From Rhodoplanes serenus (GTDB lineage: Bacteria > Pseudomonadota > Alphaproteobacteria > Rhizobiales > Xanthobacteraceae): a stretch of DNA of 64,000 bases. Where the stretch lies: NCBI GenBank assembly GCA_945897515.1, contig CAMDFO010000003.1, positions 50,777 through 114,776 on the forward strand, read 5' to 3'. Position numbers and translations under genes: made by a program. Under the pieces are notes generated by a model, which was given only the letters and a program-made list of their open reading frames with translations, had not been told where the DNA came from and ran no database searches. How positions within the stretch are numbered: the stretch's first letter is position 1; each line of letters starts with the position of its first letter. Below are positions 1 to 64,000 of the stretch, piece by piece.

Positions 1-232
1 CCACGGGGCGAACGCGCGTGGCGGCGCGACCATAGAGGTTGCCGGGAGTCGGCAAAAGCGAATGTTGGTGATGGCAATGATCCGTTCCGCGCATGGCTTG
101 CTCGCGGCAAGGCTCTGGCGAAGTAGCGACCGAAGTGGTATGTGTTGTATTGCTCGAAGTGAGGATAAGCCGCCTCGCGGCAGAGCACCGATCACGGACG
201 TACCGGCTTTGGCCGGGTGTTTTCGTCTCCAA
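1..232. other. Intergenic / upstream region with no supported gene
   Basis: I see no convincing coding region here. The 61-codon ORF at 62 has no ribosome binding site and overlaps the frame that runs into nadA. The track extends nadA upstream to 93, but the residues before position 270 look non-homologous and have no start signal. The segment probably holds the nadA promoter just before the palindrome at 233-253, and perhaps the end of an upstream transcription unit outside the window. Confidence 0.5.
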
Positions 233-253
233 ATATGCTCATATTGAGCATAT
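233..253. promoter_or_regulatory. Palindromic operator upstream of nadA (NadQ-type candidate)
   Basis: A perfect inverted repeat, ATATGCTC-N5-GAGCATAT, lies 16 bp before the nadA start codon and directly abuts the ribosome binding site. Repression of NAD synthesis genes by NadQ through a TATGCTC/GAGCATA palindrome has been proposed for Rhizobiales, and the sequence resembles what I recall of that motif. No nadQ gene is in the window, so the identity of the regulator is inferred. Confidence 0.7.
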
Positions 254-269
254 AGGAAGGAAAAGTTCG

Positions 270-1376
270 ATGCCGGTCTTGGATATCCTGGGTCCTGAGG
301 TGTCGCGGCGGCCGCCAGTCCCGGCACAGAAGCCTGCCGCGGGCTCCGCGGCGCTGCGCAAATACGGCGCCCTGCCCGCACCTTCATTGGAATGGACGCC
401 GCAGGTGGAGCGCGAGACCGCGCACCTTTATGCGCGCGTTCAGAAGGTCATCCCGCCCAACGAGTGGCCGTTCTTTGCGCCTTACGTGAAGGCGATCAAC
501 GCGCTGAAGAAGCAGCGCAACGCCGTGATCCTGGCGCACAATTACCAGACGCCGGAAATCTACAATTGCGTCGCCGACTTCACCGGCGACTCGCTCCAGC
601 TTGCACGCGAGGCCACCAAGGTCGACGCCGACATCATCGTGCAGTGTGGCGTGCACTTCATGGCCGAGACCGCGAAGGTCCTCAACCCCGGCAAGACGGT
701 GCTGATCCCTGACCTCCGCGCGGGCTGCTCGCTCGCCGAAGCCATCACCGGCGAGGACGTGCGGCTATTGCGCGAACGCTTTCCGGGCGTGCCGGTCGTC
801 ACCTACGTCAACACCTCCGCCGAGGTGAAGGCGGAGAGCGACATCTGCTGCACCTCGTCGAACGCGGTGCAGGTGGTCGAGAGCCTGGGCGCTGAGCGCG
901 TCATCCTGCTGCCGGACGAATATCTGGCAAAATACGTCGCATCCCAGACCAAGGTGAAGATCATCGCCTGGAAGGGCCGCTGCGAGGTGCACGAGCGCTT
1001 CACCGCCGACGAATTGAAACAGGTCCGCGCCAACGATCCGTCGGTGCAGATCATCGCGCATCCGGAGTGTCCGCCCGACGTGATCGCCGAAGCGGACTTC
1101 ACCGGCTCGACCGCGCACATGATCGATTGGGTGCGGGCGAAGCGGCCGAAGCGCGTGGTGATGGTCACCGAATGCTCGATGGCCGACAACGTGCAGGGCG
1201 AGTTGCCTGACGTGGAATTCGTGCGGCCGTGCAATCTCTGCCCGCACATGAAGCGCATCACGTTGCCGAAAATCCTCGACAGCCTCTTGCAGATGAAAGA
1301 GGAGGTCGTGGTCGACCCCATGATCGCCGAACGAGCGCGCCGCGCGGTCGAGCGCATGATCTATCTGAAGAGTTGA
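270..1376 (+). CDS. nadA: Quinolinate synthase NadA
   Basis: NadA condenses iminoaspartate with dihydroxyacetone phosphate to give quinolinate in de novo NAD synthesis, using a [4Fe-4S] cluster in the cytoplasm. The 368-residue product has the expected LAHNYQ segment near the start of the catalytic domain and the three cysteine regions that can ligate the cluster ([22 protein letters not shown]). I chose the ATG at 270 because AGGAAGG sits 9 bp upstream. The longer ORF from 93 adds 59 residues without family character. nadC follows 73 bp downstream on the same strand, but the usual middle gene nadB is absent here. The palindrome at 233-253 probably controls transcription. Confidence 0.97.
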
Positions 1377-1391
1377 GGCCGAAGGCCGAAA

Positions 1392-1425
1392 CCCCGGAAG
1401 CGCCGCGCAGCGACGCTATCCGGGG
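1392..1425. repeat. Short intergenic palindrome between nadA and nadC (REP-like)
   Basis: CCCCGGA at 1392 pairs with TCCGGGG at 1419. The inner bases AGCG/CGCT extend the stem with a one-base bulge. GC-rich CCGGA-GCGC elements of this look are scattered in Bradyrhizobium-type genomes. It could form a hairpin in the nadA-nadC transcript. Confidence 0.5.
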
Positions 1426-1449
1426 CCCAGCGTAACGGAGTAAGGCGAT

Positions 1450-2349
1450 ATGCTGACACGCGCGACCGAAACCTTGATCGAGCAGTCCCTGATTTACCCG
1501 GACGGCTTCCTTTCGCCGCTGGAAATCGAAGACGCGGTGACGCGCGCGCTGGCCGAGGACCTCGGCCGCGCCGGCGACGTGACCTCGATCGCGACCATTC
1601 CGGTCGGCACCGAGAGCCGCACCGTTCTTGTGGCGCGCAAGGCCGGTACCATCGCCGGGCTGCCGCTGGTCGCAGCGACCTTGCGCCGGCTGTCGCCGGA
1701 GATCGAGCTGCTGCCGCTGGTGCGCGACGGTGCGACGGTCGCGGCCAAGACCTCGCTGATGAACATCAACGGCGACGCCCGCGCGGTGCTGGCCGGCGAG
1801 CGCGCAGCGCTCAATTTCCTCGGTCATCTGTCGGGAATCGCGACCGCCACGGCGGCGTTCGTGCGCAAGATCGGCAGCCACAAGACCCGCATCTGCTGCA
1901 CGCGCAAGACCACGCCGGGGCTGCGCGCGCTGGAAAAATATGCCATCCGCTGCGGCGGCGGCTTCAACCACCGCTTCGGCCTCGACGACGCGATCCTGAT
2001 CAAGGACAACCACATTGCAGTGGCGGGCGGCATCCGCGCCGTGCTGGAGCGGGCTCGCGCCAAGGTCGGCCACCTGGTCAAGATCGAGATCGAGGTGGAC
2101 TCGCTTGCGCAGTTGCAGGAGGTGCTCGACGTCGGTTTGGCCGACGTGGTGCTGCTCGACAATTTCGATACGGCAATGATGAAGCAAGCGGTCGCGACCG
2201 TCGCCGACCGCCTGGTGATCGAGGCCTCGGGCGGAATTACGCTCGACACGATCGCCGAGATCGCGGCCACCGGCGTCGACTACGCGTCGTCCGGAGCGTT
2301 GACGCATTCCTCGCCGAGCCTCGACGTCGCCCTGGATATCGAGATTTAA
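1450..2349 (+). CDS. nadC: Nicotinate-nucleotide pyrophosphorylase (carboxylating) NadC
   Basis: NadC converts quinolinate and PRPP to nicotinate mononucleotide with loss of CO2, the step after NadA. The 299-residue length is normal. Visible family motifs are RKTTPGLR and KYAIRCGGG in the substrate site, KDNH, the EIEVDSL barrel strand, and a late EASGGIT phosphate-binding loop. The ATG at 1450 has GGAGTAAGG just upstream. It follows nadA on the same strand and is presumably cotranscribed with it. Confidence 0.97.
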   Translation: MLTRATETLIEQSLIYPDGFLSPLEIEDAVTRALAEDLGRAGDVTSIATIPVGTESRTVLVARKAGTIAGLPLVAATLRRLSPEIELLPLVRDGATVAAKTSLMNINGDARAVLAGERAALNFLGHLSGIATATAAFVRKIGSHKTRICCTRKTTPGLRALEKYAIRCGGGFNHRFGLDDAILIKDNHIAVAGGIRAVLERARAKVGHLVKIEIEVDSLAQLQEVLDVGLADVVLLDNFDTAMMKQAVATVADRLVIEASGGITLDTIAEIAATGVDYASSGALTHSSPSLDVALDIEI

Positions 2350-2398
2350 CCGCATCCGGCACACGTGCTAGCCTGCTCCCGTTCAATGGGGGCAAGCC

Positions 2399-2854
2399 AT
2401 GAGATTTCCCGCTGCAATCGCGACACTGGCGCTGACAGTGTTCGCCGCGTCACCGCTCGAAGCACGCGAATATCTGAAACAGGAGCGCGCGCAATCGCGT
2501 GGCTTCTCGCCCGGCGTCGTGACCGAGGGCGGCAAGATCGTCTGGGTATCCGGGCAGACCGGGCTGGTCGACGAGCAGGGCAAGTCGATGGCCGGCGATT
2601 TCGTCGGTCAGGCGCGCGTCATCTTCCGCGCCATCGACGCCGTGGTGAAGCGCGCCGGCGGCAGCATCGACGACGTGGTCACGATCACGGTCTATCTCAC
2701 CGATCCGCGCCTGATTGATCCGCTGATGCCGATCCGCCGCGAATTCTGGACCAACGGGAATTTCCCGGCCAGCACCACGATCACGGTGCACAGCCTGCCG
2801 GCGGTGGGCATGATGCTTGAGATCTCGGCCGTCGCCGTCATTGGCGACAAGTAA
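2399..2854 (+). CDS. RidA-family protein with an N-terminal signal peptide
   Basis: The 151-residue product has a hydrophobic leader of about 22 residues (ending near LEAREY) and then a YjgF/YER057c/UK114 domain of about 125 residues. Visible family segments are IVWVSGQTG, a DDVVTITVYL helix-strand and a C-terminal VEISAVAV-like strand. RidA proteins deaminate reactive enamine/imine intermediates in the cytoplasm. The leader suggests this member is exported, so its substrate may differ. The catalytic Arg context usual in RidA (CxR before IEA) is not obvious. The ATG at 2399 has a GGGG-rich Shine-Dalgarno. It is 49 bp after nadC and could be cotranscribed. It converges on the sleB-like gene. 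Confidence 0.85.
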   Translation: MRFPAAIATLALTVFAASPLEAREYLKQERAQSRGFSPGVVTEGGKIVWVSGQTGLVDEQGKSMAGDFVGQARVIFRAIDAVVKRAGGSIDDVVTITVYLTDPRLIDPLMPIRREFWTNGNFPASTTITVHSLPAVGMMLEISAVAVIGDK

Positions 2855-2856
2855 GC

Positions 2857-2868
2857 CGTTCCGGAACG
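2857..2868. other. 12-bp perfect palindrome between convergent genes
   Basis: CGTTCCGGAACG lies right after the RidA stop codon and before the end of the convergent cell-wall hydrolase gene. It may act as a weak hairpin; there is no T tract. Confidence 0.3.
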
Positions 2869-2872
2869 AAGC

Positions 2873-4297
2873 CTACAGCTTCGCGGCGCTCGCGTTCGCC
2901 ACGGTCACGCCCGGTCCCCAGATCGGCGCGTCGGCGCCGTCGCCCCAACGACGCGGGCGATAGAACGTGTGCACCCCGATCCGCGACAGCTTGCGCATGG
3001 TGCTGACCCACCACGGATGCACCCAGTAGGCGTGGTAGTGCGTGGACTTGGCGATATCGGTCAGCCACAGCCTACCGTCAAGCGTGTCGCGCGCGATCTC
3101 CTTGGCCTGCGTCCACATCTCGGGCTCGGTCACTACGTCCCTGATGCCGTCGCAGGCGAAGGTGAACTGGCAGGCGAGATGGCGGTGCGCGTTCTGGTAG
3201 ACGACGCCGCAGACGTTGTTCGGATAGAAGCCGGAGAACACCCGGTTCATCACCACCTGCGCCACCGCGATCTGGCCGCGCTTGGCTTCACCGCGCGATT
3301 CGAAATAGACCGCTTCGGCGAGACACTTCTCCGCTTTCGCACGGCTTTTGATGTCGAGCCCGAGCCGCTCGGCCGGGGTCTTGGGCCGCTTGCCGGCGCC
3401 GGTCACCTCGCCCTTGGCCGCAAGTGTCGTCGCGGGCACCGCCACAGCGCGCTGAACCTTAAGATCCTGCGGTGGTGGCATCACCAGCACCGGCTCTTCG
3501 CCCGCGGGCCATGGCTCGATCCCGCCGACAGCCTCCCCGATCGGGAGCGGGCCGAAATAAAGCCGCGCCAGCCGCACCGCCGGATTGGTGTCGTCGATCG
3601 GATCGAGCTGCGGGCTGTCCGATGCCGCTTCGACGGCTTCGAACACATCGGGTAAAGCGACCGCATCCGGTTCCGGCATGATCGCCGCCGGCAATTCGGC
3701 CGGTCCGGGCTCCGGCGCCACGACAACCGAGAAGTCAAAGTCGGGCTCCGCAGGCACAGCCTCAGGTGCAAGCGGTTCGACGCCGGACGGCGACTGCTCG
3801 GGCCGTGGAAACGCCACGGTCTTGACCCGGCCGGGCTTGAGATCGCGGGTTCCGCCCGGCTGCGACGGAGGCTGCGGCTCCGATTGCGGCTGTTGGCGAG
3901 GTAGCGGGCGCGCGACCAGAAGGTCGCCCTTGAGCCTGCGGTTGACGACCGGGAAATCCTGCGGTCTCGAGCGCGGCATCGGCACGATGCCAAAATCGCG
4001 GGGGCTGAGCTCGCCATCGTCCGGCTCGTAGGCGCTGAAACTCGCGAGGCGATATTCCGGCTGTTCCGGTATCGCGGTGCCGATGGGACGTGGAAAGTTG
4101 AAGGAGGCGGCATGCGCGGTGCCGAACGGCGATGCCGTTACGAGCGGGCGCCAACGCTGGAGCGCCTGCGACTGCTGCGCCAACGATGCGCCAATGTCCT
4201 GTTGACCGACGTACGTCGGCAGCAGGCTCAGCACCAGGACGCTGAGGCCGAAGGGGCCCGACCGGGCGCCCTTCGGCCTGTTACGCGACGCTACCAT
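2873..4297 (-). CDS. SleB-like cell-wall hydrolase
   Basis: The C-terminal ~130 residues form a Hydrolase_2/SleB domain, with the core motif CLAEAVYFESRGE carrying the putative catalytic Glu, followed by QVVMNRV and CGVVYQ. These are peptidoglycan hydrolases or lytic transglycosylases. The N-terminus has one hydrophobic segment (LSVLVLSLLPTYVG), probably a signal anchor. It is followed by about 250 residues of low-complexity, Pro- and Glu-rich linker, so the enzyme likely acts in the periplasm on a long tether. The ATG at 4297 gives 474 residues; the track starts at an in-frame GTG 12 bases earlier. Neither start has a clear ribosome binding site. The gene stands alone on the minus strand. 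Confidence 0.88.
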   Translation of the reverse strand: MVASRNRPKGARSGPFGLSVLVLSLLPTYVGQQDIGASLAQQSQALQRWRPLVTASPFGTAHAASFNFPRPIGTAIPEQPEYRLASFSAYEPDDGELSPRDFGIVPMPRSRPQDFPVVNRRLKGDLLVARPLPRQQPQSEPQPPSQPGGTRDLKPGRVKTVAFPRPEQSPSGVEPLAPEAVPAEPDFDFSVVVAPEPGPAELPAAIMPEPDAVALPDVFEAVEAASDSPQLDPIDDTNPAVRLARLYFGPLPIGEAVGGIEPWPAGEEPVLVMPPPQDLKVQRAVAVPATTLAAKGEVTGAGKRPKTPAERLGLDIKSRAKAEKCLAEAVYFESRGEAKRGQIAVAQVVMNRVFSGFYPNNVCGVVYQNAHRHLACQFTFACDGIRDVVTEPEMWTQAKEIARDTLDGRLWLTDIAKSTHYHAYWVHPWWVSTMRKLSRIGVHTFYRPRRWGDGADAPIWGPGVTVANASAAKL

Positions 4298-4515
4298 GCA
4301 CACGCTCACGCGACGCTACAGGACGCAACGCTACAAGACGCAACGAAACTGAACGCAAAACCCGCTCGGCAAGAGCGCCGCTCGTGGCGCCAATGCGACA
4401 GGTTTATTTATTGTCGGATTAACGTTGCGAAGCCGTTAACTGCAGCGCGCCGCGGCAACGCGCGGGCCGCCGGTAAACAATTCGTCAATTTGGAACCGCG
4501 GCTCGCAACGGCGCA

Positions 4516-4857
4516 TCACCGGATCGGAAATACATAGACGCCGGCGAAATTCCCGGCGAGGAACAGGACGAGTCCGACAACGCACCCGGCGACCAGCGCG
4601 CGGTCGGAGATTACGTCGGGCACCGGCCGCGCCAGCAGAACGCGCAGCGCGATCAGCGCGAGCCCAACCAGGATGAAGAACACCACCAGCGGATGGACCA
4701 GCAATTCGTCGCCGAACGGCCGCTGGTCGGCAAGGATGCCGAAGCCGAACCCGCCGAGCGCCATCAGCCCATACCACCCCAACGCAAGCGAACGGCCCGA
4801 TCGAGCCGGCTTGCCTGCCGCTTGCGTCCACCTATCCCCAGTCGCCACGTGTCTCAA
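4516..4857 (-). CDS. Small membrane protein of unknown function
   Basis: The 113-residue product has three predicted membrane segments (around LALGWYGLMALGGFGF, PLVVFFILVGLALIAL and ALVAGCVVGLVLFLAG) and is basic at the N-terminus. I do not recognise the family. The track start is a TTG; a GTG at the fourth codon, or the ATG beginning MALGGFGF, is also possible. It lies alone between the SleB-like gene and the TAXI receptor gene. The consistent hydrophobic pattern over the full length makes it more likely real than a shadow. Confidence 0.55.
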   Translation of the reverse strand: MRHVATGDRWTQAAGKPARSGRSLALGWYGLMALGGFGFGILADQRPFGDELLVHPLVVFFILVGLALIALRVLLARPVPDVISDRALVAGCVVGLVLFLAGNFAGVYVFPIR

Positions 4858-4889
4858 ACCTCGGCCTGCCCTGGCCGGCCCTGAACGTA

Positions 4890-4914
4890 CATGGCCGGGA
4901 CAAGCCCGGCCATG
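4890..4914. repeat. Intergenic repeat, CATGGCCGGG palindrome
   Basis: CATGGCCGGG and CCCGGCCATG, 10-bp perfect arms around a 5-base loop, lie just after the TAXI receptor gene. The same core is found at 10990 and 38071 in this window, so it belongs to a dispersed repeat family. Confidence 0.75.
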
Positions 4915-4950
4915 ACGTCACGCAATTTATTTGGATGTATGCCGTTTGGC

Positions 4951-5925
4951 TTACATCTTCGCGCCTTTTTCGTTGAAGTACTTGGTCGCACCAGGATGCC
5001 ACGGGATCGGCGAGTTCTTCGTGATCTGGTTTGCCAATGTGATAGCCGCGGCCTCGCCGTGGACAGCCACCAGCTCAGGCTGCTTCTCGATGAAGGTCTT
5101 GACGATGTCGTAGGCGACCTTGTCGGACATCGATGCATTGGCGACCAGGATATTCTGCACCACCGAGATCCTGTTGTCCTTGTCCTGACCCGGATAGGTC
5201 TTCGCTGGGATGACGCCGGTGGTGTAGAGATCGCCGTACTTGGCGTTCATCTTATCGACCACCTCGGTGTGATCGATCAGCTTGATCTTCACGCCGGGGC
5301 TGGCGCCGAGATCGGTGACCGCCGCGGTCGGCAGACCGCCAACCCAAAAGTACGCGTCGATCTTGCCGTCCTTGAGCGCGTTGGTGGATTCCGCAACGCC
5401 GAGACGCTCGCGCCGCATGTCCTTGTCCTTGTCGAGCCCGGCGCCCTCGATGACGCGAAACGCCATCACCTCGGTCGCGCTGCCGGGCGAACCGGTGGAG
5501 ACGCGCTTGCCCTTGAGGTCGGACATTTTCTCGATGCCTTTGCCCTCGACCGTCACCACATGCATGCGGTTCGGATAGAGCACCATCAAGGTTCGCACTT
5601 CGACCTTGTTGCCCTTGAATTTGTCTTCGCCCTTGAGCGCGTCGAGCGCGGCATCGACCATCACCAGCGCGACTTCGCTCTGCTTGGAGCCGATCAGCTT
5701 GAGGTTGTCGACCGAACCGCCGGTGACGCGCGCGGTCGCCGCCACCCCCGGTACGTACTTCGAAAGCACGTTGGCCATGCCGCCGCCGAGCGGATAGTAG
5801 ACGCCGCCGGTGCCGCCGGTGGCGATGGCGATATTAACCTGCTGCGCGAACGCCACGCCGTTGAACAGCGCCGCACCCGCGACCAGGGTCGCCCCACCAG
5901 CCAACAAGAATTCTCTGCGATTCAT
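4951..5925 (-). CDS. TAXI-family TRAP transporter solute-binding protein
   Basis: The 324-residue product is a periplasmic receptor of the TAXI (TRAP-associated extracytoplasmic immunogenic) family. It starts with a Tat/Sec-like leader (MNRREFLLAGG, cleaved near VAFAQQ). The mature start, VNIATGGTGGVYYPLGGGMANVL-like, is the family hallmark. TAXI receptors deliver a carboxylate such as glutamate or a dicarboxylate to a fused permease. The permease gene lies 19 bp upstream on the same strand, so the two form an operon with the receptor distal. The start at 5925 has a Shine-Dalgarno-like GGGAGGAAC. Confidence 0.93.
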   Translation of the reverse strand: MNRREFLLAGGATLVAGAALFNGVAFAQQVNIAIATGGTGGVYYPLGGGMANVLSKYVPGVAATARVTGGSVDNLKLIGSKQSEVALVMVDAALDALKGEDKFKGNKVEVRTLMVLYPNRMHVVTVEGKGIEKMSDLKGKRVSTGSPGSATEVMAFRVIEGAGLDKDKDMRRERLGVAESTNALKDGKIDAYFWVGGLPTAAVTDLGASPGVKIKLIDHTEVVDKMNAKYGDLYTTGVIPAKTYPGQDKDNRISVVQNILVANASMSDKVAYDIVKTFIEKQPELVAVHGEAAAITLANQITKNSPIPWHPGATKYFNEKGAKM

Positions 5926-5944
5926 CAGGTCGTTCCTCCCTGTC

Positions 5945-7987
5945 CTATGCCGGCGCTTTGGGCAGGACCGGCTGCATGCGCTGTTTTAACAGAACTCCCG
6001 CGGCGATGGCCAAGCCAAATGTCGCGGTATAGCTGATGTCACGGCCGGTCAGGGCCTCCATCAGAGCCTCCAGGAGGCTTGGGAACACCAGGAAAAGGCC
6101 GGCCAGCGTCAGCAGCAAGCGTTCGGCCGTTGTGGTGCGGCGGAGCGCCCAGCCTTGCGCAGCCGACGCCAGCGCCGCCAGTCCGAGCCCGGTCTTGGCG
6201 GTGATCAGCACGATGTCCACCCATGAGCCGCCCGCCGGCAGCTTGAGCAGCAGCCCGACGCCTTGCGGGTCGAGCACGAACACGAACGGCACCAGGAATG
6301 CCGGGATGGTGTATTTCCAGGCCTGCAGCGTGGTCTTGTATGGATCGCCGCCGGTGATCGCGGCCGCAGCGAATGGCGACAGCGCGGTCGGCGGCGAAAC
6401 CTCGGACAGCACCGAATAGTAGAAGATGAACATGTGGGCCGCGACGTCGGGTACGCCGAGCTTCATCATGGCGGGCGCCGCGATCACGGCGCAGATGATG
6501 TAGGACGCGGTGACCGGCACGGCGAGACCGACGATCCACACGATCAGCGCGGTGTAGATCGCAGTCAGCAGCAGACTGCCGCCGGCATAGCCGATCACGA
6601 TCGCGGAAAATTTCAGGCCGAGTCCGGTGAGCGTCACCACGCCGACAATGATGCCGGCGGTAGCGCAGGTGGTCGCCGCGGTGAGCGCGCTGGTCGAGCC
6701 CTCGGCAAGCGCGCGCACCAGCTTCTTGGGAACCAGCGCGTTATCGCGCGCCAGGAAACTCAGCGCGTAGGTCAGCACCGTTGCCCAGAACACCGACAGC
6801 GTCGGCGAATAGCCCCACACCATGAAGATGACGACCGAGACCAGCGAGACGAAGTGGAACCCGTAGCGCCGCGTCATTTGCCAGATCGACATGTCGTGGT
6901 CGATCGTGACGGGTTGGGCGCCGAATTTCTTGGCATCGAGCTCAACCATGAACAGCAACGACAGGTAATAGAGGCAGGTCGGGATCATCGCCATGGAGAT
7001 GACGTCGAGATAGCTGATCTTGAGAAACTCGGCGATCAGAAACGCGGCCGCGCCCAGCACCGGCGGCGAGATGATGGCGCCGAGGCCACCGGCGGCCAGC
7101 AGGCCACCGGCAGCATTCTTCTCAAAACCGGCCTTCTCCATCATCGGATAGGCGACCGCGCCGACCGTAACGGTGGTTGCGACGCCCGAACCCGAGGGCC
7201 CGCCGAGCAGGAACGACGACAGCACGACCGTGCGCCCCGCGCTGTTGGCCTTGTTGCCCATCAGCGCCATAGAAAAATCGATGAAGAATTTTCCAGCGCC
7301 CGAGTGCTGCAGGAACGCGCCGTAGATGCAGAACAGCACGATCAGGCTCGACGACACGTCGACCGGAATTCCGAAGATGCCTTCGAGGGTAATGAACAGG
7401 TGGCCGACAAGCTGGCTGATATCGAACCCGCGGTGCGTCCACGGTTGCGGCAGATATGGGCCGTAGTAGGAATAGGCGATGAACGCCAAGGCCACGACGG
7501 GCACGATCCACCCGGTGGTGCGCCGCGTCGCCTCCAGCAGCAAACCGATGAAGACCACGCCGAGGATGGTGTCGAGCTGGGTCGGGGAGGTGGCGCGGTC
7601 GGTGAAGTCCTCGCCGCCGTCGATGGCGTAAAGCAGGATCGCCGCGCCGACGATGCCGAGCACCACATCCCACCAGCGGATGCGGTTGCGGAACCGCGTA
7701 CCCATCGGAAACAGCAGAAAGCTGAGGATCAGCACGAAGGCGACATGCGCGTAACGCAGCGGCTGGGTCGAGATGATCGGGAAGTCGCTGAACGGCCAGG
7801 CGCCCCCCACGGCTGCATAGAGATGAAACAGCGACATCGCCACCGCGATGCTGGTGACCGCGTTGCCGGCCATGCCGGACAGCCGGTTGACCGCACCCTC
7901 TTCGGCTTCGATGAAGGCTTCGGCCTTTTTCAGCTTGTCGTCGGAAATGGCCGATGGCTCAGCCGCCGGCTTCAATACGTCCGCCAT
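5945..7987 (-). CDS. TRAP transporter permease, fused 4TM/12TM subunits (TAXI type)
   Basis: This is the inner-membrane permease partner of the TAXI receptor. It is about 680 residues with many hydrophobic segments, made of a fused small (DctQ-like) and large (DctM-like) subunit. Typical loops include GGPSGSGVATTVTVG and a late VLSEVSPPTALSPFAAAAI segment that is conserved in TRAP large subunits. I placed the start at ATG 7987 (MADVLKP), preceded by GAGGGGACG. The longer ORF back to 8359 is Arg-rich and reads like out-of-frame sequence. Transport uses an ion gradient. The substrate cannot be told from sequence. Confidence 0.93.
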   Translation of the reverse strand: MADVLKPAAEPSAISDDKLKKAEAFIEAEEGAVNRLSGMAGNAVTSIAVAMSLFHLYAAVGGAWPFSDFPIISTQPLRYAHVAFVLILSFLLFPMGTRFRNRIRWWDVVLGIVGAAILLYAIDGGEDFTDRATSPTQLDTILGVVFIGLLLEATRRTTGWIVPVVALAFIAYSYYGPYLPQPWTHRGFDISQLVGHLFITLEGIFGIPVDVSSSLIVLFCIYGAFLQHSGAGKFFIDFSMALMGNKANSAGRTVVLSSFLLGGPSGSGVATTVTVGAVAYPMMEKAGFEKNAAGGLLAAGGLGAIISPPVLGAAAFLIAEFLKISYLDVISMAMIPTCLYYLSLLFMVELDAKKFGAQPVTIDHDMSIWQMTRRYGFHFVSLVSVVIFMVWGYSPTLSVFWATVLTYALSFLARDNALVPKKLVRALAEGSTSALTAATTCATAGIIVGVVTLTGLGLKFSAIVIGYAGGSLLLTAIYTALIVWIVGLAVPVTASYIICAVIAAPAMMKLGVPDVAAHMFIFYYSVLSEVSPPTALSPFAAAAITGGDPYKTTLQAWKYTIPAFLVPFVFVLDPQGVGLLLKLPAGGSWVDIVLITAKTGLGLAALASAAQGWALRRTTTAERLLLTLAGLFLVFPSLLEALMEALTGRDISYTATFGLAIAAGVLLKQRMQPVLPKAPA

Positions 7988-8106
7988 CGTCCCCTCGCCC
8001 GCTGAAAACCGCTTCCCCCGGCGGCAGGCTAGCATGGGGATGCAGCGGGGGAATACCCGACCAAGGGCGATAGGTGCGGCTGTCGTCCCCGCGAACGAAG
8101 GACGAG

Positions 8107-10896
8107 CTACGCCTCGCCTGCGGCCTTCTTGCCGAGCGCGGCCTGGGCCGCGGCAAGCCGCGCGATCGGCACACGAAACGGCGAGCACGACACATAATCC
8201 AGGCCAACCTCGTGGCAGAATGCGACCGAGTCCGGATCGCCGCCGTGCTCGCCGCAGATCCCGACCTTGAGGCCCTTGCGCACCTTGCGGCCGCGCTCGA
8301 CGCCGATGCGTACCAACGCGCCGACGCCCTCGCGGTCGATCGACACGAACGGATCGCACGGCAGGATGCCGCGCTGGACGTAGATGCCGAGGAACGAGGC
8401 TGCATCGTCGCGGCTGATGCCGAACGCGGTCTGCGTCAGATCGTTGGTGCCGAACGAGAAGAACTCCGCACTCTCCGCGATCTCGCCGGCGATCAGGCAG
8501 GTGCGCGGCAGCTCGATCATGGTGCCGACCTGGTAGTCGAGTTTGGCGCCAGTTTCTTTCCGCACAGCGTCGGCCATCGCATCGATGCGTGCCTTGACGA
8601 TGTCGAGCTCGGCCCTGGTCGCGATCAGCGGCACCATCACCTCGGGCACCACCGGCTTGCCGGTGCGCTTGCCGGCCTCCACCGCGGCTTCGAAGATCGC
8701 GCGCGCCTGCATCTCGGCGATCTCCGGATAGGCGATGGCGATGCGGCAGCCGCGGAAGCCGAGCATCGGGTTGAACTCGGCGAGGTCCTTGGCGCGGTGT
8801 TCCAGCTTCTTCGGGTCCGCGCCCATGGCGGCGGCGACCTCGGCGATGTCGGCTGCGCCGTGCGGCAGGAATTCGTGCAGCGGCGGATCGAGCAGCCGGA
8901 TGGTCACCGGCAGGCCGCCCATGATCTCGAACAGCTCGATGAAATCGCCGCGCTGCATCGGGAGTATCTTGGCCAGCGCCGCGCGCCTTGCCTTCTCGTC
9001 GTCGGCCAGGATCATCTCGCGCACCGCCTGGATGCGCTCCTCGTCGAAGAACATGTGCTCGGTGCGGCAGAGCCCGATGCCTTCGGCGCCGAACCGCACC
9101 GCGACCCGGGCATCCGCCGGCGTGTCCGCATTGGCCCGCACGCCGAGCGAACGCACCTTATCGGCCCAGCCCATCAGGGTGCCGAATTCACCCGACATCG
9201 CGGGCTCCACCATCGGCACGCGGCCGGCGAGCACCTGACCGGTCGAGCCGTCGATCGTGATGGTCTCGCCGCGCTTGAGCACCACGTTGCCTGCGGTCAT
9301 GGTCTGCGCGTTGTAATCGACGCGCAGCAAGCCGGCGCCGGAGACGCAAGGCTTGCCCATGCCGCGCGCAACCACCGCGGCATGCGAAGTCATGCCGCCG
9401 CGAGTGGTCAGAATTCCTTCGGCGGCATGCATGCCGTGAATGTCCTCCGGCGAGGTCTCCACGCGCACCAGAATGACCTTCCGACCCTCGGCCTTCAGTT
9501 GCGCCGCTTCATCGGATGAAAACACGATCTCGCCTGACGCCGCGCCCGGCGATGCCGGCAACCCGCTGGCAATCCCCTTGCGTTCGGCTTTCGGATCGAT
9601 GGTCGGATGCAGAAGCTGGTCGAGCGAGGCAGGATCGATGCGGGCCACCGCTTCGTCCTTCGAGATCAGCTTTTCGTTGGCAAGCTCCACCGCGATGCGG
9701 AGCGCGGCCTTAGCGGTGCGCTTGCCGGATCGGGTCTGCAGCATCCAGAGCTTGCCCTGCTCGACGGTGAACTCCAGGTCCTGCATGTCGCGGTAGTGGC
9801 GTTCGAGCTTGTTGTAGATGCGCGAAAGCTCCTTGAACGCATCCGGCATCGCCGCTTCCATCGACGGCTTGTCGGAGCCGGCCTCCTTGCGCGCAACTTC
9901 AGTGATCTCCTGCGGCGTGCGGATGCCGGCGACCACATCCTCGCCCTGGGCGTTGATCAGAAATTCGCCGTACAGCCGCTTCTCTCCGGTCGAAGGATTG
10001 CGCGTGAACGCGACGCCGGTGGCCGAGGTGTCGCCCATGTTGCCGAACACCATGGCCTGCACATTCACCGCGGTGCCCCAGCTTTCGGGAATGTTGTGCA
10101 GGCGGCGGTAGGTGATGGCGCGCGCGTTCATCCACGATCCAAACACCGCGCCGACCGCGCCCCACAATTGCGCCTGCGGGTCCTGCGGGAACGGCTCGCC
10201 CTTTTCTTCCTGCACGCGCTCCTGATAGCGCGTCACGATGTCGACCCAGTCGTCGGCCGATAGCTCGGTGTCGAGCGTCAAGCCGGCCTGCGATTTATGG
10301 TCTTCGAGGATGTCCTCGAAATGATGATGCTCCACGCCCAGCACCACGTCGGAATACATCTGGATGAAGCGGCGATAGGAATCGTAGGCGAAGCGCCGGT
10401 CGCCCGAATTCTTCGCCACCGCCTCGACGGTCTCGTCGTTGAGCCCGAGGTTGAGCACGGTGTCCATCATGCCGGGCATCGACGCGCGGCCGCCCGAGCG
10501 CACCGAAACCAGCAGCGGATCGTTGCGGTCGCCGAAGCGCTTGCCGGTGATGCGCGCGACATGCGCCAAGCCGGCCTCGACCTGCGCCTTCAGCTCTTTC
10601 GGATAGCTCTGGCCGTTGGCGTAATAGTGCGTGCAGACGCCGGTGGTGATGGTGAAGCCGGGCGGCACCGGCAGACCGAGATTCGCCATCTCGGCGAGAT
10701 TGGCGCCCTTGCCGCCGAGCAGGTCGCGCATCTGGGCGGTGCCTTCGGCCTTGCCGCCGCCGAACGCGTAGACCCATTTGCCCCCGCTGGCCTTGGTGGG
10801 CGCTTTCGACGCGCCGGCACGCCGGACCGGCTTGGCCTTGCGGGCGGCCTTCACCGGGACCTTCTTCGACTTCTTCGGGGCAGGACGGCGTGCCAT
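8107..10896 (-). CDS. ppdK: Pyruvate, phosphate dikinase
   Basis: PPDK interconverts pyruvate, ATP and phosphate with PEP, AMP and PPi. The domains run in the usual order: N-terminal nucleotide-binding domain (KGANLAEM, PPGFTITT), swivelling phosphohistidine domain with TSHAAVVARGMGKPCV carrying the catalytic His, and a C-terminal PEP/pyruvate barrel (GTNDLTQT, GICGEHGGDP). The ATG at 10896 gives 929 residues, some 40-50 longer than typical. The excess is an N-terminal Lys/Arg/Ala-rich tail (PAPKKSKKVPVKAARKAKP) before the family start at KWVYAFGGG. The track's TTG start at 10953 is less likely. It is a single gene with its own repeat-bearing upstream region. Confidence 0.96.
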   Translation of the reverse strand: MARRPAPKKSKKVPVKAARKAKPVRRAGASKAPTKASGGKWVYAFGGGKAEGTAQMRDLLGGKGANLAEMANLGLPVPPGFTITTGVCTHYYANGQSYPKELKAQVEAGLAHVARITGKRFGDRNDPLLVSVRSGGRASMPGMMDTVLNLGLNDETVEAVAKNSGDRRFAYDSYRRFIQMYSDVVLGVEHHHFEDILEDHKSQAGLTLDTELSADDWVDIVTRYQERVQEEKGEPFPQDPQAQLWGAVGAVFGSWMNARAITYRRLHNIPESWGTAVNVQAMVFGNMGDTSATGVAFTRNPSTGEKRLYGEFLINAQGEDVVAGIRTPQEITEVARKEAGSDKPSMEAAMPDAFKELSRIYNKLERHYRDMQDLEFTVEQGKLWMLQTRSGKRTAKAALRIAVELANEKLISKDEAVARIDPASLDQLLHPTIDPKAERKGIASGLPASPGAASGEIVFSSDEAAQLKAEGRKVILVRVETSPEDIHGMHAAEGILTTRGGMTSHAAVVARGMGKPCVSGAGLLRVDYNAQTMTAGNVVLKRGETITIDGSTGQVLAGRVPMVEPAMSGEFGTLMGWADKVRSLGVRANADTPADARVAVRFGAEGIGLCRTEHMFFDEERIQAVREMILADDEKARRAALAKILPMQRGDFIELFEIMGGLPVTIRLLDPPLHEFLPHGAADIAEVAAAMGADPKKLEHRAKDLAEFNPMLGFRGCRIAIAYPEIAEMQARAIFEAAVEAGKRTGKPVVPEVMVPLIATRAELDIVKARIDAMADAVRKETGAKLDYQVGTMIELPRTCLIAGEIAESAEFFSFGTNDLTQTAFGISRDDAASFLGIYVQRGILPCDPFVSIDREGVGALVRIGVERGRKVRKGLKVGICGEHGGDPDSVAFCHEVGLDYVSCSPFRVPIARLAAAQAALGKKAAGEA

Positions 10897-10987
10897 GGCG
10901 CTCTCGCTGTCTCTATCAGGGTTCGTTTTGACCCTTCCCCGGCGTTTCCTCAATCGGCTTTTGTGATTAGGGGCGCGCTATAACCCC

Positions 10988-11104
10988 GTCATGGCCGGGC
11001 TTGACCCGGCCATCCACGACTTTCTTCTATGCCAAGACGTGGATGCCCGGCACATAGGCGAGCGAAGCGACGCCGTCCTTCGGACGGCTATGCCCAGGGC
11101 ATGA
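10988..11104. repeat. Bradyrhizobiaceae-type intergenic repeat, long copy
   Basis: The element starts GTCATGGCCGGGCTTGACCC, continues through CAAGACGTGGATGCCCGGCAC, and ends GGGCATGAC. An internal segment, GACGCCGTCCTTCGGACGG, forms its own hairpin. It matches the 38069 copy at both ends but carries an extra about 35-bp internal hairpin. It fills the gap between ppdK and glyS. Confidence 0.8.
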
Positions 11105-11122
11105 CGCTGCAAGACCCTCGCC

Positions 11123-13354
11123 CTACCCCTCAATCTTGGAGAAGTCCGCCACCGCGCGAGTAGCCTCCCTGATCTCGTTGAGCAGCTTCAGCCGATTCTC
11201 GCGCAACGCCTTGTCGTCGACATTGACCGTGACCTTGTCGAAGAACGCATCGACGTGCGGGCGCAGCTTCGCCATCGCGGTCATGGCGGTGGCGAAGTCT
11301 TCCTTGGCGACGGCCGCGGAGGCTTCGATCTTGGCAGTGTCGATGGCGGCTGCCAGTTGTTTTTCTTCGCCCTGGCCGAGCAACGAGGAGTCCGGCGCAC
11401 CAGTGTAGCTCTTGTTGTCCTTCCTTTCCTCGATGCGCAGGATGTTGGCCGCGCGTTTGGTACCGGCCAGCAGATTTTTACCGTCGTCGGTGTCGAGGAA
11501 TTTTCCCAGCGCTTCGACGCGGCGGACGATCAGCAGCAGGTCGTCCTGGCCTTCGAGCGCGAACACGGCATCGACGAGATCGTGACGCGCGCCCTGTTCG
11601 CGGAGTTGGACTTTGAGGCGGTCGGCGAAGAACAGCAAAAGATCAGCAACAATATCCACCCCGACTAACGAAAGTCGGTCCACCTCATCCAGGGCCTTCT
11701 TTGGATCGAGTTTTTCAAACTCCGAATAATGGCTCTTCTGTCGCTCCCAAGCAGCAAGTTCGCGGGCGTTCGGTTCGCGCGTTTGATAGTCCGGATCGCT
11801 CAAGATCAACAGGTGCTGACTTGCCGCCGCCGCGAGCGGGTGAGAGAGCGAGACGCGCAGGCCGTTATCCAGAACCAGACGGATAATGCCCAAGGCAGCT
11901 CTTCGCAGAGCGTAGGGGTCCTTGCTACCGGTCGGCTTTTCTTGAATGGCCCAGAAACCGGCGAGAATATCCGCTTTGTCCGCGAGTGCGACCGCAATTG
12001 AAACCGGATCGCTTGGGACGCGATCTCCAGGGCCGAGTGGCTTGTAGTGATCCTCAATTGCAGCGGCGACACTCTTATCCTCGCCTTGAGCCAAAGCGTA
12101 GTAGCGCCCCATCAAACCTTGTACTTCAGGAAACTCCCCAACCACTTCGGTTAGTAAATCCGCTTTGGCCAATCTCGCCGCCCGTTGGGCCTTCTCCACA
12201 TCTGCTCCGACCGATGAGGCAAGCTCGGCCGCTAGAGTTTCGATCCGGACAATACGATCTCCTTGCGTCCCAAGCTTCTCGTGAAACACGATCTGCTCGA
12301 ATTTCGGCAGCCGATCCTCAAGCTTGGTCTTCAAATCCGTTTCGTAGAAGAATTTCGCATCCGACAGCCGCGCCCGGATCACGCGCTCGTTGCCGGCGAC
12401 GATGGCCTTGCCGTCGTCGCTCGCCTCGATGTTCGCCGTCAGGATGAACCGGTTGGCGAGCTTCCCGGTCTTCGGATTGCGGACCACAAAGCATTTCTGG
12501 TTGTTGCGGATGGTCGCGCGGATCACCTCGTCGGGGATCGCGAGGAACGCCTCGTCGAAGCTCCCCATCAGCACCACCGGCCATTCGACCAGCCCGGCGA
12601 CCTCAGCGAGCAAGCCTTCGTCCTCGACCAGTTCAAATCCCTGCGCAAACGCGAGGTTCTTGGCGTCGGCCAGGATCATCTGCTGCCGCCGCGCGGCATC
12701 GACCACGACCTTGGCCTTGTCGAGCTTGGCCATGTAGTCGTCGAGCCGCTTCACCTTGATCGCGGCCGGCGCCATGAAGCGATGGCCATAGGTCGTATCG
12801 CCGGCTGTGACGCCGCCGACGTCGAACTTTACGATCTCGGGCTCCTCGGTCTCCGGACCGAACATCGCGACGATGGAGTGCAGCGGCCGAACCCAGTTCA
12901 GCGAGCCGGGCTGCGCCGACGCAGCGCCCCAGCGCATCGCCTTCGGCCAGGGGAACGCCTTCGCGACCTCGGGCACGATCTCGGCAATCACCTCGATGGT
13001 GGGCCTGCCCGGCTTTTCGATCGACGCGACGTAGAAATCGCCCTTCTTGTCGGCCTGCACCTTGGCCTGGTCGATCGACGTGAGCCCGGCCGCGCGCAGA
13101 AATCCCGCGATGGCCTGCTCGGGCGCGCCGACCTTCGGACCTTTGCGCTCGTCCTTCACGTCCGACTGCCGCACCGGCACGCCCTGCACCGCGAGCGCCA
13201 GCCGGCGCGGCGTGGCAAAAGCTTTCGCGCCCTCATAGGTCAGCCCGGCCGCGACCAGCCGGTCGGTCACCATCTTGCGCAAATCCTCCGCCGCCCGCGC
13301 CTGCATGCGCGCGGGGATTTCCTCGGAGAAGAATTCGAGCAGAAGGTCCGGCAT
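11123..13354 (-). CDS. glyS: Glycyl-tRNA synthetase beta subunit
   Basis: GlyS is the tRNA-binding beta chain of the (alpha-beta)2 glycyl-tRNA synthetase. It starts [18 protein letters not shown], the family's signature N-terminus, at ATG 13354. The upstream extension in the track runs through the CDGSH gene in another frame. Further landmarks are [32 protein letters not shown] and a C-terminal anticodon-binding-like region; 743 residues is within the family range. It is the last gene of glyQ-CDGSH-glyS, starting 2 bp after the CDGSH stop codon. The stretch from about 11640 to 12360 is clearly lower in GC (45-62% per 60-base line) than either side, which suggests a mosaic gene. Confidence 0.96.
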
Positions 13355-13356
13355 GG

Positions 13357-13605
13357 CTAGAGCTTCTTGTGACTCCCGTCGCACAGCGGCGGCGTGCCGG
13401 TGCGCTTGCAGGTGCAGAACCACGCCTCTTCGGTCTGCTCCGGCTTGAACTCGCGCGGCGAGAATCCCGTGCCCTTGTGCGAGCCGTCGCAGAACGGCTG
13501 CGCCTGCGAGCGGCCGCAGGCGCACCACCAATAGCTCTTGCCCGCCTCGACATTGACCGGCAGCGGCTTCCGCCCGCCGATGTTCGGCGCCGTGTCCATG
13601 CTCAT
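13357..13605 (-). CDS. CDGSH iron-sulfur protein with two CDGSH motifs
   Basis: The 82-residue protein carries two CDGSH-type [2Fe-2S] sites: [16 protein letters not shown] at about residues 29-44 and [16 protein letters not shown] near the C-terminus. Each has the C-x-C-x2-(R/S/T)-x3-P-x-C-D-G-S-H pattern. CDGSH proteins are redox or iron-sulfur transfer proteins. The substrate here is unknown. The ATG at 13605 has a strong GGGGGAGGAAC Shine-Dalgarno and overlaps the glyQ stop as ATGA; the stop is 2 bp from the glyS start. It is therefore translationally coupled inside the glycyl-tRNA synthetase operon. The ORF track shows it only as the tail of a longer shadow ORF. Confidence 0.93.
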
Positions 13606-14543
13606 GTTGTTCCTCCCCCTGCGGTCGCGAGCCACGCCCCGCCGCACGCCTTCGCCAATTCGCGCACGCGCAGAATGTAGCTCTGCCGCTCGGTCACCGA
13701 GATCACGCCGCGCGCATCGAGCAGATTGAACACGTGGCTCGCCTTGATCGCCTGGTCGTAGGCCGGCAGCGCCATCAGGTGCTTCTTGTTCTCGCCGGCG
13801 GATTTTTCCCATCCGGCGTCGAGATACGTCCGGCATGCGGCTTCCGCCATCTTGAACTGCTCGAACAGCATTACGGTGTCGGAGTGCTCGAAATTGTGCC
13901 GCGAGTATTCCTGCTCGGCTTGCAGAAATACGTCGCCATAGGTCACCTTGTCGGCGCCATCGCGGCCGTTGAAATTCAAATCGTAGACGTTCTCGACGCC
14001 CTGCACGTACATCGCCAGCCGCTCGAGGCCGTAGGTGAGCTCGCCCGCCACCGGCGCGCATTCGAAGCCCGCGACCTGCTGGAAATAGGTGAACTGCGAC
14101 ACCTCCATGCCGTCGCACCAGCATTCCCAGCCGAGCCCCCAGGCGCCGAGCGTCGGGCTCTCCCAGTCGTCCTCGACGAAACGGATGTCGTGTAACCCGC
14201 TGTCGATGCCGATGGCCGCGAGTGATTTCAGATAGAGGTCCTGGAGATCCGGCGGCGATGGTTTGAGGATCACCTGGTACTGATAGTAGTGCTGCAGCCG
14301 GTTCGGGTTCTCGCCGTAGCGGCCATCCTTCGGCCGTCGCGACGGCTGCACGTAGGCCGCGTTCCAGGGCTTCGGCCCGAGGGCACGCAACGTGGTTGCC
14401 GGATGGAAAGTCCCGGCGCCGACCTCCATGTCGTAGGGCTGCAGGATGACGCAGCCCTGCTCCGCCCAGAATCGCTGGAGCGTCAGGATCAGGCCCTGGA
14501 ACGAGCGCTCCGGGCGCATGTGGGCGGGAAGATCGTCAGCCAT
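13602..14543 (-). CDS. glyQ: Glycyl-tRNA synthetase alpha subunit
   Basis: GlyQ is the catalytic alpha chain that activates glycine and charges tRNA-Gly with GlyS. Clear family segments are [18 protein letters not shown] near the start, [38 protein letters not shown], and [20 protein letters not shown]. Its 313 residues are normal for the family. The ATG at 14543 is the first in frame and fits the family start. It heads the operon glyQ-CDGSH-glyS and overlaps the CDGSH gene by 4 bp. Confidence 0.97.
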
Positions 14544-14675
14544 AAGGAATCCAAGCGCGGTCGCGCGGCTGAGACGTAACGGCGCGCATGGGGAGGGTCA
14601 AGAAGCAGACATGGTGGTGGCCGCGCCGCCCCGGGCGCGATAGCCTGCGATCAACAAAACATCGGGGAGGACGAC

Positions 14676-15653
14676 GTGCATTCACGCCTTGCCACATTCG
14701 CGACCGCGTTGCTGCTGCTGGCCGCCGGGACGCCTGCCGTGCAGGCCCAGGACTTCCCCACCCGTCCGATCCGCATGGTGATCGCCTTCCCGCCTGGCGG
14801 CCCGACCGATTTCGTCGGTCGCCTGATCGCCGACAAGCTCAAGGACCTCTTGCCCCAGCCGGTCCTGATCGAAAACAAGGCCGGGGCCAACGGCGCGCTC
14901 GGCGCCGACTTCGTCGCCAAGGCCGAGCCGGACGGCCACACCATCTTTTTGAGCACGGTCGGCGCGATCGCGATCACACCGCATATGCGCACTGATCTGC
15001 CCTACGACGTGCTGCGCGATTTCGCACCAGTCACCCAAGTCGTCCGCAACACCACAATCCTGGTGGTGCGCGCCGACCATCCCGCCAATTCGGCCAAGGA
15101 TCTCGCAGCGCTGGCAAAAGAAAAGCCGGGGGCGATCCCGTTCGCTTCGACCGGCGTCGGCTCGACCACGCATCTGGCGATGGAGCTCTACCAGAGCGCG
15201 GCCGGCATCAAATTCGTGCACGTGCCGTATCGCGGCGCTGCCCTCGCGCTGACCGACCTGCTCGGCGGCCAAGTGCAGGCATTCTTTGCTGACGCAACCG
15301 TGCTGATGCCGCAGATCAAGGGCGGCAAGGTCAAGCCGCTTGGCGCTGCGTCGAGCCAGCGCAATCCGCTCTTGCCGAACGTACCGACGTTTATCGAACA
15401 GGGCTATGCGGGCACCGATTCAGGCAACTGGTACGGACTGCTTGCGCCGGCCAAGACGCCGCCGTCGGTGATCGCCAAACTCAACGCCGCCTTCGTCGCC
15501 GCGATCAACGATCCGGTGGTCAAAGAGAAGCTGATCCAGTCCGGCGCGGTGCCGGTGGCCAACACCCCGGCCGAGTTCGGCGCAATCCTCAAGGACGAAC
15601 TGGCGCGCTGGGGCAAGGTGGTGCGCGAAAAAGGCATCAAGGAGCCGGGCTGA
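14676..15653 (+). CDS. Bug/TctC-family solute-binding protein (1 of 5)
   Basis: This is a periplasmic receptor of the Bug (tripartite tricarboxylate transporter, TctC) family, 325 residues. It has a signal peptide ending near VQAQDFP, then the family opening FPTRPIRMVIAFPPGGPTD, and later motifs KAEPDGHTI and LPYDVLRDFAPVT. Members bind carboxylates, amides or aromatic acids. I cannot deduce the ligand. The start is a GTG at 14676, chosen because GGGGAGG lies 6 bp upstream. No TctA or TctB membrane gene is nearby, so it is an orphan receptor. It diverges from glyQ. Confidence 0.92.
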   Translation: MHSRLATFATALLLLAAGTPAVQAQDFPTRPIRMVIAFPPGGPTDFVGRLIADKLKDLLPQPVLIENKAGANGALGADFVAKAEPDGHTIFLSTVGAIAITPHMRTDLPYDVLRDFAPVTQVVRNTTILVVRADHPANSAKDLAALAKEKPGAIPFASTGVGSTTHLAMELYQSAAGIKFVHVPYRGAALALTDLLGGQVQAFFADATVLMPQIKGGKVKPLGAASSQRNPLLPNVPTFIEQGYAGTDSGNWYGLLAPAKTPPSVIAKLNAAFVAAINDPVVKEKLIQSGAVPVANTPAEFGAILKDELARWGKVVREKGIKEPG

Positions 15654-15705
15654 TACAAGGCCCGCCTGAAGGTTTCTCCCTGATCTGGGGCTGAAAATAC
15701 CGAAA

Positions 15706-15736
15706 AACGGCGGCTGCCAGGCCGGCTGCCGCCGTT
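15706..15736 (+). terminator. GC-rich hairpin after Bug receptor 1
   Basis: AACGGCGGC at 15706 pairs perfectly with GCCGCCGTT at 15728, and the inner bases extend the stem with one mismatch. There is no T tract, so it may act as a Rho-assisted or 3'-end-stabilising hairpin for the gene ending at 15653. Confidence 0.45.
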
Positions 15737-15773
15737 CGTCCATACGGATTAACGAGGGGCTAACCCTGCCAAC

Positions 15774-15798
15774 GGAACTCCCAGGACGTTTGGCCGTT
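15774..15798 (+). promoter_or_regulatory. EcfG-type general stress promoter (GGAAC-N16-CGTT)
   Basis: GGAAC at 15774 and CGTT at 15795, with exactly 16 bases between, match the known alphaproteobacterial EcfG sigma consensus. Transcription would start near 15804 and read into the 24-codon ORF at 15889. The gap between Bug receptor 1 and the small minus-strand gene at 16006 otherwise contains only this ORF and the hairpin. Confidence 0.65.
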
Positions 15799-15888
15799 CT
15801 TTAGCAGCCACGCGGTATCGTCCGATCACTTTGAACCGAAGTGCCTGCCGGCGCGACTACAGGAAACAACCGGCCAGGGAGATTTCCG

Positions 15889-15963
15889 ATGCTTGCCTTT
15901 GAAATCGTCGGCGTGGCGCTAGCCACCCTGTTCTTCGCAGCGCTGGTGACCGGCCGCGAGTAG
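15889..15963 (+). CDS. Putative 24-residue membrane peptide
   Basis: ATG at 15889 is preceded by AGGGAGA and opens a 24-residue hydrophobic peptide (MLAFEIVGVALATLFFAALV then TGRE), long enough for one membrane helix. It is too short for the ORF track. I do not recognise it. It resembles small single-helix stress or accessory peptides in form only; it does not match KdpF. Support comes from the ribosome binding site, the hydrophobic pattern, and the consensus EcfG promoter 91 bp upstream. Family conservation is untested. Confidence 0.45.
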   Translation: MLAFEIVGVALATLFFAALVTGRE

Positions 15964-16005
15964 CTTCCGGGCCGCTGAGGCGGTCCAGCCTATCCATCAA
16001 AACAG

Positions 16006-16194
16006 TCAGGGCCGGTAGATTCCGGTCCTCGGATCGCGCCGCAGGGTCGGCAGACGCTGGCGCTCGGGCTCCGGCGAACGCCTGACCCGATCGAGCTCGG
16101 CGTTGACGCGCTGCCATTCCTTGATCAGCAGCTTGGACAGCAGCGCGGTGCCGACCGCTCCAAGCGTCCAGACGATGGCAGGCGGAACGACCAT
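16006..16194 (-). CDS. Small protein with one membrane helix, unknown function
   Basis: The 62-residue product has an N-terminal hydrophobic helix (VVPPAIVWTLGAVGTALLSKLL) followed by a basic cytoplasmic tail (LDRVRRSPEPERQRLPTLRRDP). The ATG at 16194 is preceded by AAGGGGAAG at good spacing. I do not recognise a named family. It lies 27 bp upstream of where the S49 peptidase gene ends on the same strand, so the two may share a transcript. Confidence 0.65.
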   Translation of the reverse strand: MVVPPAIVWTLGAVGTALLSKLLIKEWQRVNAELDRVRRSPEPERQRLPTLRRDPRTGIYRP

Positions 16195-16221
16195 GTGTGC
16201 TTCCCCTTAGGGGCCGAAATC

Positions 16222-17112
16222 CTAAAGCCCGTAACGCGACCATAGCGCGCGGGCTTCGAGCGTCGATACCGCATCCTCGACGAGGCTGGACCGGTCCCAA
16301 AGCGCGTCGAGACCACCCGCACCCAGCCCGGGAGGTCGGCGGCCGAACAGACCGCGCGCCTCGATCAGCGGTATCTTGACCTTGTCCCCGTAACGCTCGC
16401 GCAAAATGCCGCGCAGCTCCCCGATGCCGTCAACCAGGCCGAGTTCGCGCGCCCGGCTCCCGGTCCAATATTCCCCGGAGAACAAGGCAGATTCGCGGCT
16501 GTCGAGCTTGTCGCCGCGCCGCTCCTTCACCAGCGCGATGAAGCTGTCATGGATCTCGCGCTGGATCGCTTTCAGGCGCTCCACGTCCTCCGGCTTTTCC
16601 GGCAGGAATGGATCGAGCATCGCCTTGCGTTCGCCCGACGTATAAAGCCGGCGCTCGATGCCGAGCTTCTCGATCAGCTTGTGGAAGCCGAACGCGCCGC
16701 CGACCACGCCGATCGAGCCGACGATCGACGACGGGTCGCACACGATCTCGTCCGCAGCGCAGGCGATCATGTAGCCGCCGGATGCGCCTACATCCTCGAC
16801 GAAGGCGATGACTGGAATTTTCTTCTCGTCGGCGAGCGACCGGATGCGGGTGTAGATCAGGTGCGATTGTGCCGCCGAGCCGCCAGGCGAATTGATCGCG
16901 AGCGCGACCGCGCGCGCCTTTTTCATCGAGAACGCGCGATCGAGCGAACGCGCGATCGACGACAGCGTCAGGCCCGGCTTGAGCGGCGTCGAGAATCCGA
17001 TCACGCCGGTGAGTCGAACCACCGGGACGACCGGCGAGTTGAAGCCCAACCAATGCGGCAGGCGTGCACGAAAACTGTGCAGGAATCGCTGGGGTGCCAA
17101 ATCGTCGACCAT
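16222..17112 (-). CDS. S49-family signal peptide peptidase (SppA/SohB-like)
   Basis: The 296-residue product carries the S49 serine-lysine peptidase fold. NSPGGSAAQSHLIY is the oxyanion region, FVEDVGASGGYMIACAADEI holds the nucleophile Ser in ASGGY, and GSIGVVGG follows. The catalytic Lys is expected later, around ERLGVERRLYTSGERKAM in this short form. Such short S49 proteins degrade cleaved signal peptides or membrane proteins in the periplasm or at the membrane. No strong N-terminal membrane helix is obvious. The ATG at 17112 is the first in frame. Confidence 0.92.
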   Translation of the reverse strand: MVDDLAPQRFLHSFRARLPHWLGFNSPVVPVVRLTGVIGFSTPLKPGLTLSSIARSLDRAFSMKKARAVALAINSPGGSAAQSHLIYTRIRSLADEKKIPVIAFVEDVGASGGYMIACAADEIVCDPSSIVGSIGVVGGAFGFHKLIEKLGIERRLYTSGERKAMLDPFLPEKPEDVERLKAIQREIHDSFIALVKERRGDKLDSRESALFSGEYWTGSRARELGLVDGIGELRGILRERYGDKVKIPLIEARGLFGRRPPGLGAGGLDALWDRSSLVEDAVSTLEARALWSRYGL

Positions 17113-17198
17113 GCCCTACGACATAGACGCGCTTTGTCGCGGCCTCAAGTCATTCATTGTTAACCAATCCCGATCACTGATGACGTTTCTTTGAGCGA

Positions 17199-17223
17199 GG
17201 AACAATGCTCGGGACGTGGCATT
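17199..17223 (+). promoter_or_regulatory. Near-consensus EcfG promoter (GGAAC-N16-CATT)
   Basis: GGAAC at 17199 followed by 16 bases and CATT differs from the EcfG consensus only at one -10 base (CGTT expected). It would start transcription near 17230, immediately before the AAGGAG of the 31-codon ORF at 17249. Confidence 0.35.
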
Positions 17224-17248
17224 GTCCCAGGCAATAAGGAGCGCAAAA

Positions 17249-17344
17249 ATGAAAATCCTTCTCCTGCTCCTCCTGATCGCCACCATTGTGGCGGTATCGT
17301 ATCTGTCGGTGCCTGCACAGCCGGCGGAACGCGGGGCGGACTAA
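17249..17344 (+). CDS. Putative 31-residue membrane or secreted peptide
   Basis: ATG at 17249 follows a textbook AAGGAG (17236-17241). The peptide is MKILLLLLLIATIVAVSYL with a short tail rich in small residues (SVPAQPAERGAD). It is either a single-helix membrane peptide or a short exported peptide. It is too short for the ORF track. Its TAA stop overlaps the TAG stop of the convergent methyltransferase gene in the tetranucleotide CTAA. I do not recognise the family. The ribosome binding site and nearby EcfG-like promoter support it. Confidence 0.5.
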   Translation: MKILLLLLLIATIVAVSYLSVPAQPAERGAD

Positions 17345-18330
17345 TCACCAATCATCGGCAAGGCCAGACCTTGCCGCAACACATCTTCGGCTTCCGCCGT
17401 CGGGCGGCCGTCTGAATCGTTGAGCATTAGACCGGGCAGCAGTGCCAGCGGCGCGCGACTGCCTTTGCTCGCCCGCACGAGAATACGGATCGCCGGCTGT
17501 CCGGCGCGGCCGTGCACTGGCAATACCGTGACCCCTCCGAAGCGCGGCTCGAGCGCGGCCAGCACGGAAGCCAAGCCGTCGGCGCGCCAGATCATGGTGA
17601 GCGTGCCGGCGGAGTGCAACAGCCACGACGCCGCGCCGATCCATTCCGTCAGCACGTCGTCGGAGGCTGCATGCGCCGCGCGGCGCGCCGCATCGGGCGA
17701 GACGTTCTGACGTGACGGATCGTTGAACGGCGGATTCATCAGCACATGATCGGCTCCGCCGGCCCCGAGCCCGACCGCAGCAAAGGCGTCCGACGCAGCC
17801 GTCACGTCGAGCATCGCCACCCGCACCCGCGCTTCCAATCCGTTACCGGCGATGTTGTCCGCGGCGATCGCCACCAGTTCAGGATCGATCTCGGCCAGCA
17901 CCACGGTTACGTCCGGCACCCGCACCGCCAGCGCCAGACCGGCACCCCCGACGCCCGAGCCGAGATCGACCGCCCGGTCGCCGGGCCGCGCGCCGGTCGC
18001 GGCCGCCAGCAGGATGGCATCGTGGCCGACCCGGTGGCCGCGCCGTTTCTGCTTGAGCCGCAGGCGTCCGCCGAGCACGGCATCGTCGGTGGTCTCGGGC
18101 GTCGAGCCGCCCGGCCGAAGCTCATGGCCGAGACCTGCGTCTTCCAGCAATTGCCGCGCGGCGGCGTGGTCCTCCTCGTCGACCACAATCCGTCGTGGCA
18201 ACATGCCGAGCGAGCCCTCCAGCACGCTCATGTGCTGGTCGAGAACGGCGTGTGGGATTTCAGCGCCCTTGAGCAGCGCCTCGATCGCCGTGATCAGAAC
18301 GGCGTTGTTGGTGCGGACCAGTTCGCGCAA
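17341..18330 (-). CDS. DUF2007 domain fused to a TrmN6-like methyltransferase
   Basis: The first ~70 residues match a DUF2007 putative signal-transducing domain (RELVRTNNAVLITAIEALL to HAAARQLLEDAG). The remaining ~250 are a class I methyltransferase: VDLGSGVGGAGLAL is the SAM-binding motif I and MNPPFND is the motif IV of N6-adenine enzymes. E. coli TrmN6 modifies A37 of tRNA-Val and has no DUF2007 domain. I favour the TTG at 18330, where GAGGAG lies 9 bases upstream and the upstream glycosyltransferase has just stopped; the track uses a GTG at 18369 that overlaps that gene. It is likely in an operon with the glycosyltransferase. Confidence 0.85.
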   Translation of the reverse strand: MRELVRTNNAVLITAIEALLKGAEIPHAVLDQHMSVLEGSLGMLPRRIVVDEEDHAAARQLLEDAGLGHELRPGGSTPETTDDAVLGGRLRLKQKRRGHRVGHDAILLAAATGARPGDRAVDLGSGVGGAGLALAVRVPDVTVVLAEIDPELVAIAADNIAGNGLEARVRVAMLDVTAASDAFAAVGLGAGGADHVLMNPPFNDPSRQNVSPDAARRAAHAASDDVLTEWIGAASWLLHSAGTLTMIWRADGLASVLAALEPRFGGVTVLPVHGRAGQPAIRILVRASKGSRAPLALLPGLMLNDSDGRPTAEAEDVLRQGLALPMIGD

Positions 18331-18334
18331 AAAA

Positions 18335-19315
18335 TCATGCTCCTCGCCGCCGCTCTTCGGCCGGCGCACGCTGTGCGAGATAGGACAGCAGCTTGAGCTC
18401 CCGCCGCCCGCGCGTCACCGTGTCGAGCACGATTCCCACCGCGATCAAAAGGAACGCCAACAGCATCAGGCCGGTCGACAGCATCGCAGTCGGCACCCGC
18501 GGCACCAGGCCTTCGCGGAAATACGTGACGAACAGCGGAATCGCGAAGCCGACCGAGGCAATGCCGAGCGAAACACCGATGGCGCCGAAGAACGGCAGCG
18601 GCCGCTCGGAGCGATAGAGCTTGAGGATCGTCCGCAGGATACGGAAGCCGTCGCGCCAGGTGTTGAGCTTGGAGGCGGAGCCCTCCGGCCGGGCATAGTA
18701 GGGCGTGCGGAACTCGCCGACCGGCACCTCCAGTTCGAGCGCGTGCACGGTGAGCTCGGTCTCGATCTCGAACCCGCCCGACAGCGCCGGAAAAGATTTC
18801 ACGAAGCGGCGCGTAAACACGCGGTAACCCGACAGCATGTCGGTGAAAGTCTCGCCAAACACCATCGAGACGAAGCCGGTCAAGAGCCAGTTGCCGGTGC
18901 GGTGGCCGGGGCGGTAGGCCGCCTCCTCGCTGTCGACCCGGACCGCCACGACCATGTCGAGCCGGTCGCCCACCAGCCTTTCGATCATCGCACCCGCGCT
19001 CGGGGCGTCGTAGGTGGCGTCGCCGTCGACCATGACATAGATGTCGGCGTCGATGTCGGTGAACATCCGCCGGACCACGCGACCCTTGCCCTGGTGAAGT
19101 TCCCGGCGCACCACCGCGCCGGCGGCTGCAGCCATCTCCATCGTGCGGTCGGTCGAATTGTTGTCGTAGACGTAGATTTCCGCATCCGGCAGCGCGGCGC
19201 GAAAGTCCGCCACGACCTTGCCGATGGCGGCTTCCTCGTTGTAGCAGGGTATCAGCACCGCAACGCCGAGCCGGCTCGCGATCTCGGCCTCCGCGCCCGT
19301 GTCTGTCCGCAACAT
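18335..19315 (-). CDS. Family 2 glycosyltransferase with C-terminal membrane helices (DPM1/GtrB-like)
   Basis: The N-terminal ~230 residues form a GT-A domain, with VAVLIPCYNEEAAIGKVV, VYDNNSTDRT and the metal-binding DGDATYDA. They are followed by two hydrophobic segments (FFGAIGVSLGIASVGFAIPL and GLMLLAFLLIAVGIVLDTV). This architecture belongs to enzymes that transfer a sugar from UDP or GDP to polyprenyl phosphate at the inner membrane. I set the start at ATG 19315 (MLRTDTG), preceded by GGGGGAGA; the track start at 19372 lies further upstream. It is followed within 4 bp by the DUF2007-methyltransferase gene. Confidence 0.9.
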   Translation of the reverse strand: MLRTDTGAEAEIASRLGVAVLIPCYNEEAAIGKVVADFRAALPDAEIYVYDNNSTDRTMEMAAAAGAVVRRELHQGKGRVVRRMFTDIDADIYVMVDGDATYDAPSAGAMIERLVGDRLDMVVAVRVDSEEAAYRPGHRTGNWLLTGFVSMVFGETFTDMLSGYRVFTRRFVKSFPALSGGFEIETELTVHALELEVPVGEFRTPYYARPEGSASKLNTWRDGFRILRTILKLYRSERPLPFFGAIGVSLGIASVGFAIPLFVTYFREGLVPRVPTAMLSTGLMLLAFLLIAVGIVLDTVTRGRRELKLLSYLAQRAPAEERRRGA

Positions 19316-19438
19316 GGGCTGTCTCCCCCTGGCTGCCCGAATATGGGTAGGGTGTCGCACCCGAGCCGCCACACTTGCCCGCTTACCACAGCGTTTCTAT
19401 CCTAGCGCGTCCTTTTTGCACCAATCCGGAGAAAGCTC

Positions 19439-20446
19439 TTGGCCGTCGTTCTTCCCTTCAACCAGGCGGATGCCACCATCGACCGCCTGGTCGGGCTCGC
19501 CGCCGCCGATATGCAGCGCGTCAATGCGGCCATCCTGGCTCGCACCGGCTCCGAAGTAACGATGATCCCCGAGGTGGCAAACCACCTGATTTCCTCCGGC
19601 GGCAAGCGGCTGCGTCCCATGCTCACCGTCGCCATGGCACAGCTCACCGGCTATTCCGGCGAAGGCCACATCAAGCTCGCCGCCGCGGTCGAGTTCATGC
19701 ACACGGCGACGCTGCTGCACGACGATGTCGTGGACGAAAGCGAGATGCGGCGCGGCCGCCAGGCCGCTCGCATGCTGTGGGGCAACGAGGCGAGCGTGCT
19801 GGTCGGCGACTTCCTGCTCGGGCAGGCGTTCAAGATGATGGTCGAGGTCGGGTCGTTGCGCGCCCTGGAAATCCTGTCGTCGGCCGCCGCCATTATCGCC
19901 GAAGGCGAGGTGATGCAGCTCGCCGCCGCCAAGAATACCGCGACCACCGAGGACGAGTATCTGGCGGTGATCCGGGCCAAGACCGCCGAGCTGTTCGGCG
20001 CCGCCTGCGAGGTCGGGCCGGTGCTATCCAATCGGCCGAAGGCCGAGACCGCAGCATGCCGGTCGTTCGGCATGAACCTCGGCATTGCATTCCAGCTCGT
20101 AGACGACGTGCTCGACTATGGCGGCAAGGCGGCAAAGCTCGGCAAAAACGTCGGCGACGATTTCCGCGAGGGCAAGATCACTTTGCCGGTGGTGCTGTCG
20201 TTCCGCCGCGGCAGCGAGAGCGAGCGCGCGTTCTGGACCCGCACGCTGGAGCAGGGCGAGGTCGCCGACGCCGATCTCGAAACTGCGATCGGGCTGATGA
20301 CCAAGCACCGCGCCCTGGAGGACACGATCAAGCGCGCGCACCACTACGGCGCCATCGCCCGCGATGCGCTCGCGCTGTTTCCGGAATCGCCGATGAAACA
20401 GGCGCTGGAAGAGGCGGTGGAGTTCTGCACCGCCAGGACGCATTAG
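19439..20446 (+). CDS. Long-chain polyprenyl diphosphate synthase (IspB-like)
   Basis: The 335-residue product makes the isoprenoid tail for ubiquinone, probably a C40-C50 chain. Both aspartate-rich motifs are present: first LLHDDVVDESEMRRGR, and second LVDDVLDYGGKAAKLGKNVGDD. KRLRPML and GEVMQLA are further family segments. The start is a TTG at 19439, just after GGAGA; no nearer ATG fits. It diverges from the glycosyltransferase and converges on Bug receptor 2, with a hairpin between them. ispE lies 1 kb downstream on the other strand. Confidence 0.93.
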   Translation: MAVVLPFNQADATIDRLVGLAAADMQRVNAAILARTGSEVTMIPEVANHLISSGGKRLRPMLTVAMAQLTGYSGEGHIKLAAAVEFMHTATLLHDDVVDESEMRRGRQAARMLWGNEASVLVGDFLLGQAFKMMVEVGSLRALEILSSAAAIIAEGEVMQLAAAKNTATTEDEYLAVIRAKTAELFGAACEVGPVLSNRPKAETAACRSFGMNLGIAFQLVDDVLDYGGKAAKLGKNVGDDFREGKITLPVVLSFRRGSESERAFWTRTLEQGEVADADLETAIGLMTKHRALEDTIKRAHHYGAIARDALALFPESPMKQALEEAVEFCTARTH

Positions 20447-20464
20447 CGCCGAGTCGTTCCGGGG

Positions 20465-20481
20465 GCGCCGCGAAGCGGCGC
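20465..20481. terminator. Hairpin between convergent ispB-like and Bug genes
   Basis: GCGCCGC-GAA-GCGGCGC forms a 7-bp stem with a three-base loop, and the flanking CGGG/CCCG extends it past a bulge. It is placed to end transcripts from both sides, although there is no T tract. Confidence 0.5.
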
Positions 20482-20493
20482 ACCCGAAATGAA

Positions 20494-21474
20494 TCAGCTC
20501 TTCTGCACCAGTCCGGCTTCCCTGATCACCGGTCCCCACTTGGCGAGTTCGTCCTGGTGGAACTTGGCGAGTTCGTCTGGCGTCGAGCCCACCACCATCA
20601 TCGCCTGGTCCTGCAGCCGCTTCCGGATCACCGGATCCTCGGCCGCCGCCTTGGCCCCGGTGTACATCCTCTGGATGATGTCCTTCGGCGTCTTGGCGGG
20701 CACGAAAAGCGCGTACCAGCCGGTCACGTCGTATCCCGGCAGCGTCTCGCCAATGGTCGGCATGTCGGGGACCTGCGGCGAGCGCTTCGCCGTGGTCACC
20801 GCCAGCATGCGCAGCTTGCCGTCGTTTTGCAGCGGCAGCATCGGAGCCACATTGTTCCAGAATGAATCGATCCGTCCCGGGATCAGATCCTGGATGCCCG
20901 GCGCCGCGCCGCGATACGGCACGTTGGTCATCTTGATGTTGGCGGCGCGCACGAACAGCTCGGCGGACAGATGCGGCACCGCGCCATGGCCGGGCGATCC
21001 GTAAGTCATCTTGCCCGGGTTGGCCTTGGCGGCGGCGATGAAGTCGGCAAGCGTCTTGTGCGGCGAATTGGCGGGTATCGCCATCGCGATAGGGTACTGC
21101 ACCACCAACGACACCGGCTCGAAATCCTTCACCGCATCGTAGTTGAGACCCGGATTGAGATGATTGTTGGTGGCGTGGTGATCGCCTGCCAGGAACATGT
21201 TGTAGCCGTCCGGGGCGGAACGGGCGATGTATTGCGCCGCGAGATTGCCGCCGGCGCCCGGCTTGCTCTCGACGATGAATTGCTGGCCGAGAACTTCGGT
21301 CATTTTCTGCGCGACCAGACGCGCGATCATGTCGGCGCCGCCTCCTGGCGTGAACGGGATGGCGATGCTGACCGGGCGGTTCGGCCATGCTCCTTGCGCG
21401 ATCGCGGGACGGGCGAGACCGGGCGCGAGCGCGGCGGCTGCGGACAGCTTCATCAGGCGGCGGCGATTGATCAT
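20494..21474 (-). CDS. Bug/TctC-family solute-binding protein (2 of 5)
   Basis: The 326-residue periplasmic receptor begins with a Tat-like leader (MINRRRLMKLSAAAAL, cleaved near AIAQGAW). It then shows WPNRPVSIAIPFTPGGGADMI, RSAPDGYNMF and the usual PGYDVTGWYALFVPAKTP late segment. The ligand is unknown. The ATG at 21474 has GGGGGAGCC upstream. No TctAB genes are adjacent. It lies between the polyprenyl synthase and ispE, with no evident functional link to either. Confidence 0.92.
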   Translation of the reverse strand: MINRRRLMKLSAAAALAPGLARPAIAQGAWPNRPVSIAIPFTPGGGADMIARLVAQKMTEVLGQQFIVESKPGAGGNLAAQYIARSAPDGYNMFLAGDHHATNNHLNPGLNYDAVKDFEPVSLVVQYPIAMAIPANSPHKTLADFIAAAKANPGKMTYGSPGHGAVPHLSAELFVRAANIKMTNVPYRGAAPGIQDLIPGRIDSFWNNVAPMLPLQNDGKLRMLAVTTAKRSPQVPDMPTIGETLPGYDVTGWYALFVPAKTPKDIIQRMYTGAKAAAEDPVIRKRLQDQAMMVVGSTPDELAKFHQDELAKWGPVIREAGLVQKS

Positions 21475-21526
21475 GGCTCCCCCTAGCGACGGTTCCTCGA
21501 TGCGGGAACCTTTGTCTGCCGCGATC

Positions 21527-22450
21527 CTATCCCAGAAATGTCGAGCGCACCCACCAGCGCGGATAAGACGCAGTCAATTTTCGCGCGGCGCTTGTTGCGG
21601 CGCGGGATGACGCGAACAGCCCAAAGCAGGTCGCGCCCGACCCCGACATGCGCGCGAGCCGGCAGCCCGGCGACGATCGCAACGCCGAGAGCACCTTGCC
21701 CACCGCAGGCGCCAGCGCAATCGCCGCGGGTTCGAGGTCGTTCGCTCCACTTGCAAGAAATGCCAGCAACGCATCGTGCTCGCGGGGGATATTTCCTAGC
21801 CGGGCTCGGTGGCCGCGCTTGGGGCGCGCCGTCCGCAATTGCGCGAACACCTCGCCGGTCGGCAACGCGACACCCGGATTGACCAGCACCGCCGCAAGCT
21901 GCGGAAGCTCGATCGGGGACGACAGCCGCTCGCCGATGCCCCGCATCACGCGCGGGCGAGGATCGAGACACACCGGTACGTCCGCGCCGACCTGTCGCGC
22001 CGCCTTCAACAGCCGCGCATCGTCGAGCGCCAAGCCGTTCGCCCGCGCCAGCAACCGCAGGGCGGCTGCCGCATCGGCCGAGCCGCCGCCGAGACCGGCC
22101 GCAACCGGCAAGTTCTTGGTCAGATGGAAGCGCCCGAGCGTGAGCCCCGGGATAGCCGCCGCCGCGGCGCGGGCGGCCTTGAGCACAAGATTATCGGCGG
22201 TCGCACCGGATGCCGCAGACGTCGGCCCGCGCACGGTCAGTTCGAGTGCCTCGCCCGGGTGAAACGTCAGGCGGTCGCGCAGCCGCGCGAACGCGACCAA
22301 GCTCTCGAGCGTGTGATAGCCGTCAGCTCTGCGCCCGAGCACCGCAAGCGTGAGATTGACTTTGGCGGGCGCGTACTCGGACAGCGGAGCGCTGGGCTTC
22401 TTCGACGCTGCGCTGGGCTTCTTCGACGCTGCGCTGGGCTTGGGCGACAC
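21527..22450 (-). CDS. ispE: 4-diphosphocytidyl-2-C-methyl-D-erythritol kinase
   Basis: IspE phosphorylates CDP-ME in the MEP pathway of isoprenoid synthesis. It is a GHMP kinase: the ATP loop is PVAAGLGGGSADAAA, with APAKVNLTL at the family N-terminus and a late RMSGSGATCFGLF motif. The start taken is GTG 22450, 13 bp after the upstream TPR gene's stop. It adds about 25 residues (MSPKPSAASKKPSAASKKPSAPLSEY) before the family start, encoded by a 21-bp tandem repeat. A downstream start is possible. It is probably cotranscribed with the TPR gene. Confidence 0.94.
   Translation of the reverse strand: MSPKPSAASKKPSAASKKPSAPLSEYAPAKVNLTLAVLGRRADGYHTLESLVAFARLRDRLTFHPGEALELTVRGPTSAASGATADNLVLKAARAAAAAIPGLTLGRFHLTKNLPVAAGLGGGSADAAAALRLLARANGLALDDARLLKAARQVGADVPVCLDPRPRVMRGIGERLSSPIELPQLAAVLVNPGVALPTGEVFAQLRTARPKRGHRARLGNIPREHDALLAFLASGANDLEPAAIALAPAVGKVLSALRSSPGCRLARMSGSGATCFGLFASSRAATSAARKLTASYPRWWVRSTFLG
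22389..22441. repeat. 21-bp tandem repeat in the 5' end of ispE
   Basis: GCGCTGGGCTTCTTCGACGCT occurs twice in a row at 22389 and 22410, then an 11-base third copy starts at 22431. It encodes the repeated SAASKKP in the IspE N-terminal tail. As an in-frame repeat it can expand or contract without frameshift. Confidence 0.85.
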
Positions 22451-22463
22451 GGGCGGACGGGCA

Positions 22464-24239
22464 TCACCCGCCGTTGCCGGGCTTCTTGGTCTTGGCGTCG
22501 GCGGCGGAGGTTTCCTCGGGCGGAATCCCGGACTGGAGTTTCTGTTCGATCTTCACCAGTTCGTCTGGCTCAGGCTTAAGGTCCTTGGCGTGCGACCACT
22601 GGAACTTGGCCTCGATCATCCGGCCGACCTTCCAATAGCCGTCACCCAGATGATCGTTGATGGTCGGATCGTCGGGCTTCAGCTCGACCGCGCGCTCCAG
22701 GTGCTTCACCGCCTCTTCGAAATTTCCGAGCCGGTAGTAGGCCCATCCGAGCGAGTCGACAATATAGCCGTCGTCGGGTCGCTGCTCGACCGCCCGGCGG
22801 ATCATACGCATGCCCTCGTCGAGGTTCATGCCCTGGTCGATCCAGGAATAGCCGAGATAATTGAGCACGTGCGGCTGATCGGGATAGAGCTTCAGCGCCT
22901 GCTTCAGGTCTTCTTCGGCGCCCGCCCATTTCTTGGCGCGTTCGTTGCAGATACCGCGGAAATAAAAGATCAGCCAATGTACCCGCTCGGGATTGGCGAT
23001 GGTGCCGATGCCCTTGCCATAAACCTGCGCGCATTTGGCGAACAGCTTGCGGCCGCGCAAAATGTTGCCCAGCGCCATGATCGCTTCGGTGTCGTTGGGC
23101 CGCGCGCCGATCAGCTTTTCGAGCCGCGTCTTGGCTTCGTCGGTTCGATCCAGCGTGTCGAGATTGACCGCGAGCTGGATCTCGGCGTTCCGTCGAAGCG
23201 GCGTGTTCTGCGGCACGCGCTCGTAGATTCTGATGGCGAGCCGCGGATTTTTGATCTGCTCGTAGAGATCGGCGAGCGACAGCAGCGCCAGAGGCTGATT
23301 GGGCGACAGATAGAGCGCAAGTTGGAGATAGACCAGACCGAGGTCCTCGCCGCCGCGGCGTCCGAGCGCGGCGCCGAGCCCATAGAGGACCTCGGCCGCA
23401 CCGGCCTGCGGCGAGTCGACCAGCAGCGGCAGAGGCTTGTTGGTCTGAAGCGCGGTCATCGCCTCGACGATCAGCGGATGACGCGGGAGTTGGCTGTCGA
23501 AGGTGCGGAACACCTTGTTGGCTTCTTCCCGGCTGTTATTGCGCGACAGCCATGAGCCGTAAGCCTCGACCAGACGCAGCGCCGACGGGTCGAGCTTGTG
23601 GGCGCGATCGAAGCGGCGGCCGGCCTCTCGCTTCTGGCCAGCCAGATCGAGGATCATTCCGGTGTGCAGGTCTTTGAACAGCGCATACCAGTCTGCGCCC
23701 TGGAGCTTGTCGATTGCCTCGACGGCGCCCTTGGTGTCACCCGCGCCGACCATGGCCCAACCCGTGAGCAGCGTAGCCGCCAGATCGGTAATCGGTCCGC
23801 GGATCGACTGCGTCAGGTTCTGCCGCGCGACCTGATAATTCTTCTGCTTGAGCGCGCGCACGCCCAGCACGAGCCGCGCGATCCGATCGTTGCGGTCGAG
23901 CTGGACCACGCGCTCCGCCAGCTTGACCGCCTCCTCCACGTCGCCTTCCGACAGCACGGACAGGAAGGCCCGCTCCAGCAGTTCGCTGTTGCGCGGATCG
24001 GCCTTGAGAGCGGCGCGGAAATAGGCAGAGGCGGCAGCAGCGTCCCGCTGCACTCCGGCATGGCGGGCGGCGAGATAACTGCCCGACGGCGAAACCCGCG
24101 CGAGTTCGTTCGCGGAAGGCAACTGCGACGTCTGGCGGACTCGGCTCGTCCCCTGTGCGGCCAGGGTGTCCGGCAGCATGAGAAGGAAGGTGCCGAACGC
24201 GACGCCGGCAAGGCATCGAGACAGGATCGAAACGGTCAC
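22464..24239 (-). CDS. Exported tetratricopeptide-repeat protein
   Basis: The GTG at 24239, preceded by GGAGGT, begins VTVSILSRCLAGVAFGTFLLML, a plausible signal peptide, and gives 591 residues. The track start at 24407 adds an unlikely basic leader. At least eight TPR-like helix pairs are visible through the body, for example the late GYIVDSLGWAYYRLGNFEEA and YLGYSWIDQGMNLDEGMRMI. TPR arrays mediate protein contacts, here probably in the periplasm or at the outer membrane. Homologous proteins commonly sit beside ispE in related genomes as far as I recall. The specific function is unknown. Confidence 0.85.
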   Translation of the reverse strand: MTVSILSRCLAGVAFGTFLLMLPDTLAAQGTSRVRQTSQLPSANELARVSPSGSYLAARHAGVQRDAAAASAYFRAALKADPRNSELLERAFLSVLSEGDVEEAVKLAERVVQLDRNDRIARLVLGVRALKQKNYQVARQNLTQSIRGPITDLAATLLTGWAMVGAGDTKGAVEAIDKLQGADWYALFKDLHTGMILDLAGQKREAGRRFDRAHKLDPSALRLVEAYGSWLSRNNSREEANKVFRTFDSQLPRHPLIVEAMTALQTNKPLPLLVDSPQAGAAEVLYGLGAALGRRGGEDLGLVYLQLALYLSPNQPLALLSLADLYEQIKNPRLAIRIYERVPQNTPLRRNAEIQLAVNLDTLDRTDEAKTRLEKLIGARPNDTEAIMALGNILRGRKLFAKCAQVYGKGIGTIANPERVHWLIFYFRGICNERAKKWAGAEEDLKQALKLYPDQPHVLNYLGYSWIDQGMNLDEGMRMIRRAVEQRPDDGYIVDSLGWAYYRLGNFEEAVKHLERAVELKPDDPTINDHLGDGYWKVGRMIEAKFQWSHAKDLKPEPDELVKIEQKLQSGIPPEETSAADAKTKKPGNGG

Positions 24240-24458
24240 GGGTCGATGACCTCCATGGGCGGGCGCTGGCACAGCACCCCCCGAGTCGGCCGGAGAATGG
24301 CCTTTTTGCAAGCTGCCCGCAAGGATGGGTCGCGACGCGGGAGCCATGTCCACCGTGTATAACTTGGTGTGGCGGTATCGTGGCCGCGGGCGGAAATGAT
24401 TGTTCACGTTTGCGAATGTGGCGGCTGGCCATCCGCTCTCGCGGCCCGAGAACGAGCG

Positions 24459-26120
24459 TCACATGTTCGGATAGTTCGGCCCACCGCCGCCCTCGGGCGG
24501 TACCCAGGTGATGTTGCGATTCGGGTCCTTGATATCGCAGGTTTTGCAGTGGACGCAGTTCTGCGCGTTGATCACGAAGCGCGGCTGACCGCCCTCCTCC
24601 ACCCACTCGTAGACGCCGGCCGGACAATAGCGCTGCGAAGGACCGGCGTAGACGTCGTGCTCGGATGCCTTTTGCAGGGCCAGGTCGGCAACCCGCAGAT
24701 GCACCGGCTGGTCCTCTTCGTGATTGGTGTTCGACAGGAACACCGAGGACAGCTTGTCGAAGGTGAGCTTGCCGTCGGCCCTCGGATAGGCGATCGGCTT
24801 GAACCCTGAGGCGGGCTTGAGGCTTTCGGCGTCGGCCTTGCCGTGGCCGAGTGTGCCAAACAACGAAAATCCCAGCGTGTTGGTCCACATGTCGAGACCA
24901 CCGGCGCCGATTCCCAGGAAGGTACCCAGCTTCGACCACAGCGGCTTGGCATTGCGGACCTTCCACAGGTCGGCGCCGATGTCGCTGTCGCGCCAGGCTT
25001 CGTCGTAGCTGCCGATCTCGTCGTTGGAGCGGCCCTCCGACAGCGCCTCGGCGACGTACTCCGCCGCCAGCATGCCGGAGAGCATCGCGTTGTGGCTGCC
25101 CTTGATGCGCGGCACGTTGACGAAACCGGCCGAGCACCCGATCAGCGCGCCGCCCGGGAACGTCAGCTTCGGCACCGATTGGTAGCCACCCTCGGTGATG
25201 GCGCGCGCACCGTAGGACAGTCGCTTACCGCCTTCGAAGGTGCCGCGAATGCTCGGATGGGTCTTGAAGCGCTGGAACTCGTCGAACGGCGAGATGTACG
25301 GGTTCGCGTAATTCAGATGCACGACGAAGCCAACCGACACCAGATTGTCGTCGAAGTGATAGAGGAACGAGCCGCCGCCGGTCGAGCCGTCGAGCGGCCA
25401 GCCGAAGCTGTGTTGCACCAGCCCCTTGTGGTGCCGGTCGGGGGCGACCTGCCAGATCTCCTTCAGCCCGATGCCGAACTTCTGCGGCTCGCGGCCGTCC
25501 GCGAGCGCGTATTTCGCGATCAGCATTTTCGACAGCGAGCCGCGCGCGCCCTCGCCGAACAGCGTGTACTTGGCGCGCAGTTCCATGCCGCGGGTGAATG
25601 AGTCCTTCGGCTGGCCGTCCTTGCCGACGCCCATGTCGCCGGTGGCGATGCCCGCGACCGCGTCGCCGTCGTACAGCACCTCGGCCGCGGCAAAGCCCGG
25701 ATAAATTTCCACCCCCAGCGCCTCCGCCTTGGTGGCGAGCCATTTGCAAACGCTGCCGAGCGAGACGATGAAATTGCCGTGGTTCGACATCAGTGGCGGC
25801 ATCAGCATGTTCGGAAGCCGCAGCGCGCCGGATTGTCCCATCCAGTAAAAGCGATCGTCGGTGACCGCGGTCTTGATCGGGGTGTCCTCGGAGCGCCAAT
25901 CGGGCAGCAGCCGGTCGAGTGCGATCGGGTCGATCACCGCGCCGGAGAGGATGTGGGCGCCGACCTCGGAGCCCTTCTCCACCACCACCACGGTGGCATC
26001 GGGCGAGACCTGCTTGAGCCGGATCGCAGCGGCCAAGCCCGCAGGCCCCGCGCCGACGATCACGACGTCGAACTCCATGGCTTCGCGGGCGGGCAGCTCG
26101 GCCGAATCTGGGGCAGCCAT
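24459..26120 (-). CDS. Electron transfer flavoprotein:ubiquinone oxidoreductase
   Basis: ETF-QO passes electrons from ETF to ubiquinone at the inner membrane, draining fatty- and amino-acid oxidation. The FAD-binding VVIVGAGPAGLAAAIRL is at the N-terminus. The C-terminal [4Fe-4S] domain has CPAGVYEW and NAQNCVHCKTCDIKD, and ends PPEGGGGPNYPNM, the conserved family tail. I set the start at ATG 26120 (MAAPDSAELPA), preceded by AGGAGA, for 553 residues; the track ORF has 32 extra residues. It diverges from the uracil-DNA glycosylase gene, 58 bp away. Confidence 0.95.
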   Translation of the reverse strand: MAAPDSAELPAREAMEFDVVIVGAGPAGLAAAIRLKQVSPDATVVVVEKGSEVGAHILSGAVIDPIALDRLLPDWRSEDTPIKTAVTDDRFYWMGQSGALRLPNMLMPPLMSNHGNFIVSLGSVCKWLATKAEALGVEIYPGFAAAEVLYDGDAVAGIATGDMGVGKDGQPKDSFTRGMELRAKYTLFGEGARGSLSKMLIAKYALADGREPQKFGIGLKEIWQVAPDRHHKGLVQHSFGWPLDGSTGGGSFLYHFDDNLVSVGFVVHLNYANPYISPFDEFQRFKTHPSIRGTFEGGKRLSYGARAITEGGYQSVPKLTFPGGALIGCSAGFVNVPRIKGSHNAMLSGMLAAEYVAEALSEGRSNDEIGSYDEAWRDSDIGADLWKVRNAKPLWSKLGTFLGIGAGGLDMWTNTLGFSLFGTLGHGKADAESLKPASGFKPIAYPRADGKLTFDKLSSVFLSNTNHEEDQPVHLRVADLALQKASEHDVYAGPSQRYCPAGVYEWVEEGGQPRFVINAQNCVHCKTCDIKDPNRNITWVPPEGGGGPNYPNM

Positions 26121-26178
26121 GACGATCTCCTGCTGTTTGTAGTTTTTCCACGTTTGCCGAAGCGCGACAATCGCCGCC

Positions 26179-27018
26179 ATGATAAACATGGCCGCGATGC
26201 CGACCGACCGCGACAAGGCCGCCCGCGACCTGCTCGCCTTCTATTTGGAGGCGGGCGCCGATGCGCCTGTCGGCGAGACCGCGACCGACTGGCTCTCGCC
26301 CGACGCGCCCGATTTGAGCCCGGCCCGAGCCGCCACCGTGCCGCCATCCGCAGCCGCCAGGCCAGTGCTGCCGCCCAGAGCCGCGCCGATCGTTCCGGCG
26401 CAGGCCCCGCCCCCGCCGGCCGCTGAGGCCGCGGTGATGGCCGCGCGCGAGGCCGCGCGTTCCGCCGCCAGCCTCGACGAGTTGCGCACCATCCTCGAAG
26501 CGTTCGACGGCTGCGCGTTGAAGGGCACCGCCACTCAACTGGTGTTCGCCGACGGCACGCCGAACTCCCGCGTCATGTTCGTCGGCGAGGCGCCGGGCTA
26601 CGAGGAGGACAAATCCGGGCTCGCCTTCGTCGGCCGCTCCGGACAGTTACTTGACAAGATGCTGGCGGCGATCGGCCTCAACCGCTCGCAGGTCTACATC
26701 GCCAACATCGTGCCGTGGCGGCCGCCCGGCAACCGCACGCCAACGCCGGTCGAGACGCAGATCTGCCTGCCGTTCATCCAACGCCAGATCGAGCTGTCCG
26801 ATCCCGACATCCTGGTGACCATCGGGCAGCCGTCGACCGGCGCGTTGCTTAATGTGCAGGGCATTACGAAAAATCGCGGCCGCTGGCAGCCGTATCACAC
26901 CGGCACGCGCGAGATTCGCGCCATGCCGATGCTGCATCCGGCCTATCTGCTGCGCACGCCGATCGCCAAGCGCCTTGCATGGCGCGATTTCCTCGCGATC
27001 AAGAAGGCATTGGGTTAA
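26179..27018 (+). CDS. Uracil-DNA glycosylase superfamily protein lacking the Fe-S cysteines
   Basis: The 279-residue product has a Pro/Ala-rich N-terminal region and a C-terminal UDG fold. Visible motifs are MFVGEAPGYEED (motif A), LAFVGRSGQLLDKML, NIVPWRPPGNR, and HPAYLLR (motif B). These place it close to families 4 and 5, which remove uracil from DNA. However, only two cysteines occur in the whole protein (FDGCALKG and TQICLPF), whereas family 4 binds [4Fe-4S] with four. This matches a cluster-free class described in Bradyrhizobium as I recall it. The start codon is uncertain; ATG at 26188 or 26197 are alternatives. Confidence 0.9.
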   Translation: MINMAAMPTDRDKAARDLLAFYLEAGADAPVGETATDWLSPDAPDLSPARAATVPPSAAARPVLPPRAAPIVPAQAPPPPAAEAAVMAAREAARSAASLDELRTILEAFDGCALKGTATQLVFADGTPNSRVMFVGEAPGYEEDKSGLAFVGRSGQLLDKMLAAIGLNRSQVYIANIVPWRPPGNRTPTPVETQICLPFIQRQIELSDPDILVTIGQPSTGALLNVQGITKNRGRWQPYHTGTREIRAMPMLHPAYLLRTPIAKRLAWRDFLAIKKALG

Positions 27019-27140
27019 CGCCGCGCCCGCGAATTAACCTGAGCGGCAGAAATACCACTCTCATTAACGCGTTTCGGCGCGCCGGGATGTTAGATCATCG
27101 CAGCGGCATTCTGCATGTCGCAAGTAACCATGTTGGGGCC

Positions 27141-28382
27141 ATGCGCGGGTTTTTCTTCCATCGCATCGCAATCGTCGCCGCGATCGCCGGAACGCTGATC
27201 GGTTCGGCGACCGGCGCAAGCGCGCAGTCGTGGCAACAGCAGCGGCAGTACCAGGAATATCAGCAGCGGCTCTATCAGCAGCGGCTATACCAGCAGCAAC
27301 AGCAGCGGCAGCAGCAACGCAGGTCCGAGCCGGCGCGGCCGCAGTACACCAACCCGCAAGCCACGCAGTCCACGCGATCGGTGGCTCCGCCGCAGGTCAC
27401 TCAACAACCCGCGCCGCAGCAGCAGCCGCAACCGGTGTCGCAGCCCGCGCCGAGGGAACCACAGCCGGCGGCGCAGCCGCAGCCCGTCTCGCCCCCGGCG
27501 CCCGTTGTCGAATCCCCGCCCGCGCCTTCACCGCCCCTGCCCGTCGCAGAGCCGCCGCGGGCCGTCTCCTCACAACCAGCCCCGCCGCCGCGCGCGGCAC
27601 AGGCGCCGCAACCGGCGCCGCCCGGAAGTTCGGCCCAGAATTCGGCGCGCTGCATGAATGCCGAGCGCAATGCCGCGCCCGACCATGCCATTGCGGGGTG
27701 CAATGCCGTCATCCAGGAAACGCTGAAGAATCTCGCGGTCGCCTACTACTTCCGCGGCGTGTCGCACAGCGGCAAGGGCGACCTCGACCGCGCTATCTCG
27801 GATTTCAGCCAGGCCATCACGGTCGATCCGAGCGACGCCGAACTGCTCAACGGCCGCGCGGCGGCCTATGAGGCCAAGAACGATGTCGAGCGCGCCATCG
27901 CCGATTACACCCAGGCGATCAAGATCAACCCGCAATTTGCCAGCGCCTACAGCAACCGCGGCGCCGCGTATCAGCGCAAAGGCGATCTTGCCCGCGCCGC
28001 CGCCGACTATGGCGACGTGGTGCGCCTGCAGCCTGACAACGCGGAGGCGTGGGGAGCGCGATGCTGGGCGCGCGCCGCCGCCGGCCGCGAAATTCAGCCC
28101 GCGCTTGGCGATTGCAACCAGGCGCTCAAGCTGCGGCCCAACGCCTCCGACGTGCTCGACAGCCGCGGCTTCGTCAATCTCAAGCTCAATCAGATCGATG
28201 CCGCGCTTGCCGACTTCGAGGCCGCCTTGAAGATCGATCCGAAAATCGCAGGCTCGCTCTACGGCCGGGGCGTCGCCAAGCTGCGCAAGGGCGACCGCGT
28301 TGGCGGCAACGCCGATATCGCGGCCGCCAAGGAAATCCAGCCGAACATCGCCGAGGAATTCTCGCGCTACGGTCTGCGTTGA
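27141..28382 (+). CDS. Exported Q/P-rich tetratricopeptide-repeat protein
   Basis: From ATG 27141 the 413-residue product has a signal peptide (MRGFFFHRIAIVAAIAGTLIG, cleaved near ASAQSW). A Gln/Tyr/Arg-rich stretch (YQQRLYQQ repeats) and a Pro-rich linker of about 100 residues follow. The last ~230 residues contain about six TPR units, for example FRGVSHSGKGDLDRAISDFSQ and YSNRGAAYQRKGDLARAAADY. The ORF track begins 54 codons earlier inside the UDG gene, without a signal. It is likely a periplasmic or surface scaffold of unknown partner. Neighbours give no clue. Confidence 0.85.
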   Translation: MRGFFFHRIAIVAAIAGTLIGSATGASAQSWQQQRQYQEYQQRLYQQRLYQQQQQRQQQRRSEPARPQYTNPQATQSTRSVAPPQVTQQPAPQQQPQPVSQPAPREPQPAAQPQPVSPPAPVVESPPAPSPPLPVAEPPRAVSSQPAPPPRAAQAPQPAPPGSSAQNSARCMNAERNAAPDHAIAGCNAVIQETLKNLAVAYYFRGVSHSGKGDLDRAISDFSQAITVDPSDAELLNGRAAAYEAKNDVERAIADYTQAIKINPQFASAYSNRGAAYQRKGDLARAAADYGDVVRLQPDNAEAWGARCWARAAAGREIQPALGDCNQALKLRPNASDVLDSRGFVNLKLNQIDAALADFEAALKIDPKIAGSLYGRGVAKLRKGDRVGGNADIAAAKEIQPNIAEEFSRYGLR

Positions 28383-28419
28383 CTTGGACGCGAAGTATAC
28401 GGCGATACCGCTGGCAGAT

Positions 28420-29727
28420 TCACCCCACTGCGAACTTGATAGCGAACAGCACCGCGAGCACCACCACCACAGGCTTCGCCTCCGCAAAGCGCCCTGACAA
28501 TATCTTGCACAGCGCATACACGATGAAACCGAGCCCGATGCCGGTGGCGATCGAATAGGTCAGCGGCATCGTGACGGCCGCGACCACCGCAGGCGCCGTT
28601 TCCGTCAGGTCGTCCCATTCCATCTCGGCCAAGCCGCGCGCCATCACCACGGCCACATACAGCAATGCCGCGGCCGACGCGTAGGCCGGGATCATGCCCG
28701 CCAGCGGCGCGAAGAACAGCGCCAGCAGGAACAGCGCGGCCACCACCACGCCGGTCAGCCCGGTGCGCCCGCCAGCGGCGACGCCCGCCGCGCTCTCGAT
28801 GTAGCTCGTGGTGTTGGAGGTGCCGAGCCCCGCGCCGATCACCGACGCCGTGGAATCCGCGATCAGCGCCTGCCGCATGCGCGGCAGCTTGCCCTCTTTG
28901 TCGAGCAGACCGGCGCGATGCGACACGCCGATCAGCGTGCCCGCGGTGTCGAAGAAGTCGACCAGCAGCAGCGTGAAGATCACGGTCAGCGCGGTCGCCT
29001 CGAACACCCTGGAGAAATCCAGTTGCAGGAAGGTCGGCGTAAGCGACGGCGGCAGCGAGACGATGCTGGTTGCCGTCACAAGGCCGAGCGGCATTCCCAG
29101 GATCGTCACCACCAGGATGCCGATCAGGGTGGCGCCGACGATGTTGCGGCTGTTGAGCGCGGCGATCAGCACGAAGCCCGCCAGCGCAAGGATCGCCGGC
29201 CACTGCTTGAGATCGCCGAGAGTGACCAACGTCGCTGGATGATCGACCACCACCTTGGCCTGCTCCAGCGCAATGATGAACAGAAACAGCCCGATGCCGG
29301 CCGACACCGCGAGCTTGAGATTGCGCGGGATCGAATTGATGACGTATTCGCGCAGCGGCGTGAGCGAGATGATCAGCGCCAGCACGCCGGAGATGAACAC
29401 GAACGCCAGCGCCTGCTGCCAAGTGTATTTGTAGGTCAGCACCAGCGTGAAGGCGAAGAAGGCGTTGAGCCCCATGCCCGGCGCCAGCGCGATCGGGTAG
29501 TTGGCGTAGAGCGCCATGATCAGCGTCGAAATCGCCGCCGCGAGGCAGGTCGCGGTGAACACCGCACCCTGATCCATGCCGGCCTTCGACAAGATCAGCG
29601 GGTTGACGAATACGATGTAGACCATCGTGAGAAAGGTGGTGACGCCGGCGATGCACTCGGTGCGGACCGTGGTGCCGTTCTGTTTGAGACCGAAATACCG
29701 GTCGAGAAAGCCGTTGATGTCGCTCAT
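28420..29727 (-). CDS. NCS2/AzgA-like nucleobase permease
   Basis: The 435-residue integral membrane protein belongs to the NCS2 xanthine/guanine permease family, AzgA branch. The N-terminus is FGLKQNGTTVRTECIAGVTTFLTM, with GMGLNAFFAF and the downstream VIGAGLGTSNTTSYIESAAGV segment that lies by the substrate site. About 12-14 hydrophobic segments are visible. Members import purine bases such as hypoxanthine, guanine or adenine by proton symport. The ATG at 29727 has AGGGGG upstream. It stands alone, divergent from cydA. Confidence 0.93.
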   Translation of the reverse strand: MSDINGFLDRYFGLKQNGTTVRTECIAGVTTFLTMVYIVFVNPLILSKAGMDQGAVFTATCLAAAISTLIMALYANYPIALAPGMGLNAFFAFTLVLTYKYTWQQALAFVFISGVLALIISLTPLREYVINSIPRNLKLAVSAGIGLFLFIIALEQAKVVVDHPATLVTLGDLKQWPAILALAGFVLIAALNSRNIVGATLIGILVVTILGMPLGLVTATSIVSLPPSLTPTFLQLDFSRVFEATALTVIFTLLLVDFFDTAGTLIGVSHRAGLLDKEGKLPRMRQALIADSTASVIGAGLGTSNTTSYIESAAGVAAGGRTGLTGVVVAALFLLALFFAPLAGMIPAYASAAALLYVAVVMARGLAEMEWDDLTETAPAVVAAVTMPLTYSIATGIGLGFIVYALCKILSGRFAEAKPVVVVLAVLFAIKFAVG

Positions 29728-29871
29728 CGCGGTGCCCCCTGAATGCGCGTGGGGCTAGGATAGCCGCAAGCGGCCGCGGGAACATCCGCCACCTTGCGGA
29801 ATTCAACAACCGCACCGACATTATCCACCGTAAGCGTTCGCCGAGGCTCATTGCTCCTTAGGATTTCGACG

Positions 29872-31269
29872 ATGGACTTCGATCCCGTCCTCCTGGCACG
29901 GCTGCAGTTCGCCTTCACGATCTCTTTATACATCATCTTCCCGACGTTCACGATCGGCCTGTCGGCCTATATCGCCACGCTCGGGGTGATGTCGCTGATC
30001 ACCGGCAATGAGCGCTACCAGCAGATCGCCCGGTTCTGGACCAAGATCTTCGCGGTGTCGTTCGGCATGGGCGTGGTGTCGGGGATCGTGCTGTCCTACG
30101 AGCTCGGCACCAACTGGAGCCGGTTCTCGCGCGTCACCGGCAACATCATCGGGCCGCTCGCCGGCTACGAGGTGCTGACCGCGTTCTTCCTCGAAGCCAC
30201 GTTCCTTTCGATCATGCTGTTCGGCGGCAAACTCGTGCCGCGCTGGTTGCACGCGCTGTCGGCGGTGTTCGTCGCAATTGGAACCGCGACCTCGGCGTTC
30301 TGGATCCTGTCAGCGAACTCCTGGATGCACACTCCGGTCGGCCACGAGATGCGCGACGGCGTGGCGTTCCCGCTCGACTGGTGGACCATCGTGTTCAACC
30401 CGAGCTTCTTGTACCGCCTCGCGCACATGCTCAACGCCTCATACCTCACTGCCGGCTTCGTCGTGCTGGCGGTCGGCGCGCGCTATCTGCTGGCGGGACG
30501 TCATGTCGACGAAGGCCGAACCATGATGCGCATGGCGATTGGGTTGCTTGCAATCCTTGCGCCGCTGCAACTCATCATCGGCGACCTGCACGGCCTCAAC
30601 ACACTCAAGCACCAGCCGATCAAGGTCGCGGCGATGGAGGCGCATTGGGACGGCAGCAAGCCCGGCGACTTCCACATCTTCGCCTGGCCGGACGAGCAGG
30701 GCGAGGTCAACCGCTACGCGCTATCGATTCCGCGCGGCGCTTCGCTGGTGCTCACGCACGATCCCAACGGCCTGTTCCAGGGCCTCAAGAGCGTGCCGCC
30801 GCAGGATCGCCCGCCGGTGAAAAGTGTCTTCTTCGCATTCCGTGTCATGCTCGGCATCGGCTTCTTCATGATCGCGGCGGCGCTGTTCGGTGCATTCCTA
30901 TGGTGGCGCGGCACGCTGTTCACCACGCGCTGGTATCTGCACGTCATGGCGCACACCTGGTGGATGGGCTTCGTCGCCGTGCTCGCCGGATGGATCGTGA
31001 CCGAGAGCGGACGCCAGCCGTGGATCGTGCACGGCATCTTGCGCACCGCGGATGCGACCTCGCCGGTGATCGGCAGCGTGGTGGCCGTCACGCTGGTGCT
31101 ATTTGTGCTCGTGTACGCGATCGTGTTCTCGTTCGGCATCTACTACATCAACCGGCTGATCGCGAAAGGCCCGCAGGGCAGCGCAGTCGAGCCGCCGGGC
31201 GGCCCTGGAAAGCGTCCGCTGTCGGCCGCGCACGACGCCGGCCGCCAAGCGCTCGCAGGCGGAGGCTGA
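29872..31269 (+). CDS. cydA: Cytochrome bd quinol oxidase subunit I (CioA-like), with H19Y
   Basis: This is the heme-bearing chain of a bd-type quinol oxidase, which reduces O2 to water at high affinity without pumping protons. The 465-residue length and short Q-loop fit the cyanide-insensitive subgroup. Present are the b558 ligands (RLAHMLNASYLTAG and FFAFRVMLGIG), GRQPW with the preceding Glu, and the quinol-site KHQPIKVAAMEAHW. The His aligned with E. coli H19, an axial heme ligand (usual text FHIIFPxFTIG), is Tyr here (SLYIIFPTFTIG). The three codons around it are TCT TTA TAC, unusual for this genome. The start at 29872 is taken over the track start at 29794. cydB follows directly. Confidence 0.95.
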   Translation: MDFDPVLLARLQFAFTISLYIIFPTFTIGLSAYIATLGVMSLITGNERYQQIARFWTKIFAVSFGMGVVSGIVLSYELGTNWSRFSRVTGNIIGPLAGYEVLTAFFLEATFLSIMLFGGKLVPRWLHALSAVFVAIGTATSAFWILSANSWMHTPVGHEMRDGVAFPLDWWTIVFNPSFLYRLAHMLNASYLTAGFVVLAVGARYLLAGRHVDEGRTMMRMAIGLLAILAPLQLIIGDLHGLNTLKHQPIKVAAMEAHWDGSKPGDFHIFAWPDEQGEVNRYALSIPRGASLVLTHDPNGLFQGLKSVPPQDRPPVKSVFFAFRVMLGIGFFMIAAALFGAFLWWRGTLFTTRWYLHVMAHTWWMGFVAVLAGWIVTESGRQPWIVHGILRTADATSPVIGSVVAVTLVLFVLVYAIVFSFGIYYINRLIAKGPQGSAVEPPGGPGKRPLSAAHDAGRQALAGGG

Positions 31270-31270
31270 T

Positions 31271-32275
31271 ATGGAAGCGCACCTCCCGCTGATCTGGGCC
31301 GCCATCATCGGCACAGCCGTCGCGATGTACGTCATCCTCGACGGCTTCGACCTCGGCGTCGGCATCCTGTTTCCGTTCGCCAAGGGCAACGACGAGCGCG
31401 ACCAGATGATCAACTCGATCGCGCCGTTCTGGGACGGCAACGAAACCTGGCTGGTGCTCGGCGGCGTCGGCCTGCTGGTGGCGTTCCCCCTCGCCTACGC
31501 CATCGTCATGCCGGCGATGTACCTGCCGGTGATCCTGATGCTGCTCGCGCTGGTGTTCCGCGGCGTCGCGTTCGAGTTTCGCGTGGTCAGCACCGGCACG
31601 CGATGGAATATCGCCTTCGCAGGCGGCTCGACGCTCGCCGCGTTCTGCCAGGGCGTGATCCTGGGCGGCATGATCCAGGGCATCCGCGTAGCGGACAACG
31701 GGTTCGCCGGCGGTTCGTTCGACTGGGCGACGCCTTTTGCGTTGCTATGCGGAGCCGGCGTCGTCGCGGGCTATGCGCTGCTCGGCGCAACGTGGCTGGT
31801 GATGAAGGCCGAAGGGCCGGTCGCCGACCACGCGCGCGGACAGGCGAAGCTGCTGCTGCTCGCCGTGCTGGCGTTGATGGCACTGGTGAGCCTGTGGACG
31901 CCACTGCAGATCCCGCGCATCGCCGAACGCTGGTTCTCGCTGCCGAACTTCTACTATTTGTGGCCGATGCCGCTGGTCACGGGACTGATGACGCTGTTGG
32001 CGTGGCGCGGGCTTGCGGGAGGTGGCGAGAAGACGCCGTTCTTTGCGTCGATTGCGCTGTTCTTGCTTGGCTTCCTCGGCCTGGTGATCTCGTGGTTTCC
32101 CTATCTGGTGCCGCCGTCGCTCACGATCTGGGACACTGCTGCCGCTCCGTCGAGTCAGATGTTCATGCTGGTCGGCACCGCGGGCCTGCTGCCGCTGATC
32201 TTCGGCTACACGATCTATGTGTATTGGGTGTTCCGCGGCAAGGTGAAGCCCGGCGAAAGCTATCACCATCACTAA
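31271..32275 (+). CDS. cydB: Cytochrome bd quinol oxidase subunit II (CydB/CioB)
   Basis: The 334-residue integral membrane chain pairs with CydA and contains no heme. Family features are DGFDLGVGILFPF near the start, WDGNETWLVLGG, FRGVAFEFR, and about eight helices. The start codon lies one base after the cydA stop, so the two are translationally coupled. No cydX-like peptide gene was seen after the stop codon. The GT39-like gene converges with only 3 bp between. Confidence 0.95.
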   Translation: MEAHLPLIWAAIIGTAVAMYVILDGFDLGVGILFPFAKGNDERDQMINSIAPFWDGNETWLVLGGVGLLVAFPLAYAIVMPAMYLPVILMLLALVFRGVAFEFRVVSTGTRWNIAFAGGSTLAAFCQGVILGGMIQGIRVADNGFAGGSFDWATPFALLCGAGVVAGYALLGATWLVMKAEGPVADHARGQAKLLLLAVLALMALVSLWTPLQIPRIAERWFSLPNFYYLWPMPLVTGLMTLLAWRGLAGGGEKTPFFASIALFLLGFLGLVISWFPYLVPPSLTIWDTAAAPSSQMFMLVGTAGLLPLIFGYTIYVYWVFRGKVKPGESYHHH

Positions 32276-32278
32276 CCT

Positions 32279-33784
32279 TCACCGCACGGGCGGCGGTCCT
32301 GCCGCGCGCGGGCGGATCACGCCCCAGCCGATCCGGACCGCGGGTCCGCCCCCGAAGCGGCGCTCGAATACGCGCGGCACCTCATTGGCCAATCCGGGAA
32401 AGCGCTCGCGGATCGCGGCCGGCGGCGCTCCGCGCGTGTCCGTCGTCGGCCAGACTACGAGCGCGCCGTTCTCCGCTATATCCTGGCGCGTCACCCAGGG
32501 GGTACGTTCGGGCGCCGCGTCGAGGAACAGACTCGGCCGGCTCGGCGCTGCGATCGCGATGAGCGCTGCGGTGCGCGGCTCACCCGCCACGATCGACAGC
32601 GGCCGGCCGGTGCGGCGCGCGAAGTCTTCGCCGAAAAAACGTCCCATCTCCGCCGCCGGCCAGCCAACGGCCAGGTCCACGCCGAAGGTCCGCGGCATCA
32701 GCACGACGGCCGCGGTCAACAGCGGCGGCAGCGCCAGCAGGCCGATCCAGGCGTAGCGCATAAGGCCGTGATGAGTGAGCCGAATGCGGTCTCCGGCGGC
32801 CACGACCACCGCGACACCCGACAGCACCACCAGCGGCTGAGCCACGAAAGCATCCGGTCGGCTGATGAACGGTGCCAGAGCAAGCACCGCGAGCGCGGGG
32901 GCCAGCGCGAAGACATAAACGAAGCGGCGCGCCTCCGGATCGACCGCGGCACGCTCGAGCTGCGGCACCGGACGGCGCCGCCGGAACGGCACGCCGTAGG
33001 CCAGCGCCACCAGCACGGCGAGGCCAGCGTGACCGGCAACCAGCACCGCGATCATGCGGGCCCAGGCCCGGACGTTGTCGTCAATGGAGGCGAAGCTTTC
33101 GAAGCTCACGCCGCCGGTCTGATCGAGCCAGATCAGGGACGGAAAAAATATCAGCACCGCGACGACGCCGCCGATCCACGGCTCGATATGGGTCAACTGG
33201 GCGCGGCCGCGCTCGCTTGAAAGCGTGAACGCCAGCAGCAGAGCGAACAGGACCAGCCCGGTGGTGGTCGTGAACAGAAGCAGCCCAATCGCAGCGCCAA
33301 GCGCAATCCAGGATGTCCGGCGCTGCTCGAACATCGCGCGCCCATAGAGCAGCAGCGCCAGCGCCCACAGCGCCATCGCAAGCACGCCGGGGCCGAAGTC
33401 GGGCGTCGGCACGGTGAACGCGGCTATGCCCGCCATCAACAACACGGCGATCGCAGCGTGGCTGTCGCCGACAATGCGGCGGCCCAGCGCGAACACCGCC
33501 AGATAGGTGGTAACGACGCAGGCTTGCGACAGCAGATAGACCCCGAACAGACCGCCGATGCGAAACGCCAGCTCGGCAAGCCACTGCGCCAGAGGTGGCC
33601 CGAGATCGCCGCCGAGCTGGAATTCGCGGCCGAACGCGAGGACTTCAGCCAGCGCCGGCGGCGGCGCCGAATAAAACAGCACCGGCACGAGCGTCCACAG
33701 CGCGGCCTGCGCCAGCGCGGCCGCGGCCACCAGCAGCGCCGGGCGGGTGCGCAGCAATTCGACGAACAGAGGGACCGTGAGCAT
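32279..33784 (-). CDS. GT39-like membrane glycosyltransferase
   Basis: The 501-residue product has about 10-12 hydrophobic segments and a C-terminal soluble domain. The GGDLGPPLAQWL segment after the first helix resembles the D-x-P-P-x-x-x-W motif of GT39/PMT or ArnT-type enzymes. These transfer sugars or aminoarabinose from polyprenyl phosphate to lipids or proteins at the outer face of the inner membrane. The acceptor is unknown. The ATG at 33784 opens with a short basic segment. It converges on cydB and diverges from nothing nearby. The family is probable, not certain. Confidence 0.75.
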   Translation of the reverse strand: MLTVPLFVELLRTRPALLVAAAALAQAALWTLVPVLFYSAPPPALAEVLAFGREFQLGGDLGPPLAQWLAELAFRIGGLFGVYLLSQACVVTTYLAVFALGRRIVGDSHAAIAVLLMAGIAAFTVPTPDFGPGVLAMALWALALLLYGRAMFEQRRTSWIALGAAIGLLLFTTTTGLVLFALLLAFTLSSERGRAQLTHIEPWIGGVVAVLIFFPSLIWLDQTGGVSFESFASIDDNVRAWARMIAVLVAGHAGLAVLVALAYGVPFRRRRPVPQLERAAVDPEARRFVYVFALAPALAVLALAPFISRPDAFVAQPLVVLSGVAVVVAAGDRIRLTHHGLMRYAWIGLLALPPLLTAAVVLMPRTFGVDLAVGWPAAEMGRFFGEDFARRTGRPLSIVAGEPRTAALIAIAAPSRPSLFLDAAPERTPWVTRQDIAENGALVVWPTTDTRGAPPAAIRERFPGLANEVPRVFERRFGGGPAVRIGWGVIRPRAAGPPPVR

Positions 33785-33888
33785 GGGTACCGAACAACCT
33801 TGCCGTCACGCGGGACGCGACCCCGCGGATTTTATCAGGGATGGTGCTGAAGGGTGCGCAGCCGCCACGCGGCCATGACGGGAAGAAG

Positions 33889-34614
33889 CTAAGCGCGGGC
33901 TCGCGCCAGAGGCAAGCTCGTTTCCAGCGGCTCGGCGACCACGACGTTACTATAGCAGGCCGCCACCGGCGCAAACGAGCGGCGATGATGGATGGTCGGG
34001 CCGAGGCGGGTCAGAGCGGCCTGGTGTTCCGGCACGCTGTAGCCCATGTGGCGCTCGAAACCGTAGCCCGGATGCGCAAGCCCCAGCCGCATCATCAGCC
34101 GGTCGCGCGTCACCTTGGCAACGATCGAGGCGGCGGCGATCGACAGCACCAGCGCGTCGCCGGAAATCACCGCCTCGCAGTCGCAGCCGGCGTCGATGCG
34201 GTCGCGACCGTCGACGAAAACCAGCTTGGGCCGCACCGGCAGCGCCCGCACCGCACGCGCCAGCGCCCACAGCGATGCGCGGAGAATGTTGTCGCGATCA
34301 ATGCGTGCGGTCGAGCCGAACGCGACCGCGACTTCGGCCGTGGCGCAGATTTTCAGATAGAGCTTCTCACGCTCCTCGCGGTCGAGCTTCTTGGAGTCGT
34401 TCAGTCCGCGCGGGATGCGATTGGGATCGAGAATGACGGCAGCGGCGACCACGGGACCCGCGAGCGGGCCGCGGCCGGCTTCGTCGCAGCCGGCGACCGG
34501 CCATATCCCCTTGTTCAGGGCGCGCCGTTCGCGCCGGAACGTCGGGCGAATGTCGGCGTCATCCAGCGGCAGGCGGCCGGTTCGGATGACGACTTTGCTT
34601 GGCGTGCGACTCAT
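33889..34614 (-). CDS. rnhB: Ribonuclease HII
   Basis: RNase HII cuts RNA in RNA/DNA hybrids and removes misincorporated ribonucleotides. The active-site motif [14 protein letters not shown] holds the first two acidic residues, and [10 protein letters not shown] and DGRD follow with the other acids. Its 241 residues are typical. It sits 75 bp after the VOC gene on the same strand, at the end of a run that starts with the LexA-boxed radical SAM gene. Cotranscription is possible but not shown. Confidence 0.95.
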
Positions 34615-34689
34615 GGGCCGCGATCCTGCGCGGCGAGGCGCTCAAGTCAATGTTCCAGAAAAGCGGCTTGAGAATGCCGGGGACAACCG

Positions 34690-35127
34690 TCATTCCGGCA
34701 GGATCAGCCGGCCATCGTCGGTGAAGGCGAAGCCGGGGGCCGTTACGACCTCCCAGGCATGGCCGTCGGGATCGGCGAAATAGCCGCGATAGCCGCCGTA
34801 ATCTGTCGGTCCGGGCGACAGCAGCGGCGTACCGCCCGCCGCCAGCCCGCGGGCATAGGCGGCGTCGACCTCCTCCGGCGTCTTGCAGTTCCACGCCAGG
34901 GTCGATCCGCGGAAGGCTTGCGGCCGCGGCTCGGACGGCACGGCCGCATCGGCGGCGAGCTTGTCCCAGCCCCACAATGCAATGACAACGCCGCCGGCGT
35001 CGAAAAATGCGATCTCGTCGCCGGTCGCACGCACCTTGCGGACGAAACCGAGCGCCTCGTAGAAGCGCGCGCTGACACCAACGTCACGCACGCCGAGCGT
35101 CACGACTGTGAGGCGGGGCTCGCTCAT
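34690..35127 (-). CDS. VOC-superfamily (glyoxalase-like) protein
   Basis: The 145-residue protein has one vicinal-oxygen-chelate module, starting LTVVTLGVRDVGVSARFYEALGF, with FADPDGHAWEVV near the C-terminus. Such proteins are dioxygenases, glyoxalases or resistance proteins; the metal site and substrate are not resolved here. The ATG at 35127 overlaps the radical SAM gene's stop as ATGA, so it is translationally coupled to the SOS-type radical SAM gene. Confidence 0.9.
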   Translation of the reverse strand: MSEPRLTVVTLGVRDVGVSARFYEALGFVRKVRATGDEIAFFDAGGVVIALWGWDKLAADAAVPSEPRPQAFRGSTLAWNCKTPEEVDAAYARGLAAGGTPLLSPGPTDYGGYRGYFADPDGHAWEVVTAPGFAFTDDGRLILPE

Positions 35128-36287
35128 CCGAACAGGCTGAGCTGTTCGGCGCGTGGGCGCGGCGAGACGAAATGCTCGGTGGTGAGCGAAGCCCGGTTCG
35201 TGTTGAGCCCCAGCTTCGCGCAGGCGGTCTCGAACCGGCGGCCGAGCATCCAGGCATAGGGGCCTGCGCCGGTCATGCGCTTGCCCCATTCGGAATCGTA
35301 GTCCTTGCCGCCGCGCATATCGCGAATGAGCTTCATGACGTGGCTGGCGCGGTCGGGATAATTCGCCTTCAGCCATTCGACGAACAGATCGCGCACCTCC
35401 AGCGGCAGCCGCAGCAGGACGTACCCCGCGCTCTGCACGCCCGCCAGCGCAGCGGCGTCGAGAATGCGCTCGATGTCCATGTCGTTGATCGCCGGAATGA
35501 CCGGCGCGACCATCACCGACGTGGGTATGCCTGCGGCGGACAGTTGCCGCAGCGCCTCCAGCCGGCGGCCCGGCGTCGCCGCGCGAGGCTCCATTGTGCG
35601 TGCCAGCTTGGGATCGAGCGTCGTCACCGAAATGGCGACCTTGGCGAGGTTGCGCTCCGCCATGCGGGCCAGGATGTCCATGTCGCGCAGGATCAGCGCC
35701 GACTTGGTGACGATGCCGACCGGATGGCCGGCGCGCTCCAGCACTTCGAGGATGCCGCGCATCACCTGGTATTTGCGCTCGATCGGCTGATAGGGATCGG
35801 TGTTGGTGCCGATTGCGATGGTGCGCGGCTGATAGCCGGGCGCCGACAATTCCTTTTCAAGGAGCGCTGGAGCCTCAGGCTTCACGAACAGCTTGGCTTC
35901 GAAATCAAGCCCCGGCGACAGGCCAAGATAGGCGTGGGTCGGCCGCGCGAAGCAATAGACGCAGCCGTGCTCGCAGCCGCGATACGGATTGATCGAGCGG
36001 TCGAAGGAAATATCCGGCGACTCGTTTCGGGTGATGATCTTGCGCGTGGAATCGACCGAGACCGTGGTGGCGAACGGGGGCAGCTCTTCCAGGCTCTGCC
36101 AGCCGTCGTCGAAGGCGATGCGGGCGATTGGCTCGTACCGCCCGGAGGCGTTGGAAAGCGTCCCCCGGCCCCGGCGGCGCTCGCTGCCAACGCGGGTCCC
36201 GAGAAGGCCGGTCCCAAAATAATCCCCCGCCGGCACGGAGGGCACCAATGCCGACGGGGTTCGGAGGGCTGCGGAAGGACGGGTCAT
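35124..36287 (-). CDS. PA0069-family radical SAM protein (SplB-like) with a C-terminal clamp-binding motif
   Basis: The radical SAM cluster motif is NPYRGCEHGCVYCFARP (CxxxCxxC). The following residues match the PA0069/SplB-like family, relatives of spore photoproduct lyase, which repairs UV-damaged thymine pairs. The last residues are EQLSLFG, which fits the QLSLF peptide used by many bacterial proteins to bind the beta sliding clamp. A LexA box lies 26 bp upstream of the start at 36287. Together these suggest a damage-induced DNA repair enzyme working at replication forks. No DNA substrate has been shown in this sequence. The 387-residue length is normal. Confidence 0.9.
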   Translation of the reverse strand: MTRPSAALRTPSALVPSVPAGDYFGTGLLGTRVGSERRRGRGTLSNASGRYEPIARIAFDDGWQSLEELPPFATTVSVDSTRKIITRNESPDISFDRSINPYRGCEHGCVYCFARPTHAYLGLSPGLDFEAKLFVKPEAPALLEKELSAPGYQPRTIAIGTNTDPYQPIERKYQVMRGILEVLERAGHPVGIVTKSALILRDMDILARMAERNLAKVAISVTTLDPKLARTMEPRAATPGRRLEALRQLSAAGIPTSVMVAPVIPAINDMDIERILDAAALAGVQSAGYVLLRLPLEVRDLFVEWLKANYPDRASHVMKLIRDMRGGKDYDSEWGKRMTGAGPYAWMLGRRFETACAKLGLNTNRASLTTEHFVSPRPRAEQLSLFG

Positions 36288-36312
36288 GGGGCGGACCGTA
36301 GCCTATGATTTA

Positions 36313-36327
36313 GAACAAAACAAGAAC
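36313..36327. promoter_or_regulatory. LexA (SOS) box upstream of the radical SAM gene
   Basis: GAAC-N7-GAAC (GAACAAAACAAGAAC) is the direct-repeat LexA box of alphaproteobacteria, read from the other strand as GTTC-N7-GTTC. It lies 26 bp before the radical SAM start codon at 36287 on the minus strand. Confidence 0.75.
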
Positions 36328-36367
36328 GATTCTACGCCTCACGCATTTATGTGAACAGGTGCGAATA

Positions 36368-36388
36368 CAACGCCCACTATCGGCGTTG
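36368..36388. other. Inverted repeat upstream of the DUF3551 genes
   Basis: CAACGCC-N7-GGCGTTG forms 7-bp perfect arms, 54 bp upstream of the first DUF3551 start codon. It may be an operator or a leader hairpin. No regulator is indicated. Confidence 0.35.
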
Positions 36389-36441
36389 GTTTCCCAGGAG
36401 CGATGGCCGAGCCGCAAGGCTGGCGGCATGGAGGCGATGTC

Positions 36442-36723
36442 ATGAAAGCAATGTTGATGGCCGGTGCGTTGGCGCTGGCGACCGCGATGGGAAATGCCCA
36501 ACCGGTACAGGCCCAGTTTGCCCAGGTCGAAGGCCCTTGGTGCGCCAGCATCATGGTCGGCGACGACAGCATGGTGCAACGCTGCGACATGCGCTCGTTC
36601 GAGATGTGCCGGCAGGAAGTCATGGGCCAGGGCTCGAGCTACTGCAGCCAAAATCCCTATTACCGCGGCGCGGCCGGGAGGGAGCCGATCAAGGAACCGC
36701 GGCGTCGAGCAAGGACCCAGTAA
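36442..36723 (+). CDS. DUF3551-family exported small protein (copy 1)
   Basis: The ATG at 36442 opens a 93-residue exported protein with a leader (MKAMLMAGALALATAMGNA, cleaved near VQAQFA). The mature part has EGPWCASIMVG, RCDMRSFEMCRQ and SYCSQNPYY, matching DUF3551 with its conserved Trp-Cys and four-cysteine pattern. Function is unknown; the cysteines probably form disulfides. A related gene follows after 31 bp, so this is a tandem pair. Confidence 0.8.
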   Translation: MKAMLMAGALALATAMGNAQPVQAQFAQVEGPWCASIMVGDDSMVQRCDMRSFEMCRQEVMGQGSSYCSQNPYYRGAAGREPIKEPRRRARTQ

Positions 36724-36754
36724 AAGCCCGAGAAACGATAGGGGAGAAAAGCGA

Positions 36755-37021
36755 ATGAAACGCCTCGTATTGGCAGCCGGCATGCTCCTCGCCGCTGCGC
36801 TCCTCGGAGCACAGCCAAGCTTCGCCCGTTACGAGGGGCCGTGGTGTGCGCATATGAGTCTCGGCCGCGGCTTCGTCGACAATCGCTGCGACATGCGCTC
36901 GTTCGCGATGTGCCGGGCTGAAATTGCGGGTATCCCCGGCGCCTGGTGCAATCACAATCCCTACTTTTACGCCTCGGTCGAAGAACCGCGGAGCCGCAAG
37001 GCCAAGCGCCGGGTTCGATAG
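36755..37021 (+). CDS. DUF3551-family exported small protein (copy 2)
   Basis: The 88-residue paralog of the preceding gene starts at ATG 36755 with a GGGGAGAAAAGCG ribosome binding site. It has the same leader type (MKRLVLAAGMLLAAALL) and the pattern GPWCAHMSLG, RCDMRSFAMCRAE, GAWCNHNPYF. The C-terminal tail is basic (RKAKRRVR). The two copies look alike across the cysteine region but differ in leader and tail. Its stop is followed at 32 bp by the MarR palindrome. Confidence 0.82.
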   Translation: MKRLVLAAGMLLAAALLGAQPSFARYEGPWCAHMSLGRGFVDNRCDMRSFAMCRAEIAGIPGAWCNHNPYFYASVEEPRSRKAKRRVR

Positions 37022-37052
37022 CAGCGAACACTTGCCGGTGCGGCCCGCCGGC

Positions 37053-37075
37053 GATACTTGACTCAGTCAAGTATC
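37053..37075. promoter_or_regulatory. 23-bp perfect palindrome, MarR operator
   Basis: GATACTTGACT-C-AGTCAAGTATC has two perfect 11-bp arms around a single central base. It ends 17 bp before the start codon of the MarR-GNAT gene. TTGAC-N-GTCAA palindromes are typical of MarR-family operators, so autoregulation is likely. The TTGAC might also be part of a -35 element. Confidence 0.75.
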
Positions 37076-37092
37076 TCTCCGATCCTGCCCTC

Positions 37093-38031
37093 ATGTCAGC
37101 GCAGGCCGGCCATGAACTGGAGCAGCGCGTCGCCGCGGTGCGCCGCTTCAACCGCTTCTACACCCAGCACATCGGCGTGCTGGGCGACGGCTGGCTGGAC
37201 AGCAGCTTCTCGCTGACCGAAGCGCGTGTGCTCTACGAAATCACGCAACGGGAAGCCGCCACCGCCAGCGACATCACGCGCGAGCTTGGCCTCGACCCCG
37301 GCTATCTCAGCCGCATCCTCCGCCGCTTCGAAAAACGCGGGCTGATCCGCAGGCAGGTCTCGCCGGCCGATGCACGGCAGAGCTTCCTGTCGATCACGGC
37401 CGCAGGACGGAAGGCGTTCGCACCGCTGGAGGCGCGCACCAGAGAGCAAGTCGGTGCGGTGCTGGGCCGGCTCGACCCGCCGCAACAAGACCGCCTGGTC
37501 GATGCCTTGCAAACCGTCGAGGCGCTGCTCGATGCAGCACCGAATTCCAAAGCCACCATCGTGCTGCGCCAGCCGCGGCCCGGCGACTTCGGCTGGATCG
37601 TCGCGCGCCACGCTGTCCTCTACGCGCAAGAATACCAGTGGGCCGGCACATTCGAGGGGCTATGCGCGCAGATCGTCGCCGACTTCGTCAACAACTACGA
37701 CCCGCAGCGCGAACGCTGTTGGATCGCCGAGGTCGACGGCCGGAATGCCGGATCGGTGTTTCTGGTGAAGGATTCCGACGAGGTCGCCCGCCTGCGCCTG
37801 CTCCTGGTCGAGCCCTCGGCGCGCGGTCTCGGCATCGGCATGCGGCTGACCGACGAATGCGTGAGCTTCGCGCGCGCCTGCGGCTATCGCAGGATCACAC
37901 TATGGACCCACGGCGTGCTCACCGCCGCCCGCCACGTCTATCGCAAGGCCGGGTTCTCCCTCACGTCGAGCGAACCGAAGCATAGCTTCGGCCAGGACGT
38001 CGTCAGTGAACATTGGGATTTGACGCTGTAG
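37093..38031 (+). CDS. MarR-type regulator fused to a GNAT acetyltransferase
   Basis: From ATG 37093 the 312-residue protein has an N-terminal MarR winged-helix domain (LTEARVLYEITQREAATASD, then the recognition helix LGLDPGYLSRILRRFEKRGL) of about 140 residues. A GNAT domain follows with the acetyl-CoA loop RGLGIGMRLTDECVSFARA and a late YRKAGFSL. Such fusions are known in alphaproteobacteria. The acetyltransferase may modify a metabolite or the regulated target. The gene lies immediately downstream of its presumed operator. The track ORF begins earlier but overlaps the second DUF3551 gene. Confidence 0.92.
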   Translation: MSAQAGHELEQRVAAVRRFNRFYTQHIGVLGDGWLDSSFSLTEARVLYEITQREAATASDITRELGLDPGYLSRILRRFEKRGLIRRQVSPADARQSFLSITAAGRKAFAPLEARTREQVGAVLGRLDPPQQDRLVDALQTVEALLDAAPNSKATIVLRQPRPGDFGWIVARHAVLYAQEYQWAGTFEGLCAQIVADFVNNYDPQRERCWIAEVDGRNAGSVFLVKDSDEVARLRLLLVEPSARGLGIGMRLTDECVSFARACGYRRITLWTHGVLTAARHVYRKAGFSLTSSEPKHSFGQDVVSEHWDLTL

Positions 38032-38068
38032 TTCGATCTCTCTCCGAGAAGAACCATGCTCTATCCCC

Positions 38069-38148
38069 GTCATGGCCGGGCTTGTCCCGGCCATCTACGT
38101 CTTCCTTGCAGCCAAGACGTGGATGCCCGGCACAAGGCCGGGCATGAC
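38069..38148. repeat. Bradyrhizobiaceae-type intergenic repeat, short copy
   Basis: GTCATGGCCGGGCTTGTCCC begins the element and AAGGCCGGGCATGAC ends it, with GCCAAGACGTGGATGCCCGG inside. It is the same family as the copies at 4890 and 10988 but without the extra internal hairpin. It lies between the MarR-GNAT gene and moaB. Confidence 0.85.
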
Positions 38149-38178
38149 GCCTCCCGATTGGTACAACGTTGCGGAATC

Positions 38179-38742
38179 CTAAGCCGTCGCGCCCTGGGCC
38201 TTCGGCCGCCGCAGGTGCTCGTCGAGCCGGGGCATCAACTCGACGAAGTTGCATGGCCTGAAGCGATAATCGAGCTGGTTCACCAGGATTTCGTCCCAGG
38301 CGTCACGGCAGGCGCCTGGCGAACCCGGCACGCAGAAGATGAAGGTCGAGTTAGCGACGCCCGCGGTGGCGCGCGACTGGATCGTCGACGAGCCGATCTT
38401 CGGATAGCTCACCATGTGAAACGCAGTCGAAAAGCCGTCCATGCGCTTTTCAAACAGCGGCTCGGCGGCTTCCGGCGTCACGTCGCGGCCGGTGAAGCCG
38501 GTACCGCCGGTCGAGATGACGACGTCGATCGCCGGATCGGCGATCCAGGCGCGGAGCTGGGCGCGGATTTTCTCGACGTCGTCCGGGACGATGGCGCGGC
38601 CGGCGACGGCGTGGCCGGCTTTTTCGATGCGCTCGGCGAGCGTCGAGCCGGACTTGTCGTCGGCCAGGCTGCGCGTGTCGGAAACCGTGAGCACCGCGAT
38701 CTTGAGCGGAATGAATTGTCGGTTCTGGTCGATGCCGGGCAT
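38179..38742 (-). CDS. moaB: Molybdenum cofactor biosynthesis protein B
   Basis: MoaB adenylylates molybdopterin before molybdate insertion in MoCo synthesis. The MoaB/Mog fold is clear from the N-terminal IAVLTVSDTRSLADDKSG and the STGGTGFTGRDVTPEA active-site loop. PGSPGACRDAWDEI occurs near the C-terminus. At 187 residues it matches long alphaproteobacterial MoaB. The ATG at 38742 has no good ribosome binding site and sits just after the 38755 repeat element. The gene is alone on the minus strand. Confidence 0.93.
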   Translation of the reverse strand: MPGIDQNRQFIPLKIAVLTVSDTRSLADDKSGSTLAERIEKAGHAVAGRAIVPDDVEKIRAQLRAWIADPAIDVVISTGGTGFTGRDVTPEAAEPLFEKRMDGFSTAFHMVSYPKIGSSTIQSRATAGVANSTFIFCVPGSPGACRDAWDEILVNQLDYRFRPCNFVELMPRLDEHLRRPKAQGATA

Positions 38743-38754
38743 AATTCAATCTAC

Positions 38755-38867
38755 GTCATTCCGGGGCGTGGGCGAAGCCCGCGAACCCGGAATCCAGAAC
38801 GAGGCGGCGCACTCTCTCGAATTCTTGTCTGGATTCCGGGCCCGCGCTTCGCGCGTCCCGGAATGAC
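38755..38867. repeat. Intergenic repeat of the GTCATTCCGGGGCG type
   Basis: GTCATTCCGGGGCGTGGGCG opens and CGCGTCCCGGAATGAC closes an imperfect palindrome of about 113 bp, with internal GGATTCCGGG repeats. This is a second intergenic repeat family, common in Bradyrhizobium-like genomes as I recall. It fills the gap between moaB and ypfJ. Confidence 0.8.
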
Positions 38868-38875
38868 GGCAAGGG

Positions 38876-39808
38876 TTAAACCTGCCCGGCCGAGAACGTG
38901 TTGCAGGCCGCGACCCGCCCTTCCTTGTAACCGACCGTGAACCAGCGCTTGCGCTGCTCCGAGGAGCCGTGGGTGAAGCTGTCGGGCACGACGCGGCCCT
39001 GCGAGCGGCGTTGCAGCATGTCGTCGCCGATCGCCGAGGCGGTCTGCAACGCGGCGTCGATATCGCCCGGCTCGATCACCTTCCACTTCTGCTCGGCGTG
39101 ATGCGCCCAGACGCCGGCGAAGCAGTCGGCTTGCAGCTCGACCCGGACCTGGATGCGGTTGGCCTGAACCTTGTCGCCGGCGGCGCGCTGCGCCTGCTGC
39201 GCCTTCGGCAGGATGCCGAGCAGGTTCTGCACGTGATGGCCGACCTCGTGGGTGATGACATAGGCCTGGGCGAACTCGCAGGCCTTGCCGGTGCAGCCGC
39301 GGAAGCGCCGCTCCAGATCCTGGAAGAACGAGGTATCCAGATAAATCTCGCGGCTCGGCGGGCAGTAGAACGGACCCATCGCGCTCTGGGCGAAGCCGCA
39401 GGCCGATTGGGTCGAGCCTGCAAACATCACCAGCCGTGGTGCACGATAGGTCTGCCGTTCGCGCTCGAAGATCACCTTCCAGGTGGCGTCGCCGCTGCCG
39501 AGCACCGCGGCGATGAACTGCCCGGTTCGGTCCGTCGGTGCTCCGGTACGCCGCGGCTCCTGGCGGTGCGTCTCGCGATAGGGCTGTTGCTGTTGCGAAG
39601 AGCCGCCGCCTGTGAGGATTTCCGCCCCGCCGATCAGCAAACGGGGGTCGATGCCGAGCGCCCAGCCGACAAGACCGAGCACGACGACGGTTCCGATACC
39701 GAGTCCGCCGCCGCCCATGGGGAATCCGCCGCCACCACCTCCCCCGCCGCCGTCATCGCCACGCCGGTCGTCGATATTGTCGCTGCGAGGCAGCTCATCC
39801 CAGCGCAT
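38876..39808 (-). CDS. YpfJ-family neutral zinc metallopeptidase
   Basis: From ATG 39808 the 310-residue product has a Gly-rich N-terminal stretch, one hydrophobic segment (GIGTVVVLGLVGWALGI), and a catalytic HExxH in YVITHEVGHHVQ near residue 200. CPPSREIYLDTSFF is also typical of the family. These DUF2268-like/YpfJ proteins are thought to be membrane-anchored metallopeptidases of unknown substrate. The track start at 39919 runs into non-family sequence. It diverges from ccrM, leaving a 250-bp region that contains the CtrA box. Confidence 0.9.
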   Translation of the reverse strand: MRWDELPRSDNIDDRRGDDGGGGGGGGGFPMGGGGLGIGTVVVLGLVGWALGIDPRLLIGGAEILTGGGSSQQQQPYRETHRQEPRRTGAPTDRTGQFIAAVLGSGDATWKVIFERERQTYRAPRLVMFAGSTQSACGFAQSAMGPFYCPPSREIYLDTSFFQDLERRFRGCTGKACEFAQAYVITHEVGHHVQNLLGILPKAQQAQRAAGDKVQANRIQVRVELQADCFAGVWAHHAEQKWKVIEPGDIDAALQTASAIGDDMLQRRSQGRVVPDSFTHGSSEQRKRWFTVGYKEGRVAACNTFSAGQV

Positions 39809-39961
39809 TGATTCTCTCCGTCGCTCGCACCCGGCAAATGTTGCCCAGTGGAAACACGTAAGTCCATCGACCAACCTGCCCGACCACACATGAACAGCGC
39901 CGAAACGGCTTGGTTCCATATGGTTTGCAACGTGTTAGCGCGCAAAAGGGCGCTTTCCTCA

Positions 39962-39977
39962 TTAACCGCATATTAAC
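39962..39977. promoter_or_regulatory. CtrA box upstream of ccrM
   Basis: TTAA-N7-TTAAC (TTAACCGCATATTAAC) is an exact match to the CtrA recognition motif. It lies 82 bp upstream of the ccrM start. In Caulobacter, CtrA activates ccrM late in S phase, so the location is functionally sensible. Confidence 0.75.
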
Positions 39978-40053
39978 CTTGGAAAGGCATCCTCCTGCTT
40001 GTCGGTTTGTAGGTCCCGCGTCGCCGGCCGCGTCGCCTGAGTATCAGAGTTCT

Positions 40054-41841
<1,788 letters not shown>

Positions 41842-41845
<4 letters not shown>

Positions 41846-42861
41846 CCGCCCTTCACGCCCTGGGTATTCACGTACAGCGAATAAACCGAGTGGCTCGCCG
41901 CCATGAACAGGCGGTTGCGCTTGACGCCGCCGAAACAGACGTTGGCGCAGCGCTCGGGCAGCGCGATGAAGCCGATCGGCTTGCCGGTCGGATCGAAAAT
42001 CTTCACGCCGTCCTGCTGCGCATTGCCCATGCCCCAGCCGCACCACAGGTTGCCGTCGACATCGACGCGGAAGCCGTCCGGCGTGCCGCCCGGTTCGGCG
42101 TTGATGAACGCCCGTTTGTTGGCAAGCTTGGTGCCGTTGTCTGTGACATCAAAAACCTGGATGACGCGCGGATTGAGCGCGGCCTCGACCACGTAGAGCT
42201 TCGACTCGTCGGGCGAGAACGCCAGCCCGTTCGGCCGATTGATATCGCCGGTCGCGACCGTCAACTGTCCATTCTTGTCGAGCCGATAAACGTTGGTCGG
42301 CAATTCCGGCGTGGCGGTGTGTCCCTCGTAGTTGCCGAGGATGCCGAACGGCGGATCGGTGAACCAGATCGAGTCGTCGGACTTCACCACCACGTCGTTC
42401 GGCGAATTCAGCGGCTTGCCCTCAAACTTGTCGGCCAGCACGGTGATCGTGCCGTCGTACTCGGTGCGCGTCAGGCGCCGCGTGTCATGCTCGCAGGTGA
42501 CGAGGCGGCCCTGGCGGTCGCGGGTGTTGCCGTTGGCGTTGTTCGAGGGCTTGCGGAATACGCTCACGCGGCCGGTCTCCTCGTCCCAGCGCAGGATGCG
42601 GTTGTTCGGAATGTCGCTCCACAGCAGGTAACGCCCGTCGCCGAAATAGACCGGACCCTCGTTCCATCGCGTGCCGGTGGCGATCCGCTCCACGCCCGCA
42701 AGCCCGAGGCGGTACTTGTTGAAGCTCGGATCGAGCACCTGAACGGAGGGATCGGGATAACGCTCGCTCGGCTCCCAACGGCCGAACGCCGATTGGGTCA
42801 TGGTGATCGCGGCCGCGGCTGCGGTCGCGCCGGTCAGCATGTCGCGCTTGGTGATTGGCAT
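41842..42861 (-). CDS. SMP-30/gluconolactonase-family lactonase, exported form
   Basis: This is a 339-residue calcium-dependent beta-propeller lactonase of the SMP-30/gluconolactonase family. The ATG at 42861 gives an N-terminal leader (MPITKRDMLTGATAAAAAITM), so it is probably exported. Family repeats include [40 protein letters not shown] and a late VCFGGVKRNRLFM. It is close in sequence to the gene at 42938, also at DNA level, which points to a local duplication. The track start at 42921 adds a likely noncoding extension. Confidence 0.9.
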
Positions 42862-42937
42862 GATGTCGCTCCCCAGTGATACGCGGGCCGTTGGCCGGCC
42901 GCGTTTGCTTGAGATTAGCATTTCCGGGGAGCGGAAA

Positions 42938-43891
42938 TCAGCCGCCCAACGTCGCGCCTTGGGTGTTCACATACAGCGCGTAGATCGAGTGGCTCGCCGT
43001 CATGAACAGCCGGTTGCGCTTGGGTCCGCCGAAGCAGACGTTGGCGGCGCGCTCGGGCAGGCTGATGTGACCGATCGGCTGGCCCTGCGGATTGAAGATA
43101 CGCACGCCGTCGAGCTCGGCCGAACCCATGCCCCAGCCGCACCACAGGTTGCCGTCGATATCGACGCGGAAGCCGTCCGGCACCTCGTCTTTCTCGCACT
43201 TCACCAGCATGCGGCCGTTGGCCAGCGTGGCGCCGTCGCCGGTCACGTCGAACGCATAGATCGCGCGCAGACCGGGCTGGCTCTCGATGACGTAGAGGAT
43301 TTTCTCGTCGGGCGAGAACGCCAGGCCGTTGGGACGCGTGACCGTCCCCTCGTTGACCACGGTTGCCTTCCCGGTCTTGCCGTCGAGGCGATAGACCCGT
43401 TGCGGAAGCTCCTGCTCGGCGATTTCACCGTTCCAGTTGCCGGCGATGCCGGCGGTCATGTCGGTGAACCAGATCGAGTCGTCGGATTTCACCACCACGT
43501 CGTTGGGTGAACTCAGCCGCTTGCCGTCGAATTTGTCGATCAGCACGGTGATCGTGCCGTTGTACTCGGTGCGGGTGACGCGCCGGCCGTGCTCGGCGGT
43601 GACCAGCCGGCCCTGGCGGTCGCGGGTGTTGCCGTTGGCGTAGTTCGAGGGCTTGCGGAAGATCGTGGTCTGCCCTGTCTCCTCGTCCCAGCGCAGGATG
43701 CGGTTGTTGGGGATGTCGCTCCACAGCAGGCAGCGCGCGTCGCCGAAATAGACCGGCCCCTCCGCCCAGGCGTAGCCCTGCGACAGCCGCTCGACGCTCG
43801 CCAGCACCAGGCGATACTTTTCGAAGCTGGGATCGAGGATTTTCACCGCCGGATCGGGCAGGCGCTCGTTCAGTACCAAAGGCTCGGTCAT
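42938..43891 (-). CDS. SMP-30/gluconolactonase-family lactonase, cytoplasmic form
   Basis: This 317-residue paralog of the preceding lactonase starts at ATG 43891 ([13 protein letters not shown]) after GGGGGAGAA, with no signal peptide. The same propeller segments appear: [41 protein letters not shown] and [18 protein letters not shown]. Enzymes of this family open sugar or other lactones. One exported and one cytoplasmic copy side by side suggest two compartments of one pathway or diverged substrates. It lies 76 bp upstream of the exported copy on the same strand. Confidence 0.9.
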
Positions 43892-44025
43892 GGTTTCTCC
43901 CCCGCGCGGCTTCGATGGGCCGCTGTCGGGGCGGAGCATAGCAGGGCTGCGGGCCTACGCACCGACCGTGCGCGCATCCCTGGCTATGCTATAGTGCCGG
44001 TCGAAACCTTTCGGGAACGCCCACC

Positions 44026-44946
44026 ATGCAGCAGCAAACCTTCGATCGCGCCGCCGAAGACCTCGGCAACTCGATCCACCTTGAGCACGTCAACGTCACG
44101 ATCCCGGACCAGCGCATCGCGTCGCTGTTCTACGGCGCAGGCCTCGGGCTGACGCGCGATCCCTTCATGATGGCGGCCGACACCAATATGTGGATGAACG
44201 CGGGCCGCAGTCAGTTCCATCTGCCAAGCGGCGATCCGCAGGTGCTGCGCGGCCATACTGGCTTGGTGATCCCCGGCCGTGGGGCTCTGCTTAATCGCCT
44301 TTCGGGCGTGCAGAAGCGGCTTGAAGGCACCAAGTTCGGATTCAGTGAGCACAACGACCACGTCGAAGCGATGTGCCCCTGGGGCAATCGCTATCGCGTC
44401 TACGAGCCGGACGCCGCGCGCTTCGGGCGGATCAATCTCGGCATCCCGTATGTCGAGTTCGACGTCCCGGTCGGCACCGCCAAGGGCATCGTTAATTTCT
44501 ATCGGCAGATGATCGACGTACCGGCGACCGTGATGAACGGCGACGGCACCACGGCGCGCGTAACCGTCGGCAAGCAGCAATACATGCAGTTCCGCGAAAC
44601 CGACAAGCCGCAGCCCGAGTACGACGATCACCACGTGCAGATCTACGTCGTGAACTTCTCTGGGCCCTACAAGCGACTCGGCGAGCGCGGCCTCGTCAGC
44701 AAAGAGGACAACCAGTACCAATACCGTTTCCGGGACCTAATCGATCCCGATACCGGCAAGCACCTGTTCACCATCGAGCATGAGGTGCGAAGCCTCACGC
44801 ATCCGATGTGCCTGCGCCAGCTCGTCAACCGCAATCCGGCCGTCACCAACCGCAACTACGCGGCGGGCTACGACCAGATGCATTGGGCGATGGACCCGGA
44901 GCAGTACGACAGCCAGCCGGACCGCCGCGCCAATCCGATGAACTGA
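44026..44946 (+). CDS. VOC-superfamily protein, two-module length
   Basis: The 306-residue protein begins IHLEHVNVTIPDQRIASLFY, a typical VOC module start with a candidate metal His, and has a second half (NLGIPYVEFDVPVGTAKGIVNFY, HHVQIYVVNF). The length suggests two modules, as in extradiol dioxygenases or hydroxyphenylpyruvate-type enzymes. The substrate cannot be assigned. It diverges from the lactonases and precedes GST and RidA genes, which fits an accessory catabolic or detoxification cluster. Confidence 0.8.
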   Translation: MQQQTFDRAAEDLGNSIHLEHVNVTIPDQRIASLFYGAGLGLTRDPFMMAADTNMWMNAGRSQFHLPSGDPQVLRGHTGLVIPGRGALLNRLSGVQKRLEGTKFGFSEHNDHVEAMCPWGNRYRVYEPDAARFGRINLGIPYVEFDVPVGTAKGIVNFYRQMIDVPATVMNGDGTTARVTVGKQQYMQFRETDKPQPEYDDHHVQIYVVNFSGPYKRLGERGLVSKEDNQYQYRFRDLIDPDTGKHLFTIEHEVRSLTHPMCLRQLVNRNPAVTNRNYAAGYDQMHWAMDPEQYDSQPDRRANPMN

Positions 44947-45116
44947 GCCGGCCGTGGCGGCGGCAAAAGCGAACTGACCAAGGTCTCGAATTGTTAAGTT
45001 GATCGGTTTCTATCGCACCGCCGGCAAGGCAAACTAACGCGACAGACTTCCGCGCGGGACCTGTGGCGGCCGCGATCCCGCAGTCGGGGGTTGCGCGCCT
45101 CATCTCGAGGATACCG

Positions 45117-45737
45117 ATGATCGATTGCTACACTTGGACGACGGACAACGGCTACAAGCCGCGCATGATGCTTGAGGAGGCGGGACTTCCGCACAAAATT
45201 ATCCCGGTCAATATCCGGGAGAAGGCGCAGATGTCGCCGGAGTTCCTAAAGATCAGTCCGGGACACAAGATACCGGCGATCGTCGATCACGACGGTCCGG
45301 GAGGCGCGACCGTCTCGATCTGTGAATCTGGCGCAATCTTCAAGTATCTCGGGGAGAAATCCGGCAAATTCTATCCGAGCGATCCGGTCACTCGCGTCAA
45401 AGTCGATCAATGGCTGTTCTACGGCTCCGCGACCTTTACGACGCTATCGCAGCAGTTCGGCCATTGGGTGGTGCGCAATCCGGAGAAGGTGCCGCCCGCG
45501 CAAAAGCACTATGACGCGGTCCTGCGCGACATGCTGAGCACGCTCGACCGGCATCTCGCTTCAAACGAATATTTCGCGGGCGCTTACTCGATCGCCGACA
45601 TGACGATGTATTCGGACGTACACCTCCATGGCGTGAAAGACATCGGCCTTTCCGCTTATCCCAACCTGAAACGCTGGCATGACGCGATCGAAGCGCGCCC
45701 CGCGATTCAGCGCGCCTGGGGACCTTTTCCAAGCTGA
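45117..45737 (+). CDS. Glutathione S-transferase family protein
   Basis: From ATG 45117 the 206-residue product shows a thioredoxin-like N-terminal domain (MIDCYTWTTDNGYKPRMMLEE, then SPGHKIPAIVDHDGPGG and SICESGAIFKYLGE). An all-helical C-terminal domain follows (LASNEYFAGAYSIADMTMY). The N-terminal segment around TTDNG looks like the Ser/Asn catalytic area of Yfc/Nu-class GSTs that reduce disulfides or conjugate electrophiles. The track start at 45063 has 18 extra residues without family likeness. Confidence 0.9.
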   Translation: MIDCYTWTTDNGYKPRMMLEEAGLPHKIIPVNIREKAQMSPEFLKISPGHKIPAIVDHDGPGGATVSICESGAIFKYLGEKSGKFYPSDPVTRVKVDQWLFYGSATFTTLSQQFGHWVVRNPEKVPPAQKHYDAVLRDMLSTLDRHLASNEYFAGAYSIADMTMYSDVHLHGVKDIGLSAYPNLKRWHDAIEARPAIQRAWGPFPS

Positions 45738-45749
45738 CGCGCGGCAGCG

Positions 45750-46100
45750 CTACTGCGCCGCCGTCACCTGAATCTCGATCATCTTCGCCGGCGATTGCAG
45801 CCGCGCCTCGATGCACGCGCGCGCCGGACACGAGCCTGCCACCACCCAGGCGTCCCACACCTTGTTGAACTCGTCGACCACGCGGATGTCCTGCAGCCAG
45901 ATCACCGCCTGCAACAGCTTCGACTTGTCGGTGCCGCCCTGCTTGAGCAGTGCGTCGATCCGGTCGAGGATTTCCTGGGTCTGCTCGCCCACGCTCTTGC
46001 CCACATTCTTCTCGGCGGTCAGCCCCGCAAGATAGACCGTGTCGCCGTGCACCACGACGCGGCTCATGCGCGGACCGTTCTCGAAGCGTTGGATCGTCAT
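45750..46100 (-). CDS. RidA-family protein (cytoplasmic)
   Basis: The 116-residue protein is a standard-length RidA/YjgF member with no leader: MTIQRFENGPRMSRVVVHGD, VYLAGLTAEKNVG, and a C-terminal PARACIEARLQSPAKMIEIQV. The Arg in the CIEARL area corresponds to the substrate-binding Arg of imine deaminases. It is the second RidA of the window and unlike the exported one at 2399. It sits between the GST gene and Bug receptor 3, on the opposite strand from both. Confidence 0.9.
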   Translation of the reverse strand: MTIQRFENGPRMSRVVVHGDTVYLAGLTAEKNVGKSVGEQTQEILDRIDALLKQGGTDKSKLLQAVIWLQDIRVVDEFNKVWDAWVVAGSCPARACIEARLQSPAKMIEIQVTAAQ

Positions 46101-46199
46101 GTCATTTCCTCCCGATTGATTTCATTGCGGAGCCTGCGGCGCGGCGTAGGATGATGATTGAAGCGTGCCCCACCCATTACGAGGCGGGCGCGCAGGAAT

Positions 46200-46235
46200 A
46201 TTCAAGAGAATATTCAAGAGCGAATTCAAGGGAGG
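46200..46235. repeat. Three 12-nt tandem repeats before Bug receptor 3
   Basis: ATTCAAG recurs at 46200, 46212 and 46224, giving three 12-nt units (ATTCAAGAGAAT, ATTCAAGAGCGA, ATTCAAGGGAGG). The last unit carries the GGGAGG ribosome binding site of the gene starting at 46245. The repeats could affect translation initiation or bind a regulator. Confidence 0.65.
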
Positions 46236-46244
46236 AATTGCTCC

Positions 46245-47210
46245 GTGACGAAAATGCTAGGTGTCCTGGTCGCGCTTGTGCTCGGCTTCGTGGCGGTCGG
46301 GACTGCGGGCGCGCAAACCTTCCCTAACCGACCGCTCCGCATCGTCATGGGTTTCGGGCCCGGCGGCTTCGCCGACATCACCATGCGACTCCTGGGGCAA
46401 AAGCTCACCGAGATCACCGGCCAGCAGGTGGTGATCGAGAACCGGCCGAGCGCCGGCGGCATGATCGCCGCGGCCGCGGTCTCGTCCACGGCGCCGGACG
46501 GCTACACCCTGTTCGTGCTGTCCAGCGCCGTCACCATCGCTCAATCGCTTTTGAAAACCATGCCGTTCGATCCCAGGACCGCGTTTGCGCCGGTGTCGAC
46601 TGCGGCCTATTTCGATCTCCTTATCCTCACCAAGGGCGACTCGCCGCTCCGCAGCATCGAAGACGTATTGGCGCTGGCGCGGACCGACCCCGCCAAGTTC
46701 AACATCGGCACCGTGGTTCCAGGCAGCACACAGAACGTCACCGCGGAACTACTTCGCTCCGTGACCAGCATTCCGATGACCATCGTCCCCTATCGCAGCA
46801 CGCCCGAGGTGATGACCGCGCTCATTCGCGGCGACATCCAGATCGCGGTGGACTCCTACGCCGCGCTCAAGGCGCCGATCGACGCCGGGCAGGTCCGCGC
46901 CGTCGCCGGCACCGGCGATGTCCGCTCGCCCCGGCTACCGGACGTGCCGACCTTGAAGGAAAAGGGCATCAACGCCGAAGTGGTCGGATGGAACGCGCTG
47001 GTGGTGCCGGCGGCGACGCCGCCCGAGACCGTCGCGCTGCTCAACCGGCACATCAACACGGCGGTGGCGACGCCGGAATTCCGCCAGCGCATGCTCGATT
47101 TCGGCACTCTCGCCAAGGGCAGCACGCCTGAGGAGATGCGCGCGCGGATCGTGGCCGACATCGACAAATGGGCCGCCGTTATCAAGCAAGCCGGCATCGA
47201 ACCGCGCTGA
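46245..47210 (+). CDS. Bug/TctC-family solute-binding protein (3 of 5)
   Basis: From GTG 46245 (GGGAGGAATTGCTCC upstream) the 321-residue product has a leader ending near TAGAQTFP and the family core FPNRPLRIVMGFGPGGFADIT, SSTAPDGYTLF and PFDPRTAFAPVS. It begins a run of Bug-amidohydrolase-Bug-amidohydrolase genes on the plus strand. The amidohydrolase start is 20 bp after the stop. The ligand is probably a substrate or product of those hydrolases, such as a cyclic amide or lactone-derived acid. This is an inference from context only. Confidence 0.9.
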   Translation: MTKMLGVLVALVLGFVAVGTAGAQTFPNRPLRIVMGFGPGGFADITMRLLGQKLTEITGQQVVIENRPSAGGMIAAAAVSSTAPDGYTLFVLSSAVTIAQSLLKTMPFDPRTAFAPVSTAAYFDLLILTKGDSPLRSIEDVLALARTDPAKFNIGTVVPGSTQNVTAELLRSVTSIPMTIVPYRSTPEVMTALIRGDIQIAVDSYAALKAPIDAGQVRAVAGTGDVRSPRLPDVPTLKEKGINAEVVGWNALVVPAATPPETVALLNRHINTAVATPEFRQRMLDFGTLAKGSTPEEMRARIVADIDKWAAVIKQAGIEPR

Positions 47211-47229
47211 CCTGGAACGACCGGACCAC

Positions 47230-48042
47230 ATGCCCGCTCCGATGATCATCGACGCACACGTTCATGTCTTTACGCAAGACATGCCGCTGATCGACAACCC
47301 GCGCCACGCGCCGAAATACGGCTTCACCCACGAGCAGCTCATCGCCACCATGGACGCGCATGGCGTCGAGCGCGCCGTCATCGCCGCGGCAAGTCCGTGG
47401 GGCGACTACAACGACTACACCATCGAAGCGCTGCGCCAGCAGCCGCGGCGGCTGCGCGGCACCATCATCTGCAAGCCGACGATCGAGCGCGTCGTGCTCG
47501 AAACCATGAGCCAGGACGGCGTCGTTGGCGTGCGCCTGCCCTTCATCAGCATGAAGCAACTGCCCGACATCACGACCTTCGAATACCGCAGCTTCTTCCG
47601 CCGCCTTGCCGATCTCGACTGGCACGTGCACCTGCACACCGAAGGCGAGAACCTGCCGTTCTTCATCCCGAAGATCGAGGACTCCGGCGTCAAGCTGGTC
47701 ATCGACCATCTCGGCCGACCCGATCCAAAGACCGGCGTCAACGGCGACGGCTTCAAGGCCATGCTGCGCTCGGTCGAAAAGGGCCGCACCTGGGTGAAGA
47801 TGTCCGCCGGCTACCGGCTCGGCGCCGCAGCACCTGACTATGCGCGCGAACTGGTGCGCAGCGCCGGACCCGAGCGGCTGGTATGGGCCAGCGATTGTCC
47901 GTTCGTCGGACATGAAAACCAGTTCAGCTATCAATCGACCATCGACTGGCTCAATGATGCCGTGCCCGACGAGACAACGCGCGCCGCGATCTTTGGCCGG
48001 ACCGCACTGCAATTGTACTTTGGCGAGGAGCCGCAATCATGA
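47230..48042 (+). CDS. Amidohydrolase family 2 (COG3618-like), copy A
   Basis: The 270-residue TIM-barrel hydrolase begins MIIDAHVHVFTQD, with the metal-binding H-x-H, then WHVHLHTEG, IDHLGRP and LVWASDCPF with later His/Asp ligands. Family members hydrolyse lactones such as 2-pyrone-4,6-dicarboxylate, or decarboxylate aromatic acids. The exact substrate is unknown. It follows Bug receptor 3 and overlaps Bug receptor 4 as ATGA, so it is part of one operon. Length is typical. Confidence 0.9.
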   Translation: MPAPMIIDAHVHVFTQDMPLIDNPRHAPKYGFTHEQLIATMDAHGVERAVIAAASPWGDYNDYTIEALRQQPRRLRGTIICKPTIERVVLETMSQDGVVGVRLPFISMKQLPDITTFEYRSFFRRLADLDWHVHLHTEGENLPFFIPKIEDSGVKLVIDHLGRPDPKTGVNGDGFKAMLRSVEKGRTWVKMSAGYRLGAAAPDYARELVRSAGPERLVWASDCPFVGHENQFSYQSTIDWLNDAVPDETTRAAIFGRTALQLYFGEEPQS

Positions 48043-49016
48043 CATCCGCAATGAAATGCATGGGACTCATTTTGGCTGCGCTCGGTCTCGTCGTCGCAAG
48101 CGGCGGCACGAGCTTCGCGCAATATCCCGACCGTCCGATCCGGCTGATCCTGCCGTTCCCGGCGGGCGGCACCGTCGATCTGGTGGCGCGGCTGGTCACG
48201 GCGAAAATGTCGGAGGACCTCGGCCGCTCGTTCATCATTGACAACCGCTCCGGCGCCGGCGGCGTGCTCGCGGCGGACGCCACCGCCAAGGCTGCGCCCG
48301 ACGGCTACACCATCCTGCTGACCACGCCGAACCACACCATCGGCGCCGCGATCAACCCCAAGCTGCCGTACGACACCGAGAAGGATTTTGCGCCGGTCTC
48401 GATCGTGGCCGCGGTGCCCGAGCTTCTGGTGAGCCATCCGGGCGCGCCGTTCGCCGACTTTCGCAGCTTCGTCGACTACGCCAAGAAGAATCCCGGCAAG
48501 CTGAACTATTCCTCGGCCGGCATCGGCACGCTGCCGCATGTCACCACCGAAATGATGCTGCGCGGGCTCGGCATCCAGGTCGCGCACATTCCCTATCGCG
48601 GCGCGGCGCCGGCGATGACCGACCTGCTGTCCGGCGTGGTGCAGCTCAAGATGGACACCTACGCCACCGGCAATCCCCACGTCGTCGCCGGCAAGCTGCG
48701 CGCGCTGGCCTATGCCAACCTCTCCCGCTCCCCGCTGATGCCGGACGTTCCCACGGTCGCGGAAATGGGCCTGCCCGGTTACGAGGGCATCCTCTGGATT
48801 GGCATGATCGCGCCGGCCGGAACGCCGAAGGCCATCGTCGACCGGCTCGCCGCCGCATCCGCCCGCGCCGTCGCCACGCCGGAGCTGCGCGCGCGCTTCT
48901 TGAAGGACGGCATCGATCCGGTCGGGAACACGCCGGAGGAGTTCTCCGCAAAGATTGCCCGCGAATTGGTGCAGTGGCGCGAACTGGTGAAGGCTTCCAA
49001 CATCAAGCCGGAGTAA
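48039..49016 (+). CDS. Bug/TctC-family solute-binding protein (4 of 5)
   Basis: The 325-residue receptor starts at ATG 48039, overlapping the amidohydrolase stop. Its leader ends near GGTSFAQYPD, followed by YPDRPIRLILPFPAGGTVDL and KAAPDGYTIL. GSLG-like loop sequences and PGYEGILWIGMIAPAGTP appear later. It is the second receptor of the operon. Two receptors beside two hydrolases in one transcript suggest paired uptake of related ligands. No permease gene is in the cluster. Confidence 0.9.
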   Translation: MTSAMKCMGLILAALGLVVASGGTSFAQYPDRPIRLILPFPAGGTVDLVARLVTAKMSEDLGRSFIIDNRSGAGGVLAADATAKAAPDGYTILLTTPNHTIGAAINPKLPYDTEKDFAPVSIVAAVPELLVSHPGAPFADFRSFVDYAKKNPGKLNYSSAGIGTLPHVTTEMMLRGLGIQVAHIPYRGAAPAMTDLLSGVVQLKMDTYATGNPHVVAGKLRALAYANLSRSPLMPDVPTVAEMGLPGYEGILWIGMIAPAGTPKAIVDRLAAASARAVATPELRARFLKDGIDPVGNTPEEFSAKIARELVQWRELVKASNIKPE

Positions 49017-49057
49017 TCCGAGCTACGTTTCGCAAATCCCAACGAAAGAACTGCCGC

Positions 49058-49921
49058 ATGCCAAAGCTCACGACCACGGCCAACGCCAATGCCAAAAAGC
49101 CCAAGCTCGCCGTGCCGCCGGGCGCCTGCGACACCCACATCCATCTGTTCGGACCGGGCGGGAAATACCCGTGGGCGCCCGACAGCCCCTACAGCGCGCA
49201 CGACGCCCCGCCGGAGATGCTGTTCGATCTCCAGAAAATTCTGGGATTGAGCACCGCCGTCATTGTCAGCCCCGGCGGCTACGGCCGCGACTACACCATG
49301 CTCGCCGACGTGCTGACGAAATACCCGAAGCGCTTTCGCGGGATCGCGTTGGTGAAGGACGATATTCCGACATCGGAGTTGGCGCGGCTGACCAAGCTCG
49401 GCGTCAAAGGCATGCGAATGATGAGCACGAAACGCGGCAGCCACGTGCCGAATTTCGATCCCGGCATCGCCGCGCGCGTTCACGAGCACGGCTGGCACAT
49501 CCAGTTCTATCCGCACGGCACCGACATCACCGAATATGCCGACAAGCTGCTGTCCTTGAAGAACGACATCGTGCTCGACCACTTCGCCAGCATTCCGGCC
49601 GCCGGGGGCGTCGATCAGCCGGCGATGAAGGCGATGATGAAGATGCTCGACACCGGCCGGGTCTGGCTCAAGCTGTCGGGCCCGATGCGCTGCACGCTGG
49701 AGAACGTGCCGTATCCATCCGTGACGCCGATGGCGCACGCCTTCGTCAAGCACGCGCCGGAGCGGATGGTGTGGGGTTCGGACTGGCCGCACGTCAATCT
49801 CGACGGCCGCGAGATGCCCGACGACGGCGACCTGCTCGACCTGATGAGCGAGTGGGTGCCGGACGAAAAGACGCGCAACCGCATCCTGGTCGACAACGCC
49901 AACAAGCTTTACGGATTCTAG
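49058..49921 (+). CDS. Amidohydrolase family 2, copy B
   Basis: From ATG 49058 the 287-residue product has ACDTHIHLFGPG with the H-x-H metal site, then DIVLDHFASIP and MVWGSDWPHVN. It belongs to the same amidohydrolase-2 superfamily as copy A but is only distantly similar, so the two are not recent duplicates. It is 41 bp after Bug receptor 4 and ends the cluster. Its TAG stop shares CTAG with the mutY stop codon on the other strand. The track start at 48974 overlaps the receptor gene. Confidence 0.88.
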   Translation: MPKLTTTANANAKKPKLAVPPGACDTHIHLFGPGGKYPWAPDSPYSAHDAPPEMLFDLQKILGLSTAVIVSPGGYGRDYTMLADVLTKYPKRFRGIALVKDDIPTSELARLTKLGVKGMRMMSTKRGSHVPNFDPGIAARVHEHGWHIQFYPHGTDITEYADKLLSLKNDIVLDHFASIPAAGGVDQPAMKAMMKMLDTGRVWLKLSGPMRCTLENVPYPSVTPMAHAFVKHAPERMVWGSDWPHVNLDGREMPDDGDLLDLMSEWVPDEKTRNRILVDNANKLYGF

Positions 49922-51036
49922 GGTCGGTCGCGGCGCAACTCGATGCCGGCATGCGCGATCACCTTGCGCATGACGTTGGGCAACGCCTCGCCATGAAGCT
50001 CCGCGAGCGGCACCCATCGCATACCGGCGGGGGCGTTCGCGCTCGCCGGCATCATTGCGACATACACCGACTGCTCCAGCGGGAAATGCGTGAACCCGTG
50101 CTCCACCACGCCCGATACGCGCCGCCATTTTGCCTTGAGCGGCGCTTGGTCGAGCGCACGCGTCTCGTCGAAGTCCTGTGTCCAGGCCGTGCTCGGGACC
50201 TCGGTCATGCCGCCGAGCAAGCCCTTGCTCGGCCGGCTGCGCACCAGCACGTGGCCGTCGGCGCGGATTACGACGAACGATGCACCGCGGCGTAGTTTTC
50301 CTTCGACCTTCGCGGCCTTGCGCGGGAATGTCTCCGCATCGCCGCGCCGGCGCGCTTCGCACGGATCGAACCACGGACACAGCGAACACGCCGGCTTCTT
50401 CGGCGTGCAGATGGTGGCGCCGAGGTCCATCATCGCCTGCGTGAAGTCGCCGGGACGGCTTTCGGGCACCAGCGTCTTGGCGAAGCGTCGGATTTCGGTT
50501 TTCGCGGCCGGCAGCGGCATCTCCACTGCGAACAGCCGCGCAACCACGCGCTCGATATTGCCGTCGATCGCTACCGCACGCCGGTCGAACGCGATGGCGG
50601 CGATCGCCGCAGCCGTATAGGCCCCGACGCCGGGCAGCGTGCGCAACGCGTCCTCGGTTACGGGAAATCGCCCACCATGCTCGGCCACGACGGCTCCCGC
50701 GCAGGCGTGCAGATTGCGGGCGCGGGCGTAGTAGCCGAGCCCGGCCCAGGCCCGCAGCACGTCGTCGAGCGGCGCCGCGGCGAGTTCATCCACGTTCGGC
50801 CAGCGTTGCAGGAAGCGCACGTAATACGGCGCGACCGCTTTCACGGTGGTCTGCTGCAGCATGATTTCCGACAGCCACACGCGATAGGCATCCGCCGTCT
50901 CGCCGGGCATGGCGCGCCACGGCAATACCCGGCGATGGCGGTCGTACCAGGCGAGCAGCGCCGCGGGATCGGGCGCGTCAGCCGCCGTCTCCTTGACTGT
51001 CGGCTTTTTTCGCTGCGCCGCGCCTGCTACCCTCAT
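49918..51036 (-). CDS. mutY: A/G-specific adenine glycosylase MutY
   Basis: MutY removes adenine mispaired with 8-oxoguanine. The helix-hairpin-helix region (LPGVGAYTAAAIAAIAFD) and the catalytic Asp in VAIDGNIERV are present, with the catalytic Glu in LSEIMLQQT. The [4Fe-4S] cysteines are CTPKKPACSLCPWFDPC, and a NUDIX-like C-terminal domain follows. I set the start at ATG 51036. The track ORF at 51405 runs into the divergent DciA-like gene. The gene diverges from dciA-like with 27 bp between the starts, a conserved layout. Confidence 0.95.
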   Translation of the reverse strand: MRVAGAAQRKKPTVKETAADAPDPAALLAWYDRHRRVLPWRAMPGETADAYRVWLSEIMLQQTTVKAVAPYYVRFLQRWPNVDELAAAPLDDVLRAWAGLGYYARARNLHACAGAVVAEHGGRFPVTEDALRTLPGVGAYTAAAIAAIAFDRRAVAIDGNIERVVARLFAVEMPLPAAKTEIRRFAKTLVPESRPGDFTQAMMDLGATICTPKKPACSLCPWFDPCEARRRGDAETFPRKAAKVEGKLRRGASFVVIRADGHVLVRSRPSKGLLGGMTEVPSTAWTQDFDETRALDQAPLKAKWRRVSGVVEHGFTHFPLEQSVYVAMMPASANAPAGMRWVPLAELHGEALPNVMRKVIAHAGIELRRDRP

Positions 51037-51063
51037 GCGACCGATGTGACAGAGGCGCACGCC

Positions 51064-51534
51064 GTGAACAAGCCCCGTCCGCCCCGCGCCTTGTCCGTTC
51101 TCGCCAACGAATTCCTGGCGGACACGTTCAAGAAGCAGGGCTTTGCCTCCACCGAACTGGTGACGCGCTGGCCGGATATCGTCGGCGGGGAGATCGCGGC
51201 CCACGCCCAGCCGATCAAGATCCAGTGGCAGCGCGCGCACGACGGCGAGCCGACCGAGCCGGCGACGCTGGTTCTGCGCGTCGAGGGCCCGGCGGCGATC
51301 GAAATTCAGCATCAGTCCAGCGTCATTCTCGAACGCATCAACCGCTTTTTCGGCTGGCAGGCGGTCGGACGGCTGGCGCTCCGCCAGGCGCCGCTGAAGC
51401 GGCACGCCCGCCCGGCGCGGCCGCAGATCGATCCGGCCGCGACCGCCCGCGTCGCCGCCACACTGGATGCCGTCGTTGACGAGGACCTGCGCATGGCGCT
51501 GGCCCGGCTCGGCGCCGCGGTGAAGAAGGGTTGA
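51064..51534 (+). CDS. DUF721/DciA-like protein
   Basis: From GTG 51064 (AGAGG upstream) the 156-residue product begins KPRPPRALSVLANEFLADTF, with a DUF721 core (RWPDIVGGEIAAHAQPIKIQW, LVLRVEGPAAIEIQHQSSVI). DUF721 is the DciA family; DciA loads the replicative helicase in most bacteria lacking DnaC. An alternative GTG at 51046 is also in frame. The gene order mutY / dciA-like / dsbA / smc is conserved in Rhizobiales, which supports the call. Confidence 0.85.
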   Translation: MNKPRPPRALSVLANEFLADTFKKQGFASTELVTRWPDIVGGEIAAHAQPIKIQWQRAHDGEPTEPATLVLRVEGPAAIEIQHQSSVILERINRFFGWQAVGRLALRQAPLKRHARPARPQIDPAATARVAATLDAVVDEDLRMALARLGAAVKKG

Positions 51535-51694
51535 GCGGCTGAAAGACCGCCAAATCCTGCAATTTTCACGAGTTTACCGCGATCAAACGAACGTGACCGG
51601 GCGGCCGCCGCGGCCCTTGGCGAACCGGCCCGCGAATGCCACATTCCGGCCCAATAGGACCGTGGCCGGATCGGCCATTGCACGGAGCTTCCCA

Positions 51695-52348
51695 GTGATC
51701 ACACGACGGAAATTCATAGCGGGCACAAGCTCGCTCGCCATCGCTGCCGCGTTGATGTCGGTCGCGGATCTCGTCCTTGCGCCGGCCGCCTGGGCGCAGG
51801 AGGTCAGCGTCGCCGAGCTGATGCAGCCCGGCCCGCTCGACGAGATGTCGATCGGCAAGAACGACGCGCCGGTCACCATCATCGAATACGCGTCGATGAC
51901 CTGCAGCCATTGCGCGGCGTTCCACAACCGCAGCTATCCGGAGATGAAGAAGCGCTGGATCGACACCGGCAAGGCCCGCTACATCCTGCGCGAGTTCCCG
52001 CTCGACCCGCTGTCGGCAGGCGCCTTCATGCTGGCGCGCTGCGCCGGCAAGGACCGCTACTTCCCGCTGGTCGAGACGCTGTTCAACCAGCAGAATACCT
52101 GGGTGGTGCAGCGACCGATCGAGCCGCTGCTCGCTATCGCCCGCCAGGCCGGCTTCACCCAGCAGACCTTCGACGCCTGCCTGAAGGACCAGAAGATGCT
52201 CGAGGGCATCGAGGCGGTGCGCAACCGCGGCGCCGAGAAGCTCGGGGTCAATTCGACGCCGACCTTCTTCATCAACGGCAAGAAGTACAACGGCGTGCTC
52301 ACGGTCGAGGACCTGGAAAAGGCGATCGAGCCGCTGCTCAAGAGCTGA
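51695..52348 (+). CDS. DsbA-family periplasmic thiol oxidoreductase
   Basis: From GTG 51695 (GGAG upstream) the 217-residue product has a Tat-like leader (ITRRKFIAGTSSLAIAAALM, cleaved near AWAQEV). The thioredoxin domain carries the active site MTCSHCAAFH (CSHC) and a cis-Pro loop NSTPTFFING. Such proteins make or isomerise disulfides in the periplasm. The track start at 51593 has 34 extra residues without family likeness. In this gene order the DsbA-like protein precedes smc, as in other Rhizobiales. Confidence 0.92.
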   Translation: MITRRKFIAGTSSLAIAAALMSVADLVLAPAAWAQEVSVAELMQPGPLDEMSIGKNDAPVTIIEYASMTCSHCAAFHNRSYPEMKKRWIDTGKARYILREFPLDPLSAGAFMLARCAGKDRYFPLVETLFNQQNTWVVQRPIEPLLAIARQAGFTQQTFDACLKDQKMLEGIEAVRNRGAEKLGVNSTPTFFINGKKYNGVLTVEDLEKAIEPLLKS

Positions 52349-52572
52349 GCGACCCACCGCAGCGAATCAGTTAAACGACGCAGCGTCGACGCGGCAATTC
52401 CAACCGCGCCGCGCTGCCATGTCGTCACGCAACCCGAGGCCGTGGGAAGTTTTCCCCTATTCCTTTGAAGTTCCGTGCATTTTCGCGCCAAGCCGCGAAC
52501 AAAGATCGGGATAAGTGACACCTGCGGTTGCCCCGGCGGTCGGGGCGATTCATTGTCGCCCGCGATACGGAT

Positions 52573-52590
52573 GGGCCCCGAGCGGGGCCC
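52573..52590. other. 18-bp hairpin just upstream of the smc start
   Basis: GGGCCCCG-AG-CGGGGCCC has 8-bp perfect arms and ends 19 bases before the smc ATG. It could form a stable leader hairpin near the ribosome binding site or act as an attenuator. The 260-bp gap from dsbA to smc otherwise shows no gene. Confidence 0.45.
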
Positions 52591-52609
52591 CAATTGGAAT
52601 GATGCCGGC

Positions 52610-55600
52610 ATGAAGCTCACGCGACTGCGCCTGATCGGATTCAAGTCCTTCGTCGAACCGACCGATTTTCTGATCGAGCCGGGCCTGACCGGCGTGGTCG
52701 GGCCGAACGGCTGCGGCAAGTCCAACCTGGTCGAAGCGCTGCGCTGGGTCATGGGCGAGACCTCGTTCAAGTCGATGCGCGCCTCCGAGATGGACGACGT
52801 GATCTTCTCCGGCACCAACAACCGGCCGGCGCGCAACACCGCCGAGGTCGCGATCCGGATCGACAATTCCAAGCACGCGGCGCCGACCCAGTTCAACGAG
52901 CACGAGACCATCGATATCTCGCGGCGGATCGAGCGCGAAAAGGGTTCGCTCTATCGCATCAACGGCAGCGACGTGCGCGCGCGCGACGTCATGACATTGT
53001 TTGCCGACGCTTCGACCGGCTCGCGATCGCCGGCGCTGGTGCATCAGGGCCGCATCGGCGAGATCATCCAGGCCAAGCCCGAGCAACGCCGCCGGGTGCT
53101 CGAAGAAGCCGCCGGCATTTCCGGCCTGCACGCGCGCCGCCATGAGGCCGAACTGCGGCTCAAGGCGGCCGAGAGCAATCTGCTGCGCGTCGAGGACGTG
53201 GTGCGCCAGCTCTCCAGCCAGATCGATGCGTTGAAGCGCCAAGCCCGCCAAGCGGTGCGCTACAAGGCGGTCGCAGCCGACATCCGCAAGGCGGAATCGA
53301 CGCTCTATCATCTGCGTTGGATCGGGGCGAACGCCGAAGTCGCCGAGGCCGAGCGGGCCAAGGATTTGAGCGTCCGCGCCGTCGCGGAAGCCACCATCGC
53401 CCAGACCGAGGCCGGCAGGGGCCGCGAGGAAGCCCAGGCCGCGGTGCCGCCGCTGCGCGAAGCCGAGGCCCGCGCCGCCGCCGCATTGCAGCGCCTGATC
53501 AACGCCCGCGATGCGCTCGACGCCGAAGAGACCCGCGCCCGCGAGCGCATGGCCGAGCTCGACCGCAGGCTCGCGCAGTTGCAGGAAGACCTGGCGCGCG
53601 AGCGCGCGCTTGCCGCCGACGCCCAGTCGACGCTGGAACGGCTCGACGCCGAGGAAGCCACCCTCAAGCAGGAGGTGGCCGGCATCGTGCAGCTTCGCAC
53701 CGGCGTCGACGAGCGCGTCGCCACTGCCGAAGACGTGCTGCAAGCCGCCGAAAAGACCTTCAGCGAATTGACCGGCGCACTCGCCGACCTGACCGCGAAG
53801 CGCAACCAGCTCACCAACGCGTCCGCCGAACAGGCCGGACGCACCGCCCGCATCGAAAGCGAAATCGCCAACATCGAAGCCGGGCTTGCGGCCGCCGCGG
53901 AAAGCCGGCCCGATCTCGGCGCACTCGCCGCCACGCTCGATGAGGCGCAAGCCGCCGTCGCCGAGGCCGAACAGGCCGCGACCCTGGCCGAAGCCGCGCA
54001 TGTCGCGGCTCGCAAGGAACTGGAAGCTGCGCGAGCTCCGCTGACCGACGCCGAACGCGCGACGCAGCGGCTGGAGACCGAAGCCAAGACCCTGATGAAG
54101 CTGCTTGCCGTCGAGAGCCAGAATCTCTGGCCGCCGGTGATGGACAACATCCAGGTCGGCAAGGGCTACGAGAAGGCGCTGGGCGCAGCGCTCGGCGACG
54201 ATCTTGACGCGCCGGCCGATCCGTCGTCGCCGATGCGCTGGTCGGGCGCAACGCTCGATCCCGCCGATCCAGCACTGCCCGAGGGTGTAACGGCGCTGTC
54301 GCAGCACGTCACCGCGCCGCCCGAATTGGCCCGCCGCCTCGCCCAGATCGGCGTGATCGCGCGCGCCGACGGCCCGCGTCTGATCGCGCTGCTCAAGCCG
54401 GGCCAGCGGCTGGTTTCGCTCGAAGGCGACCTGTGGCGGTGGGACGGCTTCGCGGCCGATGCCCATGCGCCGACCGGCGCGGCGCGGCGGCTGGCCGAGC
54501 GCGGCCGGCTCGCGGATATCGACGGCGAACTGGTCACCGCGCGCGCCGAACTGGAAACGCGTCGCGCTCACGTGGAGAAGACGACGGCGGAACTCGCCGC
54601 CGCGGCGGCCGCCGAGAGCGCCGCGCGCGAGCGCAGGCGTACGACGCAGCGCGAGGCCGATGCCGCGCGCGAGCTGCATGGCGCGGCCGAGCGTGAAATC
54701 GCGCGCAATGCCGCGCGGGTGTCGGCGCTGACCGAGGCCAAGACCCGGCTGATCGCCGGCCGCGACGAGGCGCAGGCCGCCCGCCAGGATGCCGAGACCG
54801 CGCTGGCCGCCCTGCCCCCGTCGGCCGAGCTGGAAGAAAAACTTGCCGCCGTCCGCAGCGATATCGAAGGCAAGCGCATCGCCGCAGCCGACGTGCGCGC
54901 CGAGGCGCAGGCGCTGGCGCGCGAGGCCGAACTGGCCGACCGCCGTCTCAACGCCATCGGCGCCGACCGTACGCAGTGGAGCGAGCGCCGCGACAGTGCG
55001 AGCGCGCAAATCGGCACGCTGGAAACGCGTAACAGCGAGACCAACGAGGAGCGCGCCGCGCTCGCTGGCGCGCCAGCAGCCTTTGCCGAAAAGCGCCAGG
55101 TGCTGATCGGCGAGATCGAAGGCGCCGAAGGCACGCGCCGCGAGGCCGCCGACCGGCTGGCCGAAGCCGAGACCGTGCTGAACACCTTCGATCGCGCGGT
55201 GCGCGCCGCGCTCGAAGCGCTCGGCGCCGCCCGCGAGGAAGCGGCGCGCGCCGAAGAGCGCGTCGACGGCGCGCGGCGGCGGCTCACCGACATCGCCCAC
55301 GAGATCAAGGAAATTCTCGAGGTCGAGCCCGACGGCGTCGCGGCGCTGGCAGGCATCGAGTCCGACGCCACGCTGCCCGACGTCGCCAGCATCGAGGCCG
55401 ACCTGGAAAAGCTGCGGCGCGATCGCGAGCGGCTCGGCGCGGTCAACCTGCGCGCCGAGGAAGAGCTGGGCGAGATCGAAACCCAGCACACCACCCTCAC
55501 CGCTGAGCGCGACGATCTGGTCGAAGCCATCAAGCGGCTGCGCCAGGGCATCCAGAGCCTCAACAAGGAGGCGCGGGAGCGGCTCTTGACCTCGTTCGCC

Positions 55601-56059
55601 GTGGTCAACGGCCATTTCCAGCGGCTGTTTGCCGAGCTGTTCGGCGGCGGCACCGCGGAACTGCAACTGATCGAGAGCGACGATCCGCTGGAGGCCGGCC
55701 TCGAAATTTTGGCGAAGCCGCCCGGCAAGAAGCCGGCGACGCTGTCGCTGCTGTCCGGCGGCGAGCAGGCGCTGACCGCGCTGGCGCTGATCTTCGCCGT
55801 GTTCCTCACCAACCCGGCGCCGATCTGCGTGCTGGACGAAGTGGACGCGCCGCTCGACGACCACAATGTGGAGCGGTTCTGCGACCTTTTGGACGAGATG
55901 ATCCGCTCGACCGACACGCGCTTCGTCATCATCACCCACAACCCGATCACCATGGCGCGAATGAACCGGCTGTTCGGCGTGACCATGGCGGAACGCGGCG
56001 TCTCGCAGCTCGTTTCGGTCGATCTGGAGGCCGCGGTGAAGATCAGGGAAGCGGTCTGA
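52610..56059 (+). CDS. smc: Chromosome partition protein Smc
   Basis: Smc is the condensin-type ATPase that compacts and segregates the chromosome. The Walker A GPNGCGKSNL lies at residues ~32-41. Two long Ala/Glu/Arg-rich coiled coils flank a hinge around residues 500-620. The signature LSLLSGGEQALTALALIFAVF and Walker B CVLDEVDAPLDD lie near the C-terminus. The 1149 residues match the family. I start at ATG 52610 (MKLTRLRLIGFKSFVEP); the track adds 45 noncoding residues. The large antisense ORFs in this region are GC-rich shadows. Confidence 0.97.
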   Translation: MKLTRLRLIGFKSFVEPTDFLIEPGLTGVVGPNGCGKSNLVEALRWVMGETSFKSMRASEMDDVIFSGTNNRPARNTAEVAIRIDNSKHAAPTQFNEHETIDISRRIEREKGSLYRINGSDVRARDVMTLFADASTGSRSPALVHQGRIGEIIQAKPEQRRRVLEEAAGISGLHARRHEAELRLKAAESNLLRVEDVVRQLSSQIDALKRQARQAVRYKAVAADIRKAESTLYHLRWIGANAEVAEAERAKDLSVRAVAEATIAQTEAGRGREEAQAAVPPLREAEARAAAALQRLINARDALDAEETRARERMAELDRRLAQLQEDLARERALAADAQSTLERLDAEEATLKQEVAGIVQLRTGVDERVATAEDVLQAAEKTFSELTGALADLTAKRNQLTNASAEQAGRTARIESEIANIEAGLAAAAESRPDLGALAATLDEAQAAVAEAEQAATLAEAAHVAARKELEAARAPLTDAERATQRLETEAKTLMKLLAVESQNLWPPVMDNIQVGKGYEKALGAALGDDLDAPADPSSPMRWSGATLDPADPALPEGVTALSQHVTAPPELARRLAQIGVIARADGPRLIALLKPGQRLVSLEGDLWRWDGFAADAHAPTGAARRLAERGRLADIDGELVTARAELETRRAHVEKTTAELAAAAAAESAARERRRTTQREADAARELHGAAEREIARNAARVSALTEAKTRLIAGRDEAQAARQDAETALAALPPSAELEEKLAAVRSDIEGKRIAAADVRAEAQALAREAELADRRLNAIGADRTQWSERRDSASAQIGTLETRNSETNEERAALAGAPAAFAEKRQVLIGEIEGAEGTRREAADRLAEAETVLNTFDRAVRAALEALGAAREEAARAEERVDGARRRLTDIAHEIKEILEVEPDGVAALAGIESDATLPDVASIEADLEKLRRDRERLGAVNLRAEEELGEIETQHTTLTAERDDLVEAIKRLRQGIQSLNKEARERLLTSFAVVNGHFQRLFAELFGGGTAELQLIESDDPLEAGLEILAKPPGKKPATLSLLSGGEQALTALALIFAVFLTNPAPICVLDEVDAPLDDHNVERFCDLLDEMIRSTDTRFVIITHNPITMARMNRLFGVTMAERGVSQLVSVDLEAAVKIREAV

Positions 56060-56139
56060 CGATCAAACGGCCCTCCCGGTTCTGAGGAACCATCGTCCGC
56101 GATAGCGATTTTCCTCCATAGGCATAGGAGGACAAATCC

Positions 56140-56448
56140 ATGACCCTTGATGACGATCGGACCCCGAATCCGCGCCGCGTACCAATCGAGTCCCCGAACG
56201 ACAATTCCCGCACGATGTGGATCGTGAGCGCCGTTGCCGCGATGCTGGTGCTCGGCATTCTGGTTTACGGCCTGAGCAGCACCTCGACCGACACCGCCTC
56301 CAACAACCAGCCCGCAACATCGAGCTCGGGCATGAGCAACAACGCCCGCGAGATGCCTGCTACCACGGGCTCGGCGGCGTCACCGGGCCGCACCGCGACT
56401 GAGTCCGCGCCCGCACCGGCCGCGCCGCCGGCACCCGCTCCTCGCTAG
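56140..56448 (+). CDS. Small single-pass membrane protein of unknown function
   Basis: The 102-residue product has an acidic/polar N-terminus, one membrane helix (TMWIVSAVAAMLVLGILVYGL) and a Ser/Thr/Ala/Pro-rich tail. ATG 56140 is preceded by AGGAGG at good spacing, which supports translation. I do not recognise the family. The tail is probably periplasmic and disordered. It follows smc after 80 bp and is followed by a GC-rich hairpin at 56478. Confidence 0.75.
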   Translation: MTLDDDRTPNPRRVPIESPNDNSRTMWIVSAVAAMLVLGILVYGLSSTSTDTASNNQPATSSSGMSNNAREMPATTGSAASPGRTATESAPAPAAPPAPAPR

Positions 56449-56477
56449 TCCTTCAAAGGACGAAAGCACATGACGAC

Positions 56478-56504
56478 CCCCGGACGCCGTCGAGGCGTCC
56501 GGGG
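56478..56504 (+). terminator. 11-bp-stem hairpin after the small membrane protein gene
   Basis: CCCCGGACGCC-GTCGA-GGCGTCCGGGG is a perfect 11-bp stem with a 5-base loop, 29 bases after the stop at 56448. No T tract follows, but the stem is strong. It probably limits read-through into the Bug receptor 5 gene. Confidence 0.55.
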
Positions 56505-56608
56505 TAGCGTATCGTTGCGGGCTTCGCCGCACGGCGCTCGGCCCGACACATCTTGTCGGGTCCGCCGAAAGCGCTCATCCTCCCGACCAAACAAGAGGGA
56601 GGAAGGCA

Positions 56609-57598
56609 ATGATCTCGCTTCGCATGTTATGCTTGGCCGTTGCGGGCGCGTGGCTCGCGGCCAGCGGTTCGGCAGCTTTGTCGCAGACGTCATCGCAGAC
56701 TTGGCCGACACGGACGGTCCAGGTCGTCAGCCCGTTCACCGCGGGCAACGCCAGCGACCTGATCGGCCGCATCACGCTCGAACAGGTGGCCAAGCAGGTC
56801 GGCCAGCCGTTCGTGGTCGAGAACCGGCCAGGCGGCGGCGGGACCATCGGCGTGGGCGCGGTCGCCAAGGCCGAACCCGACGGCTACACCGTGCTGCTGC
56901 ACTCGTCGTCGTTCAGTTCGGCTCTGGTGCACCACAAGTCCCTGCCCTACGACACCCTGAAGGATTTCGCTCCGGTGATCCCGATCGGTATCCAGCCGGT
57001 GGTGCTGATCACCGCGCCATCGAAGGGGTTCAAGACCGTCGCCGAGCTGGTGGCGGCCGCCAAGGCCAAGCCCGGCGCGATGAACTACGCTTCCGCCGGG
57101 ATCGGCTCGACCTCGCACATGGCGGGCGCGCGGTTCCAGCACGCCGCCGGCTTCCAGGCCCAGCACATCCCGTTCCGCGGACCGGCCGAGGCGTTCACCG
57201 AGGTGCTCTCGGGGCGCATCGATTTCTATTTCCTGCCGCTGGCGCCCGCGCTGTCGCTGGTCCAGCAGGGCAAGGTGGTGGCGCTCGCGGTCGGCGCGGA
57301 CAAGCGCTCGCCCGACCTGCCGAACGTCCCGACCATGGCCGAAGCCGGCCTGCCGAACGCCGCCTACCACTTCTGGGGCGGGCTGTTCATGCCGGCCAAG
57401 ACGCCGCCCGCGATCATCAAGCGGCTGCACGAGGAGGCCGCCAAGGCCCTGGCCGAGCCGTCGGTGCGGGAGCGGCTGGCCAAGACCGCCACCTCGCCGA
57501 TGCCGATGACCCCGGAGCAATTCACGAAATACTTCCACGACGACGTGGCCTCCACGGTAAAACTGGCCAAGGAGACCGGGATGGCGCCGTCGAACTGA
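56609..57598 (+). CDS. Bug/TctC-family solute-binding protein (5 of 5)
   Basis: The 329-residue receptor begins MISLRMLCLAVAGAWLAASG, cleaved near AALSQTS, with WPTRTVQVVSPFTAGNASDL, KAEPDGYTVL and LPYDTLKDFAPVI. GAGGGAGGAAGG provides the ribosome binding site. No amidohydrolase or permease is adjacent. The EcfG-type small RNA candidate lies 60-180 bases downstream, so the strong terminator at 57748 may end this mRNA as well. Confidence 0.92.
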   Translation: MISLRMLCLAVAGAWLAASGSAALSQTSSQTWPTRTVQVVSPFTAGNASDLIGRITLEQVAKQVGQPFVVENRPGGGGTIGVGAVAKAEPDGYTVLLHSSSFSSALVHHKSLPYDTLKDFAPVIPIGIQPVVLITAPSKGFKTVAELVAAAKAKPGAMNYASAGIGSTSHMAGARFQHAAGFQAQHIPFRGPAEAFTEVLSGRIDFYFLPLAPALSLVQQGKVVALAVGADKRSPDLPNVPTMAEAGLPNAAYHFWGGLFMPAKTPPAIIKRLHEEAAKALAEPSVRERLAKTATSPMPMTPEQFTKYFHDDVASTVKLAKETGMAPSN

Positions 57599-57663
57599 TC
57601 CATTCCGGCCTCGGCCGCTACCTGGATACCGCGTAAAAACTTTCGGAGGGCGCAACAAAGTTC

Positions 57664-57688
57664 GGAACCAAACACGGGAAGCTGCGTT
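57664..57688 (+). promoter_or_regulatory. EcfG-type general stress promoter (GGAAC-N16-CGTT) for a small RNA
   Basis: GGAAC at 57664 and CGTT at 57685 with 16 bases between match the EcfG consensus exactly. Transcription should begin near 57695. Within 84 bases downstream lie a stem with a C-rich loop and a strong intrinsic terminator. Confidence 0.75.
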
Positions 57689-57694
57689 GAACCC

Positions 57695-57778
57695 CGTAAC
57701 CGTCGGGCGGCTCCCCCCTTACCCCCCGAACAGCCGTTCGACGAACCGACCCCAGGCTTCGGCCTGGGGTCTTTTTTT
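57695..57778 (+). ncRNA. Candidate stress-induced small RNA with a C-rich loop (GsrN-like)
   Basis: The predicted transcript runs from about 57695 to the terminator end at 57778, about 84 nt. GTCGGGCGGCT (57702) pairs with AGCCGTTCGAC (57732) in an 11-bp stem with two G-U pairs. This exposes a 19-base loop with two runs of six C (CCCCCCTTACCCCCCGAAC). The terminator hairpin follows. Caulobacter GsrN is a sigma-T/EcfG-controlled small RNA that uses a C-rich loop to bind G-rich mRNA leaders, so both promoter and structure fit. Homology by sequence is not established. The alternative is a 3' UTR element of the Bug receptor 5 mRNA. Confidence 0.6.
57748..57778 (+). terminator. Strong Rho-independent terminator
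   Basis: GACCCCAGGC-TTCG-GCCTGGGGTC is a perfect 10-bp stem with a UUCG tetraloop, followed by seven Ts. It ends the small RNA candidate and/or the Bug receptor 5 transcript. Confidence 0.93.
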
Positions 57779-57864
57779 GCCGAACCCACAAACACCTGTG
57801 CAGGGCCGATCCCACCCGGGCGGTTTCTGCTAGGCTGTACGTCCCGTCCCCAGGAGCCAGTTCC

Positions 57865-58428
57865 ATGTCCACAACCGGCTGGATCGTTCTCGGAGTGATC
57901 GTCGTTCTCGTCGCCTGGATCGTCATGATCTACAACCAGCTCGTCGCCATGCGGCAGCGGGTCGGTCAGGCGTTCGCCGACGTGGATGTGCAGCTCAAGC
58001 AGCGGCACGATCTGATTCCCAATCTGGTCGAGACGGTGAAGGGCTACGCCGCGCACGAGCGCAGCACGCTCGAAGAGGTCGTCAAGCTGCGCAACACCGC
58101 CATGGCCGCCCAGGGTCCGGCCCAGCAGGCGGCGGCGGAGAACATGCTGTCCGGCGCGCTGCGGCAATTGTTCGCGCTTTCGGAGGCCTATCCGGACCTC
58201 AAGGCCAACGCGAACTTCCAGCAGCTCCAGGCCGAATTGAGCGACATCGAAAACAAGCTCGCCGCGGCGCGGCGGTTCTTCAACAACGCGGTCCAGGAAT
58301 ACAACACCGGCATCCAGCAGTTCCCGGCCGCGCTGTTCGCCCGGACGCTGGGCTTTGGCGAGCGCGAGTTCTTCGACGTCGGCACCGACCGGCCGACCTT
58401 GGAGAAGACACCGCAGGTCAAGTTCTAG
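57865..58428 (+). CDS. lemA: LemA-family protein
   Basis: The 187-residue product has an N-terminal membrane helix (GWIVLGVIVVLVAWIVMIYN) and the LemA helical domain (FADVDVQLKQRHDLIPNLVETVKGYAAHE; RFFNNAVQEYNTGIQQFP). Function is not well defined; the helical domain faces outside the cytoplasm with its N-terminus in the membrane. It directly precedes an HtpX-like protease gene with 64 bp between, a common pair. ATG 57865 has AGGAGCC upstream. Confidence 0.95.
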   Translation: MSTTGWIVLGVIVVLVAWIVMIYNQLVAMRQRVGQAFADVDVQLKQRHDLIPNLVETVKGYAAHERSTLEEVVKLRNTAMAAQGPAQQAAAENMLSGALRQLFALSEAYPDLKANANFQQLQAELSDIENKLAAARRFFNNAVQEYNTGIQQFPAALFARTLGFGEREFFDVGTDRPTLEKTPQVKF

Positions 58429-58492
58429 GCGTCAGCCGAGGGCCGGCCGGAAGCGGCCCAAAACGCCCCAGAGAACGCACCAGGAGCGGACC

Positions 58493-59650
58493 ATGGCGGC
58501 CGCCTTCGGTCTCTACACCCACATCCAGTCGAACCGGCGGCGCTCGATTGCGCTGCTGCTCGGGCTGTTCTTCCTGGTCTATGTGATGGTGTTCGCCGGC
58601 GCCCTGGCGGCCGAGGCGCTGATGGGCGACGCCTCGCTGGAATGGCTTTTTCGCGCGGCATTTGCGAATTTCCTGATCGCGATGCCGTTCGCGACCGCCG
58701 CGACGCTGCTCTGGATGCTGATCGCCTACAAATTCCACCAGAAGATGATCGACGCCGTAACCGGCGGCCGCGAGGTCACCCGGACAGAGCAGCCGAGACT
58801 CTACAATCTGCTGGAAAACCTCTGCATTTCGCGCGGCATCCCGATGCCGAAGCTCAAGGTGATGGATGACGCCGCGCTCAACGCCTTCGCCACCGGGCTG
58901 AATTCGAAGCAATATTCCATCACCGTGACCTCCGGCCTGCTCGACCATCTCGACGACGCCGAGGTCGAGGCGGTGCTCGCCCACGAGCTCACCCATATCC
59001 GCAACGGCGACGTGCGGATGATGGTGGTGGCGGTGATCATCGCGGGCGTCGTCGGCTTTTTCGCCGAACTGGTGTTCCAGATGCTGTTCCAGGGCGGCTT
59101 CCGATGGAGATCGCGTGACAACGGCGGTAGCAGCGGCAGCGGCGAGCGCGGCAAGGGCGGCGCCGGTCTTGCAATCGTCATCGCCATCGCGCTGATCGCG
59201 CTGGCGTGGCTGCTTTCGATCGTGATCCGCTTTGCGCTGTCGCGGCGGCGGGAATACCTCGCCGACGCCGGGTCGGTCGAGCTCACCAAGAATCCGGACG
59301 CCATGATCTCGGCACTCCGCAAGATCGAAAACCGTGGCGAGCTGGAAGGCGCGACATCGGCCGTCATGGAGATGTGCATCGACAACCCGCGTTCGGGTTT
59401 TGCGGATCTGTTCGCGACCCACCCGGCGGTCGACAAGCGCGTCGCCGCGCTGGTGCAATTCGCCGGCGGCCGCGATCCCGGACCGCTGGCCCTGCCCTCG
59501 CCAGCCGCCCCGGAACAAACCGCCGATGCGGCCCCCGCGCCAGACTCCGATGGCGAGCCGAAGCCGTTCCTGCCCGGCGAGCCGCCGGTCCAGTTGGACG
59601 GCCCTCCCGGCCCCGCCTCGGGACCATGGGGGCCGCACGGCCGCAACTGA
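58493..59650 (+). CDS. M48-family membrane zinc protease (HtpX-like)
   Basis: The ATG at 58493, preceded by AGGAGCG, gives 385 residues. There are two N-terminal membrane helices, the zinc-binding VLAHELTHI (HExxH), a third hydrophobic region (IVIAIALIALAWLLSIVI) and RRREYLADAGSVELT with the third zinc ligand. The C-terminus is Pro/Ala-rich and variable. HtpX-type proteases degrade misfolded membrane proteins. It follows lemA on the same strand. The track ORF starts earlier at 58355, inside lemA. Confidence 0.95.
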   Translation: MAAAFGLYTHIQSNRRRSIALLLGLFFLVYVMVFAGALAAEALMGDASLEWLFRAAFANFLIAMPFATAATLLWMLIAYKFHQKMIDAVTGGREVTRTEQPRLYNLLENLCISRGIPMPKLKVMDDAALNAFATGLNSKQYSITVTSGLLDHLDDAEVEAVLAHELTHIRNGDVRMMVVAVIIAGVVGFFAELVFQMLFQGGFRWRSRDNGGSSGSGERGKGGAGLAIVIAIALIALAWLLSIVIRFALSRRREYLADAGSVELTKNPDAMISALRKIENRGELEGATSAVMEMCIDNPRSGFADLFATHPAVDKRVAALVQFAGGRDPGPLALPSPAAPEQTADAAPAPDSDGEPKPFLPGEPPVQLDGPPGPASGPWGPHGRN

Positions 59651-59796
59651 CCGCAATGGTCGCTGGCGCACCCATAAGTGCGATGGGGAAATGTCCCCGG
59701 CGCAGGGGACGGACGAATTTCAATTCGCTTGGCGTTCTGCCATGTTCCTGACGCAGGGGTGCGCGAGGACCTCCTCGTGACCCCGAAGGATATCTT

Positions 59797-60555
59797 ATGG
59801 CCAAGCCGGCAGTGATCCTGGTGGGCGCGGACAAGGGCGGCGTCGGCAAGACGACCGTCTCGCGGACGCTGCTCGACTATCTGGTTGCGCATAACCTGCC
59901 GGTCCGCGCTTTCGACACCGAGTCGCCTAAGGGCACCTTGCGGCGCTTTCATCCCGACATCACCGACGTGGTCGACATCACCTCGACCTCCGACCAGATG
60001 AAGATTTTCGACACGCTGTCGAGCACGGACTCGCAGATCACGGTAATCGATGTCCGCGCCGGCCTGCTGTCGACCACGCTCCGCGCCTTGCGCGACATCG
60101 GATTCCTGGAAGCCGCCAAGAAGAACCAGCTCACGCTCGCGGTATTTCATATCCTCGGGCCGTCGGTCGCCTCGCTGGACGAGATCGCCGAGACCGCGGG
60201 CTTCATGACCGACGCCAGCTATTTCCTGGTCAAGAACTTCATCAACAACACCACGTTCTTCGAGTGGGATCCGGCGACCTACAATTCCTATTTCAAGAAA
60301 ATCAAAGACGCCAACGAGATCACCATCCCGAAGCTCAACGAGATGGCCTGCGAACAGGTCGAGCTGGCCTCGGTGCCGTTCGTGTCGTTCGTCGCCAACA
60401 AGGGCCAGGATGGCCAGCCGGTGTCGTATTCGTTCGTGCTGCGCGGCTATGTCCGGCACTGGCTCGGCAACGTGTGGGCCGAGTTCGATTGCGTCAAGCT
60501 GGTCGACATCGTCGCCCCCGAAGCGCAACGCAAGGGCGCGGCGCGCCAAGCCTGA
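59797..60555 (+). CDS. ParA/MinD-like P-loop ATPase
   Basis: The 252-residue product begins AVILVGADKGGVGKTTVSRTL, a deviant Walker A (KGGVGKT) of ParA/MinD/Mrp-type ATPases, with ITVIDVRAGLLSTTLR as the switch/Walker B area. Such ATPases position plasmids, chromosomes, chemoreceptors or division sites. No ParB or MinC/E partner is nearby. A second P-loop gene follows 112 bp downstream on the same strand, so they may act together. The specific role is unknown. Confidence 0.8.
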   Translation: MAKPAVILVGADKGGVGKTTVSRTLLDYLVAHNLPVRAFDTESPKGTLRRFHPDITDVVDITSTSDQMKIFDTLSSTDSQITVIDVRAGLLSTTLRALRDIGFLEAAKKNQLTLAVFHILGPSVASLDEIAETAGFMTDASYFLVKNFINNTTFFEWDPATYNSYFKKIKDANEITIPKLNEMACEQVELASVPFVSFVANKGQDGQPVSYSFVLRGYVRHWLGNVWAEFDCVKLVDIVAPEAQRKGAARQA

Positions 60556-60558
60556 GCG

Positions 60559-60602
60559 GCATGATCCGGAAAAGTGGAAACCGGTTTCCGAAAAAATCAT
60601 GC
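60559..60602. repeat. Intergenic palindromic repeat (GCATGAT...ATCATGC)
   Basis: GCATGATCCGGAAAAGTGG starts and AAAAAATCATGC ends a 44-bp element with GCATGAT/ATCATGC arms and CCGGAAA/TTTCCG inside. I recognise it as a third repeat family common in Bradyrhizobium-like genomes. The following sequence up to about 60658 (ending GGGCTCTAG) is usually part of longer copies. Confidence 0.8.
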
Positions 60603-60667
60603 CCAAACAAAAGAAAAGCGGGCAGCGCGTGATTCAGTATCCACGGATCGGGCTCTAGCGGCCGCGC

Positions 60668-61378
60668 ATGGAACGACGAACGCCGGTGTTCATCATCTGC
60701 TCGCCACGACCGCGCGTCGGCAAGACGCTGCTGGCGCGTGCGTGTGCCGAGTTCTTCCGCTCCGAGAAACGTCCGGTAACGGCGTTCGACGTCAATCCCG
60801 ACCAGTTCGCACTGGTCGATTACCTGCCGGCCTATACCGCCGTCGCCAGCATCGGCGACATCCGCGGCCAGATGGCGCTGTTCGACCAGCTCATCGCCGG
60901 CGACCACGTGCCGAAGATCGTCGATCTCGGCCACGGCCTGTTCGATCCGTTCTTCACGCTGGTGCAAGAGCTCGATTTCGTGCGCGAAGCGCGGCGCAAC
61001 GCGGTAGCGCCGATGGTGCTGTTCCTGGCGGATCCGGACCGGCGCACGCGCCAGGGCTACGACATGCTGCGGAATCGCTTTCCCGACCTGGCGCTGGTCC
61101 CGGTGCTGAACTAGGCGGTGCCTGTGGTCGAGCGCTACCGCGACGACTTCCCGCCGACCGCAAGCGGCGGCCCGCCGGTGAGCATTCCCGCGCTCGCTGC
61201 GGTCATCCGCAACGTGCTCGAACGGCCGGGATTTTCCTTCGCCGCATATATCGCCAAAACCGCCGATCCTACCTCGGAGCTGTACGGCTGGACCCGGAAG
61301 GTGTTTCTGGAATTTCGCGAGCTGGAGTTGCGGCTGCTGTTGCAGGCGCTCAGGCCGGCGCTGAAATTTTCCGCCTAA
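60668..61378 (+). pseudogene. P-loop ATPase gene interrupted by an in-frame TAG
   Basis: The first part (60668-61114, 148 codons) starts MERRTPVFIICSPRPRVGKT, with a P-loop (RPRVGKT), and continues TAFDVNPDQFALVDYLP. A TAG at 61112 ends it after PVLN. The frame continues without a shift into AVPVVERYRDDFPPTASG, and another 86 residues end at 61378. The parts look like one protein of about 236 residues with a nonsense change (for example CAG or GAG to TAG). Reinitiation at GTG 61118 or a sequencing error is possible. It follows the ParA-like gene and may be its partner. Confidence 0.75.
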
Positions 61379-61381
61379 TCG

Positions 61382-61403
61382 AAAGGGCCCCGAAGGGCCC
61401 TTT
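61382..61403. terminator. Bidirectional hairpin terminator between the P-loop gene and petC
   Basis: AAAGGGCCC-CGAA-GGGCCCTTT is a perfect 9-bp stem with a CGAA tetraloop. It sits between two convergent genes, with A-rich and T-rich flanks of the stem suiting both directions. Confidence 0.8.
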
Positions 61404-61412
61404 GTCTCGTCG

Positions 61413-62294
61413 TCAGGTCTTGTATTCGGTCGGCGGACGCGGCGTGAGGTCCTCCGGGTGCAGCTCGACCTGTTTCCAGACCTTCTTCTTGGTGAAGTAC
61501 ATCAAGCCCGCGAAGATCAGCAGGAAGATCATGACCTGGAAGCCCATGCGCTTGCGCGCTTCCAGGTGCGGCTCGGCGGCCCACGCCAGGAACGCCGAAA
61601 CGTCCTTGGAATATTGCGCAAGCGTCTGCGGCGAGCCGTCCTCATAAGTGACGCGGCCGTCTTCCATCGGCTTCGGCATCGCGATGGCGTGACCGGGGAA
61701 ATACTTGTTGTACGCCAGCCCCTGCGGAATGTTGACGCCCTGCGGGGGCTTGTCCTCGTAGCCCTGCATCAGCGCCGAGATGTAGTCGACGCCGTGCTCC
61801 TGGTACTGCGTGAACATGTCGAGCACGAACCAGGGGAAGCCGCGCTCGTAGGTGCGCGCCTTGGCGATTACCGAGAAGTCCGGCGGCACCGCGTTGTAGC
61901 GCGAGCGCGCTTCGTTGTCGTTCTTGTACGGGGCGGGGAAACGGTCACCGGCACGGCCGTTGCGCTCGAACATTTCGCCGGCGTCGTTCGGTCCATCCTG
62001 GACCTTGTATTCGGCCGCAAGGGTCCGGACCTGCGCGACCGAGAACTCCGGTCCGCCCGGCTCGCTGAGATTGCGGAACGACAGCAGGGTCATGCCGTGA
62101 CAGACTTGGCAGACCTCGCGATAGACCTTGAACCCGCGCTGAAGCTGCCCGCGATCGAATTTTCCGAATGGGCCGGAGAACGACCATTTCTCGCGCGGCG
62201 GCGGCGGTGTGCCTTCGGCAGCGGCGGCGGGCGCAGCCGCTGCAAGAGCCGCAACCGAACCGGCCAGAGCGAGGGCAAGGAACTGTCGGACCAT
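61413..62294 (-). CDS. petC: Cytochrome c1 of the bc1 complex
   Basis: From ATG 62294 the 293-residue product has a signal peptide (MVRQFLALALAGSVAALAAAA), then the heme c attachment CQVCH at about residue 60, and the probable axial Met in AMPKPMEDG. A C-terminal anchor (VMIFLLIFAGLMYFTK) follows. It transfers electrons to cytochrome c. It starts 11 bp after the petB stop, with AGGGGAGG upstream. The track ORF is fused upstream into the petB region in another frame and is not a real fusion. In Bradyrhizobium the b and c1 chains are one precursor (fbcH), so this unfused layout is notable. Confidence 0.96.
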   Translation of the reverse strand: MVRQFLALALAGSVAALAAAAPAAAAEGTPPPPREKWSFSGPFGKFDRGQLQRGFKVYREVCQVCHGMTLLSFRNLSEPGGPEFSVAQVRTLAAEYKVQDGPNDAGEMFERNGRAGDRFPAPYKNDNEARSRYNAVPPDFSVIAKARTYERGFPWFVLDMFTQYQEHGVDYISALMQGYEDKPPQGVNIPQGLAYNKYFPGHAIAMPKPMEDGRVTYEDGSPQTLAQYSKDVSAFLAWAAEPHLEARKRMGFQVMIFLLIFAGLMYFTKKKVWKQVELHPEDLTPRPPTEYKT

Positions 62295-62305
62295 CGATCC
62301 CTCCC

Positions 62306-63574
62306 CTAGGCCTTGTTCACGGTGGGCGCCGGGCCCGACGCGCCGATCGGCACACCCTTTTGCAGGATGGCTTCGGCAATCGAGTTCGGCAGCGGCTTCG
62401 GCTTCTCGATCCAGCCGAGCAGCGGCAGGATCACGATGAAGTGCGCGAAGTAGTAGAACGTCAGGATGCGCGCGGCGATGACATAGCCGCCTTCGGCCGG
62501 CTTGGCGCCGAGCCAGCCGAGCCCGATGCAGACGATGACAAAGATCCAGAAAAACTGGCGATACAGCGGCCGGTAGGTCGCCGAACGCACCTTCGAGGTG
62601 TCGAGCCACGGCAGGAAGGCGAGGATCACGATCGAGCCGACCAGCGCGATCACGCCCATCAGCTTGTCCGGGATGGCGCGCAGGATCGCGTAGAACGGCA
62701 GGTAATACCATTCCGGCACGATGTGGGTCGGCGTCACCGACGGATTGGCCGGGATGTAGTTGTCGGCATGGCCGAGATAGTTTGGCACATAGAACACGAA
62801 CCAGGCGAACACGATGCAGAAGCACACCATCATGAAACTGTCCTTGATGGTGGCATAGGGCGTGAACGCAACCACGTCCTTGTCGGTCTTCGGCTCGATG
62901 CCGGTCGGATTGTTCTGCCCGACCATGTGCAGCGCCCAGATGTGCAGCACCACGACACCGGCGATCACGAACGGCAGCAGGTAGTGCAGCGAGAAGAAGC
63001 GCTGCAGCGTCGGGTTGCCGATCGCATAGCCGCCCCACAGCCAGGTCACGACCGACTCACCGACGATCGGAATAGCCGAGAAGAAGTTGGTGATGACGGT
63101 GGCGCCCCAGAAGCTCATCTGGCCCCATGGCAGCGTGTAGCCCAGGAAGCCGGTCGCCATCATCAGCAGATAGAGGATGACGCCGAGGATCCACAGCACC
63201 TCGCGCGGCTCCTTGTAGGAGCCGTAGTACATGCCGCGGAACATGTGGATGTAGACCGCGACGAAGAACATCGAGGCGCCGTTGGAGTGCAGGTAGCGGA
63301 TCAGCCAGCCGTAGTTCACGTCGCGCATGATGTGCTCGACGGAATTGAACGCCATGTCGGCGTGCGGCGTGTAGTGCATCACCAAAATGATGCCGGTGAT
63401 GATCTGGACGCCAAGCAGGAACGACAGGATGCCGCCGAACGTCCACCAGTAGTTCAGATTGCGCGGCGTCGGGTAGACCACGAACGAGGAATGGATCAGC
63501 CCGGCAATCGGCAGCCGGCGCTCCATCCACTTCATGAATGAGCTTTGCGGCTGGTAGGTCGGATGTCCGCTCAT
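62306..63574 (-). CDS. petB: Cytochrome b of the bc1 complex
   Basis: The 422-residue integral membrane subunit holds hemes bL and bH and both quinone sites. It shows the conserved [13 protein letters not shown]-like heme region (here [20 protein letters not shown]), [20 protein letters not shown], and [38 protein letters not shown] in the Qo region (PEWY) completes it. About eight helices are visible. It lies between petA and petC on the minus strand in the standard order. Confidence 0.97.
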
Positions 63575-63605
63575 GAGTCAACCTGCAGGAAAAATTCGAG
63601 GCCCG

Positions 63606-64000
63606 TCAGCCGATCCGGATTTTGGTGTCGGAGATGAATTCGTAAGGCGGCAGCGGGAGATTGGTCGGCGCGGGGCCGCTCCGGATGCGGCCGGAGGTGT
63701 CGTACTGCGAACCGTGGCACGGACAGAAGTAGCCATTGTAGGTGCCCGAATGGGCAAGCGGAATGCAGCCGAGGTGCGTGCAGATGCCGACCAGAACCTG
63801 CCACTGGTCCTTGCCCTGCTTGACGCGCTTCTCGTCGGGCTCCGGGTCGGGCAGGCTCGCGAGCTGGACCTTGCGCGCCTCCTCGATCTCCTTCGGCGTC
63901 CGGTGATTGATGAAGATCGGCTTGCCGCGCCAGAACACCTTGATGACCTGACCGGCGGTGATCGGGGTGAGATCGACCTCGATCGGAGCGCCGGCGGCGA
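63606..64000 (-). CDS. petA: Rieske iron-sulfur subunit of the bc1 complex (partial)
   Basis: The reading frame runs off the right edge of the window, so the start and N-terminal anchor are missing. The visible part has CTHLGC and CPCHGS, the [2Fe-2S] binding motifs of the Rieske protein, and ends SDTKIRIG. Reading the edge sequence in the same frame gives [20 protein letters not shown] just before the track's start codon at 63938. petB follows 31 bp downstream. Confidence 0.95.

Follow-up and report, generated by a model that had tools for sequence, protein, structure and literature searches.

A conserved LexA box and a predicted beta-clamp-binding tail in the PA0069 family of radical SAM proteins

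What might a radical SAM enzyme do if its gene lies behind a LexA box and its protein ends like a client of the replication clamp? This question is raised by a locus of Rhodoplanes serenus, which we analyzed within a stretch of 64,000 nucleotides (hereafter, the window). The gene of interest lies on the minus strand (35124..36287) and encodes a protein of 387 aa with the C-terminus PRAEQLSLFG. An initial annotation had proposed that this SplB-like protein may be an SOS-induced enzyme for DNA lesion repair recruited to the beta clamp, and had pointed to the repair of UV photoproducts by SplB relatives. The box and the EQLSLFG end on which this proposal was built were both confirmed in the window sequence. 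As a whole, the proposal retained its two sequence inferences, the LexA box and the clamp tail, but lost the photoproduct repair step.

The protein was assigned to the PA0069 family with the NCBIfam model NF033668, which it matches over the full model (positions 1-348) at 563.9 bits, above the curated cut-off of 360. PF04055 also matches the protein, and the solved structure nearest to its predicted fold is that of spore photoproduct lyase (SPL), 4fhc. NCBI's own label for NF033668 is "hypothetical equivalog", and we found no biochemistry for this family in the literature. Among 249 Pseudomonadota genomes sampled, 88 contained a family member over the cut-off. We assembled a family set of 217 loci, comprising 183 alphaproteobacterial loci (that of the window included) and 34 from other Pseudomonadota, and scored column conservation on 68 representatives, each with less than 70% identity. 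The cluster cysteines C105, C109, and C112 of the CX3CX2C motif (CEHGCVYC, residues 105-112) were invariant (68/68), as was the SPL-like tyrosine within this motif, Y111 (68/68). Nearer the C-terminus, an LxTxxFxxP element (residues 368-376; L368 90%, F373 96%, P376 90%) precedes the linker and may represent a packing or second docking site. A phage or plasmid origin of the gene was considered and rejected, as the high-identity plasmid matches were on megaplasmid-sized records and the phage matches were distant. We also noted that, on a conjugative plasmid of Runella (L223), the gene for a distant radical SAM protein overlaps a UvrD-helicase gene.

The LexA operator (SOS box) of the gene, GTTCTTGTTTTGTTC (36313..36327, minus strand), is an exact match to GTTC-N7-GTTC, and 25 nt separate it from the ATG. 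The bare number of such boxes is not significant, either in the window (2 found vs 1.7 expected) or in the whole genome (112 vs 80 for the reversed control). Upstream of the family gene, GTTC-N7-GTTC was present in 177 of the 182 alphaproteobacterial loci with enough upstream sequence, compared with 10/182 for the reversed control, and the box at this gene is therefore more than a chance occurrence. The alphaproteobacterial consensus is GTTCTTG[T/A]TTTGTTC, in which the seven inner bases, TTG[T/A]TTT, are conserved as well. Outside the Alphaproteobacteria this box was absent (0/33 loci), and the exact E. coli-type box, CTGT-N8-ACAG, occurred in 24 of 34 beta- and gammaproteobacterial loci vs 0/183 alphaproteobacterial loci, indicating that the box type tracks the LexA type. 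One further locus (L148) has TTAG-N6-TACT upstream of the family gene, which we take to be the Xanthomonas-type LexA site. Certain lineages carry the family gene with its tail and without a recognized SOS box; thus, the box and the tail are not strictly coupled. With a class-appropriate box located at the promoter and kept in relatives, we regard the in silico evidence for the SOS operator of this gene as close to proof.

The genome encodes a LexA protein (TIGR00498, 185 bits, at C34) with a box of the same type, GTTCTATGTGTGTTC, upstream of its gene, and ssb of the same genome has a box of the same kind as lexA. The LexA regulon was examined at chosen boxes of this genome. Among them, a near-consensus LexA box, GTTCTTGATTTGTTC, precedes the start of a DUF5131 (Gp37/Gp68) gene (L232:1237-1989, minus strand) by ~12 nt, and a VOC/glyoxalase gene (L234:1462-1953, minus strand) has GTTCTTGCATTGTTC ~48 nt upstream. 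The latter is the second VOC gene besides that downstream of the radical SAM gene, and together the two suggest that VOC proteins may belong to this SOS regulon.

Three lines support the LexA control proposed in the initial annotation: the deep conservation of the box, its change of type from class to class, and earlier publications on splB-like genes. That splB/COG1533 genes are under SOS control was already known. The splB-like gene of P. aeruginosa is presumably PA0069. SOS regulation of this splB-like gene was reported by Cirz 2006, as cited in PMC8565304, and splB-like genes were predicted to be SOS-regulated in alpha- and betaproteobacteria (PMC3323433). SplB has additionally been placed with ImuB-C in an SOS context (PMC3765255).

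A probable promoter was located at 36295..36323 (minus strand), consisting of a -35-like TTGTTT (36318-36323), a 17-bp spacer, and a -10-like TACGGT (36295-36300) that ends ~7 nt from the start codon. The TTGTTT element falls inside the LexA box, so that LexA is predicted to cover the -35 region. When the upstream regions of 12 relatives were aligned, the GTTC repeats were invariant, and elsewhere only the start codon and a T-A---T block were. This block lies 16-17 bp from the TTGNTT of the box in 80 of 181 boxes, while most other spacings were found 0-4 times; a second peak occurs at 23 bp (31 loci). The first in-frame start follows T-A---T by 5-7 nt in 113 of 181 cases, and the transcript may be leaderless. 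The predicted promoter was not among the results of a generic promoter scan.

Downstream, the radical SAM stop codon overlaps by 4 bp (ATGA) with the start of a gene for a VOC/glyoxalase-superfamily protein (34690..35127, minus strand; 145 aa; PF00903, 51 bits), which is followed by rnhB, encoding ribonuclease HII (33889..34614, minus strand; NF000595, 226 bits; PF01351). The initial annotation had named a coupled VOC gene and rnhB downstream. The VOC gene is contiguous here, but a VOC homologue follows the radical SAM gene in 51 loci only, whereas about 130 alphaproteobacterial loci (132) have rnhB downstream in the same orientation. The VOC linkage is lineage-specific and rnhB is the conserved downstream neighbor. 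No second LexA box was found within 400 bp after the radical SAM stop in the rnhB-linked loci, and rnhB may therefore be co-induced with the radical SAM gene. On the other side, two adjacent small paralogous ORFs (36403-36723 and 36755-37021, plus strand) run divergently from the radical SAM gene, with the LexA box in the intergenic region between; they have signal-peptide-like N-termini and share the pattern EGPWCA...RCDMRSF...CR...NPY.

The codons for QLSLF (residues 382-386; 35130..35144, minus strand) specify a predicted beta-clamp-binding motif, identified from the translation and from family conservation. A QxxL[FLIW]-type motif was present within the last 30 residues in 181/183 alphaproteobacterial and 34/34 other loci (215/217 in total), compared with 29 of 2802 C-terminal tails taken from unrelated ORFs of these loci (~1%). 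For the strict pattern Q[LM]x[LM][FL], the counts were 169/183 and 14/34 vs 1/2802 in the background. Among the representatives, Gln382 is as constant as the cluster cysteines (68/68), followed by Leu385 (66/68) and Phe386 (53/68, with Leu in 11 more), while the linker columns 377-379 ahead of the tail carry little information (0.8-0.9 bit); the motif stands out above its surroundings, as would be expected of a beta-clamp client. QLSLF is the commonest variant in the family and QLNLF also occurs; in beta- and gammaproteobacterial members the second position is often not Leu (QGELF, QQDLF). The published clamp-motif consensus is QL[S/D]LF and the UmuC motif is QLNLF (PMC3716654). EQLSLFG is close to this consensus and terminal, in keeping with an accessible pentapeptide of a DnaN client. 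Residues 384-387 of the AF2 model have a pLDDT of ~47 and are not confidently packed on the core, and this low confidence suggests that the peptide is probably flexible. That it binds the beta clamp is a very strong prediction, and the family-wide survey of the tail, whose loss in homologs would have counted against the initial annotation, upholds it.

Leu385 is encoded by all six leucine codons across the representatives, and the tail codons vary synonymously, indicating that the constraint acts at the protein level. A nucleotide-level constraint through the overlap with the VOC start was rejected on the same ground and because the ATGA overlap is found in only 4/68 representatives. We likewise rejected the tail as a general feature of neighboring genes, given that clamp-like motifs occur in 0/50 VOC and 2/121 rnhB tails. 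Genome-wide, a terminal QLxLF (followed by at most one residue and then a real stop) was found only in the radical SAM gene and in one 12-codon chance frame. The tail was not found in outgroup radical SAM proteins from Firmicutes, Bacteroidetes, Cyanobacteria, and archaea. The open-licence papers that we searched contained no report that connects the bacterial clamp with a radical SAM enzyme, nor one of a clamp tail in the PA0069 family, and as far as can be seen this tail is new.

We compared the protein with SPL using an AF2 model of moderate quality (pTM 0.71, 29 fairly close sequences). The top PDB fold match was SPL (4fhc; E 6.8e-8; TM 0.52/0.58), and every other radical SAM enzyme ranked lower, so that at the level of this moderate model the overall fold is that of SPL; SkfB, NifB, and MgmA also matched. 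The two proteins share the CX3CX2C motif and a T-D-P segment but are only 15% identical. The SPL models PF20903, TIGR04070, and TIGR03886 gave no match to the window protein at E<=0.001, and PF20903 was not found in the window's own genome. PDB sequence searches with the protein (phmmer and profile) did not find SPL, whereas the fold search alone did. Within the same order, true SPL homologs reach as much as 273 bits with PF20903 and match 4fhc at 7.8e-60, and those inspected (L251-L257), unlike the window protein, do not have the C-terminal clamp motif. In a profile alignment to SPL homologs, the H-donor cysteine of SPL (Cys140/141) aligned to T161, a column with Cys in 0/68 and Thr in 39/68 representatives. 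Because this catalytic residue is replaced, by Thr and others, the known SPL repair reaction cannot be transferred to the protein, and the label "photolyase" should not be assumed for the family. An SPL assignment by sequence was accordingly rejected, and the step in the initial annotation from SplB kinship to UV photoproduct repair was dropped. We describe the protein as having the predicted SPL fold without the defining catalytic residue and do not file it as a spore photoproduct lyase.

Several known systems resemble parts of this arrangement. UmuC and Pol II are under SOS control. These DNA enzymes dock via the same type of pentapeptide (QLNLF and QLGLF, respectively; PMC3716654), but they are polymerases, whereas the window protein would be a radical SAM enzyme. 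In archaea, NreB has a possible PCNA-binding PIP motif and its gene adjoins SplB-like genes (PMC4929162), which likewise links an SplB-like radical SAM gene to a possible clamp motif; there, a separate partner protein carries the motif and the clamp is PCNA, while here the enzyme carries its own motif, one that fits DnaN. The window gene is a full-length member of the PA0069 family, for which the literature found does not describe a clamp tail. The actinobacterial Rv2578c family (NF038135) is a sister family, to which the window protein scores 234.8 bits, below the cut-off of 430, and hence does not belong. All four Rv2578c-type members examined (L217, L218, L220, and L262) end in QxxL[F/L] (QESLF, QLRLL, QEPLF, and QLTLL), although this tail is attached to a different C-terminal region, and L218 and L262 have GAAC-N4-GTTC just upstream of the gene. 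Streptomyces venezuelae has a radical SAM gene, vnz_31145, that is listed as a LexA target with 20-fold induction under mitomycin C (PMC9380542); its link to the Rv2578c family is putative.

The likeness to SPL raises the possibility that the protein is an SPL proper or a UV photolyase under SOS control, whose SPL mechanism would revert 5-thyminyl-5,6-dihydrothymine or a different UV dimer, with the tail as an accessory. Consistent with this are the nearest solved fold, the invariant SPL-like Y111 within CX3CX2C, and the name photoreactivation enzyme or photolyase that earlier authors gave to splB (PMC3323433). However, the failure of all three SPL models, of which PF20903 does recognize true SPL homologs in the same order, the 15% identity to 4fhc, and the complete absence of Cys from the T161 column argue against it, and the spore photoproduct has been described as a spore lesion (PMC4929162). 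We consider this reading improbable.

Alternatively, the protein could be a radical SAM enzyme that modifies RNA, protein, or a cofactor and belongs to the SOS regulon incidentally, with a tail that binds another partner or completes the fold. The chemical diversity of radical SAM enzymes, the additional fold matches (SkfB, NifB, and MgmA), and the family's hypothetical label, with no biochemistry found in the literature, leave room for such an enzyme. Nevertheless, the terminal consensus QL[S/A/D]LF is a known bacterial clamp motif with an invariant Gln, the boxes upstream of the gene are SOS-type and span several LexA specificities, the closest solved fold is that of a DNA repair enzyme, and the sister family Rv2578c repeats the tail, all of which render a non-DNA substrate rather unlikely. 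Chance has a negligible probability: GTTC-N7-GTTC and QLSLF are short, would be expected somewhere in any genome, and the box is not enriched in the window, but the family-wide conservation of both refutes it.

The best explanation, to which we assign a probability of roughly 0.7, is a radical SAM enzyme that is induced in the SOS response, tethered to the beta clamp, and active on damaged DNA where replication takes place. From the operator, the terminal motif, and the family assignment, we infer binding and induction through LexA, clamp binding, DNA as the substrate, and radical chemistry, as follows. LexA over the -35 region would hold the gene off, and DNA damage would release it through RecA-stimulated LexA cleavage. 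The product, a TIM-barrel-type enzyme, would use a [4Fe-4S] cluster and SAM to generate the 5'-deoxyadenosyl radical. QLSLF, on its short flexible tail, would dock in the hydrophobic cleft of DnaN and thereby bring the active site to DNA wherever clamps are loaded (forks, gaps, or patches), and there the enzyme would most likely repair or process a damaged base or cross-link. Because family members across the Proteobacteria retain both the operator and the clamp tail, damaged DNA at forks is the probable target of the enzyme, and lesion repair there its probable role. The lesion need not be the spore photoproduct, as the SPL H-donor cysteine is absent. A broader proposal, for which we see even odds, is that a widespread clamp-tethered radical SAM family reverses, at forks during the SOS response, a DNA lesion that is not the spore photoproduct and might be a different dimer or a cross-link, with the same design recurring in the Rv2578c family.

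To our knowledge, most SOS clamp clients described so far are polymerases or general repair factors. If our reading is true, direct radical-based base repair would take place at replication sites in non-sporulating bacteria. The PA0069 family is common, and the photolyase label that it often bears is at odds with the missing catalytic cysteine. With the terminal peptide, the long-standing question of the role of SplB-like proteins outside spores becomes testable.
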